This document shows, piece by piece, positions 1-38,880 of a DNA stretch of 38,880 nt. A program made the translations under genes and the position numbers. The stretch is from Desulfobulbaceae bacterium. Its GTDB lineage: Bacteria; Desulfobacterota; Desulfobulbia; Desulfobulbales; VMSU01. The DNA lies in the NCBI GenBank assembly GCA_013792005.1, contig VMSU01000093.1, positions 1 to 38,880 on the forward strand, given 5' to 3'. The notes below the pieces were generated by a model that worked only from the letters and a program-made list of their open reading frames with translations, was not told the DNA's origin and ran no database searches. Every line of letters begins with the position of its first letter. Position 1 is the first letter of the stretch.

Positions 1-301
1 CTCCAATCCCGGTGCCCGTGGAACCGGGTATCTTTATGAGATCTGGTATGAAGATGGATCGGCCGTAAAAAACAATTCCAATAACGATGAGACCTATATT
101 GATGAACACGGTCAAAGTAAGGTGAATGAGGTTAGGGTTCATGATGAACGGCGACTGAAATTATCAACAAAGGGTATTCCCCCCGAACCTGTTCTTGTTG
201 TTCATGAAGGAAAAGCGACAATTATTACAGGATTTGACACAAAAGATCCTCCAATGCAGCCGAACCTGCTTCGTCATTACTGGAGACAGATACCTCAATA
301 A
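1..301 (+). CDS. 3' end of an unknown protein (5' truncated by window edge)
   Basis: An open frame runs from the first complete codon at position 2 to a TAA at 299-301, giving about 99 residues with no start inside the window. The product is hydrophilic, rich in Asn, Asp and Glu, and ends in HYWRQIPQ. I recognise no domain. The next gene starts 35 bases downstream on the same strand behind a good ribosome binding site, so the two are probably co-transcribed. The absence of stops over 99 codons and the sensible codon use support a real gene end. Its function is unknown. Confidence 0.55.
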   Translation, partial: SNPGARGTGYLYEIWYEDGSAVKNNSNNDETYIDEHGQSKVNEVRVHDERRLKLSTKGIPPEPVLVVHEGKATIITGFDTKDPPMQPNLLRHYWRQIPQ

Positions 302-336
302 CCTGAAATGTTATCAACTAGGAGGGATGCAATATC

Positions 337-786
337 ATGCGTATTGTAAAATATTTTAATGTTACCGCAGCTCTATTACTATGTAGCCTGTCGATGTTTC
401 TGAACATAAGTCTTGCTACAGAGCAACCACCAACGGAGTTAAGAGCTTTTATTATGGAAATTGATCTCAAGAACGATCTGATGGTAGTGGCTGAAAAAGA
501 CATCCATCTATTGGCCCAAATCGTTAATGGGAAAAAGGTATGGAAGACTGTTTTTGTAGATGCTCAAGGTAATCCCATCCCAGCTCAAACATATAAAGAA
601 AAGGACAGAGTGCTCGTCCGCGGGGAGGAATCTGCCTCTGGAGCTATCGTTGCTCACGAAATCATTAAGTTTTCCGAACAATCCACAGAGAAAAAAAAGC
701 CGAGCAGCACAAACCCAGAGAATTCTAACTCCTATAATTCTCTTCCACCAGAGATTCGTTTAGAAGGGGGAGTCTGGAAGAATTAG
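337..786 (+). CDS. small secreted protein of unknown function
   Basis: A protein of 149 residues starts at ATG 337, with an AGGAGG ribosome binding site at about 321-326. Residues 1-27 look like a signal peptide: a short basic N-terminus (MRIVKYF), a hydrophobic stretch, and a likely cleavage after ISLATEQ, so the product is probably periplasmic or exported. The mature part has a small beta-rich region (about 30-110) with alternating charged and hydrophobic residues, including the phrase EKDRVLVRGEE. This resembles small OB/SH3-like exported domains, but I cannot name a family. The C-terminal third is low-complexity and rich in Ser, Asn and Pro. It follows the unknown gene at 1-301 and may share its transcript. 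Confidence 0.6.
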   Translation: MRIVKYFNVTAALLLCSLSMFLNISLATEQPPTELRAFIMEIDLKNDLMVVAEKDIHLLAQIVNGKKVWKTVFVDAQGNPIPAQTYKEKDRVLVRGEESASGAIVAHEIIKFSEQSTEKKKPSSTNPENSNSYNSLPPEIRLEGGVWKN

Positions 787-851
787 AGAGGATTGTTTGG
801 ATTTTTCCCAAGCCAGTTCAGTTGGATCAACACTGTACTCTGATGGTAACG

Positions 852-1006
852 GCTCAGGTTGTCAGTTTACGGTTGACAGTTGACGGTGATTGGGTCCTGC
901 CAATGGCTGAGAACACACTGACATTGAGTATCATGCGATGATTTATGACAAACCATAATTCTTTTAACCGTAAACCGATAACTGATTACCGTTAACCTGT
1001 GTAGTT
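852..1006. repeat. Family A palindromic element, copy A1
   Basis: This intergenic stretch has ends built from related inverted blocks of the type CGGTTTACGGTTGACAG and AACCGTAAACCGATAAC. The whole stretch aligns in reverse complement with 36216-36371, including the central TATCATRCGATGA segment. A decayed partial copy lies at 16364-16422 and a short end fragment at 37957-37978. The size, inverted ends, absence of an ORF and dispersed copies fit a MITE-like or REP-like non-autonomous element. The rest of 787-1098 shows nothing else I can name. Confidence 0.6.
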
Positions 1007-1098
1007 ACCTCTGATGAAAGAATAAGTGAGGCATCATCACGTAACTTTCAACCGGAACTAGTTATTCGTCAAGCAACAAAAACACAAGGAAAAGTAAG

Positions 1099-1800
1099 GT
1101 GCATAAACAAGGCATGGAGAGAACGATAGAAAACCAAACAACATGCCTATGCTGCGGAACCTGCTGCATCAAGGGCGGGCCAGCCCTTCACCAATCAGAC
1201 CTTCCACTCATTCATGAGCGACGGCTTGCCCTTGGCGACATGATCACCATTCGCCAAGGTGAGCCTGTCATCTCACCTCTCACCAACAGTGTGGAACCGG
1301 CACGTATTGAACTAATCAAACTTGTCGGTCATAACGATTCCTGGATCTGCCACTTTTTCGACAAAACAAAGAAGACGTGCGGAATCTATGCCCATCGGCC
1401 GCTCGAATGTAAGCTGCTGAAATGTTGGGATTCGTCGTCACTCACCAATATCATCTACCAACACTGTTTAAAACGCGAGGATATATTACAAGATGATGAA
1501 GAACTTTGGGAATTGATCTCATTGCAGGAAGAGCATTGCAGTTTTGCCAAAATCTCTCAACTTTCTACAAAATTTGCTGAAGTCAATGACCAAACTTTAC
1601 TGACAGAAATTGCCCAAATTGTTACTCTGGACTTCAGAATCAGACAAAAAGCTGTCCAAAAGCGGTCCTTAAGTCTAGCTTCAGAACTCCTCTATTTCGG
1701 CAGACCCCTATTCAAATCTCTGAAATTTTTCCAATTAACAATCAAGGAAGATCCATTTGGGGTTACAGTCATCCCTGCATCATTTGGGACGGAGCGATAA
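1099..1800 (+). CDS. YkgJ-family cysteine-cluster protein
   Basis: A 233-residue protein with the CxCCxxCC cluster near the N-terminus (CLCCGTCC, about residues 16-23), followed by CHFFD and then KTCGIYAHRPLECKLLKCW. This is the pattern of the YkgJ/PF03692 family, thought to chelate zinc or an iron-sulfur cluster. The biochemical role of the family is not established. The chosen start is GTG at 1099, because AAGGA lies about 8 bases upstream; an ATG at 1114 is possible. The C-terminal 100 residues are helical and lack further cysteines. Its 3' end overlaps by 21 bases the 3' end of the convergent gene on the other strand, so there is no room for a dedicated terminator. Confidence 0.8.
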   Translation: MHKQGMERTIENQTTCLCCGTCCIKGGPALHQSDLPLIHERRLALGDMITIRQGEPVISPLTNSVEPARIELIKLVGHNDSWICHFFDKTKKTCGIYAHRPLECKLLKCWDSSSLTNIIYQHCLKREDILQDDEELWELISLQEEHCSFAKISQLSTKFAEVNDQTLLTEIAQIVTLDFRIRQKAVQKRSLSLASELLYFGRPLFKSLKFFQLTIKEDPFGVTVIPASFGTER

Positions 1801-3726
1801 TTTTCCCTCGCGGGTGTTTAAATCCATACGGAAGCGGCTCAAATAGTTCATACCCAATAGACCAACGCCCGGTTGATCAGGAATATCGATAACCAAAGCG
1901 CTAACATTATTTTCCACCCAGCCTTCGATCTCCAATGTCTCAATCAGCACCTCGGTGGCCGATATCACTCCCCCTGCTGTTGACACTGAGTGGCTGTCCC
2001 AATGCCCTCCACGAACCGGTCGTAACCCTAAAGATTCAGCCGTAGCAGACGGGATTGTCACTAGTGAGGCCCCGGTATCCACTAGAAAACTTTGTCGAAT
2101 AGATTGATTCAACTCGGAAGTTACTGGAATCCGATTACTTCCTGCAACAAAACGGATCACAACCGTGCCTTCATCTCCCTTCAATTCCGAAATTTTTCGA
2201 GCGAGCAACTCATAACGATCCTGCATTGCTGCAGGGTACTCCATCATGCTTATCAGGCGCTCAGCTCCTTGCCAGTCCCCATTCAGCAAAGCTAACTCAA
2301 CCCCCAATAGATGAACGTATGGGTCATTTGGATAGTAGGCCTTAGCTTTGGCCAAAACTTGAGCCGCCTCGACAAGAGACTTAACAGTGACTAAGGATTG
2401 CAACCAGTCCTGATAGAGTTTAAGGTGCAGTTCATTGACTGCGGGCACATCAACGCCCCCCTTTTCAACAAGATCCTTGCCGAGGGTTTCAAGTTTTATA
2501 ATCGCAGGCTCAATCCCTTGAGTCGATGTGATCACAGGAATCAAGTCAAGCAAGAGTTTGATGTCGCCTATCTCTCGCAAGATATCATCGTTAAGGATAT
2601 CGACAAGTTGCGCCCCTTGACCTTGATGGATGAGTTCCTCAGCCAACTGTTTAAGTAACTTTCCAACAACATCTACCCGCAAGAAGTCGGGTGTGTCGTT
2701 CAACGGCAATTTGGGTTGCCGGGAAAATCCGTCAACAAGGGCTTTCAATCGCTCCAAGGAAGAATTGTTTGCTTTCATGGACAAGGCTAGAGCGAACTTT
2801 TCCTCTCTGCCATTAGCAAAAGTTTGATCATAGAAATTACGAACATCACTGTTTGCTACTATCCTGGAACCAACCGGGCCATTCCAGAGATACACGTTAT
2901 CAAGCCACGCACCAAAAGACCAGCCCACAATCGATTCTTGCTGAATGAACACCCCAAACTCTTTGATGTCCAGGGGTAATGGACAGACCACAAAATATCC
3001 TTGTCTACTGCCTGGCATTAATTGAATGTCTAATATCTCTTTTTGAGACTCAATACTCATCCAGGCTAAGGGAGCGTCAGCAACCCACTGAGCAAGAGAT
3101 GCCTCCCCCTCGTGCTCAGTAAACGAGGCTAACTGCCAAAGGCTGACCACCCTTCCCTTGTTCCAGATCCCTGAAGCAATCTCAGCAGTTGACCCATCAT
3201 CCCGGGAAACCGTCCACTGAGAGCCTCCATATAAAGCCCGAGTCGGCATGGCAATCCAGCCATTCCCCATCAAGGCGGCCTGAAGTTTAGCCATCTGACG
3301 TCCACCGGGTCCAATAATTGAGACCCAACCGGTCCTTAAAATCACCGATTTATCTTGTGCCGATTTTTGAACCTCTGTCTCGTTCGATAAAGGCTTAGCG
3401 TCAGAGGAAACGTCCTGCGGAGTATTGGCATCGTCTAAAACAGCTTTCAGTCGATCTGCCATCTCCTTCCGTTTACTGTTTTTCTTGTTTTGAACTTCCT
3501 CACGCTCAGCTGCAGAAAGTTCCGGTTTACTCTCATCATGCGTAAAGAGCGAATCACGAAATACAAAACCAAAGCCACTAATCCACAGACAAAACATTGC
3601 GAGAATCATCAAACGTTTTCTGTTACGAAAACGATCAACACGCCGTTGAAAGTGAAACGGAGCTCCGCATTGCACACAGTGACTCACAGCATCGTGATTA
3701 TCAGTTTTACATCTGACGCATCTCAC
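1780..3726 (-). CDS. membrane-anchored zinc-ribbon protein with degenerate trypsin-like region and C-terminal retropepsin-like aspartic protease
   Basis: A 648-residue multidomain protein starting at GTG 3726. Residues 1-22 form a zinc ribbon (Cys 3, 6, 17, 20). Residues 38-57 form one membrane helix. A charged linker leads to a region (about 130-290) that reads like a trypsin-fold domain in which the usual catalytic His and Ser motifs are absent (NGWIAMPTRAL in place of a TNAHV-type motif). A helical middle part with a TPR-like stretch (about 430-500) follows. The C-terminal about 130 residues form a retropepsin-like domain with DTGAS at 550-554, a hydrophobic flap region, and GLLGMNYL near the end. 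With one DTGA motif it would act as a homodimer. The helix places most of the protein outside the cytoplasm and the ribbon inside. It lies 178 bases downstream of the ParA gene on the same strand. Substrate unknown; the aspartic-protease assignment is solid, the pseudo-trypsin assignment is inference. Confidence 0.75.
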   Translation of the reverse strand: MRCVRCKTDNHDAVSHCVQCGAPFHFQRRVDRFRNRKRLMILAMFCLWISGFGFVFRDSLFTHDESKPELSAAEREEVQNKKNSKRKEMADRLKAVLDDANTPQDVSSDAKPLSNETEVQKSAQDKSVILRTGWVSIIGPGGRQMAKLQAALMGNGWIAMPTRALYGGSQWTVSRDDGSTAEIASGIWNKGRVVSLWQLASFTEHEGEASLAQWVADAPLAWMSIESQKEILDIQLMPGSRQGYFVVCPLPLDIKEFGVFIQQESIVGWSFGAWLDNVYLWNGPVGSRIVANSDVRNFYDQTFANGREEKFALALSMKANNSSLERLKALVDGFSRQPKLPLNDTPDFLRVDVVGKLLKQLAEELIHQGQGAQLVDILNDDILREIGDIKLLLDLIPVITSTQGIEPAIIKLETLGKDLVEKGGVDVPAVNELHLKLYQDWLQSLVTVKSLVEAAQVLAKAKAYYPNDPYVHLLGVELALLNGDWQGAERLISMMEYPAAMQDRYELLARKISELKGDEGTVVIRFVAGSNRIPVTSELNQSIRQSFLVDTGASLVTIPSATAESLGLRPVRGGHWDSHSVSTAGGVISATEVLIETLEIEGWVENNVSALVIDIPDQPGVGLLGMNYLSRFRMDLNTREGKLSLRPK

Positions 3727-3904
3727 CAGATCTCACCAAACACATTAATCCGTAAAATACTTTGATTACCGATCAGATAAGTAAACCACAAACCCTGAGC
3801 CTGTTTACAAGAGAAAAGAATACGATACGTTGGGTCGTTAAGAACAATCATCTGAGCAGTATTTTTCATAAACCATAGCCTAATGAAGCAATCAGTCACG
3901 AAAC

Positions 3905-4831
3905 TTATCGTAACAACTTATTATTGTTTGCTATTTTCCTGACCAACTCTCGGTAATCGCTCGCCCCTGGTGAACCTGGAGCAAATTCATAGATGCTGCG
4001 ACCATAGGCTGGGGCTTCGGACAGTCTGACATTGTAACGAATAGGAGAACAAACATTATTTCCATACAACTCCTTCAGTTTTTCTAAAATACCAATCGAT
4101 TTTTTAACCCTCATATCAAGAAAGGTTGGCAGGATGTATTTAAGAGCCACCTGAGGCCGATACTTTTGAATTGAGGCAATACTTTTTAAGAATTCAACCA
4201 ATCCCTGAATAGACATGACCTCAAGTGAAACCGGGGCCAGTATTTCAGTAACAAAAAATAGAATGTTAACTGTCAAAGGATCCCACCCAGGAGAGGTGTC
4301 AACGATAACATAATCAAAATCCTTGGTAGGCTCAGCCAAGGTTTCAGCCAGAGTCAATTCGCCGCCAAAATCCTTCCTGCCAATCAGTCGCTTGACCCCA
4401 GCAAGTGATTTTCCACCCCCAAGTAACCACAATCGTTCACGGACCTGGAGCATAGTCTCCTCAGGTCCCAGTTCTCCCAGAACTAACTCAGTAAGTCCAG
4501 CATTAGGTGTCACACCTAACATATAACTGGATTGTCCCTGGGTATCAGTGTCAATCAACAGCACTTTAAACCCGGCGAGAGACAAACCCATAGCAAGATT
4601 TACCGCTGTCGTCGTTTTCCCAACACCGCCTTTGCTCAACGAGACACTTATCTTCCTAGGCCCCTCTTTCTTCTTCACAGGAGGCGGCGCAACAATCGCA
4701 GCAGGCGATTCTGTCAAATCGAGAGGAAAATAATTGCCACAGAATTTGCACTTCGCTTTTTTAACATGAGCAGGGATGGCCTTTTCGTCAATATTGTGCT
4801 GTTTTTTGCAATGGGGACAAATTATAATCAT
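3905..4831 (-). CDS. ParA/MinD-type ATPase with N-terminal zinc ribbon
   Basis: A 308-residue protein. Residues 1-38 are a MJ0042-like zinc ribbon (Cys 5, 8, 28, 31), then a Pro-rich linker. Residues 58-308 are a ParA-type P-loop ATPase with the deviant Walker A KGGVGKTT (67-74), the switch I region IDTDTQGQSS and Walker B VIVDTSP. Such ATPases form dynamic gradients on nucleoid or membrane to position a cargo. A chromosomal ParA would normally lie with a ParB; none is here. Instead the preceding genes encode a ribbon-helix-helix-like protein and a PilZ protein, suggesting an orphan positioning system. The start is ATG 4831 with AAGGAG about 10 bases upstream. The zinc-ribbon fusion is not typical of plasmid ParA. 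Confidence 0.85.
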   Translation of the reverse strand: MIIICPHCKKQHNIDEKAIPAHVKKAKCKFCGNYFPLDLTESPAAIVAPPPVKKKEGPRKISVSLSKGGVGKTTTAVNLAMGLSLAGFKVLLIDTDTQGQSSYMLGVTPNAGLTELVLGELGPEETMLQVRERLWLLGGGKSLAGVKRLIGRKDFGGELTLAETLAEPTKDFDYVIVDTSPGWDPLTVNILFFVTEILAPVSLEVMSIQGLVEFLKSIASIQKYRPQVALKYILPTFLDMRVKKSIGILEKLKELYGNNVCSPIRYNVRLSEAPAYGRSIYEFAPGSPGASDYRELVRKIANNNKLLR

Positions 4832-4882
4832 CGCATCGATACTCCTTAATATTCAGTCTCGGATTCCTCGAGCAATCAAACT

Positions 4883-5278
4883 CTACGACTTCTCGTGATT
4901 TTTTTTAAGCAATTCACGAATCAAGGCGCTATCCTTGCCTTTCTCCACAAACTCATGCAGCACCACAGTGATAGCACTCTCGACAATTCTGGATTTACTC
5001 GCCTTAGATTTCGAATTGGCAGGGAGGAAATCACGAATATCTTCCTTGGCCTCACCCAGATTGTCAAACACCTCTTTAGTCAGATAGTGAGTAGTTTTAT
5101 GCTTCTTCCCCTGACGATTTTTTTTCTTTGCCTTTGGAGATTTCGCTAACGGTTTATTTTGTAAAGCATTCGAATCCATATGAGTCAATTTCATCAACTC
5201 TTCGATTCCACGAACCATACTTGATGAAGAATCATTTAATATGTCACCCAGAATATCGAATTTCTTATTTTCACTCAT
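4883..5278 (-). CDS. small basic protein with ribbon-helix-helix-like C-terminus, ParA partner candidate
   Basis: 131 residues from ATG 5278 (MSENKKFDIL...). A longer frame exists upstream but would run into the PilZ gene, and a weak AGGAT lies just before ATG 5278, so I chose this start. Residues about 45-70 are very Lys-rich (KAKKKNRQGKKHK). Then TTHYLTKEVFDNL, a helix, and KSRIVESAITVVLHEFVEKG follow, which fits the strand-helix-helix pattern of ribbon-helix-helix DNA-binding proteins such as ParG/CopG-type partners of ParA. It sits between the PilZ gene (15 bases upstream) and the ParA gene (51 bases downstream) in one direction. The likely role, by inference, is a DNA-binding or ATPase-stimulating adaptor for the ParA protein. 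Confidence 0.65.
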   Translation of the reverse strand: MSENKKFDILGDILNDSSSSMVRGIEELMKLTHMDSNALQNKPLAKSPKAKKKNRQGKKHKTTHYLTKEVFDNLGEAKEDIRDFLPANSKSKASKSRIVESAITVVLHEFVEKGKDSALIRELLKKNHEKS

Positions 5279-5292
5279 AGCAGATAATCCTA

Positions 5293-5730
5293 TCAAGGTA
5301 CAAAAAGGGAACTGCGACTCTTCTGCAGATAACGGATAATGGCATCCTGGCATTCATTGGAAATCGATATCAGTTCAATTCCACAGAGATCATGAATCCC
5401 GTCATTAGATAAATGCATCACCACCCCATCAGTTGAAAATGAGTGCCCCCCAATGGTAAGCAATATTCCCTGAAACTGAGCAAGGCTCTTCATCTCACCA
5501 GAATGATTGAGGTAGATACCAACGCCACGTTCGCTCAGATTAAATACAACGTAATGATTGCCGTTAATAGTTAACGAAATCTGCTCCTGTTCACCAACCG
5601 GGGTACGGAAACCATGCCGCAAGATTTGCTCAAGCGTCACATGGATTTCAGGGGAACCATCAGAGGTTTTTTCCTCCTGAAAATTATCGTCAGCGTCAAA
5701 CTCAAGGCCATGCCCATATTTTATATCCAT
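5293..5730 (-). CDS. PilZ-domain protein
   Basis: 145 residues from ATG 5730, preceded by a near-perfect AAAGGAGGA ribosome binding site (5736-5744, minus strand), which decides this start over an ATG 21 bases further out. The centre carries a PilZ-like pattern: an Arg-containing segment (HGFRTPVGEQEQISLTI), a strand with YVVFNLSERGVGIYL matching the (D/N)xSxxG box, then a second strand pair ending HDLCGIELISIS. PilZ domains bind c-di-GMP through RxxxR and (D/N)xSxxG. The second box is clear but the RxxxR box is reduced to one Arg, so binding is uncertain. It is the first gene of a three-gene run with the RHH-like and ParA genes. Confidence 0.75.
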   Translation of the reverse strand: MDIKYGHGLEFDADDNFQEEKTSDGSPEIHVTLEQILRHGFRTPVGEQEQISLTINGNHYVVFNLSERGVGIYLNHSGEMKSLAQFQGILLTIGGHSFSTDGVVMHLSNDGIHDLCGIELISISNECQDAIIRYLQKSRSSLFVP

Positions 5731-5751
5731 GCCAATCCTCCTTTGCCTCAA

Positions 5752-6072
5752 TCCACAACATTTCTTATATCATTAAATGATGTAACGTATTCGATGTCAA
5801 TCGCTAACTACTAAATATCCCAGAATGATACGGTTGCTAGAAAACGTATCTCAAAAACAACGTTATAGAAATACTGTATCTGATCACAGGGTAGGGACTT
5901 TCACCCCATTAGTTCACGCCCGTACCGGGCGTACACCAGTGCATACAGCGGAACGCCGGGAAGCACTGTTTTTTTGTTCATCTACAATGGCGGCGTCCAC
6001 TGATGCTTGGCGTTCAGCTCTCAATTTAATATTCCTATTGACGAATGACGTATCTCGTCATGTCATATAGCT
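5752..6072. other. non-coding stretch between PilZ run and higBA
   Basis: No credible gene is seen. A GC-richer block at about 5905-5975 includes the small palindrome GCCCGTACCGGGC and contrasts with AT-rich flanks. It may be the scar of an older insertion. The divergent promoters of the PilZ run and of higBA must lie here, but I cannot place -35/-10 boxes with confidence. Confidence 0.35.
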
Positions 6073-6357
6073 ATGATCAAATCCTTCAAATGCAAAGATA
6101 CGGAAAAGCTTTTTGACGATTTGGATGTAAAAAAATTCAGAAGTTTTTCTAGGACAGCAAGAATAAAACTTGAAGTTCTGAATGCAGCTATTTCTTTGCA
6201 AAGTTTGCGAATTCCCCCTGGGAATAGGCTTGAGCAGTTAAAAGGCGATAGAAGCGGACAGCACAGCATTAGGATTAACGACCAGTGGCGTATTTGTTTC
6301 GTATGGTCGGCAGAAAACGTCTTCGACGTAGAAATTGTTGATTATTACAAGGGGTAG
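6073..6357 (+). CDS. higB: HigB-type toxin (RelE/ParE superfamily mRNA interferase)
   Basis: 94 residues, the usual length for HigB (plasmid maintenance killer family, PF05015). Diagnostic stretches are MIKSFKCKDTEKLF at the N-terminus, RLEQLKGDRSGQHSIRIND in the middle and the strand QWRICFVWS, ending in VEIVDYYKG. HigB toxins cleave ribosome-bound mRNA. The stop codon is 4 bases before the antitoxin start, and the toxin-first order is typical of higBA. Transcription is expected to be repressed by the HigA protein binding upstream of this gene. Confidence 0.9.
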   Translation: MIKSFKCKDTEKLFDDLDVKKFRSFSRTARIKLEVLNAAISLQSLRIPPGNRLEQLKGDRSGQHSIRINDQWRICFVWSAENVFDVEIVDYYKG

Positions 6358-6361
6358 AATT

Positions 6362-6688
6362 ATGGCAACCAAACTAACTCCAATCACTCCGGGCGATGTA
6401 TTATTGGAAGAATTTCTTAAGCCAATGGAAATCACTCAAAACCAGTTAGCAAAAGACATTAATGTCCCTGCAAACCGGGTAAGTCAAATTATCCATGGCA
6501 AAAGAGAAATTACTGCTGATACTGCGTTACGTCTCGGTAAGTATTTTGGTATTGAGCCGGAATTTTGGCTCAACCTTCAGGTACGGTACAATATGAAAAT
6601 AGCTAAAAGTAAAGTGGGCAAGTTAATTGATAGAGAAGTTAAAAATCACTTTTCTCAAACTAACCATCGCAATCTTTCGTCCACATAA
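6362..6688 (+). CDS. higA: HigA-type antitoxin (XRE family helix-turn-helix)
   Basis: 108 residues from ATG 6362. Residues about 7-75 form the XRE helix-turn-helix typical of HigA (TPGDVLLEEFLKPMEITQNQ, then VPANRVSQIIHGKREIT and ALRLGKYFGIEPEFWLNLQ). It neutralises HigB and autoregulates the operon. The start at 6362 is favoured over an upstream ATG at 6335 that would overlap higB, since HigA proteins normally begin close to the PGDVL motif. The C-terminus (NHFSQTNHRNLSST) is a little unlike relatives and may have been altered by the junction with the decayed sequence that follows. Confidence 0.9.
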   Translation: MATKLTPITPGDVLLEEFLKPMEITQNQLAKDINVPANRVSQIIHGKREITADTALRLGKYFGIEPEFWLNLQVRYNMKIAKSKVGKLIDREVKNHFSQTNHRNLSST

Positions 6689-6771
6689 AATGCTGATTTC
6701 ACAGCAATAATTAACAACACCGCAGCAAGAAGCGAGATATTAAACCCAAGCTTTGCAATAAATCCGAATCG

Positions 6772-6802
6772 GGTAAGGGCGGGTTTCTCTCCCGCCCTTA
6801 CC
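6772..6802. repeat. perfect 12-bp hairpin between higA and kinase remnant
   Basis: GGTAAGGGCGGG at 6772-6783 pairs perfectly with CCCGCCCTTACC at 6791-6802 around the 7-base loop TTTCTCT. There is no T-run on either side, so it is a poor rho-independent terminator. It lies exactly where higBA-side sequence ends and the histidine-kinase remnant begins, and may mark an insertion or excision junction. Confidence 0.55.
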
Positions 6803-6820
6803 ACACTATCCTTTCCCGAC

Positions 6821-6991
6821 CTTCTCGCAAAGATTGGTATCGAGAAGTCGAACATCAAAAAACATAACGGCGCCATCACAGTGGACAGTCAAGAAGGAAA
6901 AGGCTCTTGTTTCACCGTCTCTATCCCGCTACGCGACGCCCTGCACGACAACAGGCTTGACGATTTTATCTCAGCGCGAATTGCACCTTAA
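6821..6991 (+). pseudogene. C-terminal remnant of a sensor histidine kinase
   Basis: The frame ending at TAA 6989-6991 reads as the last strand-helix elements of an HATPase_c domain: NIKKHNGAITVDSQEGKGS followed by CFTVSIPLR. This matches the usual kinase ending (K-I-I-x-x-H-G-G-x-I-x-V-x-S-x-x-G-x-G-S-x-F-x-x-x-L-P). The N, G1 and F boxes, the phospho-acceptor His and any start codon are missing, and the frame upstream loses similarity at about 6821. It is therefore a fragment, not a gene. It lies between higA and the metacaspase gene. Confidence 0.6.
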
Positions 6992-7109
6992 TTTTCTTGA
7001 GAAGAAAACAGCCAGACGTCATCTTCTTGATTAACAATAAAAAGAAGACCTCATGCAACAGCACGCGTGACGCTTAATTCCGCAAAAATCATGCTCCATT
7101 CCTCTACAT

Positions 7110-7153
7110 AACTACTAATACAAACAATAATTACTTGATTTATATTAGTAGTT
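7110..7153. repeat. inverted repeat upstream of metacaspase gene
   Basis: AACTACTAATA (7110-7120) is repeated in reverse complement as TATTAGTAGTT (7143-7153), 22 bases apart, in an AT-rich stretch about 220 bases before the metacaspase start. It could be an operator or a cruciform. Nothing else is recognisable in 6992-7374. Confidence 0.4.
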
Positions 7154-7374
7154 CCGCTATCTACTGTTAATAAATTACCATAACATCAACCACGCCGCAC
7201 TTATCTCACCTTCTCAGCTCATCCCTGGACACTATGTCCAAGAAAAGGAGCGAATAGAATAACATCCATACAGTCACCAGATTTACTCATTTTATCTGCC
7301 ACACAACCCAAGAGGTTAAAAAGCCGTAACTTCTGCCCACCACGCACATCAAACCATGAAAAGAGGAGAAAAAA

Positions 7375-8232
7375 ATGGCAAAGAAAGCGTTACTTGTTGG
7401 AATCAATGACTACAAAGGAATCAGTGACCTGCGCGGGTGCATCAACGATGTTACTAACATGCGGGATATCCTGAAGACCTATCTCGGCTTTACCAACAGA
7501 GATATCCGCGTCTTGGTAGACAGTCGTGCAACCAAAGCGAATATCGTTTCCCGGCTCCAGACTATGGTGAGCACTGCCAAATCAGGCGATTTTTTGGTGT
7601 TTCATTTTTCCGGCCATGGCTCCCAGATCCGTGATCGCAATGGCGATGAATTGGAAGACCAGATGGATGAACTCATCTGCCCCTATGATATGGACTGGGA
7701 CGGCACCTTTATTACCGACGACTCTCTCAACAGCATTTTCAGCAAACTGCCCAAAGGCGTGCTGCTTGAAGTTTTTCTGGATAGCTGCCACTCTGGCACC
7801 GGTCTCCGTGATATTAACTTTGGACGTCCGGCAAATTTAGGACCGGAACACACCACCCTGGATCGGTTCCTTGCTCCACCCGCAGACATTGAATGCCGCC
7901 TTGAAGGAGAGGAAGATGATCTAAAGTCCCCGCGAAGCTTCAGAAGCGCCAATCGCAGCACAGTCCACCACATCCTCTGGGCCGGCTGCAAAGACAACCA
8001 GACCTCGGCAGATGCTTTCATCAACAACAGTTACAATGGGGCCTTCACCTACTTTTTCTGTAAACATATGCGTGCCAGCGGCGGCACTCTTTCCCGCAAA
8101 GAACTGCTGAGCCGGGTGAGACAATCTCTCAGGAACGACGGCTATTCCCAAATCCCGCAACTCGAATGCGAAGCGACGGTTCGCAACGCTCGCAGCCTGA
8201 CCGCTACCGAAAAGGCCAAAAGCAAAAAATGA
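7375..8232 (+). CDS. metacaspase/orthocaspase (peptidase family C14)
   Basis: 285 residues with a complete caspase-like p20 core: LLVGINDYKG at the N-terminus, catalytic His81 in FHFSGHGSQ, the acidic substrate-pocket loop DELEDQMDELICPYD, and catalytic Cys138 in FLDSCHSGT. The family cleaves after Arg or Lys, often needs calcium, and in prokaryotes is linked to stress responses and programmed death. There is no signal peptide, pro-domain or fused effector or sensor, so it is a minimal cytoplasmic form. The acidic insert EGEEDDL (about 178-184) lies where the p20-p10 linker is expected. AGAGGAG precedes the ATG by about 8 bases and a terminator follows the stop, so it is a single-gene unit. 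No dedicated partner is evident next to it. Confidence 0.9.
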   Translation: MAKKALLVGINDYKGISDLRGCINDVTNMRDILKTYLGFTNRDIRVLVDSRATKANIVSRLQTMVSTAKSGDFLVFHFSGHGSQIRDRNGDELEDQMDELICPYDMDWDGTFITDDSLNSIFSKLPKGVLLEVFLDSCHSGTGLRDINFGRPANLGPEHTTLDRFLAPPADIECRLEGEEDDLKSPRSFRSANRSTVHHILWAGCKDNQTSADAFINNSYNGAFTYFFCKHMRASGGTLSRKELLSRVRQSLRNDGYSQIPQLECEATVRNARSLTATEKAKSKK

Positions 8233-8265
8233 CCTGATGTGATCATAAAAGAGACTCTTTGACCA

Positions 8266-8297
8266 GGCTCGCACCTCTCGGGATGCGAGCCTTTTTT
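8266..8297 (+). terminator. rho-independent terminator of metacaspase gene
   Basis: GGCTCGCA (8266-8273) pairs with TGCGAGCC (8284-8291) around a 10-base loop and is followed by TTTTTT. It lies 33 bases after the stop codon. The next 240 bases up to the PEP-CTERM gene show no further gene. Confidence 0.85.
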
Positions 8298-8537
8298 ATT
8301 CGAAAAAGCCCGGGGTCAGACCCTCTGTCCAGAAATCCCTGAATGTCCCACATTGTTCCGATTTTAACTAAACTTATCCTTGCCTTTTACTGGTATTCAT
8401 GTTCCTTTATCAAGTCATAAATAGAGTTTAAAAACAAGGGCATTCCCCCCGCCAGATCACACCAGAGCATATATGCGACTGAGACCTAGAGAGCAGAAAT
8501 GAAAATAAATTACTCTACCTAAAAAGAAAAAACCGAC

Positions 8538-9335
8538 ATGAAACGACACATTGGACTTTTCCTAGGCATCCTCCTTCTGACAGGGGCAAAAACCACCTTT
8601 GCCACCAGTTACTACTATACCTTCGAAGTAACCTCAGTTTCGCCAAACAACACCGGGATACCCCCCGCCTCCATCATCGGGCATAAATATATATTTTTTG
8701 TTGATCCTGACCGCAATGGTTTCCTTCCCTCAGGAGCTTCTAGCTCTAGTTTTTTTTACGCTCATTTGATGAACAATGCTGAGTTGGCAAGACTAACCCC
8801 TGAGTTTTTATCTTTAATCGGAGTTGTAGTCGATACCCTGCCCCCTCCCTTCGATCCTTCAAAATATGGTAACATCCTCTTTGATGAGTACAGCGACAAC
8901 AATCCCGCTAACACCATTATTATAGATTGGGGATCTTCGGACTCTTCGATAAAACAGCTTGAAAGCACCAGAACTCCTGTCCCTGGCAGCTACGGGGATA
9001 AGAACCACCTGTTCGGCCTGAACATATTCAAAGAAGGCAATATGTTCACCATGCAGGATTATGGTGAGATATTAATTACCTACAAACACCCAGTCTACAA
9101 AAAGGACGCCGCTGGCAAAACGATCTGGGAAGGCGGAAACAAGGTGATTGATTATTATGAGCCAGACACATATGCTCCCCAATTTACTCTGCTGCAGACA
9201 ACAGTCAAACTGACCCACATCACCCCAGTCCCTGAACCTGCCACCTTCATTCTGTTCGGTTCAGGACTGACGGGTCTAGTGGCGGCACGTAGGAAAAAGA
9301 AATCGAGAGCCAAGAGCTGGGCCATTATACAATGA
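8538..9335 (+). CDS. PEP-CTERM exported protein
   Basis: 265 residues. A signal peptide covers residues 1-23 (MKRHIGLFLGILLLTGAKTTFA). The C-terminus has the PEP-CTERM tripartite signal: VPEPATFILFGSGLTG, a short membrane helix, and a basic tail (AARRKKK). Such proteins are processed by exosortase and are tied to exopolysaccharide or biofilm matrix. The body is Ser/Thr/Asn-rich with aromatic strands and no domain I can name. No exosortase or EPS locus is in the window, so its sorting enzyme must be elsewhere. The gene has a weak AG-rich leader rather than a clear ribosome binding site. It appears monocistronic. Confidence 0.85.
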   Translation: MKRHIGLFLGILLLTGAKTTFATSYYYTFEVTSVSPNNTGIPPASIIGHKYIFFVDPDRNGFLPSGASSSSFFYAHLMNNAELARLTPEFLSLIGVVVDTLPPPFDPSKYGNILFDEYSDNNPANTIIIDWGSSDSSIKQLESTRTPVPGSYGDKNHLFGLNIFKEGNMFTMQDYGEILITYKHPVYKKDAAGKTIWEGGNKVIDYYEPDTYAPQFTLLQTTVKLTHITPVPEPATFILFGSGLTGLVAARRKKKSRAKSWAIIQ

Positions 9336-9468
9336 TGGGATCTGCCATGGTCACACAATCAAGACTCGTCCACTATTTCTGCGGCATTTTCCTGACTTGA
9401 GAATGTGATCACAGACGACGCAGAACCAGAAAAACCATGATGCACTCTGACATTGGAGAACCGATTAC

Positions 9469-9676
9469 GTAAACGTTCACCAGGCACCCCATCTGCTTTG
9501 TCAGCAGCCTGCTCATGTGCAACCAGCACACTTCGCAGACCGCTTTATTGACCGACGAAGCGGGTCAATATAAATCGCGCAGGTAAGCGACCGTAGGGAG
9601 ACTCCGGCTGAGGTACCAGGAAAACGTTTACAGTCCGGTGAAATCCGCACGTCCAAAACTTCTGGTGAACGATTAC
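9469..9676. repeat. Family B palindromic element, copy B1
   Basis: The ends are inverted repeats: GTAAACGTTCACCAG at 9469 and CTGGTGAACGATTAC ending at 9676. The copy at 16104-16281 shares both ends, the internal CATCTGCTTTGTC stretch and the module CAGGTAAGCGA...GAGACTCCGG (9580-9607 here). No ORF is present. It ends 8 bases from the stop codon of the GH57 gene. Confidence 0.65.
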
Positions 9677-9684
9677 CTGATTAC

Positions 9685-12153
9685 TTATTTCCCTGCAGAG
9701 ACATCCAGACCGAATCGTTGAAACACGGCTTCGACATTGAAAAAAAGATCCCCGCCTAAGACCATGAACCCCTCAAGCCAACGAATCGCCTCGGCATCTC
9801 CAGCCCGCGCCTCAGCCGCAAAATCCTGAGCAATAGACTGGGCCATGCAGTGGTAACTGTTCTGGATCTGCCAGTAGTTCACATCAGCATCTATTAAACC
9901 AAGTAATTTTACCCCGGTCCTGATCTGATCCAGCAATTTAGTATCTGATGGATTACTGCCAAACTGGCCCATCATACCTTCCAATCTATGTCTGACAACC
10001 ATCTCCGCTTTTGAAGTATCGACCTGAACCCCCCACCGCCGGATCTCTTCTAGCACTTCAAGCATTTTATCACTGTCCAAAGGTTCAGCACGAATCGCAT
10101 TCCAGAGGTCATGATTGAGTACGTATTCCGCAGCATTCACCAGCTCCCTGGGGATAGGCATCCGGGTGTGCTGAAGAAACTGCATCAGAGCCCGATTTCG
10201 GCCATACATTTCCCGATAATGATCGATATACCCGCCCACCGTTTGTGCGGTAAGAATTTCAAGGATATTGTGCTGCTCATCCCGAAACAGATCAAGGAGT
10301 GAATATGTATGGGTGCCAAAGTGCGCATCCATGGATCGAATAACTTGAGTGTAGTCTCCAAGTTCAAAACTTGAAATAATCTCATTCTTCATCTCAAGAT
10401 ACGCCTCACTACCCCTATAAGGACGAACCCCGCCGTTAATGGAATGGTCTCCGAAGTGCAATACGCAAAAGCTTGCCCACCGAGTCTGCCATAAAAGCTT
10501 CGACCGAACCTCGATCCGGCCCAGCGCCACTTTGACCATACCCAAACTGGAATGCCAGAAATCATCGCGCCTGACATCATAGCGATAGATACTGACACTT
10601 TCACCATAGTCCTTAAAAAGTGAACTGACTGCATAATGAGCGGCGACCTTTTCAAGATCGATCATGGCCGGCCGCACAAATTTTTCATAGATATGGGCCC
10701 CGTCTCGATGCTCTGGAATATTACTCTTGGCCGCTGCCAGACGTTCCAGAAAAGGGGCTTCCAGCTCAACACCCAGATCTCTGGCAAGTTGAATGACCCG
10801 TCCGGCATACTGCAGAATCTGAACCGTCTCAATTCCAGAGATCTCGTCAAAAAACCACCCGCAACTGGTATACATCAGGAGAGCATGACGCTGCATCTCC
10901 ATGCAGCGGAAAAACATAATACGCTCCTCGTCTTGCAACTCCCTCTGCGAATGAATAGCGGCAAACTGACGAGCTACTTCTTCTGATTGATCGTTAACAA
11001 CCAGGATATAGGCATCTCTTGCCACCCACGGATCAACACCAAGCGAACGAAGACTGGTTTCATATAACGGCGCTATTTCATCACGAAGCCAATCCAAGGC
11101 CAACCGAAGCGGGTTACGCCACGCCTGATTCCAACCATGATTTCCACCGGAGTTACACCCACAATCACCTTGCCACCTATCGATCCCGTGCACACAACTC
11201 CAGGAGGAATTTTCAAAAATTTTCACCTCTTGTGTGGGAGGGTGACGTTCCAGGTATTCACCGTAATTTGTCAGACGAGCAAGACCTCTTGATTCGATAG
11301 AGTGCAAGGCATAAGACAACGCCATATTCCCAAATCGATGATGATGGCCATAACTCTCTCCGTCTGTTGCAATATGCATGAGTTGAGGCCAAGAACGGGC
11401 TCCAGAAAAGCCGTCGTTCAGACGATTCGCAAAATGATCTCCGGCACTGAGCAGTTTCTCAAAAGCCACTGCCTGAGAGATGGGACCATCATAAAAGAAA
11501 AGATTGATAGTCCTGCCCGATGGCAGTTTACATAAATAAGAACGCGATGGATCAACACGACTGTTACTGATATCTTGCCACCTGCCCCCTCCCTTGATTT
11601 TGCGCATCTTAGCGGCCTGCCTGGGAGCGAGAATTGTAAACTTGATGCCGTGCTGGGCAAGAAGATCAAGTGTCTCAAGATCCACCGCCGTCTCAGCCAG
11701 CCACATCCCTTCTGGATCGCGCCTGAATCTATGGCGAAAATCCTCAATCCCCCAGACGACCTGAGTCTGTTTATCTCTGAAACTAGCAAGGGGCATAATG
11801 ATATGATTATACACCTGAGCCATGGCATTGCCATGCCCTCCCCTCCACTCCCTGCTCTGCTGGTCGGCAGCGAGAATCTGTGCATAGGCATCAGGGGTAT
11901 GTTGTTCCATCCAGGAGAGCAGCGTCGGCCCAATATTAAAACTGATTCGAGCATAGTTACTCTGGATATCGACAATTCGACCTTCGTCCCCCAGAAGCCG
12001 TGAGGCGGCATTAGGGACATAACACTCCGCTGCGATCCGTTCGTTCCAATCGTGATACGGGTGAGCCGTATCCTGGATCTCGATCTCCCCAAGCCAAGGG
12101 TTCTCACGGGGAGGTTGATAAAAATGGGCATGTACACAGATATATCGTTCCAT
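9685..12153 (-). CDS. glycoside hydrolase family 57 protein with DUF3536 C-terminus
   Basis: 822 residues. The N-terminal 350 residues form a GH57 catalytic barrel. HAHFYQPPRENPW (8-20) is the first conserved box, GHGNAMAQVYNHIIMPL follows at about 106-122, GMWLAETA (149-156) carries the predicted nucleophile Glu154, and HIATDGESYGHHH (about 260-272) carries the predicted acid Asp264. The remaining part matches the long helical DUF3536-type extension. Related proteins act on alpha-glucans as amylase or branching-type enzymes, so glycogen metabolism is plausible, but the substrate is unproven. No signal peptide is present, so it acts in the cytoplasm. No other glycogen gene is adjacent. Confidence 0.85.
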   Translation of the reverse strand: MERYICVHAHFYQPPRENPWLGEIEIQDTAHPYHDWNERIAAECYVPNAASRLLGDEGRIVDIQSNYARISFNIGPTLLSWMEQHTPDAYAQILAADQQSREWRGGHGNAMAQVYNHIIMPLASFRDKQTQVVWGIEDFRHRFRRDPEGMWLAETAVDLETLDLLAQHGIKFTILAPRQAAKMRKIKGGGRWQDISNSRVDPSRSYLCKLPSGRTINLFFYDGPISQAVAFEKLLSAGDHFANRLNDGFSGARSWPQLMHIATDGESYGHHHRFGNMALSYALHSIESRGLARLTNYGEYLERHPPTQEVKIFENSSWSCVHGIDRWQGDCGCNSGGNHGWNQAWRNPLRLALDWLRDEIAPLYETSLRSLGVDPWVARDAYILVVNDQSEEVARQFAAIHSQRELQDEERIMFFRCMEMQRHALLMYTSCGWFFDEISGIETVQILQYAGRVIQLARDLGVELEAPFLERLAAAKSNIPEHRDGAHIYEKFVRPAMIDLEKVAAHYAVSSLFKDYGESVSIYRYDVRRDDFWHSSLGMVKVALGRIEVRSKLLWQTRWASFCVLHFGDHSINGGVRPYRGSEAYLEMKNEIISSFELGDYTQVIRSMDAHFGTHTYSLLDLFRDEQHNILEILTAQTVGGYIDHYREMYGRNRALMQFLQHTRMPIPRELVNAAEYVLNHDLWNAIRAEPLDSDKMLEVLEEIRRWGVQVDTSKAEMVVRHRLEGMMGQFGSNPSDTKLLDQIRTGVKLLGLIDADVNYWQIQNSYHCMAQSIAQDFAAEARAGDAEAIRWLEGFMVLGGDLFFNVEAVFQRFGLDVSAGK

Positions 12154-12223
12154 TGTATTCCCTACTTGAGACCCCTGCCTTTCTAGGCAGAATTATATTA
12201 ATAAACAGATACTAAATCCTGAT

Positions 12224-12420
12224 GGCGTCGCAAAAAGTGCGATCTACTGCGTTGCGTGGCGGTTTTGCTCATTCGGCATACCATATGTATGGCCTCACTC
12301 ACAAAACACACCCCGCGCCTCGGAGTCTCTCTTTGATCGCTTACCTGTATATCGCACCTTTCGGAGTCTCGCAGGCTCGCTTACCTGCTTAGCCATCTCC
12401 GGACTTTTTACGAGATTGTC
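12224..12420. repeat. Family C palindromic element, copy C1 with internal modules
   Basis: It begins GCGTCGCAAAAAGT and ends GGACTTTTTACGAGATTGTC, i.e. inverted ends. Read in reverse complement it matches 31353-31502, including the stretch with GCATACCATATGTATGGCC. C1 is about 47 bases longer: it carries two extra modules of the type CAGGTAAGCGA...GAGACTCCG (12321-12347 and 12362-12387, minus strand), which also occur inside family B. It sits between the start of the GH57 gene and the end of the rhodanese-ferritin gene. Confidence 0.7.
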
Positions 12421-12491
12421 AATCCTAACTATTTCGAAATGACAAAATACATGACATCCGCTTCACAGAAAATAAGTGGGAAATTAGTCAC

Positions 12492-13325
12492 TTAACTCTG
12501 GGACAACAGGAGTGCATCCAACTCATCAGACAATAAGGAAAGATGCCCCTTCTCTTCGCTTGCCAAACTTAAGAACAATGTGCTCACCTCCTGCTGCTCC
12601 ACCTTTCTCGCCATGCGAATATAGAGATCAAGAGCTTGAGTCTCAAGAGCCATGGCAAACTCCAGGATATCCCGCTTGCCGCGTAACCGCCCTTCCATCC
12701 GCGCCATCAGATCCTGAACTCGGCCTCCTCCCTCCATCACTTCCCCAATCTTCCGGGACGGCAAGGCCTCCTCGGCGTGAACATGCCGGTACTCAACAAG
12801 AAGCCGTGCCTTGTGCTTATCCTCAAAGCCCATTAATCGCAGATAGAGTTCCTGATCATCCGCCTCCGTTGCCCGTCCGGCCATATTTCGATAAAACTCC
12901 TGCAGACCATCTTCCATGGCATATGCTAAACTTAAACCATCGGGATAGTCCTCGTCCCCGGTAAACAATTCAAGTCCAGATCCTTCCGGCCCGGCGGCTT
13001 GAGTCCCTTGCCATGCCTTAATCCCCCCGGCCATATTGAAGACAGTAGTAAATCCATAACCAGCAAGCAGTTGCGCCGCCACCTTACTCCTGCCGCCGAC
13101 AGCGCAATAGACAATGAGTGGTTTCTCCTTTTCCAGCTCAGCCGAACGATCTGGCAACTCTTTAAGCGGGATAAGGATAGCGCCAGCCAGATGACCACCG
13201 GCATATTCCTCAGGCTGCCGAACATCAACAAGTTGATAGGCGTTAGCTTCCCTTGCCGCCATAAACTCCTTTGCCTCTGCCCCGGAAAGATCCTTCCCCG
13301 GCACAAAAAGGTTCATCCAGTTCAT
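12492..13325 (-). CDS. rhodanese domain fused to ferritin-like (rubrerythrin-type) domain
   Basis: 277 residues. Residues about 8-110 are a rhodanese domain, with YQLVDVRQPEEYAGGHLAGA and an active-site Cys74 in YCAVGGRS, which carries persulfide sulfur. Residues about 120-277 are a ferritin-like four-helix bundle with paired metal-ligand patterns (MEDGLQEFYRNM, MGFEDKHKA, ALETQALDLYIRM, LASEEKGHL), as in rubrerythrin-like diiron proteins. The combination suggests cytoplasmic sulfane-sulfur handling coupled to peroxide or metal redox. A ribosome binding site of the type GGAGTGAGGG precedes the ATG. It lies 58 bases downstream of the fatty acid hydroxylase-type gene on the same strand. Confidence 0.85.
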   Translation of the reverse strand: MNWMNLFVPGKDLSGAEAKEFMAAREANAYQLVDVRQPEEYAGGHLAGAILIPLKELPDRSAELEKEKPLIVYCAVGGRSKVAAQLLAGYGFTTVFNMAGGIKAWQGTQAAGPEGSGLELFTGDEDYPDGLSLAYAMEDGLQEFYRNMAGRATEADDQELYLRLMGFEDKHKARLLVEYRHVHAEEALPSRKIGEVMEGGGRVQDLMARMEGRLRGKRDILEFAMALETQALDLYIRMARKVEQQEVSTLFLSLASEEKGHLSLLSDELDALLLSQS

Positions 13326-13383
13326 CCCTCACTCCATTGTCTCATAGTCTTTATTAAATGTTGGATTCAAAAATTGATCCGCA

Positions 13384-14166
13384 TCAAATATTAGGCCGAA
13401 CAGGCAAGAGCAACAACTGCCACAAGCCAAGCTTTTCTATGTCCCGATAAGGTTTTGTACCTATGACAATCGTTTCCTGCTCAACTTCTGTGATCAGTGT
13501 GCCAAGCATTCGATCCCACAAGGAAAAAATCACCCCATAGTTGGAATTATGCTCCTTGATCTTGACCGAATGATGTACCCGATGAAGAAATGGAGGGACA
13601 AAAAGAATAACCCACCACTTCTCAAACCATGACGGCACCCTGATGCTGCTATGGTGAAACTGAACAGCCAGGTTGACCAGAATTTCAAAAATTATATACG
13701 CAGTCAGACTGATGCCAAAGGTATAAATTACAGCCAACCGGATCAGTCCCGTCACCAGAAACTCACCGAGATGGAAGCGGTTAGCGGTGGTTACATCCAT
13801 ATTCAAATCAGTATGGTGAACCCGGTGAAACCGCCACAAAAATGGTACCTGATGAGTAAGCAAGTGCCAGATATAAATAAAAAAATCTAAAACAATAACA
13901 CCAGCCGCAACCTTCACCCACTCAGGAAGAATCACGGTATTGAGCAATCCTAAGTTTTGTTCATGTACGGCAAGACAGAGACCAACAATAGAACTGGTAT
14001 ACAAGAGATGGTAGATTATACCATTCATGAGGGACAGGGGGAGGTTGGCAAGCCAGCGCCGTGGCCTGGCAACAGTTGGCTCTCGATAGGAAATGAACTG
14101 CTCAAGAAGGAGAAATACAACAACCCCGAACCAGTATAAAAACGGTTTCAAGTCGTACAAGTTCAT
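13384..14166 (-). CDS. sterol desaturase/fatty acid hydroxylase superfamily protein
   Basis: 260 residues with several membrane helices (about 8-25, 45-65, 85-100, 140-165). The histidine boxes that hold a diiron centre are present: HLLTH (101-105), HRVHH (114-118), HH (171-172) and HRVHH (195-199). This superfamily uses oxygen to hydroxylate or desaturate lipid chains or sterols in the membrane. The exact substrate cannot be read from sequence. Presence in an apparently anaerobic lineage suggests lipid tailoring under microoxic conditions. It is the first gene of a short run with the rhodanese-ferritin gene. Confidence 0.85.
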   Translation of the reverse strand: MNLYDLKPFLYWFGVVVFLLLEQFISYREPTVARPRRWLANLPLSLMNGIIYHLLYTSSIVGLCLAVHEQNLGLLNTVILPEWVKVAAGVIVLDFFIYIWHLLTHQVPFLWRFHRVHHTDLNMDVTTANRFHLGEFLVTGLIRLAVIYTFGISLTAYIIFEILVNLAVQFHHSSIRVPSWFEKWWVILFVPPFLHRVHHSVKIKEHNSNYGVIFSLWDRMLGTLITEVEQETIVIGTKPYRDIEKLGLWQLLLLPVRPNI

Positions 14167-14340
14167 GGCAGATTCTTCCCATACAATTCATTAACTGACA
14201 ATGGCCAGACCTCTTCCAAAGAAGCCCCTATGCAATGGGACTCTCCGATCACTCCCCAGGAAACAAGACTGGACATTCAATGTCAAAGTAGAAAAACTCC
14301 ACAATTTAGCAGGACATCCTTTGCGAAGTTTCAGCTAATC

Positions 14341-14444
14341 TAGGAGCCTGTCGGACTTAGACATAAATCTACTGCAAACTCGTGAAATCGTGACCAGATA
14401 TTCATGAATTTTCGCTACGATTCTCTAAATCCGACAGGCTCCTA
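14341..14444. repeat. Family D MITE-like element with 21-bp inverted ends
   Basis: TAGGAGCCTGTCGGACTTAGA at 14341-14361 is matched by the reverse complement of 14424-14444 with a single mismatch. The 104-base element has no ORF. Only one copy is seen in this window. The structure (near-perfect ends, small size, intergenic) is that of a miniature inverted-repeat element mobilised in trans. Confidence 0.75.
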
Positions 14445-14468
14445 GGGACCCTTCATTGATTAGCAGCG

Positions 14469-14528
14469 CTGTGAACGTTTACAATTCCGGGGTTACCTGT
14501 AGTTTCGGCGCCCTTGGTGAACGGTTAC
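14469..14528. repeat. Family B end fragment overlapping a lipoprotein gene
   Basis: These 60 bases match 16222-16281, the right end of element B2, almost base for base (CTGTGAACGTTTACA...GGTGAACGGTTAC). Bases 14479-14528 are also the last codons and stop of the lipoprotein gene on the minus strand, so the element fragment supplies its final 15 or so residues. Confidence 0.65.
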
Positions 14529-15717
14529 GATTAATCGATAACCGTTCTGCAACAATCTCCCAATTATTTCCGTTTTTACGAAATACCAGTGTCTTCGAAC
14601 TTGTGTCGGCATAGTTGGACGATGCATACTCCTGAATAAAACGAGCCTCCCACAAGGGACCTCCATCAATTTGAGCAAATGAAATATCGGTAATTTTCAC
14701 CCGAATCCAATCTTTACTACGATTTTTTTTCTTTTTATCGGCCAACCATACGTTACGCCCCTGATTGGAATTTCTGAAATCCGCAGCATAAAAAGCTCCA
14801 AAATGTTCCATGTCTCCTTGAGGACCGGCTGCAGCCTCCCACGCCTTGCGCCACGCTTCTAATAGTTGAGAGATCTCCCCTGCTGGCCTAACATCAGGCG
14901 CATCAGCAACCTCAAGCGCCACACCCTCTTCTTGCGAAGGTGCAGGAATAACCACAGGGGGTGGAGTCTCTGCAGGAATAATGCTGGTGATGGATTCATT
15001 TGCAACTAGCGGCTCTGCTGGAGGCTCTGCGACAGACGACCCGGCATCATCAAGTGGAATCTCGGCAAGAGAAGGCGCATTACTCCCCTGATCGTTGGAG
15101 ATCTGCAAATATTTGCATTCTGCCATTTTTTTAATCACCCCCTCTCTTAACAATTCAGAGACCGGGATCCATTTAAAGCCACGTTTAGCTAGAGTGCTCA
15201 AGGCAAGAAGGTTGGAAGCGCCGGACTGCTGGGTTTCGTCATAAGAAGCCGAGCACAATGTCTGTCCGGAACCAGTATGAATCAGACGGTACTGGAATGC
15301 CACAGACGATGGATGCTGAACACCATAGTTTCCACCAGAACGGTCAGTGTAACGCTCTAATCCCCAAAGCATTACGGCTTCAGCCCCCATCGCCTTACCA
15401 ATCGCCAAGGCCTGGGCTACGGGACTGGCGCTGTAACTCTGCGAGTAGGCATTGACCTCCTCATCGCTCAGCAAACGAACCTGATGATTAGCGGAAAAAA
15501 ACTCAGCCAGCATTTGGTCTAAAACGGCAACACCCTCATCCATCACCTTGGCAGCTTGGGGCGATAGCGGAGGCGACCCACTTTCGATCATCACTCCAGA
15601 CGGCAGCACAGCGATACTGTTCACAACCTTGGGCAAATTGTCGACGTCCGGAAGAGATGGCTGCCGGACGCAGCCAACCATCTGCAGAAGAAGCAAAAAT
15701 GTAATGGAGTAGCGCAT
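14479..15717 (-). CDS. putative lipoprotein with C-terminal NTF2-like domain
   Basis: 412 residues. Residues 1-16 form a lipoprotein signal with a lipobox ending in MVGC (Cys16), so the protein is probably anchored to a membrane. Residues about 30-200 form an alpha/beta domain (VVNSIAVLPSGVMIE..., MGAEAVMLWGLERY) reminiscent of CsgG/GNA1162-like periplasmic domains. The middle is Pro/Ala/Glu-rich linker. Residues about 280-395 look like an NTF2/SnoaL-like domain (LLEAWRKAWEAAAG, FGAFYAADF, WEARFIQEYASSNY, TLVFRKNGNNWEIVAE), often found in cell-envelope enzymes. The last residues (SPRAPKLQVTPEL) are encoded by a dispersed repeat fragment and are probably not part of the original gene. Function unknown. 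Confidence 0.7.
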   Translation of the reverse strand: MRYSITFLLLLQMVGCVRQPSLPDVDNLPKVVNSIAVLPSGVMIESGSPPLSPQAAKVMDEGVAVLDQMLAEFFSANHQVRLLSDEEVNAYSQSYSASPVAQALAIGKAMGAEAVMLWGLERYTDRSGGNYGVQHPSSVAFQYRLIHTGSGQTLCSASYDETQQSGASNLLALSTLAKRGFKWIPVSELLREGVIKKMAECKYLQISNDQGSNAPSLAEIPLDDAGSSVAEPPAEPLVANESITSIIPAETPPPVVIPAPSQEEGVALEVADAPDVRPAGEISQLLEAWRKAWEAAAGPQGDMEHFGAFYAADFRNSNQGRNVWLADKKKKNRSKDWIRVKITDISFAQIDGGPLWEARFIQEYASSNYADTSSKTLVFRKNGNNWEIVAERLSINRNRSPRAPKLQVTPEL

Positions 15718-16103
15718 GAGATACCTTAAAAAAGATTTTTATGGGGAGCACCGAGAAGATAAAACCAGGTGAGAGAGTAACCCGATATATTCCGTGCTCG
15801 GGAAAGTGTCCTTTTTACCAGATGTATGACCACTAAAACACAATAGGTCAGAAACAAAATCGACTCTTCTTCCTCTGCCAATACCAGTTGAATTTCAGTA
15901 TAACAAAAAGGGGTATCCGAACAACACTAAAAGTAAAAAAAACCTAGACACCAGCACGCATTCGCCAACCAAGAAAACACGGCGAACACTTGTGTCAGAC
16001 ACCCCCCTCCGGCGCAGTCTGCTGAAGGGTGAATATTCATCATAATCTGACCCAACATTACAGGAAAGAGATTGATTTACATAAGGATGTCGGCTAGTTT
16101 TTC
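15718..16103. other. non-coding stretch upstream of jet operon
   Basis: No gene is seen. It is AT-rich near the lipoprotein start and includes runs such as AACAAAAAGGGG. The promoter of the lipoprotein gene should be at its left. The jet promoter may be at its right or in the elements that follow, but none can be identified with confidence. Confidence 0.3.
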
Positions 16104-16281
16104 GTAAACGTTCAGCAGCACCGCATCTGCTTTGTCATCGGCCTGGTTCGCATACCATACGTATAGCGTACAGGCCTCTTTCGCGCAGGTAAGCGACCGA
16201 AGGGAGACTCCGGCTGCAACACTGTGAACGTTTACAGTTCCGGGGTTACCTGTAGTTTTAGTACCCCTGGTGAACGGTTAC
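16104..16281. repeat. Family B palindromic element, copy B2
   Basis: The left end CGTAAACGTTCAGCAG and right end CTGGTGAACGGTTAC correspond to those of B1 (9469-9676). The interior holds CATCTGCTTTGTC, the stretch GCATACCATACGTATAG that resembles the core of family C, and the module CAGGTAAGCGACCGAAGGG followed by AGACTCCGG (16186-16213). It lies 150 bases before jetA. Confidence 0.65.
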
Positions 16282-16363
16282 AGTTTTTCTGACGATACTC
16301 TGATTGATGCCGTCCTCTCCAAAACGGAGACCACTTCATGCACTATCCACAACAACTCTATTC

Positions 16364-16422
16364 CAACCGTAAACCGGTAACGGGCAACCGTCAACCGTCA
16401 ACCTGACTATCAACCTGACTAT
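16364..16422. repeat. Family A partial copy ending in a 12-bp tandem duplication
   Basis: AACCGTAAACCGGTAACGGG and CAACCGTCAACCGTCAACC match one end of family A. The end is duplicated in tandem: CAACCTGACTAT at 16399-16410 and again at 16411-16422. The second unit stops 9 bases before the jetA start codon, where a ribosome binding site would normally be. Confidence 0.55.
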
Positions 16423-16431
16423 TTACAATTC

Positions 16432-18006
16432 ATGACAAACCCGGCTCATCAAGAAAAATCCCAGTTGCTCGGGGCAGAGGCACAGTCTGCCTTTGAACAG
16501 GGAGCTGGACGCCATCTGATCACCAGCCGCAACCGTCAACTAGGGTCGCTCCTGAGCTCGGAACGCGGCATCTATTACACCCAAATTCTCTACCGCATGC
16601 TTATGTTCAAGCGCGAGCATGAGCTGGAACCTCTCTACGAGGACATCTTCCAGGCAGTACGACCGGCTCAAAATACCATTGAATCCGGTGACTACACCAG
16701 CCAGCAATTCCGAACCGACATGGCTCAATTAGCGGAATGGGATCTGGTTCACTTCAGGATTGAAAAGGAACGGTTGCGTGGGTATCGCGACAACCGCAAG
16801 AGGAAATTCCGCTACACTCTGACCGATGAATGCGCTCGCTTCATTGAGTGGCTGGAAAGCCGTCTGGCCGACGACTTGGAAGAGCGTGGCCATGACACCC
16901 GCGACCTGCTGCAGGAGGTCTGCGGCTCCTTGAACGAATTGCTCCGCCTGCTCCATCATCTCCGCCGGGATGACGATTCACAGGGAGATTCCGCCCGTCG
17001 GATCATTTTCCAACTCTTTAAGATTGAAGACTTGACCCGCGCCATTACCGCCGGTCTCATTGAATTCAATGGTCGGCTCCTACAGTTTATCATTCAGAGC
17101 TATAACATTGCCGAAATCAAGGCCATCATCAGTGAACTCGATACATATGTCCACAGTTTCCTGAGCCAGGTCTATGCCCTACGGCGAGAGATCATCCCCC
17201 TCATCACTCGCTTGCAGCAAGAACAAAACCAGAACAAGCTTGACCTGTGTACCCGAATCATGGAGGCTGAGCGCTTGCGCTCCCCACATCTTTTACAGGG
17301 CATGAGGGAAGCGGCACGAGTTGGCATCGTTGCCGGGTTGCACTCCTTTTATATCGAGAACGGCAAACTGGATCAACTCCATCAACGCATCGGCGCCTCA
17401 GTCCTCAAAGTCTGGCAGAAACTCCGCAGCCACCTGCGGGAACTGGAACGTAAAAACAATCGCCTCCAGGATCTGCAAAGCCGGATCAATGAGATTACCA
17501 CGCTCCCTGAAGATCATGCTCCTCAAGCCTTTATGGCCAACCTCTTGGCCCCGGCCCATCGCTACAGCGACCCACATTACTGGGATGAACATGAAAAGGC
17601 ATCACCCCCGGAACCTCGCCGCCGAGTGAGTATGAAAGAGGCTGTAAAACATAGCTATCTCCCCCGCAAACAGCAGGCCGACCGACCGGTGCAATCCATG
17701 GATGAAGCACGACTTACAGATATGGCCACATGGCTTGCCCAAGCAATCATGCGTGGAAGTTCCGACCAGGCCAAGGTCTCACAGGGCCAATTTATCGACT
17801 ACAGCGATCTCCGCAAAGTAATGGACCTTGCCCAGGCTGGCTACCTCGACAACGGCAGACGGCTCGACCGCATCGATTACCAACTTACCGATGATAGCGA
17901 TGTTATTCATCTCACGGCCGGTGAGCAGGCCTTGAGTCTCCGAGAGATTATCGTTCAACAAAAATCACCCGCTTTAACAGGAAACAAGTTATGGAATCCA
18001 AATTAG
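16432..18006 (+). CDS. JetA-like kleisin-type subunit of an SMC (Wadjet/MukBEF-like) system
   Basis: 524 residues, first gene of a four-gene overlapping operon. Residues about 40-140 look like a winged helix (SSERGIYYTQILYRML, FRTDMAQLAEWDLVHF, RKRKFRYTLTDEC). Long helices and a coiled-coil-like middle (about 200-370) follow, then a small C-terminal domain (FIDYSDLRKVMDLAQAGYL). This matches a MukF/JetA-type kleisin that bridges the SMC-like heads. The call rests mainly on operon context (KITE-like, SMC-like and Toprim genes follow) and length. I cannot assign the Wadjet subtype; the N-terminus also recalls DUF2397 proteins. The start ATG has no Shine-Dalgarno sequence and directly follows a repeat. 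Its 3' end overlaps jetB by 16 bases. Confidence 0.7.
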   Translation: MTNPAHQEKSQLLGAEAQSAFEQGAGRHLITSRNRQLGSLLSSERGIYYTQILYRMLMFKREHELEPLYEDIFQAVRPAQNTIESGDYTSQQFRTDMAQLAEWDLVHFRIEKERLRGYRDNRKRKFRYTLTDECARFIEWLESRLADDLEERGHDTRDLLQEVCGSLNELLRLLHHLRRDDDSQGDSARRIIFQLFKIEDLTRAITAGLIEFNGRLLQFIIQSYNIAEIKAIISELDTYVHSFLSQVYALRREIIPLITRLQQEQNQNKLDLCTRIMEAERLRSPHLLQGMREAARVGIVAGLHSFYIENGKLDQLHQRIGASVLKVWQKLRSHLRELERKNNRLQDLQSRINEITTLPEDHAPQAFMANLLAPAHRYSDPHYWDEHEKASPPEPRRRVSMKEAVKHSYLPRKQQADRPVQSMDEARLTDMATWLAQAIMRGSSDQAKVSQGQFIDYSDLRKVMDLAQAGYLDNGRRLDRIDYQLTDDSDVIHLTAGEQALSLREIIVQQKSPALTGNKLWNPN

Positions 18007-18650
18007 CCGGTCTGCTGGAGCGTAGTGGCGACAAGGTCCGCGCGGTGCTCAACATCATGATGGAGAGCCCCTATTTTTACTGCGATGATAATCCCGACCT
18101 CTTTTTTTTCTTAAAAAGACACCGTCAGGAATTTACTGAATTTTTCGAGATTTTTTACAACTGGTCCCTGCTGATGGACAGTAAATGCGCCCGGGCTTAC
18201 AAAACCGAGTGGCACAACACCGCTATTGCCCCAAGCGCCCGAACCCTGTTCTCCTTCACCAAGCGGGATGAGTGCCTGGCCTTCATGATAATCCTTGAGT
18301 TCTACGAACACCAACTGGAAGAGAACGGCATGACCGTGGAGGACAAGGAGAATCTACGTTTTCGCTTCGGAGACCTGCTGATCCATGCCCAGCGTCGTTT
18401 TGCCCTCTGTTTTCCTGATAAGGCCAGCCAGTATTCAGAAGAGTATGTCCGGGCCAAAATCCTCAAGCCTATCCTGCCGGAACTAGAACGATACCGCTTT
18501 CTCAAACGGATTGATCCACCCGATGATCTCAGCGCCAGCGACGACGATATGATCTACGAAGCCTTACCCGCCATCTACCATTACAACGCCAATGCCTTGA
18601 GCCGGATTATTCCTGAGCTACAACAACAGACTGAGGTTCCGGCCGAATGA
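17991..18650 (+). CDS. JetB-like KITE-type subunit (MukE analogue)
   Basis: 219 residues, second gene of the operon. It overlaps jetA by 16 bases and jetC by 4 (ATGA), indicating translational coupling. The protein is helical, with the phrases FFLKRHRQEFTEFFEIFYNW, FSFTKRDECLAFMIILEFYE and a C-terminal segment IYEALPAIYHYN. The size and position between the kleisin-like and ATPase genes match JetB/MukE, a winged-helix KITE protein that binds the kleisin. I see no catalytic motif and expect a structural role. The family call is contextual. Confidence 0.65.
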   Translation: MESKLAGLLERSGDKVRAVLNIMMESPYFYCDDNPDLFFFLKRHRQEFTEFFEIFYNWSLLMDSKCARAYKTEWHNTAIAPSARTLFSFTKRDECLAFMIILEFYEHQLEENGMTVEDKENLRFRFGDLLIHAQRRFALCFPDKASQYSEEYVRAKILKPILPELERYRFLKRIDPPDDLSASDDDMIYEALPAIYHYNANALSRIIPELQQQTEVPAE

Positions 18651-20896
18651 CCCCGCCAACCCCTTATCAGATCACCCGCATCAGGCTGATCAATTTCCAC
18701 AATTTTGTCGATGAGACCATCGACCTTGCCCATGGCGGCCATCTCTTCCTGCTGGGCGATAACGGTTGTGGCAAAACCACTATCCTTGACGCCATCCACT
18801 ATGTGTTAACTGTCGGCCAGTCCCTGGAATGGAACGCCGCCGCACGGGTCGCAGGATCAAAACGGGAAGGCCGCCGAATCCAGGGCATTGTCATGCGCTA
18901 CAACCTCGATTGCGGGGCCATCAACCGCGATGGCGGCATCACCTATGCCCTACTCGAAATAGAGGGTCGCCATGGCCTCCCACTCACTGTCGGCATGGGC
19001 ATCTCAACCTCAGCGATGGATGAGCGGATAAAACAATGGGGGATTATCCGCGAATGCCCCATTGCGGACATCCCGCTGCTGATTGAAGACGAACAGGGTC
19101 GTCGCCCTGCCGATCGCCTTGAACTCAAGGAACTTCTCAAACAAAAGGGCGGGTTCCACGGTGAACCCAAATCCTACCAGCATGAATTGGCTCGCCGGTT
19201 GTTTGGAGGAGAGGAGAATTTTCAGGAGGTTTGTCGATTCCTGGCCATGGGCAAAGCCTACCGGGAAATTGCCTCACAGTCCGCAGATTACCATGAATTG
19301 TTCAAGAGTTTGCTGCCGGAACCAAAAACCGAAATCTTCGAACGGATCATCGACGCCTTACGTACCCTGGACCAATCAAAATCCATCCTGGATGATCTGG
19401 AAAGAAAACTGCATTATCTTAAAAGCTTGCAGAGTTTCACGCTGAATATCGCAGCCGACAGTGAGGCATCGATACGCTACCAATGGCTTTCGTGGCTGAT
19501 GCGAGAAACTTTTTCCAAAAACTCGATCGAGACATTGCGTCAACAGATAGCCAGTCGCCAACAAGAAATGGCCCAACTCATAGCATCAAGACAACAGGAG
19601 GAAGAGACTGAAGCGTCCTTACGCACACGACTCGACGACCTGATGACCAAAGATTCTGCCGGCTTGGTTCGCCAGGAAAAAGAAGGGCGTGAGGAGTTGA
19701 GCAGAAAAGAACGAACCCTGGCCAAAAAAAAGAAAGAGTGCCAGAACCTTAGCAAAATTCAACAGGCCAGCACACGAAAGCAGGCCGAACAGCACCACAC
19801 CTTGGTCCGCCAAGTATCCGGTCTGCATAGTGAATTAGGTCAAGGCGCAAGCCTTCTACCTTTCTCCATCTCCCAACTACTGACAACACTGGACACGATA
19901 GGACGCTCTGAGGAGATAATTACTCAGGCCTTGGATTTTGGCGTCCAAGAGTTTTCCAACCTGGTGTCTGACACTCGAGATCAAGAACTCCGTCAACTGA
20001 CCCTTCTTGAACAAGAGGGCGAAACCATATCCAATACCATAACGGATCTCACCACCGAGTGCCACAGGCTTCGCGCCATGGACGAAGCGCAACCCATCCT
20101 CCCCGGCTGGACCGACTGCCTCGCTGCAATGCGCACCGGAATGCTCAACCCCCGCCCCCTTTATTCCGGCCTGGAGTGGCGTCCTGGACTCTCTCGTCAA
20201 GAACAAGAGACCATTGAAGAGTCAATCGGCCAAGAGATCGCCGCCACCTTGGTGCTTAGCGATCCCGAGTTTGAAGCGGGCCGCGGGATCGCTATTCTCT
20301 GGCCAGGAATCAGAATCAGCTGTCCCGGTCGAGGACTTGACTCCTTACCGGACTGGATGCGCACGGCCTTTGACCTGACTCAATCGAATCCCACCTGCTT
20401 ACGCTGCCTGGCCGCTGAAATGCAGTGTGATTTCGGACCGCTGGTTAGTGTCGTCAATAATCGTAGGGTATTAAGCTTCCGCAGTCATGACCGCGGCCTG
20501 CTCGGCAACCCGGCCCGACTTATCGGCGAGAATAGCCGCAGGGAGGCTATCAAGGCCGAGATCAAAGGTCGTGAAGACGAATTACGTCAATGGTCGCGGC
20601 AACAGACAGAACTTAACCGGCGCCTCAAAACCATCCGCGAGACTGTGGAGCGCCTGGACAACTTTACAGTAAAGCTTAGCACTGGGATCAATAGCATCCA
20701 GCAGACAGCACGACTAGCCTCCGAGTGCAGCCAGAAATTAACTCAAGATAACGCCCTGCTTACTCTCCACAACCGCCAGCACGAAGAACTTGCCCGAGAA
20801 ACCACCCTCTTATCTACACGAATCCAAGACCTGACTCATCTCATCTCATCCAACAGGAGGGACTGGCTTCCTTGGAGGGCAAGATCAGTCAATTAA
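18647..20896 (+). CDS. JetC-like SMC-type ATPase, N-terminal part (frame broken)
   Basis: 749 residues. The N-terminus is an SMC/RecN/MukB-type ATPase half: RIRLINFHNFVDETI, then Walker A GDNGCGKT (37-44) and ILDAIHYVLT. Long coiled coils start at about residue 290 (for example QEMAQLIASRQQEEETEASL) with a hinge-like globular section near 480-660. The Walker B and signature motifs are absent here and are found in the next reading frame (20872-22113). The break is at a CTCAT triplet array at 20835-20849; removing one unit joins both parts into one 1153-residue protein with continuous heptads. After the array this frame runs 15 aberrant codons to a stop at 20894-20896. In Wadjet systems JetC is the DNA-loop-extruding motor. 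As sequenced, only a truncated protein would be made. Confidence 0.8.
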   Translation: MTPPTPYQITRIRLINFHNFVDETIDLAHGGHLFLLGDNGCGKTTILDAIHYVLTVGQSLEWNAAARVAGSKREGRRIQGIVMRYNLDCGAINRDGGITYALLEIEGRHGLPLTVGMGISTSAMDERIKQWGIIRECPIADIPLLIEDEQGRRPADRLELKELLKQKGGFHGEPKSYQHELARRLFGGEENFQEVCRFLAMGKAYREIASQSADYHELFKSLLPEPKTEIFERIIDALRTLDQSKSILDDLERKLHYLKSLQSFTLNIAADSEASIRYQWLSWLMRETFSKNSIETLRQQIASRQQEMAQLIASRQQEEETEASLRTRLDDLMTKDSAGLVRQEKEGREELSRKERTLAKKKKECQNLSKIQQASTRKQAEQHHTLVRQVSGLHSELGQGASLLPFSISQLLTTLDTIGRSEEIITQALDFGVQEFSNLVSDTRDQELRQLTLLEQEGETISNTITDLTTECHRLRAMDEAQPILPGWTDCLAAMRTGMLNPRPLYSGLEWRPGLSRQEQETIEESIGQEIAATLVLSDPEFEAGRGIAILWPGIRISCPGRGLDSLPDWMRTAFDLTQSNPTCLRCLAAEMQCDFGPLVSVVNNRRVLSFRSHDRGLLGNPARLIGENSRREAIKAEIKGREDELRQWSRQQTELNRRLKTIRETVERLDNFTVKLSTGINSIQQTARLASECSQKLTQDNALLTLHNRQHEELARETTLLSTRIQDLTHLISSNRRDWLPWRARSVN
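20835..20849 (+). repeat. three tandem CTCAT units causing the jetC frameshift
   Basis: CTCAT occurs at 20835-20839, 20840-20844 and 20845-20849. With two units the reading is THLIQQEGLASLEGKISQL, in frame from the N-terminal part into the C-terminal part. Three units shift the frame. Gain or loss of 5-base units by slipped-strand mispairing is a known route to on/off switching. Confidence 0.75.
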
Positions 20897-22113
20897 CAAC
20901 CAAACTCAAACGACAACGAGAAGCGATCAGTCGAATCGACACCCGGCTAGGAGGGGCCGAGACCGAGCAGCGGAACGACAACGATGCCATCAACCGCAAG
21001 GAAGCGGAGCAAAGTGACGCAGAAATTCAGCGAAATGCCTGCGCCGAACAATTGCATACCTTGATTCCTGAGCTTATCGATATCGACCATTATGTCCTGC
21101 GCACCAAGAAGGGCATGCAGTTTAAAACCCTGGAGTCGGTGCAAAAAGAGCAAGAGGGGTGTAACAGGTCCATTCATGAAAACCGAATCCGCCTTCGGGA
21201 GCGATTAAACGATCCTGAGTTCGGCGCAGCCTTCCGCTTCCAGTATGAGGAGAAAGACAACGAGGTCCTAGATTTCCGGGGGAGAAAACTTAACGAAATC
21301 GTCACTCACTTAGGGGGCGAAATCAATGAGCAACATGAAATTATCAACGAACGGACTAAGGACCTGTTCAAAAAAATCATCATGACCGAATTGGTCAATT
21401 ACCTAAGGGCTCACGTCAGCCAACTTGACCAGATGATCCGCACCATCCGCAACAAGCTTGACCAGCGCACCTTTGGTAATCAGCGCTACCGCTTCCGGAT
21501 CAAGCCGCTGGAAAAATACAGTCGACTGGTGGCGGTAATCAACAAATTCAGCCCCTTTGACCCGGCAGCAGAAGAGGAATTGCGGCATTTTTTTGAAGAC
21601 CACAGACAGGAGATCATCAACACCGAGGTCGGGAATATTCCAGAAGAGCTGGATTACCGGAACTGGTACCGCTACGAAATGGAAGTAACAGCGACCGGCG
21701 ATCACGGAGTGGTCATGGATCGGAGAAATAAGAGCATCGGCTCCGGCGGCGAACAGGCAGTGCCCAATTACCTGTTGGTGCTAACTATCGCCCATTTTCT
21801 CTACCACGGCAAGAAGGTGAAACTCCATACCCTGCTCTTTGACGAGGCCTTCTACGGCATCGATGCCGGTCGCCGCGACCAACTCTTGGGCTTTGCCACC
21901 GACCTCGGGCTGCAACTCTTCGTGGCCTCACCAGATCAAGATGGTGTGCGCCGCGAAATCAGCTATTCCACCACTATCCTGGTCAAGAAGGACACTAACT
22001 TCGATATCCATCTCTACCCGTATCATTGGCAGAATCCCGATAACGTTAGACAGATCGATCTCTTTGCGCAACCACAGGACCCTGAACCGATTGAGTTCGG
22101 GGAGGAACTGTAG
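20872..22113 (+). CDS. JetC-like SMC-type ATPase, C-terminal part
   Basis: 413 residues in the -1 frame relative to the upstream part. The frame may begin at TTG 20872, and AGGAGGG at 20855-20861 sits 10 bases before it, so independent translation is conceivable. It begins in coiled coil (EGKISQLTTKLKRQREAI) and ends in the second ATPase half: the ABC-type signature region KSIGSGGEQA (287-296), Walker B TLLFDEAF (320-327), and a D-loop/H-loop region FVASPDQDG. These complete the composite ATPase begun at 18647. The stop TAG is immediately followed by the jetD start. The genuine gene is almost certainly the fusion of both parts, as in all SMC-like ATPases. Confidence 0.8.
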   Translation: MEGKISQLTTKLKRQREAISRIDTRLGGAETEQRNDNDAINRKEAEQSDAEIQRNACAEQLHTLIPELIDIDHYVLRTKKGMQFKTLESVQKEQEGCNRSIHENRIRLRERLNDPEFGAAFRFQYEEKDNEVLDFRGRKLNEIVTHLGGEINEQHEIINERTKDLFKKIIMTELVNYLRAHVSQLDQMIRTIRNKLDQRTFGNQRYRFRIKPLEKYSRLVAVINKFSPFDPAAEEELRHFFEDHRQEIINTEVGNIPEELDYRNWYRYEMEVTATGDHGVVMDRRNKSIGSGGEQAVPNYLLVLTIAHFLYHGKKVKLHTLLFDEAFYGIDAGRRDQLLGFATDLGLQLFVASPDQDGVRREISYSTTILVKKDTNFDIHLYPYHWQNPDNVRQIDLFAQPQDPEPIEFGEEL

Positions 22114-23358
22114 ATGACACGAGTCATCAAAGAACTTCTTAGGCAGTATCCCTGCCTCCGGCCATACCTGGAAAAGATCTGCCAACGAGTCGATAAACAG
22201 GGCGAACTGAAAGGAGTCATGAAGGTCGGGCAGAGTCTGAACAGGGAGGATTTGGCAGCTCTCAAGGCCTTTTTTGGCTTGCGGGCATTGTCCCTGTCGC
22301 GGACTGGGGAAGTACGGCTGAACTGGACACGATTCTTTGAAGGAAAAACTGAGTCTGGGGTCAAGGAATGGGTCAGTGCTCTTTTCCACGCCCTTGATCT
22401 TCCCAGAGATGACCACAGACAAAAGACACAATCCGAAATCCAGGCGGCAACACTTCTTGTCGAAAGACTGCGTTTGGCCTATCCGGAACTACACGATATC
22501 CACCAGTACCTTATCAAAACTCTGCCAACCCTGGCCAGACAGATCGCCCGTCACGGAGAAATGGCAGTAGCACGTTCATTTCACGCTGCGGAAATCATCC
22601 ACTTCCTCCGTCAAAACCAAGATCCATTGACTTTCTCCGAACTTGGCGCCCGTTTCCTGAACGACTCCAAAACCCTGCGCGACACAGAACTGAGCCGACT
22701 CATTGCCTCTTGGCTGATCATCCAGGAAGAGACCGAGGATGGTTCATGGCAAGAGTCCGCATCAGCATTATGGGAACGATACCACATAGTTCGTGACCGC
22801 TTGGCAGTGCAAGCCACCATCTTTGGCCCCTTGCTCTATCAAAAGGATAACCAGACCTATGACTGGATTTTTCGTCTCTGGCAAAATAACGAACCGGCCA
22901 CCCTTTCCTGGCCCAATATCGCAGGCATAACACGACTCTGGCTAGCGCCAGGCCATGAAGATAAGAATGAGTTGATCACCATTGAGAATGAAACCCCTTT
23001 TACCCGTCTGATCAGAGAACGTCATCCCGGCACCCTGCTCTACACCGCAGGTTTCCCCAACGACGGAGTAACAGCACTCTACCGACTCCTCGACCAAGAT
23101 CATCGCCGCCACTGGGGAGACAGTGACCTTGCCGGCCTCAGGATTGCCGCTATTCTCAACACCATTCGACCGTTGCGCCTCTGGCGATGTGACCAAAAAA
23201 CGCTTCAACGCCACGACATCCAACTGATTCCGCTACAGGAGAATCAAGCCAGACAGATTACAGACTTCCTCACCAGGCACCCGGACTTCCCCTTTACACT
23301 CGAACTCCAATTCACTTTGGATCATGGCTGGCTGGAGCAGGAAAGTTGGCAGCTGTAA
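22114..23358 (+). CDS. JetD-like Toprim-domain nuclease subunit
   Basis: 414 residues, last gene of the operon. The start ATG touches the jetC stop codon, with GGGGAGGAA a few bases upstream. The N-terminal 220 residues are helical with winged-helix-like parts. The C-terminal about 130 residues fit a Toprim fold: ELITIENETPF with the first acidic residue (Glu291 or Glu293), LLYTAGFPNDGVTALYRLL, and the paired acids in HWGDSDLAGLRIA (Asp336, Asp338). In Wadjet, JetD is the nuclease that cuts plasmid DNA trapped by the JetABC motor. The DUF2399/DUF2220-like C-terminus is my reading from motifs, not a database result. Confidence 0.75.
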   Translation: MTRVIKELLRQYPCLRPYLEKICQRVDKQGELKGVMKVGQSLNREDLAALKAFFGLRALSLSRTGEVRLNWTRFFEGKTESGVKEWVSALFHALDLPRDDHRQKTQSEIQAATLLVERLRLAYPELHDIHQYLIKTLPTLARQIARHGEMAVARSFHAAEIIHFLRQNQDPLTFSELGARFLNDSKTLRDTELSRLIASWLIIQEETEDGSWQESASALWERYHIVRDRLAVQATIFGPLLYQKDNQTYDWIFRLWQNNEPATLSWPNIAGITRLWLAPGHEDKNELITIENETPFTRLIRERHPGTLLYTAGFPNDGVTALYRLLDQDHRRHWGDSDLAGLRIAAILNTIRPLRLWRCDQKTLQRHDIQLIPLQENQARQITDFLTRHPDFPFTLELQFTLDHGWLEQESWQL

Positions 23359-23361
23359 GAG

Positions 23362-23433
23362 TGAACTTTCCGAACTTTCAGCAGTCAACACCGAATAATC
23401 GTCAACAATAAGGATGGTGTGTTTTGTAGCCAT
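23362..23433 (-). pseudogene. 5' remnant of a response regulator with internal deletion
   Basis: On the minus strand from ATG 23433 the frame reads MATKHTILIVDD, the classic start of a receiver domain, and then directly YSVLTAESSESS. In intact receivers the second piece (usually YxVLTAESGEEAL) comes about 20 residues later. The fragment thus has an internal deletion, is cut at about 23362, and then runs antisense into jetD. An AGAGGCG ribosome-binding-like sequence still precedes the ATG. It is a decayed gene end adjoining the operon. Confidence 0.55.
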
Positions 23434-23468
23434 ATCACGCCTCTGGGCGAGATTAATGGAGGGGAGAC

Positions 23469-23536
23469 AAAAGGGCACAGTGGCAGTCTGAAGGCTAAGG
23501 CGCTACCTCAGACTTCAGACTATTCGCCCTTTTTAT
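23469..23536 (+). terminator. terminator of the jet operon
   Basis: A nested hairpin: AAAAGGGC (23469-23476) pairs with GCCCTTTT (23527-23534), and inside it AGTCTGAAG (23485-23493) pairs with CTTCAGACT (23513-23521). The right arm runs into a T-rich tract. It lies about 110 bases downstream of jetD. Confidence 0.6.
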
Positions 23537-23672
23537 TTGGTTGCAGCCTCATGCTGCGTTATGTAATGATGATCAAAGCGGGGCATCGCGGCTCATTAAG
23601 AGCCGATACAAAATACCGTGTGTATTGTAGCACCTTCCTTCAACTTGGCGATCAAACCTTGGAGTTCAGGCA

Positions 23673-23981
23673 ATGGCAATCAACATTGAACAAAAAAAAA
23701 TTGTAAAAAGTGACCTTGTCAAGCAACTACAAATAGCTCCCGAGATCACAAAAATTATTGTCTTCGGATCGTTTTTACACGACGACGCGCCAAATGATAT
23801 CGATGTTGCAATCGTCCAGAATAGCAATCTGCCCTATCTCGCCCTGGCCATGAAATATCGAAAAATGACTCGTGCCGTGGCCCGACAACTCCCTTTAGAT
23901 ATCATTCCGCTCAAGATGGGGGCAAAGGATTGTACTATCATGGATGCTATAGCCCAAGGCGAGGTTATCTATGAAAGATGA
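23673..23981 (+). CDS. MNT-type nucleotidyltransferase, antitoxin of an MNT-HEPN pair
   Basis: 102 residues. It has the minimal nucleotidyltransferase core: IVFGSFLHDDAPNDIDVAIV gives the GS motif (32-33) and the DxD pair (Asp42, Asp44), and LPLDIIPL gives the third acidic strand. In MNT-HEPN modules this protein inactivates the HEPN toxin by adding AMP groups. The 3' end overlaps the HEPN gene by 11 bases. GGAG lies about 10 bases before the ATG. The upstream 140 bases probably carry the promoter. Confidence 0.85.
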   Translation: MAINIEQKKIVKSDLVKQLQIAPEITKIIVFGSFLHDDAPNDIDVAIVQNSNLPYLALAMKYRKMTRAVARQLPLDIIPLKMGAKDCTIMDAIAQGEVIYER

Positions 23982-24357
23982 AACCAGGCTCTGGCTAGCC
24001 TACGCTCAAGAGAATCTGGCTTCGGCTCGGGTGCTGCTTGAAAGCGGCCTCTTCAACCCTTGCCTGCAAAATGCCCAGCAAGCGGCAGAGAAATCGTTAA
24101 AAGCGTGTCTGATTGAGCAAGGACAAGCAATCCGCAAGACGCACAGCATTAATGAACTTGCCGCCATGTTGACAGCGGTTCATTGTGATTGTGGCATGAG
24201 CGAGGAGGAGTGTGATCTCCTCGATACAATATATCTGCCGTCCAAGTATCCTCTGGGGAGTATTCTGCCGGATTTTGTACCAGACCTTGAACTGTGTCAG
24301 AGATGCTTGACTATTGCCGAAATGGTTATTGTGAAGGTACACTCACTCGTCAATTAA
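23971..24357 (+). CDS. HEPN-domain protein, toxin partner of the MNT protein
   Basis: 128 residues, all-helical HEPN type: WLAYAQENLASARVLLESGL, then CLQNAQQAAEKSLKACLIEQ, THSINELAAML and a C-terminal helix rich in hydrophobics. HEPN proteins of these pairs are ribonucleases or RNA-binding toxins. A canonical RxxxxH motif is not evident (only RKTH at 55-58), so catalytic activity is uncertain. Coupled to the MNT gene by an 11-base overlap. A toxin-antitoxin role fits the surrounding defence-like genes. Confidence 0.85.
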   Translation: MKDETRLWLAYAQENLASARVLLESGLFNPCLQNAQQAAEKSLKACLIEQGQAIRKTHSINELAAMLTAVHCDCGMSEEECDLLDTIYLPSKYPLGSILPDFVPDLELCQRCLTIAEMVIVKVHSLVN

Positions 24358-24467
24358 GCGAGTCACGGCTCAGCGTCCCCAACTGCGTCAAAAAAAGGCA
24401 AATTGGTCAGGTCTTGTCATCAAACAATTCAATAAACCATGGAGACTTGTGCTTGATCGGGAGAGTA

Positions 24468-24531
24468 GCGGCAAGCCTTGCAGCTTGCCGCCCTCGCAGA
24501 ACCGGACTTGGAGCGTTACACCATCCGGCTC
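24468..24531 (-). ncRNA. group II intron domains V and VI
   Basis: The 33-nt domain V begins with the catalytic AGC triad in GAGCCGG and closes with CCGGTTC; the usual length is 34. Domain VI follows as GCGGCAAGC paired with GCTTGCCGC. The domain V apical loop (TAAC) is not the common GAAA and no bulged branch-point A is obvious, so splicing competence is uncertain. Confidence 0.6.
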
Positions 24532-24546
24532 CCAGCTTGAGTCATT

Positions 24547-24574
24547 CACCATGGGCGAGGATACGCCCATGGTG
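24547..24574 (-). other. domain IV reduced to a perfect hairpin
   Basis: CACCATGGGCG (24547-24557) and CGCCCATGGTG (24564-24574) pair over 11 bases around a 6-base loop. It sits directly upstream of domain V in intron orientation, the position of the intron-encoded protein in mobile introns. Confidence 0.6.
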
Positions 24575-25168
24575 TGAAGTGAATAAGTTGTGTGGTCATG
24601 CGCATAGTCCGCTCGGTGTCGGGGCCTGTTTCCCCTATTCACTATCTCAAACCGGTGCCCCTTCACTCCCGCAGCATTACCCGCGTTCATCGCTACTATG
24701 GGCACCTCCGACTTCCGGTAATCGCTGCCCTCTTCCTCGTTGTTTAGGCTTGTCGGAGGGTGCGCATTGCTCCGCGCCGATTACCGGATCTCCTTGGTTA
24801 CCGCACAATCGTTGTGTCAGGCTCGATACGGTCTAACAATCCCGGGTGGTCGGGCACGGCTTGCCCTTTCAACTTCTCGCCGTACCCGCTGTTGCCTGCT
24901 GGTGTCTTGAAACCATCGGCCCCTTCCAATGCGGTCATTTCGGGACTACAACCTTCACGGTCGGCTTTATCCGTTACCATTGCGCCTCGCCTGCTTTCTT
25001 GCCTACGCATCAAACAGCCCATTACTGGACTGCCTGCAAGGCTAGATACTTGGCTCGTGGCTAACGATTACCAAGGCGGGATTCACACCCGCTAGATTGT
25101 GCGACATTGCCAAGCCGCAACCAAGACCTGACCATATGCAGTATGATCATCACACCGGGTTCTATAAC

Positions 25169-25405
25169 TCAAGCATGCAATGACTTGAGCACCACATCTG
25201 GAGCTATTGAGACAATCTTGAGCAGAGCGACTGCCGGGCCGGTAGGATTCCAGCGGTGCTGTTCCCAATTTTGCAAGGTCTTGATACTCACATGCATGAG
25301 TGTGGCAAATTCGCCTTGTGAAAGACCTATTTTTTCCCTTATCGTCTTGACATCGGGCGAGGCCACTTCAAACCGGTGAGAAGCTGCCAATGGCGTACAT
25401 GTCAA
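25169..25405 (-). CDS. short HTH protein, orphan antitoxin-like (HigA2/NadS type)
   Basis: 78 residues from an apparent TTG start at 25405. The core VASPDVKTIREKIGLSQGEF followed by ATLMHVSIKTLQNWEQHRWN and GPAVALLKIVSIAPDVVLKS is typical of the XRE-type antitoxins (NadS/HigA2) that pair with RelE-like toxins. Relatives are usually 95-110 residues, so about 20-30 N-terminal residues are missing; the upstream frame closes with a stop 30 bases out. No toxin gene lies beside it. It may be a decayed orphan or a minimal repressor. TTGACA overlaps the presumed start. The stop is 13 bases before the group II intron. Confidence 0.6.
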   Translation of the reverse strand: MTCTPLAASHRFEVASPDVKTIREKIGLSQGEFATLMHVSIKTLQNWEQHRWNPTGPAVALLKIVSIAPDVVLKSLHA

Positions 25406-25473
25406 GTCGATGCAAACAGGAACTGTTTTTTAGTTATTTTCGCACTCTCAGCTTGATATTCTTATGGTGCATA

Positions 25474-25536
25474 AAAAGCCTCTGTTTTGGATAAGGGTTC
25501 TTTTGAAAGGGTACCCCCTCTATCATAGAGGCTTTT
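25474..25536. terminator. long inverted repeat, possible bidirectional terminator
   Basis: AAAAGCCTCT (25474-25483) and AGAGGCTTTT (25527-25536) are perfect inverted copies 43 bases apart, with T-runs on both strands. The element is 75 bases before the SNF2-type gene and may be its attenuator, or a terminator of sequence to either side. The remainder of 25406-25611 shows only AT-rich sequence. Confidence 0.4.
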
Positions 25537-25611
25537 ATGTTTTAAGTAATCGTTTTTATTATTTATTAATGAATCCTTTCAACACCATTTATAACTTTGT
25601 AAAATATCCCC

Positions 25612-28600
25612 ATGTCAACCTTTCCCATCGAACATCGTCTGCTATTGAAACCATGGTTTGCCAACCAGACCCTGCAGCAAGCAGAGATCGAAATGGCCAA
25701 GGCCCAAGCGCCTGAGATAATCGTTTACCGTCACTCAGCCGCAGCTATCTTTGCCGACGAGCAGGGGTGGTGTCTGATCAAATTTCAAGTGGCCCCTCAG
25801 TTGAGCCAAGGATTTCGACCCGTCGCTGCAGTCTGCTCACGATGCAATCTTACCCGTCAGAATGGCGATCTTTGCTCCCATCTTGCCACCTTGTGCTCAC
25901 AGGTCATGGTGGCAGTATCAGAACAGATTCTCCCTCTCCCTTTGACCTTCGGCTCGAGCCGTTGGGCGGCAATTGCCAGGTTTCTCAATCAACACGACGA
26001 GAGGCTCAGTATTTCCACCCGCCCGAATCATCTGCATCTGACTAACAACTCCCTGACGATGCGAGGTATGCTGGCTAATGATGATCTGGAACTAGCCAGA
26101 CGTCTTTTTCCGGAAAAGGGCTGGTCCGTACCAATCGAGGTCAGAAATGAGCACGATTCAATTCTCCAGCAAACATGGCGACGTCTCCATCAACTAGAAC
26201 GGACAGATTCTGAGATATCCCTTAATCAGTGTGGCACAACAAGCCAAGGTCAGCGTCTGGCAAGAAGCCTGTGGACCTTTTTGTGTCAGACCTTTTGCCG
26301 CTTAGCCACATCCCCCACTTGGCGGCTGGAGCGAGACCACGAGGGAGAGTTTTCCTTGTTTGCCGATTCTCCTTCGCATCAGGAAATCTTTAAGATAACT
26401 CCATCCCGTGAACTCCTCCTCGACTTCCTGCAGCAGATCAATCTCTTTGACCTGATCACCAAGACCGCTCCGGCAAGGGCATACTCAAAAATATTCTTTT
26501 CTCCAGAGTCTGGTGACTTAATCATCGAACCTTGGCTGGAGCTTGCCGACGGGTCCCGTCTTCGCCGCGAGTCAATTAAAAACACCCGCTTCGGCAGGAA
26601 CTACTCACTGAACAACACGATATTTTTCACGGTAACTGAGCAAGGACATGATTTCAATGACCATGCCGACAGTGCCTTCCCGCTGTTTACTATCGCTCAA
26701 CCACAAAACTACCAGACACTCGTTATTGCCGCCACCGATGTGCCGGATTTTGTCAAAAAACACCACACCTTCATGCTCCAGGGAGGCCATGACCTTGATC
26801 CGGCACTGCTCAATTTTTCACTAACCGACCTACCGGACACCCTTGAAATTGTCAATTATCGTGAGGATGGAAATTGGTGCTTGCTTGATGCCAGATATGG
26901 ATTTGGATCCAACCGGATTGAACTTACAGAAATCATTCGCTTACGACGAGAAGGGGCCAGACATATCGCTGGCCGTGACACCTGGCTCCAGATTGACTAT
27001 ACCCCTTTAAGCTGGATGTATGGACTGGGACCGGAACGGCTCGAGTCTGTCGGCAAACGGACAGTTATTCGGTTAACCAAGCGAGAGATGATGGCAATAA
27101 CCGCTCTGGTGCCAGAGATCATCTATCCAGAGAGAGAAGATTTCCGCGCCATTATTCGCCGGCGTATAACATCTGAGATACCCGACACCCTGCTTGATGC
27201 AGAGATACCACCGCACCTTCGAACCTATCAACGTCAAGGACTGGCCTGGCTTCACCACTTGCAAGATAATGGAGTAGGCGGAGTGCTCGCCGATGACATG
27301 GGCCTGGGAAAGACCCATCAAGCACTGGCCCTGCTGGCACTGTTGGCAAAAGAGAAAGGATTCCGGACATTGGTAATCTGTCCCGCCTCGGTTTTACCCC
27401 ATTGGCAGGACAAGGCCGCTACCTTCTACAGCGACTTGAACCTGAAGGTATATTACGGAGCCACCCGATCAGAGAGTGAACTTGACAGCCCGGCCATTCT
27501 CTTGACTACCTACGGCCTGATGCGCCAAGATATTGAGCTGATCAAAAACAAACATTTTCAGGTGGTAATCTTTGACGAAATCCAAAATCTGAAAAATAAA
27601 CAAACTGCAACCCACCAAGCCGCCAAGCAGATACGAGCCGAAGTAGCTTATGGTTTGACCGGAACCCCGATAGAGAACTCCCTCACCGATCTGAAGGCCA
27701 TCTGTGACCTGTGCGTACCCGGCCTGCTCGGTTCAGATGCCTCATTTCAGTCGATTTATGCCGACCCTATTACCTCAGGCAGCAACACCCATCGAATTGA
27801 CTCGCTCAAACGCATGGTCGGCCCTTTTATGCTCCGGCGAGTCAAGGAACAGGTGCTTACCGAACTCCCAGAGGTGATCGAAGATATCCGCACCTGTGAA
27901 CTGAGCGATGACCAGATTGCCCTCTACCGCCGTGTCATTGACAACGACGGTCACGATCTGCTCTCCTCGCTAGAAAATTCCCCCACACCAGTGATTCCTT
28001 ATATGAAATTTCTGGCTGTGGTCCAGGAACTCAAGCAGATATGCAATCACCCCTGTCAAATTTTGGGAAACACTGACTACCAGAACTATCGCAGCGGCAA
28101 ATGGGATCTCTTTGTTGAGATATTACACGAATGCCTGGACGCAAGTCTGAAAGTAGTTGTCTTTAGCCAATACACCAAAATGCTCAATATTGTGGAAGCT
28201 TATCTAAAATCAGAAGATATCCCCTACGCCGGGATTCGAGGGAATATGGCGCTAAAGACGCGCCGCAAGATGATCGACCAATTCAACAACGATCAGACAA
28301 CAAGAATCTTTTGTGCCAGTCTGCTAGCCGGGGGGACCGGCATTGATCTAACCTCGGCTCAGGTCGTTATTCACTACGACCGATGGTGGAACGCAGCCCG
28401 TGAAGAACAGGCTACCGCCAGGGTACACCGTATGGGACAAAAACATGTAGTGCAGGTATTCAAGTTCATCAGCCAGGGAACTATGGAAGAGAAAATCCAC
28501 CGCCTGATAAATCGCAAAAAAGATTTGGTAGACGATGTTATTCAGACAGACGACGAATCGTTTGTCAAGCGACTTACCAAGGAAGATTTACGGGAACTCC

Positions 28601-28626
28601 TTCGTTGGGAGCAAACAAGTATCTAA
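25612..28626 (+). CDS. SWIM zinc-finger SNF2-family helicase-like ATPase
   Basis: 1004 residues. A SWIM-like zinc site lies near the N-terminus (Cys75, Cys78, Cys88, His90). About 400 residues of uncharacterised beta-rich sequence follow, then a full SNF2 motor: motif I DDMGLGKT (561-568), motif II DEIQ (655-658), motif III LTGTPIENS, and motif VI ARVHRMGQKH (about 937-946) in the second RecA lobe. The family translocates on double-stranded DNA and remodels protein-DNA complexes; bacterial members resemble HepA/RapA. SNF2/SWIM genes are common in defence islands and this one follows the MNT-HEPN pair and intron, but no known multi-gene system with it is recognisable. The ATG 25612 lacks a clear ribosome binding site. 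Probably monocistronic. Confidence 0.85.
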   Translation: MSTFPIEHRLLLKPWFANQTLQQAEIEMAKAQAPEIIVYRHSAAAIFADEQGWCLIKFQVAPQLSQGFRPVAAVCSRCNLTRQNGDLCSHLATLCSQVMVAVSEQILPLPLTFGSSRWAAIARFLNQHDERLSISTRPNHLHLTNNSLTMRGMLANDDLELARRLFPEKGWSVPIEVRNEHDSILQQTWRRLHQLERTDSEISLNQCGTTSQGQRLARSLWTFLCQTFCRLATSPTWRLERDHEGEFSLFADSPSHQEIFKITPSRELLLDFLQQINLFDLITKTAPARAYSKIFFSPESGDLIIEPWLELADGSRLRRESIKNTRFGRNYSLNNTIFFTVTEQGHDFNDHADSAFPLFTIAQPQNYQTLVIAATDVPDFVKKHHTFMLQGGHDLDPALLNFSLTDLPDTLEIVNYREDGNWCLLDARYGFGSNRIELTEIIRLRREGARHIAGRDTWLQIDYTPLSWMYGLGPERLESVGKRTVIRLTKREMMAITALVPEIIYPEREDFRAIIRRRITSEIPDTLLDAEIPPHLRTYQRQGLAWLHHLQDNGVGGVLADDMGLGKTHQALALLALLAKEKGFRTLVICPASVLPHWQDKAATFYSDLNLKVYYGATRSESELDSPAILLTTYGLMRQDIELIKNKHFQVVIFDEIQNLKNKQTATHQAAKQIRAEVAYGLTGTPIENSLTDLKAICDLCVPGLLGSDASFQSIYADPITSGSNTHRIDSLKRMVGPFMLRRVKEQVLTELPEVIEDIRTCELSDDQIALYRRVIDNDGHDLLSSLENSPTPVIPYMKFLAVVQELKQICNHPCQILGNTDYQNYRSGKWDLFVEILHECLDASLKVVVFSQYTKMLNIVEAYLKSEDIPYAGIRGNMALKTRRKMIDQFNNDQTTRIFCASLLAGGTGIDLTSAQVVIHYDRWWNAAREEQATARVHRMGQKHVVQVFKFISQGTMEEKIHRLINRKKDLVDDVIQTDDESFVKRLTKEDLRELLRWEQTSI

Positions 28627-29083
28627 CCAAAACCTGGTAATATCGCAAAAAATTTACGGGGTGACCAACCAGTGAAGCGAACTCAGTAAAGTTATGAGGC
28701 AAAGGCAGATCTACCGAGCACTTACGAATCTTTCCCCTTGACAACCAGCGACTATCCCTCTTAACATTAAGACCTGAATACTACCAAATCGTATCCAAAT
28801 TCGAGGCTCTTTTCGTCAAGTCATTAACCGCTTTACACTCGTCCTTCATTCAACATCACCATCGCACCAGCCGTCAGCACCAAGGACGACCGGCGCATCT
28901 TTCAATAGGCTTTTCACCTCTCAGTTCATGTCCTTCACAGAGAACACTCACTTTGGTGAAATCAGTCCTGTTCCAGTTTTCCTGAGCGGAGTCGAATGGT
29001 ACAGAAGAAAAATGAGAGAAGCCTTGCTAAGGCTACCCCAAAATAGCTGAGAATAGTTTAAAGCCATGAAATAAGTTAACCCC
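28627..29083. other. non-coding stretch between SNF2 and MscS genes
   Basis: No gene is seen. TCGCAAAAAATTTACGGGG at about 28646 weakly resembles a family C end and may be a decayed piece. GAGCGGAGTCGAATGG near 28985 looks like another degenerate repeat scar. No promoter can be assigned with confidence. Confidence 0.3.
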
Positions 29084-31354
29084 ATGAAAATTATGAGTAA
29101 ATTTATGTGTGCCAATAAAAAAAGTATCTTACTGTTGTTCTTAATGAGCTGCGCATTATTCTTAGCCCCTGTTCGCGGAGTAATCGCACAGGAAAAAGTT
29201 GCTAGCACTATCGAGCAACCAACAGAGATCGAATCAGTCATCAAAATCCTGGAAAGTTCCGTTGCCCGCGAAGAACTGGTCCGTCAGCTTAAGATAATGG
29301 CTCAGGCTCAACAGCAGACAGAACCAGAAAGTCAGATAAAAACCGCTGCCAGCCAGGCCTTGCAGGATATATCCCGACGACTGAACATAATGTCTGAGTC
29401 AGTCATGGCCTTGGCTGGCAGCATCAATCAGATCCCCCAAATAAGCTCCTGGTTCAAAGCCGAACTCACCGATCCACAATCCCGACAGCTGTGGACACAG
29501 ACTCTCATCAACCTTACCTTGACCCTCGGACTAGGTTACCTGGCTTTTTACCTTTTCCACTGGGGACTCAATAAATTTCGTCGTTCAGTTACCGAAAAAC
29601 CTATAGAAAATTGTCTATTTCGGGCAGTTAGACTTCTTTGGATTTTCTTTATTGATTGTTTGCCGATTCTTGCCTTTGCCATAGCCTCTTACCTCACCAT
29701 CGGCATTGTCGGGTCGCATCAAGAAAAAACCAGGCTGGTGGCGCTTGCTTGGATCAATGCCTTTATTATCGCCCAGGGAATACAGACCCTCTGTAATATA
29801 CTCTTTTCCCCCTCATCTCCCAACCTCCGTTGTTCTGATCTTTCCGATGAAACCGCTAATTACCTCGTGATCTGGAGTAAAAGGCTCTCCTTTACCGCTG
29901 TTTACGGTTATTTTACACTACAAGCCGCCTTATTTCTGGGACTGCCACCGCTTTCATACGATATCTTATCGCGGCTCTTGGGACTCCTGGTGACTGTGCT
30001 GATAGTCATCTTGATCATGCAAAACCGCGAGAGGGTATCAAGTCATTTTCAACAATGGTCGACCGCAGGAATAAGCCCCAAGGATGAAATCCCCTCAAAA
30101 CCCCATGGTATCCGCAACCGACTGGCTCAGAGTTGGCATTTGCTAACGATAGTATATATCGTTCTTCTATACGGAGTTTGGGCGCTTCAAATTGAGGGAG
30201 GATTTTTCTACTTGATGCGGGCCACCATCTTGACCATGGTGGCCCTGTTTATTACCCAAATAATTATTCGTTTACTGTATGCCGTTTTTACCCGTGGTTT
30301 CCAGATAAGTGAAGAGCTAAAAATCCGTTTTCCAGACCTTGAAAAACGCGCTAACCGCTACACCAACACTCTGCACCGTACATTAAATTTCATGGCCTAC
30401 AGCCTCGGGTTAATGTCGATCCTTCAGGCTTGGGGAATCAACACCTTCAGTTGGCTGATCAGTTCACCCGGAAAGGCTCTTAGCGGGACCATCATAGCGG
30501 TTTCCGGTATCCTGCTGGTTGCTCTTCTAATCTGGGAAATCACCAATAGCCTGATTGAGAGTTATTTGAACCGCACGAACGAGTCTGGAATAGAACAAAC
30601 CAGCGCCCGAACCCGAACATTGCTTGCCGTGGCCCGCAAGGCCCTCACTATCACATTAACGGTGGTTGCCACCTTAATGGTCCTCTCTGAACTGGGGGTC
30701 GATATTGCTCCACTACTTGCTGGCGCCGGAGTACTCGGCTTAGCAATTGGCTTCGGCGCCCAGAAACTGGTTCAAGATGTCATAACCGGAGTTTTCATCC
30801 TCCTGGAAGATCAGATCGCCGTTGGCGACGTAATCAATGTCGGCGACAAGGGAGGCCTGGTTGAAGCGGTCTCAATCCGCACAGTACGCCTGCGCGACCT
30901 GTCTGGCACCGTACATACCATCCCCTTCAGCTCCATCAATATTGTCAGCAACTTAACTAAGGATTTCTCGTTCTACGTCATGAATGTCGGAGTCGCCTAC
31001 CGGGAAAATGTCGACGAGGTCATGCAGGCGCTGCAGGATATCGGCGCCGAACTGCAAAAAGATGAGGAATATGGACAGCAGATTCTCGAACCTTTGGAGG
31101 TGCTAGGTGTTGACGCCTTTGCTGATTCAGCCGTAGTGATCAAGGCCCGGATCAAGACCGCTCCGATCAAACAATGGTGGGTCGGCCGAGAATTCAACCG
31201 GCGGATGAAACAACGGTTCGATGAACTCGGTATCGAAATTCCATTCCCCCACACGACCATCTATTTCGGCGAAAACAAGGGAGGCGGGGCAGCGCCAGCG
31301 ATAGTGCAGGTTGAGTCCAAATCCCGAATCGAGTCCGTGACAGATGACACCTGA
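29084..31354 (+). CDS. mechanosensitive channel of the MscS superfamily (large form)
   Basis: 756 residues. A hydrophobic signal-like segment covers about 15-37, followed by a periplasmic coiled-coil region (about 40-140) and a series of about ten membrane helices. The MscS pore and beta domain lies at about 530-690: LLAGAGVLGLAIGFGAQKLV (from 544), VGDVINVGDKGGLVEAVSIR, and the tail MKQRFDELGIEIPFPHTTIY. The channel opens under membrane tension to release solutes in hypo-osmotic shock. Length and extra helices place it with MscK/YbdG-like large relatives. ATG 29084 is accepted; ATG 29093 is also possible. The stop codon lies at the edge of a palindromic element. Confidence 0.9.
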   Translation: MKIMSKFMCANKKSILLLFLMSCALFLAPVRGVIAQEKVASTIEQPTEIESVIKILESSVAREELVRQLKIMAQAQQQTEPESQIKTAASQALQDISRRLNIMSESVMALAGSINQIPQISSWFKAELTDPQSRQLWTQTLINLTLTLGLGYLAFYLFHWGLNKFRRSVTEKPIENCLFRAVRLLWIFFIDCLPILAFAIASYLTIGIVGSHQEKTRLVALAWINAFIIAQGIQTLCNILFSPSSPNLRCSDLSDETANYLVIWSKRLSFTAVYGYFTLQAALFLGLPPLSYDILSRLLGLLVTVLIVILIMQNRERVSSHFQQWSTAGISPKDEIPSKPHGIRNRLAQSWHLLTIVYIVLLYGVWALQIEGGFFYLMRATILTMVALFITQIIIRLLYAVFTRGFQISEELKIRFPDLEKRANRYTNTLHRTLNFMAYSLGLMSILQAWGINTFSWLISSPGKALSGTIIAVSGILLVALLIWEITNSLIESYLNRTNESGIEQTSARTRTLLAVARKALTITLTVVATLMVLSELGVDIAPLLAGAGVLGLAIGFGAQKLVQDVITGVFILLEDQIAVGDVINVGDKGGLVEAVSIRTVRLRDLSGTVHTIPFSSINIVSNLTKDFSFYVMNVGVAYRENVDEVMQALQDIGAELQKDEEYGQQILEPLEVLGVDAFADSAVVIKARIKTAPIKQWWVGREFNRRMKQRFDELGIEIPFPHTTIYFGENKGGGAAPAIVQVESKSRIESVTDDT

Positions 31355-31502
31355 CAATCTCGCAAAAAGTCCGGGGATGGCTAAACAAAAGGTGCGACAT
31401 ACAAGGCGCGGGGTGTGTTTTGTGAATGAGGCCATACATCTGGTATGCCGAACGAGCAAAACCGCCACGCAACGCAGTAGATCGGACTTTTTGCGACGCC
31501 CT
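31353..31502. repeat. Family C palindromic element, copy C2
   Basis: Ends CTCGCAAAAAGTCCGG and CGGACTTTTTGCGACG are inverted repeats. In reverse complement it matches C1 (12224-12420) but lacks the two CAGGTAAGCGA modules. Its first bases overlap the stop codon of the MscS gene. No ORF of its own is convincing. Confidence 0.7.
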
Positions 31503-31552
31503 CACACCTAATCCAACTGAATAATGTTCATCACGAATAAGGGGAAGGGAGT

Positions 31553-32020
31553 TTAGATCCCGGCAAGGTTTTGATAATCTTGCCGAATCTCTTCCATCCT
31601 CCGACGATTCTTGCCCAGATCCCAATACCCCACCCTGGAGGCTGAGCGGATGTGGATCATCTTATTCACTCCATCCAACAAGAACAAGCCATCATCCACA
31701 AACCCCAGAGTGGTCTTGAATTCCACACCAATCATGATCTCAGTGGCAGATACAATAATCGTGTCCTTCCTCAGTCCAAGGATTGCCTTTGAGTTGTCGA
31801 ATCCTGCTCGCGCCTCGCCTATCTGGGTAAATGGCTCAATAAAGTGGGAATCGACAGCTTGACTAGAAATACAATTCGGTGAAGAGGGACAGAGCGAAAG
31901 AATGAGATCCGAACCAGCGCGAACATCAGTATGATCCACCATCAACACTCCCATCGCACAGATCAACCAAAGAAAGCAAATCTTATTTTTTTTCAGGAAC
32001 CACTTCAAGCCAATAGCCAT
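31553..32020 (-). CDS. DUF1499 family protein
   Basis: 155 residues from ATG 32020. A hydrophobic N-terminal segment (residues 12-30) looks like a signal peptide or anchor. The family signature CPSSPNCISSQA follows at about 46-57, and the C-terminal half contains VEFKTTLGFVDDGLFL and SASRVGYWDLGKNRRRMEEI. DUF1499 proteins are membrane-linked or periplasmic and of unknown function. The frame is open upstream, but earlier starts would overlap the glyoxalase gene heavily. Even with this start the two genes overlap by 38 bases, which suggests coupled translation. Confidence 0.75.
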   Translation of the reverse strand: MAIGLKWFLKKNKICFLWLICAMGVLMVDHTDVRAGSDLILSLCPSSPNCISSQAVDSHFIEPFTQIGEARAGFDNSKAILGLRKDTIIVSATEIMIGVEFKTTLGFVDDGLFLLDGVNKMIHIRSASRVGYWDLGKNRRRMEEIRQDYQNLAGI

Positions 32021-32354
32021 CCGGATCTTTAATAAAGTATATTCCCATCGCTTTATTTTCATAACAGATACACTCCATCTCTGTATGTTTTTGATAGGCC
32101 GCATCAAAATCATCAACCGCAAAGGCCAAATGCAAATCATTATCGCCATGGGTGTATGCTTCCTTCCGGTCTCGATACCACGTAAATTCAATTTGATAGG
32201 TGTTCGACTCGTCAGAAACATAGACCAGCGTAAACTCCCCTTCCGGATGGGCATAGGTGCGGACCTGTTGTAAGCCGAGGGCCTCTTGATAAAAGGCCAA
32301 ACTTCGTTCGAGATTTAAGACATTAATGTTGGTGTGGGCCATTTTGAATTTCAT
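31983..32354 (-). CDS. gloA: lactoylglutathione lyase (glyoxalase I)
   Basis: 123 residues, the usual size of bacterial GloA. The four metal ligands are visible: His7 (MAHTNINV), Glu56 (YQIEFTWYR), His75 (DLHLAF) and Glu117 (YWLEVVP). The enzyme isomerises the hemithioacetal of methylglyoxal and a thiol to S-lactoyl-thiol in the cytoplasm, using Ni or Zn. In organisms without glutathione another thiol may serve. It lies upstream of the DUF1499 gene on the same strand with a 38-base overlap, and 52 bases downstream of the YchJ gene. Confidence 0.85.
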   Translation of the reverse strand: MKFKMAHTNINVLNLERSLAFYQEALGLQQVRTYAHPEGEFTLVYVSDESNTYQIEFTWYRDRKEAYTHGDNDLHLAFAVDDFDAAYQKHTEMECICYENKAMGIYFIKDPDGYWLEVVPEKK

Positions 32355-32406
32355 TTTTCACCTCACAACTGGGTAAAGATGCTTTTATTGAGATAAAGGA
32401 AAGTAA

Positions 32407-32895
32407 TCACGGGCCACAGCATTTCTTAAACTTTTTTCCACTGCCGCAAGGACAAGGGTTGTTTCTTCCAGCTTTCGGTCCCGCTCTTTCCGCCAAAAGC
32501 CCGCCGCTCTTAATGTCACCATCGACATAGAACCAGTGCCCCTCTTCCTTGACAAAACGACTGACTTCATGAAGCTGAAATATATTCTGCTGAGAGAGAA
32601 AAGTTGCTTTGAACTCGACAACACCTTCGTTATCAGCCTCTAATCCTTTGACAATGCGGACAATATGAAGACCTTGCCACTCAGGGATAGTAGCAGCATC
32701 AATATCTACGGGCCTGGTCGATGGATGCCATGATCTGAACAGGTAATCAACATCTCCAACCACATAAGCGGTGTAGCGTGACCGCATCAAAACTTCAGCG
32801 GTAGCAGCAATCCGATCCCCTATAAGGAGCGGTTCACAGCAAAGCGAATAGGGTACACCGGAATTACATGGGCAGATAGTAATGTTATTGATCAT
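32407..32895 (-). CDS. YchJ-family SEC-C motif protein
   Basis: 162 residues. The N-terminal CPCNSGVPYSLCCEPLL and the C-terminal NPCPCGSGKKFKKCCGP are the paired SEC-C zinc-binding motifs that bracket an NTF2-like domain (TAEVLMRSRYTAYVVGDVDY, then WHPSTRP). This is the UPF0225/YchJ layout. The function is unknown; the SEC-C motif in SecA binds zinc and ribosomes. The gene lies 18 bases downstream of the topoisomerase gene and may be co-transcribed with it. Confidence 0.85.
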   Translation of the reverse strand: MINNITICPCNSGVPYSLCCEPLLIGDRIAATAEVLMRSRYTAYVVGDVDYLFRSWHPSTRPVDIDAATIPEWQGLHIVRIVKGLEADNEGVVEFKATFLSQQNIFQLHEVSRFVKEEGHWFYVDGDIKSGGLLAERAGPKAGRNNPCPCGSGKKFKKCCGP

Positions 32896-32913
32896 CGTAA
32901 CGTGTAATATGGT

Positions 32914-34722
32914 TCAGCTATTTTTCTTGCCAACAAGACCCTCGATCCACAACGACAAGGCCCGACTGGTCTTTAAGGTCTCTTCCGGAATAGTAAGATT
33001 GTTTTTTGCTGCAAGATCGTTGGCGTACTTGAGTTGTCCTTCGCTCGGCCCACCACCTGCAACTCTCACTGGCGGCACGAAAAAACCCATCTTATTGTGA
33101 ACACCTTTGCAGAAGCGCTGCCAGCTTTCCTTATTCTCGACAACCTGATCCAGAAATTTTTCCATCTTACTGGTCAGTTCGTAGTCGATCACCCAGGAGT
33201 GCTTTTGCCTGAGATAGTCAATGAGCGTTTCCCCCGGAGGCAAAGGGACCACCTTCCCCTTCTCCTCCTTCACATACCCCCGATCAGTAATGTTTTTGGT
33301 GATAGCGGCGTATGTCGATGGTCGGCCGATGTCAAGACGCTCCAACTCCTTGACCAGTGAGCCAAGGGTAAATCGCCCCGGTGGCTTGGTCTTTTTTTCT
33401 TCCAGGATCTCCTTGAGCTTCGGCACCAACTCGCCCACCGCGACCGGAGGAAGAAGCTGCAACTTATCATCATCCTTCTTTTTCTCTTTTTCCTCGTCAA
33501 CCTCTGCATACACTTTCAAAAAGCCGTCAAATTTCAAAACCCGCCCAGAGGACCTGAACTTTTCCCCGGCCACCTCAAAAAACATGGTGGTGGAATCAAA
33601 TAGTGCCGGTGCCATCTGGCTCGCCACCGCCCGCTTAAATATTAGCTCATACAACTTGGCATGGTCCGGGGTAAGACCCTCTCTCTTGATGATTGAGGCA
33701 ATATCGACTGTCGAATGCATATGGGTGGGGCGGATGCCTTCGTGCGCTTCGGCCTGTGAATTTTTTGACTTATGCTGGTTAGGTTTAGCCGGAAGATAGT
33801 TGACGCCAAGCGCTTTCCCAAGGAACTCTCTAATCTCGGCAATGAAGGCATCATCCATGCGTACGGAATCGGTCCGGTGATACGTAGTGATTCCTTGATC
33901 GAACAGCCCTTGAGCAAGTTTCATGGTATGTTCAGGGGTAAATTTCAAGCGGACCGCGGCAGCTGCCTGTAAGTCGACAGTCGTAAACGGTGGTTTAGGC
34001 AACTGTTTGACCTCTTTCTTGTCTACTTTTGTGGCATGAGCATGGGATTCACCTCTAATAGAATCAACAACTGCCTCTGCATCTGCCAGTCGCTTAAATT
34101 TACCTTTGGCATGACGCGCCAAAAAGATCGCCCCTTCTTTATCAAGCTGAATATCGAGCATCCAGTAAAGTGATGGCGAGAAATCCCTGATCTCTCGTTC
34201 TCGGTCAACAATCAGGCGAACCGCAGGTGACTGCACCCGGCCAACACTATATTTACTACGGAGACTTTTACTGGCGATTGGGGAAAGGATATACCCCACC
34301 AGTCGGTCGCCAATCCTCCTTCCCAAAAAGGCATTATAAAGACCGGTGTTGGTCTGCTCGAACGGCACCGCCTTGGCTATAGCTTCGTTCAATCCTTTCT
34401 CAGTCACTTCAAAAATTTCCATGCGCAAACATTCTTTAGCAACTGACTTTACTTCTTCAAAGATATGACAACTGATGGCATAACCTTCCCTATCCGGGTC
34501 ACCCGCCAGCATAACGATCTGCCCCTTAGCCGCTGCCCGCAGCTCATTGGGCAGATGCTTTTTTCTCTCGTGATAGACGAAAGTCGGCTCATAGGTCTTA
34601 AGATCAACTCCAATCTGAGCATCCGGAAGATCCTTAAAATGACCGACGGTAGACAGAGCTTTCAGCTTAAGGATCGACTGAATCTTTTTGGCCTTGGTTG
34701 GCGATTCAACAATGATAAGCAT
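32914..34722 (-). CDS. type IA DNA topoisomerase, short form
   Basis: 602 residues. The Toprim domain is at 1-100, with Glu6 (IVESPTKAKK) and DPDREG (75-80). The strand-passage domains include GRVQSPAVRLIVDRE (161-175), and the catalytic Tyr281 lies in TTYHRTDSVR. The enzyme cuts one strand through a 5'-phosphotyrosine and relaxes negative supercoils. The C-terminal zinc fingers of standard TopA (about 800 residues) are missing. Instead there is a short tail (GPSEGQLKYANDLAAKNNLT) resembling a small helical module. An accessory topoisomerase is therefore likelier than the main TopA. It follows the DUF2293 gene by 39 bases on the same strand. There is no clear ribosome binding site. Confidence 0.85.
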   Translation of the reverse strand: MLIIVESPTKAKKIQSILKLKALSTVGHFKDLPDAQIGVDLKTYEPTFVYHERKKHLPNELRAAAKGQIVMLAGDPDREGYAISCHIFEEVKSVAKECLRMEIFEVTEKGLNEAIAKAVPFEQTNTGLYNAFLGRRIGDRLVGYILSPIASKSLRSKYSVGRVQSPAVRLIVDREREIRDFSPSLYWMLDIQLDKEGAIFLARHAKGKFKRLADAEAVVDSIRGESHAHATKVDKKEVKQLPKPPFTTVDLQAAAAVRLKFTPEHTMKLAQGLFDQGITTYHRTDSVRMDDAFIAEIREFLGKALGVNYLPAKPNQHKSKNSQAEAHEGIRPTHMHSTVDIASIIKREGLTPDHAKLYELIFKRAVASQMAPALFDSTTMFFEVAGEKFRSSGRVLKFDGFLKVYAEVDEEKEKKKDDDKLQLLPPVAVGELVPKLKEILEEKKTKPPGRFTLGSLVKELERLDIGRPSTYAAITKNITDRGYVKEEKGKVVPLPPGETLIDYLRQKHSWVIDYELTSKMEKFLDQVVENKESWQRFCKGVHNKMGFFVPPVRVAGGGPSEGQLKYANDLAAKNNLTIPEETLKTSRALSLWIEGLVGKKNS

Positions 34723-34761
34723 GATGAATTATTAAAACTGTAGTTGTAGAATGCAATCTTC

Positions 34762-35451
34762 TCATGCGATTAAACCTTTAGACCTCTCCAGGGCTTTTCG
34801 TAATGGGCAGTCAGGGGTGACGTCAAGACCACTCCGATAGTCCTGAAGCAACTCTACGGAACGACCTGCCAGCATCCTTCTGACTTCTCGTCTCTTGCCC
34901 TTTACCTTTGCAATCCGCATCGACTCATACGCTGTTGTCTGATGCCGCATCCAGGCAATCACAGCTTTTGCCGCCCGCTCTTCGACTGGAATCATAACTG
35001 TCCGCGCCACGGTTCCGCTGCCAACAGGAACTGCATGAATGGTAATCGCCTCGGCCATTAACTGTTCCAGCTCTTGATATCTAGGCGCAAAAGCAAGAAA
35101 GCGGCAGACCTCACCGCAGAATTCCTTTTCATACTCAACCTGTCTCCTGCCCCTGCGCTGGCGATCACTCTCTAATTTCTTCTGGTATCCCTCAGTGGAA
35201 CGAACCGCTTCGACCTCTTGCCTAGCTACGGCAATAGTTTCGGCAGGTGCCCAAACCCCTTTAGAGATGGTGCGCCGTCCCATTTGAACCTGCACGCGCC
35301 AGAAGATGCCCTTAACGAGTACCTTCCTTGTAATGCCGGCATCGCCAGCAGGAAGAAATCCCCATCCAACCGGGGGAGTCAGTTTCTCACCAGCTGCTCC
35401 AATCAAACTTCCATTTACGCCTAATTTGACGATTCTATTACTTTGCTCCAT
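34762..35451 (-). CDS. DUF2293 domain protein
   Basis: 229 residues. The N-terminal third is basic and unplaced. Residues about 100-215 match the DUF2293 pattern: FLAFAPRYQELEQLMAEAIT, HAVPVGSGTVARTVMIPVEE, AVIAWMRHQTTAYESM and KGKRREVRRMLA. The function of the domain is unknown; the basic, Arg-rich character suggests nucleic-acid binding. Same direction as, and 39 bases upstream of, the topoisomerase gene, a pairing that hints at a shared role in DNA topology. The start ATG 35451 has only a weak GGAT leader. Confidence 0.7.
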   Translation of the reverse strand: MEQSNRIVKLGVNGSLIGAAGEKLTPPVGWGFLPAGDAGITRKVLVKGIFWRVQVQMGRRTISKGVWAPAETIAVARQEVEAVRSTEGYQKKLESDRQRRGRRQVEYEKEFCGEVCRFLAFAPRYQELEQLMAEAITIHAVPVGSGTVARTVMIPVEERAAKAVIAWMRHQTTAYESMRIAKVKGKRREVRRMLAGRSVELLQDYRSGLDVTPDCPLRKALERSKGLIA

Positions 35452-35469
35452 AGACCTATCCGTTGCTTA

Positions 35470-35640
35470 CTGAATTTACTCCATTACTGGTGGATCCTCG
35501 CTGTTTGGCGTGGACCGCTTAAAATACGCCTGATAGGGTGTGCATGGTTTCATCATGCGCACCGATTGGTGGACCATTCATGATCCGCGTGCGCAACAAG
35601 TTGCACACCCTTGGCTTGCTGAATTTACTCCATTACCGGT
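35470..35640. repeat. 22-bp direct repeats flanking a 77-base inverted-repeat unit
   Basis: CTGAATTTACTCCATTACTGGT at 35470-35491 recurs with one mismatch at 35619-35640. Between them AGGGTGTGCA (35535-35544) and TGCACACCCT (35602-35611) form an inverted pair. Direct repeats outside an inverted repeat suggest an insertion remnant or a recombination site. The rest of 35452-35668 is featureless. Confidence 0.5.
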
Positions 35641-35668
35641 CAATAACTGATCAATAATAGAGGTGCAA

Positions 35669-36205
35669 TTAGTGGCGGGATTTCTGACTTCGAGTCCCTT
35701 TCTTGGAAGATTTCCTGGCGGGAGGTGGTTGATGAGTAAATTCTGCTTCATAACCGATGGTGAACTGGTCTGTGGTCTTATTTCTGATACTCAAGAAATG
35801 GGCATTATCTTTATCAAAAGGACAGATCGGCATGCTACAAGGGGTAAAGCCGAACCTTTGATAAAATTGAGGGTTTCCTAAAACAAATATCGTACTGCTT
35901 TTTACTGGTTCCTGCGTCAAGGCATATCTGAGCAATTCAAAACCCACCCCTTGCTTTTGAAATTCTGGGTTTACAGCCATTGGCCCAAGGTGCAGGCCAC
36001 ACACTTCCTTCCCATGATATGCTTGAGAAAAACCAATATAAGCGATAACTCTATTGGTATGAATACAGACCCATTCATGAACCGACTTACCATGCTCGTG
36101 AAGTTTACTCACTAATTTAGCTTCATATTCACTGTCCGGAAATGACACCTGTAACAAAGCCAAGGCCTTGGCAAAATTTTCATCCGAAACTTTTCGTATT
36201 TTCAT
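35669..36205 (-). CDS. GNAT-family N-acetyltransferase
   Basis: 178 residues. The acetyl-CoA binding core is clear: GLHLGPMAVNPEFQKQGVGF (about 70-89; the usual Q/RxxGxG/A appears as QKQGVG), then FVLGNPQFYQRFGF, a pattern of YhbS-like members. The substrate is unknown. The C-terminal 25 residues are very basic (PPPARKSSKKGTR), unusual for the family; this may be a nucleic-acid-binding tail or read-through into neighbouring sequence. It is preceded by family A copy A2 and lacks a good ribosome binding site. Confidence 0.8.
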   Translation of the reverse strand: MKIRKVSDENFAKALALLQVSFPDSEYEAKLVSKLHEHGKSVHEWVCIHTNRVIAYIGFSQAYHGKEVCGLHLGPMAVNPEFQKQGVGFELLRYALTQEPVKSSTIFVLGNPQFYQRFGFTPCSMPICPFDKDNAHFLSIRNKTTDQFTIGYEAEFTHQPPPARKSSKKGTRSQKSRH

Positions 36206-36215
36206 AATATTCCGT

Positions 36216-36371
36216 AACTACCTAGGTTGACGGTGGTCAGTTACCGGTTTACGGTTAAACAAATCGGCTAGCCATGATTCATCGTATGATACTTGATATT
36301 AGTGTGTCATCAGCTCTTGGTAGAATCACCCACCGTTAACTGTCAACCGCAAACCGATAACCTGAACAGTT
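36216..36371. repeat. Family A palindromic element, copy A2
   Basis: It starts AACTACCTAGGTTGACGG and ends CAACCGCAAACCGATAACCT. It is the reverse-complement match of 852-1006, sharing the central ATGATTCATCGTATGATACT-type segment. It fills the gap between the GNAT gene and the membrane protein gene. Confidence 0.6.
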
Positions 36372-36386
36372 AGGATCTTCCTAAAT

Positions 36387-36956
36387 TTAATGTGATATAT
36401 CCCGCAAGCCTACAGGAGAGGCAAGGACTTCCGACCAGGCGACAGCCCGTTGCAACTCCCGAAGAGGAATTCGAGCTAGGACCAAGGGCGTCCTATCCAG
36501 TATCGGTTCAACAGGTGGTGATGACACTACTTTCCGGGCAGGAAGGGGTATCTTCACCTTCTCTGGTGGCGAAGTATCAAAATCTACCATCACTGCAGTA
36601 GCCGAAAACGGCGGCGCCCCCTCTGACCAATCCGGCACCTCTCTCCAAACATCCTCTGACTCTGCAGGCAACGGTACAACTGGTGGTGAAGGTTGAGGGG
36701 CAGGCATGGGCGACATTTCCAACCCACCAAATACCATCTGCCACAAAACTTCAAGGGGGCTAACCTCCACCGCGCCGTTTGGCCCTTCAGGTACCCCCGA
36801 TGCCCCGGAAGAACGTACTGTTTCTCGGCCATTAAGACGCTGAGATTTTTTTCTGCCCCTGCGAGACGAGACCCACCAAATCACAATAAACACCAGCAAG
36901 GGAAGAAAGTCTTCGACCCCTGCTCTCAGAGGCTCCACATCTACAACCGCGCTCAT
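36387..36956 (-). CDS. small single-pass membrane protein downstream of floA
   Basis: 189 residues. One membrane helix lies near the N-terminus ([15 protein letters not shown], about 17-31). A long Pro/Ser/Val-rich cytoplasmic linker follows. The conserved-looking C-terminal motif [20 protein letters not shown] is seen, from memory, at the C-terminus of similar proteins of sulfate reducers. No catalytic motif is visible. The start overlaps the floA stop by 4 bases (ATGA), indicating tight coupling, so it may act with flotillin as an accessory membrane protein. Confidence 0.7.
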
Positions 36957-37939
36957 GTCTCTTTCTCCTGACGATTAGCGCCATCCGAACCACCAATCGC
37001 GCTACGCATCTCGGTATCGGCCATGATATTTTTCATCTTGTAATAGTCCATGACCCCAAGCTGGCCTTTCCTGAAAGCATCAGCCATAGCCAAGGGTATC
37101 TCAGCCTCGGCGGCGACCACCTTGGCCCGCATCTCGACCACTCGGGCCCGCATCTCCTGCTCGGCGGCAAATGCCATAGCCCGCCGTTCCTCAGCCTTGG
37201 CCTGAGCGATCTTCTTATCCGCTTCGGCCCGATCGGTCTCTAATTCAGCGCCGATATTTTTACCCACATCGACATCGGCAATATCAATGGAGAGAATTTC
37301 AAAGGCGGTACCAGCATCAAGCCCCTTGGCAAGCACGGTCTTCGAGATACTGTCCGGGTTTTCCAAGACTCGTTTATGTGAATCGGCCGAACCGATGGTT
37401 GTCACAATGCCCTCACCAACCCGAGCAAGAACAGTTTCCTCACCGGCCCCGCCCACCAGTCGATCGATATTAGCTCGAACCGTGACACGAGCAATGGCCT
37501 TGAGCTGAATCCCGTCCTTAGCCATAGCCGCCACCAACGGCGTTTCGATTACCTTGGGAATAACGCTCATCTGCACGGCTTCCAAAACATCACGTCCGGC
37601 CAGATCAATAGCCGCTGCTCGGTTGAAATCCAAGGCAATGTTGGCCTTGTCGGCCGCAATCAAGGCTTGGACCACCCTAAGAACCTTCCCTCCGGCCAAG
37701 AAATGGGATTCCAGGTCATTGGTCGTAATCTCGATACCGGCCTTTACCGCCATAATCTTGGACTCAACGATAAGCTTCGGCGGCACCTTCCTGAAACGCA
37801 TGAAGATAATATTCAAAAGCCCAACCCGGCCTCCGGAAACCAGCGCCTGCACCCATAGCGAGATAGCCGAGCCGATAAAATAGACCAGGACAACAATGGC
37901 CACGACAAGAAACAACAAAATGATCTGGTTTAATTCCAT
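36953..37939 (-). CDS. floA: flotillin-like protein FloA
   Basis: 328 residues, the usual FloA length. An N-terminal membrane hairpin (about 5-33) precedes the SPFH/band-7 domain ([20 protein letters not shown], then [20 protein letters not shown] and [20 protein letters not shown]). An Ala/Glu-rich coiled coil follows ([20 protein letters not shown]). FloA scaffolds functional membrane microdomains and affects membrane fluidity and cell-wall synthesis. AAGGAGG lies just before ATG 37939. It follows the NfeD genes in the same direction, the standard flotillin-NfeD arrangement. Confidence 0.95.
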
Positions 37940-38046
37940 ACCCTTCCTCCTTTGTAAACTACCTAGGTTGATGTGGTTGAATTTCTCTCAAGGTGTCCCG
38001 AGAGTAAAAATTAAGTAACAACGTCAAATTAAATGAGGAAAAGACA
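37940..38046. other. floA upstream gap with a family A end fragment
   Basis: AACTACCTAGGTTGA at 37957-37971 is identical to the first 15 bases of family A copy A2. It lies directly before the floA ribosome binding site. Beyond it is only AT-rich sequence with the short hairpin CTCTC...GAGAG near 37985-38005. Confidence 0.35.
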
Positions 38047-38538
38047 CTAATGCTCTCGCCCATCCCCTCTCTTTCGGACCACGATCTGGTTGGCAGTAAC
38101 AGCCAGTACGATCAGATCCGTGCCCCTTTCAATATATTCACCGCGGGTCACCACATCGACCCGTTTATCCATAATCTGTGCCATTCCTGCTGGCCTGAGA
38201 TCGGTAAGCGCTCGACCTTCCTGACCCAGATAGCGGTCAAGTTCCGAGGACTGAGAGGTCACCCCCTGCTTACTGGACAGTTCGGTGTGAAGGGTGACCG
38301 GGGAACGGGCCAACATCTTGATGCCAATAACAACCAACGTCGGAATCATAATTATATCGGCTGCCACAAATACGATACCGGCAACAGGGGATATCTCCTG
38401 AAACACCAGATAGAGAGAGTATCCGAAGATGCTGAGCGCTAACACAGTAAGCAATCCGGCTGAAGGCAGGATGATCTCCGCGATCACCACGGCCACCCCT
38501 ACCAATTGCAAGATTATGGGAATGAGATAGGCTTTCAT
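38047..38538 (-). CDS. short NfeD-like membrane protein
   Basis: 163 residues. Three hydrophobic helices (about 5-22, 28-46, 53-75) are followed by a C-terminal OB-fold (about 90-160: GQEGRALTDLRPAGMAQIMD, VTRGEYIERGTDLIVLAVT) typical of NfeD proteins. Such proteins partner with flotillins through this OB domain. The start is coupled to the preceding gene by a 4-base overlap, and floA starts 107 bases downstream. AGGAGC precedes the ATG. Confidence 0.85.
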   Translation of the reverse strand: MKAYLIPIILQLVGVAVVIAEIILPSAGLLTVLALSIFGYSLYLVFQEISPVAGIVFVAADIIMIPTLVVIGIKMLARSPVTLHTELSSKQGVTSQSSELDRYLGQEGRALTDLRPAGMAQIMDKRVDVVTRGEYIERGTDLIVLAVTANQIVVRKRGDGREH

Positions 38539-38880
38539 GGCGTGCTCCTGGCAACAATCACCCGGTTACCACTGATTTTGGTCACTATCACCGGAGTATC
38601 TTTCTCCAAAAAGTCTCCTTCGCTTATCGCATCAATAATATCATTGCCAATTTCGACCTTCCCGGAAGGCCGCAGAAAAGACACCACCGTGCCGATCTCA
38701 CCGACTCGAACCCGTTTAGCCTCAACAGAATCTGCATGGGATGCGGCCAGATTGGTTCCGAGATAGGGTCCGTCGACAACACGCCCCAACTTCGGTAAAA
38801 CAAAGCGCAGAAAGAGCAGGGTCAGACAAAAAGCTGCCACTATGGAACCAAGCATCTGGATAGTATTGGCAAGCAGAATC
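38535..38880 (-). CDS. NfeD-like protein, C-terminal part (runs off the window)
   Basis: The frame is open from the right window edge to the stop at 38535, about 114 residues. An internal ATG at 38855 is probably not the true start because the frame continues upstream in a hydrophobic stretch (ILLANTIQ before MLGSIVAAFCLTLLFL). The C-terminal OB-fold reads KRVRVGEIGTVVSFLRPSGK and VIVTKISGNRVIVA. In flotillin loci this position is usually held by long NfeD, a membrane-bound ClpP-class serine protease, so this is likely its tail. The protease domain itself lies outside the window. Confidence 0.75.
   Translation of the reverse strand, partial: ILLANTIQMLGSIVAAFCLTLLFLRFVLPKLGRVVDGPYLGTNLAASHADSVEAKRVRVGEIGTVVSFLRPSGKVEIGNDIIDAISEGDFLEKDTPVIVTKISGNRVIVARSTP

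Follow-up and report, generated by a model that had tools for sequence, protein, structure and literature searches.

What does a ParA ATPase do when it is encoded together with a PilZ domain protein? ParA ATPases act in DNA segregation and in the placement of organelles, and signal input into them is little known; we know of no earlier partition-type ParA that would receive a cyclic-dinucleotide signal through a PilZ subunit of its own. The question is raised by a 38,880-nucleotide stretch of Desulfobulbaceae DNA (contig VMSU01000093.1; hereafter the window), in which three genes encode a PilZ domain protein (P0001), a small middle protein (P0002), and a ParA ATPase that carries a zinc ribbon of its own (P0003) (Table 1). 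A sequence-only reading of the window had proposed these three genes on one strand, with gaps of 15 and 51 nt. All three were found in place on the minus strand, and the 51-nt gap between the middle gene and the ParA gene agreed, while that between the PilZ and middle genes is 14 nt. The interpretation that we favor is a chromosomal ParA switch that is gated by c-di-GMP and has its ancestry in plasmid partition, with the cargo left uncommitted; we give it about an even chance of being right.

Table 1. Features of the window and of related loci (where a locus handle is given, the positions are those of that locus)
Feature	Position	Strand	Size	Basis or remark
PilZ-middle-ParA trio	3905-5730	-		
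PilZ domain protein P0001	5293-5730	-	145 aa	Pfam PF07238, predicted fold, motif alignment
Middle protein P0002, RHH-like	4883-5278	-	131 aa	Family alignment, RHH_3 in some relatives, motif counts
ParA ATPase P0003, N-terminal CxxC..CxxC zinc ribbon	3905-4831	-	308 aa	Pfam AAA_31, CbiA, Zn_ribbon_4
ATCATTAAATGAT palindrome, putative operator	5769-5781	n/a		38 nt ahead of the PilZ start
Zinc-ribbon and retropepsin-like aspartyl protease	1780-3726	-		Next gene downstream of the trio; PF13650, 62 bits
Small toxin-antitoxin-looking pair	6073-6688			Inspection of the sequence
Caspase-like protease	7375-8232	+		PADLOC caspase, 76.9 bits
Wadjet-like JetA, JetB, JetC, JetD cluster	16432-23358	+		
SNF2-type helicase	25612-28626	+	1004 aa	Close to DpdE/ZorD models, 365 bits
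Middle protein with AAA+ domain, L070	6995-8275			
Motif-bearing protein, L172	1429-1791			
Gene after ParA, Rhabdochlamydia plasmids L182 and L183	3234-3641			
Paralogous zinc-ribbon ParA near CheC, L257	1424-3442			
Paralogous zinc-ribbon ParA near CheC, L258	2498-4533			

The PilZ-middle-ParA trio is a real conserved unit. A search with the middle protein matched 42 of the 116 genomes of the order, the window's own included. Among the first 40 of the 41 other matching genomes (G096 was added later), 39 carry the three genes on one strand in the order PilZ, middle gene, ParA, and at the fortieth locus (L057) the middle gene is the first on its contig. With a ParA profile, the trio ParA subfamily was detected in 60 of the 116 genomes, and 42 of these 60 (G015 and G096 among them) have the full trio. 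The remaining loci comprise the middle gene with ParA where the contig ends (one, G104), a truncated middle gene together with PilZ and ParA (two, G025 and G061), PilZ and ParA with no recognizable middle gene (five, G016, G018, G041, G075, and G112, the gap in G016 being 524 nt), ParA without either partner (six, G004, G010, G023, G069, G084, and G100), and four in which the upstream side is off the contig (G014, G040, G060, and G070). Of the 55 loci whose upstream side can be seen, 49 have PilZ as the neighbor and 42 have the full middle gene; a full middle gene without PilZ was seen at none, and PilZ without a full middle gene at seven. These counts indicate that the link between ParA and PilZ is the tighter one, and PilZ, which the sequence-only reading had tied to ParA, remains the partner where the middle gene is lost. 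Conservation in other genomes, which that reading had named beforehand as a test that could refute it, was thus borne out by the 42 full trios at 55 visible loci of the order and by trios in other families.

The gene order is invariably PilZ, RHH-like gene, ParA, whereas the flanking genes vary between families. The aspartyl protease gene follows the trio at all seven loci of the window's own family and at none of 34 other loci, and because it accompanies the trio in that family only, we place it outside the core unit. In a phylum sample of 395 genomes (members of the order included), 19 have the ParA at an E value of 1e-60 or better and 15 have a middle-protein match; the whole trio occurs in two other families of the phylum, f84 (five genomes) and f103 (two genomes), and another genome (G418) has PilZ, a 50-aa ORF, and then ParA. 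The matches listed also include two metagenome-assembled genomes labeled Proteobacteria (L079) and Oceanospirillales (L080), which carry PilZ, a middle gene, and a ribbon ParA in the same order; the RHH part of these two middle genes is barely recognizable and their N-terminal motif is intact. A scan of a genome collection with generic ParA patterns (KGGVGKTT) returned at least 78 ordinary ParAs and at least two of the trio subfamily.

The assignment of P0001 to the PilZ family is supported by sequence and by predicted structure. It scores 23.4 bits against PF07238, above the Pfam cut-off of 22.5, and its AlphaFold2 model (mean pLDDT 70.6, pTM 0.64) is a six-stranded beta barrel (strands within residues 51-120) followed by a C-terminal helix (125-142). 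The top 47 Foldseek matches to this model in the PDB are PilZ proteins, many of them solved with c-di-GMP, counting among them BcsA/cellulose synthase entries that we take to be PilZ-containing. The PilZ-like domain proposed from the sequence alone therefore also stands on structural grounds. Both halves of the c-di-GMP motif are present in P0001, RxxxR as R38HGFR42 and NxSxxG as NLSERG, together with an N-terminal acidic stretch (GLEFDADD). In the order-level alignment, both Arg residues of RxxxR, the [DN] position, and the Gly are each kept in 40/40 rows, and the Ser of [DN]xSxxG is kept in only nine, being lost in 31 (replaced by Gly in 22). Among nine PilZ proteins examined from outside the order (L164, L165, L168, L170, L196, L197, L198, L079, and L080), RxxxR is present in all and the Ser in eight, with Cys in its place in L079. 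This pattern looks like an ancestral c-di-GMP site that was relaxed in some lineages, and the loss of the Ser in 31 rows suggests that c-di-GMP binding may not be universal.

The middle protein was more difficult to classify. P0002 consists of an N-terminal DILGDIL segment, a Lys-rich linker, and a C-terminal RHH-like region (approximately residues 57-115). It has no RHH or other Pfam match itself, and RHH_3 is matched by five of 24 members of its family (best E value 3.7e-4). Its AlphaFold2 model, built on a three-row alignment, contains helices only and is of low confidence (pLDDT 58), and a PDB profile search with the family for an RHH relative of solved structure returned chance matches only. 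With no match of its own, RHH_3 in 5/24 relatives, and a low-confidence model, we term the protein RHH-like and no more, on weak profile evidence; the sequence-only description of it as an RHH-like protein is thus supported in part. The middle protein is probably a DNA-binding adaptor.

P0003 matches AAA_31 (109 bits), CbiA, and Zn_ribbon_4 (44.2 bits, cut-off 30.3). The four Cys residues are invariant in 41/41 aligned rows, which confirms the ribbon predicted for this ParA; the ParA of G004 has none. The deviant Walker A motif SKGGVGKTT is intact, and K67, K72, D94, and D178 (Walker A/B) are invariant in 25/25 rows. We constructed a ParA tree from 51 trio-subfamily rows (one genome occurring twice), three plasmid ParAs, and 45 Soj-type ParAs taken from the 78 ordinary ParAs that the genome-collection scan listed. 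The trio-type and plasmid ParAs form one clade against the 45 Soj-type ParAs (support 100/100). A separate clade of trio ParAs apart from the plasmid ones was not retained (support 46/0), and long branches are flagged in the tree. In the ATPase part, the identity is 51% to the ParAs of two Candidatus Rhabdochlamydia plasmids and 44% to that of paDPRO of Pseudodesulfovibrio profundus. The profile of the trio middle proteins detects the small gene after each of these three ParAs (31, 30, and 26 bits), and the best unlinked ORF reaches 9.8 bits among 8831 sequences when two matches of the phylum search that were set apart, L172 (34.9 bits) and L173 (25.3 bits), are excluded. Compared as profiles, the middle proteins and the plasmid partners gave an hhalign probability of 97.2%. 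The best reading of these similarities is that the ParA and the middle protein share ancestry with plasmid-type pairs of ParA and RHH partner and are now chromosomal.

This shared ancestry of both proteins would also be expected if the locus were a leftover, domesticated plasmid par cassette that segregates some DNA and in which PilZ is merely co-transcribed. We consider that very improbable, because PilZ outlasts the full middle gene at seven of the 55 loci and is never absent from loci with the full middle gene, and because all five genomes tested encode a canonical ParB elsewhere. Furthermore, plasmid ParA-RHH partition systems characteristically have a centromere array, whereas no direct-repeat array was found beside the window trio (5725-6080 and 3700-3910), and P0002 matched none of 72,556 plasmid records. 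The Rhabdochlamydia and paDPRO pairs resemble the trio in their ParA clade and in a partner that matches the middle-protein profile; they differ in that no zinc ribbon and no PilZ gene was seen at these three closest plasmid ParAs, which upholds, for the plasmids examined, the earlier claim that a PilZ companion is foreign to such systems. They differ as well in that their partner comes after ParA, whereas the partner gene precedes ParA in all trios and the plasmid order was not encountered. Type Ib par systems (ParF-ParG, delta-omega) and archaeal SegAB combine a ParA lacking an N-terminal HTH with a small RHH partner, and to our knowledge neither has a PilZ protein or a zinc ribbon.

The best-kept part of the middle protein is its N-terminal motif, D[IV][LM]xx[IL]L. 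The pattern D[IVR][LM]xx[ILVA][LM] occurs near the N terminus in 39 of 41 middle proteins of the order (the other two carry the close variants NILDDLL and SIMNEIM) and in all nine from outside it, against a background of 2/514 other ORFs within the first 40 residues. Both Rhabdochlamydia plasmid partners bear it as PDIMSSLM. In family f29, which has ribbon-less relatives of this ParA with long C-terminal extensions (L199, L202, L259, L260, and L261), the next protein starts with PDIMGEAL in 5/5 cases, and in L261, the one that was scanned, it is an IstB-like ATPase. The motif was first seen in the trio family and the pattern was written after viewing the f29 and Rhabdochlamydia sequences; the f29 count is therefore an observation, not a blind test. 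In one genome, the middle protein of L070 has a full sigma-54 activator AAA+ domain (PF00158, 157.7 bits) inserted between the motif and the RHH-like end. The simplest reading of these cases is that the segment serves as a docking motif for this ParA clade, ahead of exchangeable effectors. L172, which lies in G418 on a contig other than the one with the PilZ-ParA pair, encodes a protein with the motif as DILEDLM and no RHH.

The L070 protein bears on a different function for the trio. In Pseudomonas FleQ-FleN, a ParA-family ATPase works with a c-di-GMP-linked transcription factor, and there the AAA+ protein itself binds c-di-GMP. By analogy, the RHH-like protein may act as a transcription factor, with ParA as its co-regulator or antagonist, c-di-GMP entering through PilZ, and no positioning involved. 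In L070, the RHH-like region occupies the place of the DNA-binding domain of sigma-54 activators, and the activator domain in this one homolog puts transcription control on a par with positioning in plausibility. Compared by description rather than by sequence, the two systems differ in that the trio has a separate PilZ protein and most middle proteins have no AAA+ domain. Palindromes point the same way in one genus, where they overlap the promoter upstream of PilZ, with TTGGCAATGCCAA in the -35/-10 spacer. Transcription control is thus a serious rival and ranks next after the switch that we favor, but it seems fairly unlikely to us, since the AAA+ domain within the middle protein was found in one genome only, the ParA falls in the plasmid-partition clade, and the second exact copies of TTGGCAATGCCAA precede hisD-like genes in the three genomes examined (G050, G071, and G086) and do not make up a regulon; these copies, which we had considered as regulon sites, are probably unrelated repeats. 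In the window, ATCATTAAATGAT lies upstream of PilZ (chance expectation 0.18 per window, with up to one mismatch allowed) and is possibly an operator, and a search for a palindrome common to the whole order upstream of PilZ found none.

The sequence-only reading had put forward a second-messenger input to the positioning of a chromosome, pilus, or chemoreceptor cargo. In line with it, the trio could position a chemotaxis, flagellar, or pilus cargo, for which the middle protein would be the adaptor. Two findings agree with this. FliG is encoded in 55 of the 60 ParA-positive and 37 of the 56 ParA-negative genomes (Fisher p 0.001, ignoring phylogeny), and in G043 and G076 the CheC-like gene of a PAS-CheY-CheC cluster is followed, after 32-33 bp, by a paralogous zinc-ribbon ParA gene. 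However, the Walker A motif of this CheC-linked paralog is altered (NKVGMGKT), five flagellum-less genomes keep the trio ParA, and the type IV pilus protein PilM is present in 114 of the 116 genomes, which makes pilus co-occurrence uninformative. No cargo gene was found consistently adjoining the trio, the flanks differing between families, and flanking genes were dropped as a clue to cargo because neighbors change from family to family. Taken with the points in its favor, we regard this dedicated positioning function as rather improbable.

The c-di-GMP-gated ParA switch builds on gene identities, gene order, the ancestry shared with plasmid ParA pairs, and motif conservation, all of which the data show. 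Speaking against it are the six visible loci at which ParA has neither partner, the loss of the PilZ Ser in many rows, the weak RHH assignment, and the lack of a repeat array beside the window trio. From the points in its favor we infer the protein contacts, c-di-GMP binding, and output of the trio as follows. ParA would cycle between a DNA-bound ATP dimer and ADP states, and the middle protein would dock on it through the N-terminal D[IV][LM]xx[IL]L motif, thereby bringing in an effector, normally an RHH DNA-binding domain. PilZ, encoded by the first gene and presumably co-expressed, would bind c-di-GMP and act on ParA, probably directly, given that PilZ and ParA stay paired at loci that have lost the middle gene. 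The output may be the nucleoid location of bound DNA or cargo, or the availability of the RHH protein at DNA sites. The conserved trio thus points to control of a ParA machine by a second messenger. A wider version, which we put forward tentatively and would not expect to hold in full, is a ParA machine gated by a second messenger and fitted with a plug-in adaptor: the ParA clade would read the motif ahead of an RHH domain, an RHH domain with a sigma-54 AAA+ domain, or an IstB-like AAA+ protein, and the zinc ribbon and PilZ would have conferred a c-di-GMP response in one branch.

The literature searched, which held few subscription papers, yielded no description of a PilZ-ParA operon. The closest published parallel to the trio that it contained is CdbA/CdbS of Myxococcus xanthus (PMC7156744, PMC10313047), in which CdbA is an RHH, c-di-GMP-binding nucleoid protein and CdbS a stand-alone PilZ protein. 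As in the trio, RHH and PilZ proteins are tied there to c-di-GMP and, according to these sources, to chromosome organization. Unlike the trio, cdbS is in no operon and no linked ParA appears in the portions available; CdbA itself binds c-di-GMP and is described there as only 67 aa long, compared with the 131-aa middle protein of the window.

A conserved operon of a ParA and a probable c-di-GMP receptor makes signal input into ParA testable with three small soluble proteins, and the recurring N-terminal motif leads to a concrete prediction for the exchange of ParA partners. A candidate partner gene also emerges from the plasmid relatives for chlamydial plasmids, which lack parB according to PMC7846284: the gene after ParA on the Rhabdochlamydia plasmids encodes an RHH-like protein that looks like a ParB-type partner.

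Some minor observations were made on the position of the trio and on the rest of the window. Among three near-closed genomes (G013, G071, and G472), the trio and the canonical parB sit on roughly opposite sides in two (1.32 of at most 1.55 Mb and 2.06 of at most 2.25 Mb) and are 0.45 of 1.4 Mb apart, not opposite, in the third; three genomes are too few for these distances to carry meaning. In the window, the toxin-antitoxin-looking pair is located near the caspase-like protease gene. JetC of the Wadjet-like cluster is represented by two overlapping ORFs (749 and 413 aa) instead of one, which reflects either a broken gene or a sequencing error.

Follow-up and report, generated by a model that had tools for sequence, protein, structure and literature searches.

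A third CTCAT unit divides jetC of a divergent Wadjet operon between two reading frames: probably a recent loss of function

The window, by which we mean the whole 38,880-nucleotide stretch of Desulfobulbaceae DNA analysed here, carries four adjacent and co-directional genes on the forward strand, jetA-jetB-jetC-jetD, whose order is the same in relatives. The first of these, jetA (16432–18006; 524 aa, DUF2397), is intact, matches Pfam PF09660 (41 bits) and PADLOC JetA2, and is co-linear with its relatives at 58–61% identity; jetB (17991–18650; 219 aa, DUF2398-like) is likewise intact (Pfam PF09661, 27.8 bits; PADLOC JetB2/JetB1) and about 71% identical to its closest relatives. The last, jetD (22114–23358; 414 aa), is intact with a DUF3323 N-terminus and a JetD_C domain (PF09983, 34.9 bits against a cut-off of 22), and is present in a single copy, being the only protein of the genome to match JetD_C. 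The product of jetC is a MukB-like SMC ATPase according to Pfam and PADLOC models and its motifs: Walker A, hinge, signature and Walker B, expected in one JetC polypeptide, are all present and are distributed over two frames. An N-terminal ORF (18647–20896; 749 aa) covers the Walker A head, the N coil, the hinge and the first part of the C coil, with its last 16 residues being out of frame, and a C-terminal ORF (20872–22113; 413 aa from a TTG) covers the rest of the coil, the signature and Walker B. The motifs are separated in just the way that a sequence-only reading of this DNA had proposed, with Walker A (GDNGCGKT) in the N part and both the signature (GSGGEQ) and Walker B (LLFDEA) in the C part.

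The same reading had identified the gene as jetC, and this identity is borne out by its place in a complete jetABCD (Wadjet) operon; membership is assigned because the relatives are intact and the other three genes match. The locus shares with the anti-plasmid SMC system Wadjet (JetABCD / MksBEFG / EptABCD) the gene order jetA-B-C-D, the DUF2397 and DUF2398-like proteins, a MukB-like SMC ATPase with Walker A, signature and Walker B, and a JetD_C nuclease subunit, and differs from it in that jetC is here divided between two frames. By analogy with the type, the operon is predicted to serve in the cleavage of small circular plasmids. None of JetA, JetB, JetC and JetD comes near the curated NCBIfam cut-off of its best model, which indicates a divergent Wadjet group, and since JetC in addition fits the PADLOC JetC1 and JetC2 models about equally, the Wadjet type is uncertain. 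A direct search of solved structures with the two jetC halves of the window gave no match, whilst a profile search of solved structures matched JetC (9qe0).

The division of jetC coincides with a short tandem repeat. Three perfect CTCAT units lie at 20835–20849 on the forward strand (CTCATCTCATCTCAT), as had been claimed, and are followed by one more C, such that the period of five extends over 16 bases. As sequenced, the frame opening at 18647 ends at a TAA at 20896; the C-terminal frame, which is open from 20752, overlaps the N-terminal ORF, with the TTG at 20872 being the first common start that gives the listed 413-aa ORF to 22113. When the number of units was varied in silico, the frame was uninterrupted with two units (1153 codons plus stop) or with five, and was not restored with 0, 1, 3, 4 or 6 units; the earlier arithmetic, by which removal of one unit creates a single frame of 1153 codons plus stop, is therefore correct. 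No other pentamer triplet is present in the window, for which 0.05 are expected, or in 0.94 Mb of the genome, for which chance alone predicts about 1.4; across the full 4.0 Mb the exact 15-mer has a single occurrence. By itself the array is thus at chance level genome-wide; its coincidence with a frame break is not.

In order to place the array in an evolutionary context, some 85,000 species genomes were scanned, which yielded 75 jetC loci in this divergent Wadjet family; the last hits of the scan (L099–L103) were left out as unrelated or too weak. Of these loci 67 are open through the site, four are cut by a contig end and four are frame-broken elsewhere. None of the 67 open relatives carries a tandem CTCAT at the corresponding site, and the two-unit version of the window aligns with them free of gaps at the position of the array: this is seen for the two-unit window LTHLIQQEGLASLE against L025 LEALIQQEGLTDLE, and for the closest relatives L024 (53% identity) and L025 (52%), whose SLINQEGLTDLE and ALIQQEGLTDLE stand against the two-unit window HLIQQEGLASLE with no gap. 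The absence of the array from all 67 relatives, together with the gap-free two-unit alignment, indicates that two units are ancestral and that the third is specific to this lineage. The jetC frame is broken in 4 of 71 relatives (L029, L081, L091 and L094), in each case at another site and without a comparable array: L081 has poly-A runs, L091 no simple repeat, and in L094 the break falls at N's. The remaining case (L029:1508-5018) is a second Desulfobulbaceae jetC, whose break falls a little farther down the same coil and has the appearance of a deletion of some 25 codons together with a frameshift. In L060, three CGAAT units stand in an intact jetC frame, and pentamer triplets hence also occur without a break. 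The best-matching named genomes belong to Desulfobulbaceae and relatives, with close homologues within the window's own order, and the divergent group is now documented in Desulfobulbales, Lentisphaerae, Verrucomicrobia, Kiritimatiellae and others.

The age of the break was assessed from the conservation of the coding sequence on its two sides. Near-invariant JetC positions were defined by a conservation of 95% or more across the 67 relatives (n = 113), and 112 of these are kept in the window: one departure is found among the 63 positions before the break and none among the 50 after it. The ratio of JetC identity after the break to that before it is 1.25 in the window, compared to 1.24 for pairs of intact relatives. 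As a rough bound, about 1–2% nonsynonymous change per site would already show in an unconstrained jetC. Given the retention of 112 of 113 positions and the normal identity ratio, the break is either recent, absent from most cells or tolerated; the absence of further lesions would be no less expected of a gene that is on part of the time.

We consider it probable that a fresh duplication of one CTCAT unit has disabled an otherwise intact Wadjet JetC, with reversion at a low rate, and that the array is not a dedicated switch. The array, the frame arithmetic, the two-unit ancestry given by the gap-free alignment and the otherwise intact coding sequence are the observations on which this explanation builds. 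The starting point would be a normal, until recently functional JetABCD operon, with which the intact state of jetA, jetB and jetD and their co-linearity with relatives are consistent. Slippage or a short tandem duplication would then have taken jetC from two units to three; slipped-strand mispairing, as already suggested, is the natural cause of a frame break by one unit. The resulting +5 shift is expected to stop translation at 20896, beyond the hinge and some way into the descending coil, and to leave an N-terminal product with Walker A and without signature and Walker B, for which reason JetC ATPase activity and plasmid cleavage should be lost. Wadjet cleavage requires a working JetC ATPase (PMC10586767), and the products of jetA, jetB and jetD, though intact, should not act without it. 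Loss of a unit could restore the frame, but should be rare at three units, which would make this a revertible loss-of-function allele rather than a dedicated switch. A second Wadjet system covering the loss of jetC was considered and rejected, there being no other JetD in the genome; the other SbcC_Walker_B match, in a 1230-aa frame, is probably SbcC. The three-unit allele could be favoured under plasmid selection. A natural loss of Wadjet, expected to ease plasmid uptake, is also found in Clostridium cellulovorans, where spontaneous loss of jetABCD raises plasmid uptake (PMC12287153); that case is a deletion of jetABCD, whereas the jetC lesion described here is a 5-base duplication known from sequence alone.

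The main rival to a fixed loss-of-function mutation is an assembly error or a minority variant, in which case jetC would have two units and be full-length in the majority of cells, and the contig would represent a three-unit path taken during assembly. This fits a draft genome of 252 contigs and 4.0 Mb in which the window is one whole contig, as well as the lack of any sign of decay in the rest of the operon, and, among 71 mostly metagenome-assembled relatives, four have a broken jetC, in one case with N's where the frame breaks. However, short reads far exceed the 15 bases of the array, 5-base insertions are generally an uncommon error of such reads, and no frame break is seen in those other long genes of the window that were examined, which leaves us to regard this explanation as unlikely.

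A different question is whether the two halves of jetC might work together. TTG 20872 is preceded, at a distance of 11 bases, by an AGGAGG (20855–20860, forward strand) that could serve as an internal ribosome-binding site, and the upstream ORF reads on for 24 bases past the TTG before it stops; reinitiation at the TTG could rescue some JetC function, and in a functional split JetC the two polypeptides would assemble the head with the break at an elbow of the coil. The structural model of the L024 JetC (mean pLDDT 77.8, pTM 0.46) places the hinge at approximately residues 498–629, followed by a helix at 638–743 and a low-confidence coil break at 744–751, opposite which the other strand is also interrupted, at 343–350. 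The array is accordingly predicted, with low confidence in this region, to encode the last helix turn or residues directly before an elbow-like interruption of the coil. The site had been described as lying within the coiled coil: in the model it does fall at the end of a long helix, but next to the elbow-like interruption and not in mid-coil. The coincidence of the break with this predicted interruption speaks for a split protein, and since JetC might tolerate being split at an elbow better than in the middle of the coil we retain this alternative at low weight. Yet the AGGAGG is merely inherited coding sequence for Gln-Glu-Gly that is common to intact close relatives, a TTG with an 11-base spacer is a weak start, no relative is split at the corresponding site, and the frame overlap contains no classical -1 slippery heptamer, nor is AGG very rare; a functional split JetC thus appears highly improbable. 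Programmed -1 frameshifting was rejected on the same grounds, the overlap being free of any X XXY YYZ heptamer and the frequency of AGG being 6.2 per thousand.

It had also been proposed that the array switches jetC on and off, that is, that it represents an evolved contingency locus toggling Wadjet at high frequency. The perfect tandem pentamer, with two or five units in frame and three out, and the intact remainder of the gene are in keeping with this, and phase variation through simple sequence repeats is known for restriction-modification genes (PMC7157529). The pentameric repeats of Neisseria opa genes offer the closest parallel, being coding-sequence arrays in which the unit number sets the frame; however, arrays of at least five units are counted as phase-variable there and most opa genes carry such arrays (PMC5953494, PMC7157529), whereas jetC has three units, late in the gene and in one genome only. 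Published surveys count pentamer arrays as phase-variable only from five units upwards (PMC6321876, PMC5953494), a minimum that the jetC array does not reach, and opa genes with 1–4 repeats are called non-phase-variable (PMC5953494). During meningococcal carriage, the Opa mutation rate per month rose with array length, from 0.007 at five units or fewer through 0.09 at 6–8 to 0.16 at nine or more (PMC7157529). In meningococcal mod genes the tetra- and pentanucleotide arrays range from 3 to 37 units (PMC7157529), and three units can therefore be the low state of a varying array. The genome argues against this: in the 0.94 Mb covered it has one pentamer triplet against 1.4 expected, is not enriched in 4–6-base arrays and shows no 4–6-base unit with more than three copies. 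Nor is the jetC of the relatives enriched in simple repeats (22 against 31 expected from synonymous shuffles), and the 67 open relatives lack the CTCAT array. Of the marks of a phase-variable gene, jetC thus displays a frame-restoring unit number, and lacks at least five units, an array in homologues and an array-rich genome. There is no positive evidence for an evolved switch beyond the frame arithmetic, and toggling at high frequency seems to us very improbable. The claim of a switch is not supported by the unit number, the relatives or the repeat content of jetC and genome; recent loss of function and an assembly or minority variant, which had been named as the dull alternatives, fit better. 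We are just as sceptical of a slow, selected contingency locus, through whose short array a fraction of cells drops Wadjet immunity and accepts plasmids, and it is conjecture that a Wadjet-off allele permits plasmid uptake. If such a switch existed, we would know of no earlier phase-variable Wadjet (the literature searched pairs both terms only in a review), and it would let populations give up immunity to plasmids in return for taking them up. On present evidence the case chiefly illustrates a recently disabled anti-plasmid system and advises caution against equating a three-unit repeat with a switch.

Concerning the surroundings of the operon, no JetC match was found in the same-genus genomes G001–G003, which marks the Wadjet operon as accessory; the MscS neighbour gene, sought for a syntenic empty site, has no orthologue in the genus. 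Plasmid and viral origins were both rejected, with no match among 72,556 plasmids and only a partial match, at 25% identity, in viral contigs. Directly downstream of jetD, at 23673–24357, lie adjacent Polbeta nucleotidyltransferase and HEPN genes that likely form an MNT-HEPN toxin-antitoxin pair, and at 25612–28626 a SNF2 helicase (1004 aa) matches DpdE/ZorD defence-system models below the NCBIfam curated cut-offs. On the other side, a caspase-domain (Peptidase_C14) protein of 285 aa is encoded at 7375–8232, followed by a PEP-CTERM protein at 8538–9335. Just upstream of jetA, TRF and the sequence itself reveal a degenerate heptamer (CAACCGT-like, 5.7 copies) together with 12-mer repeats on the forward strand (16364–16422). 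The genome has scattered heptamer arrays of the YAACCGN/TAACTGA kind (window 16364-16422, L108:5598-5633, L116:4572-4715, L166:925-958 and 16385-16418). The three-unit heptamer pattern gave no match in three same-genus genomes, nor did the reversed pattern give any, whilst it has 16 overlapping matches in this genome, one set of which ends just before jetA. These arrays are similar to TAACTGA repeats known from intergenic regions of Beggiatoaceae, cyanobacteria and Bacteroidetes (PMC4679880).
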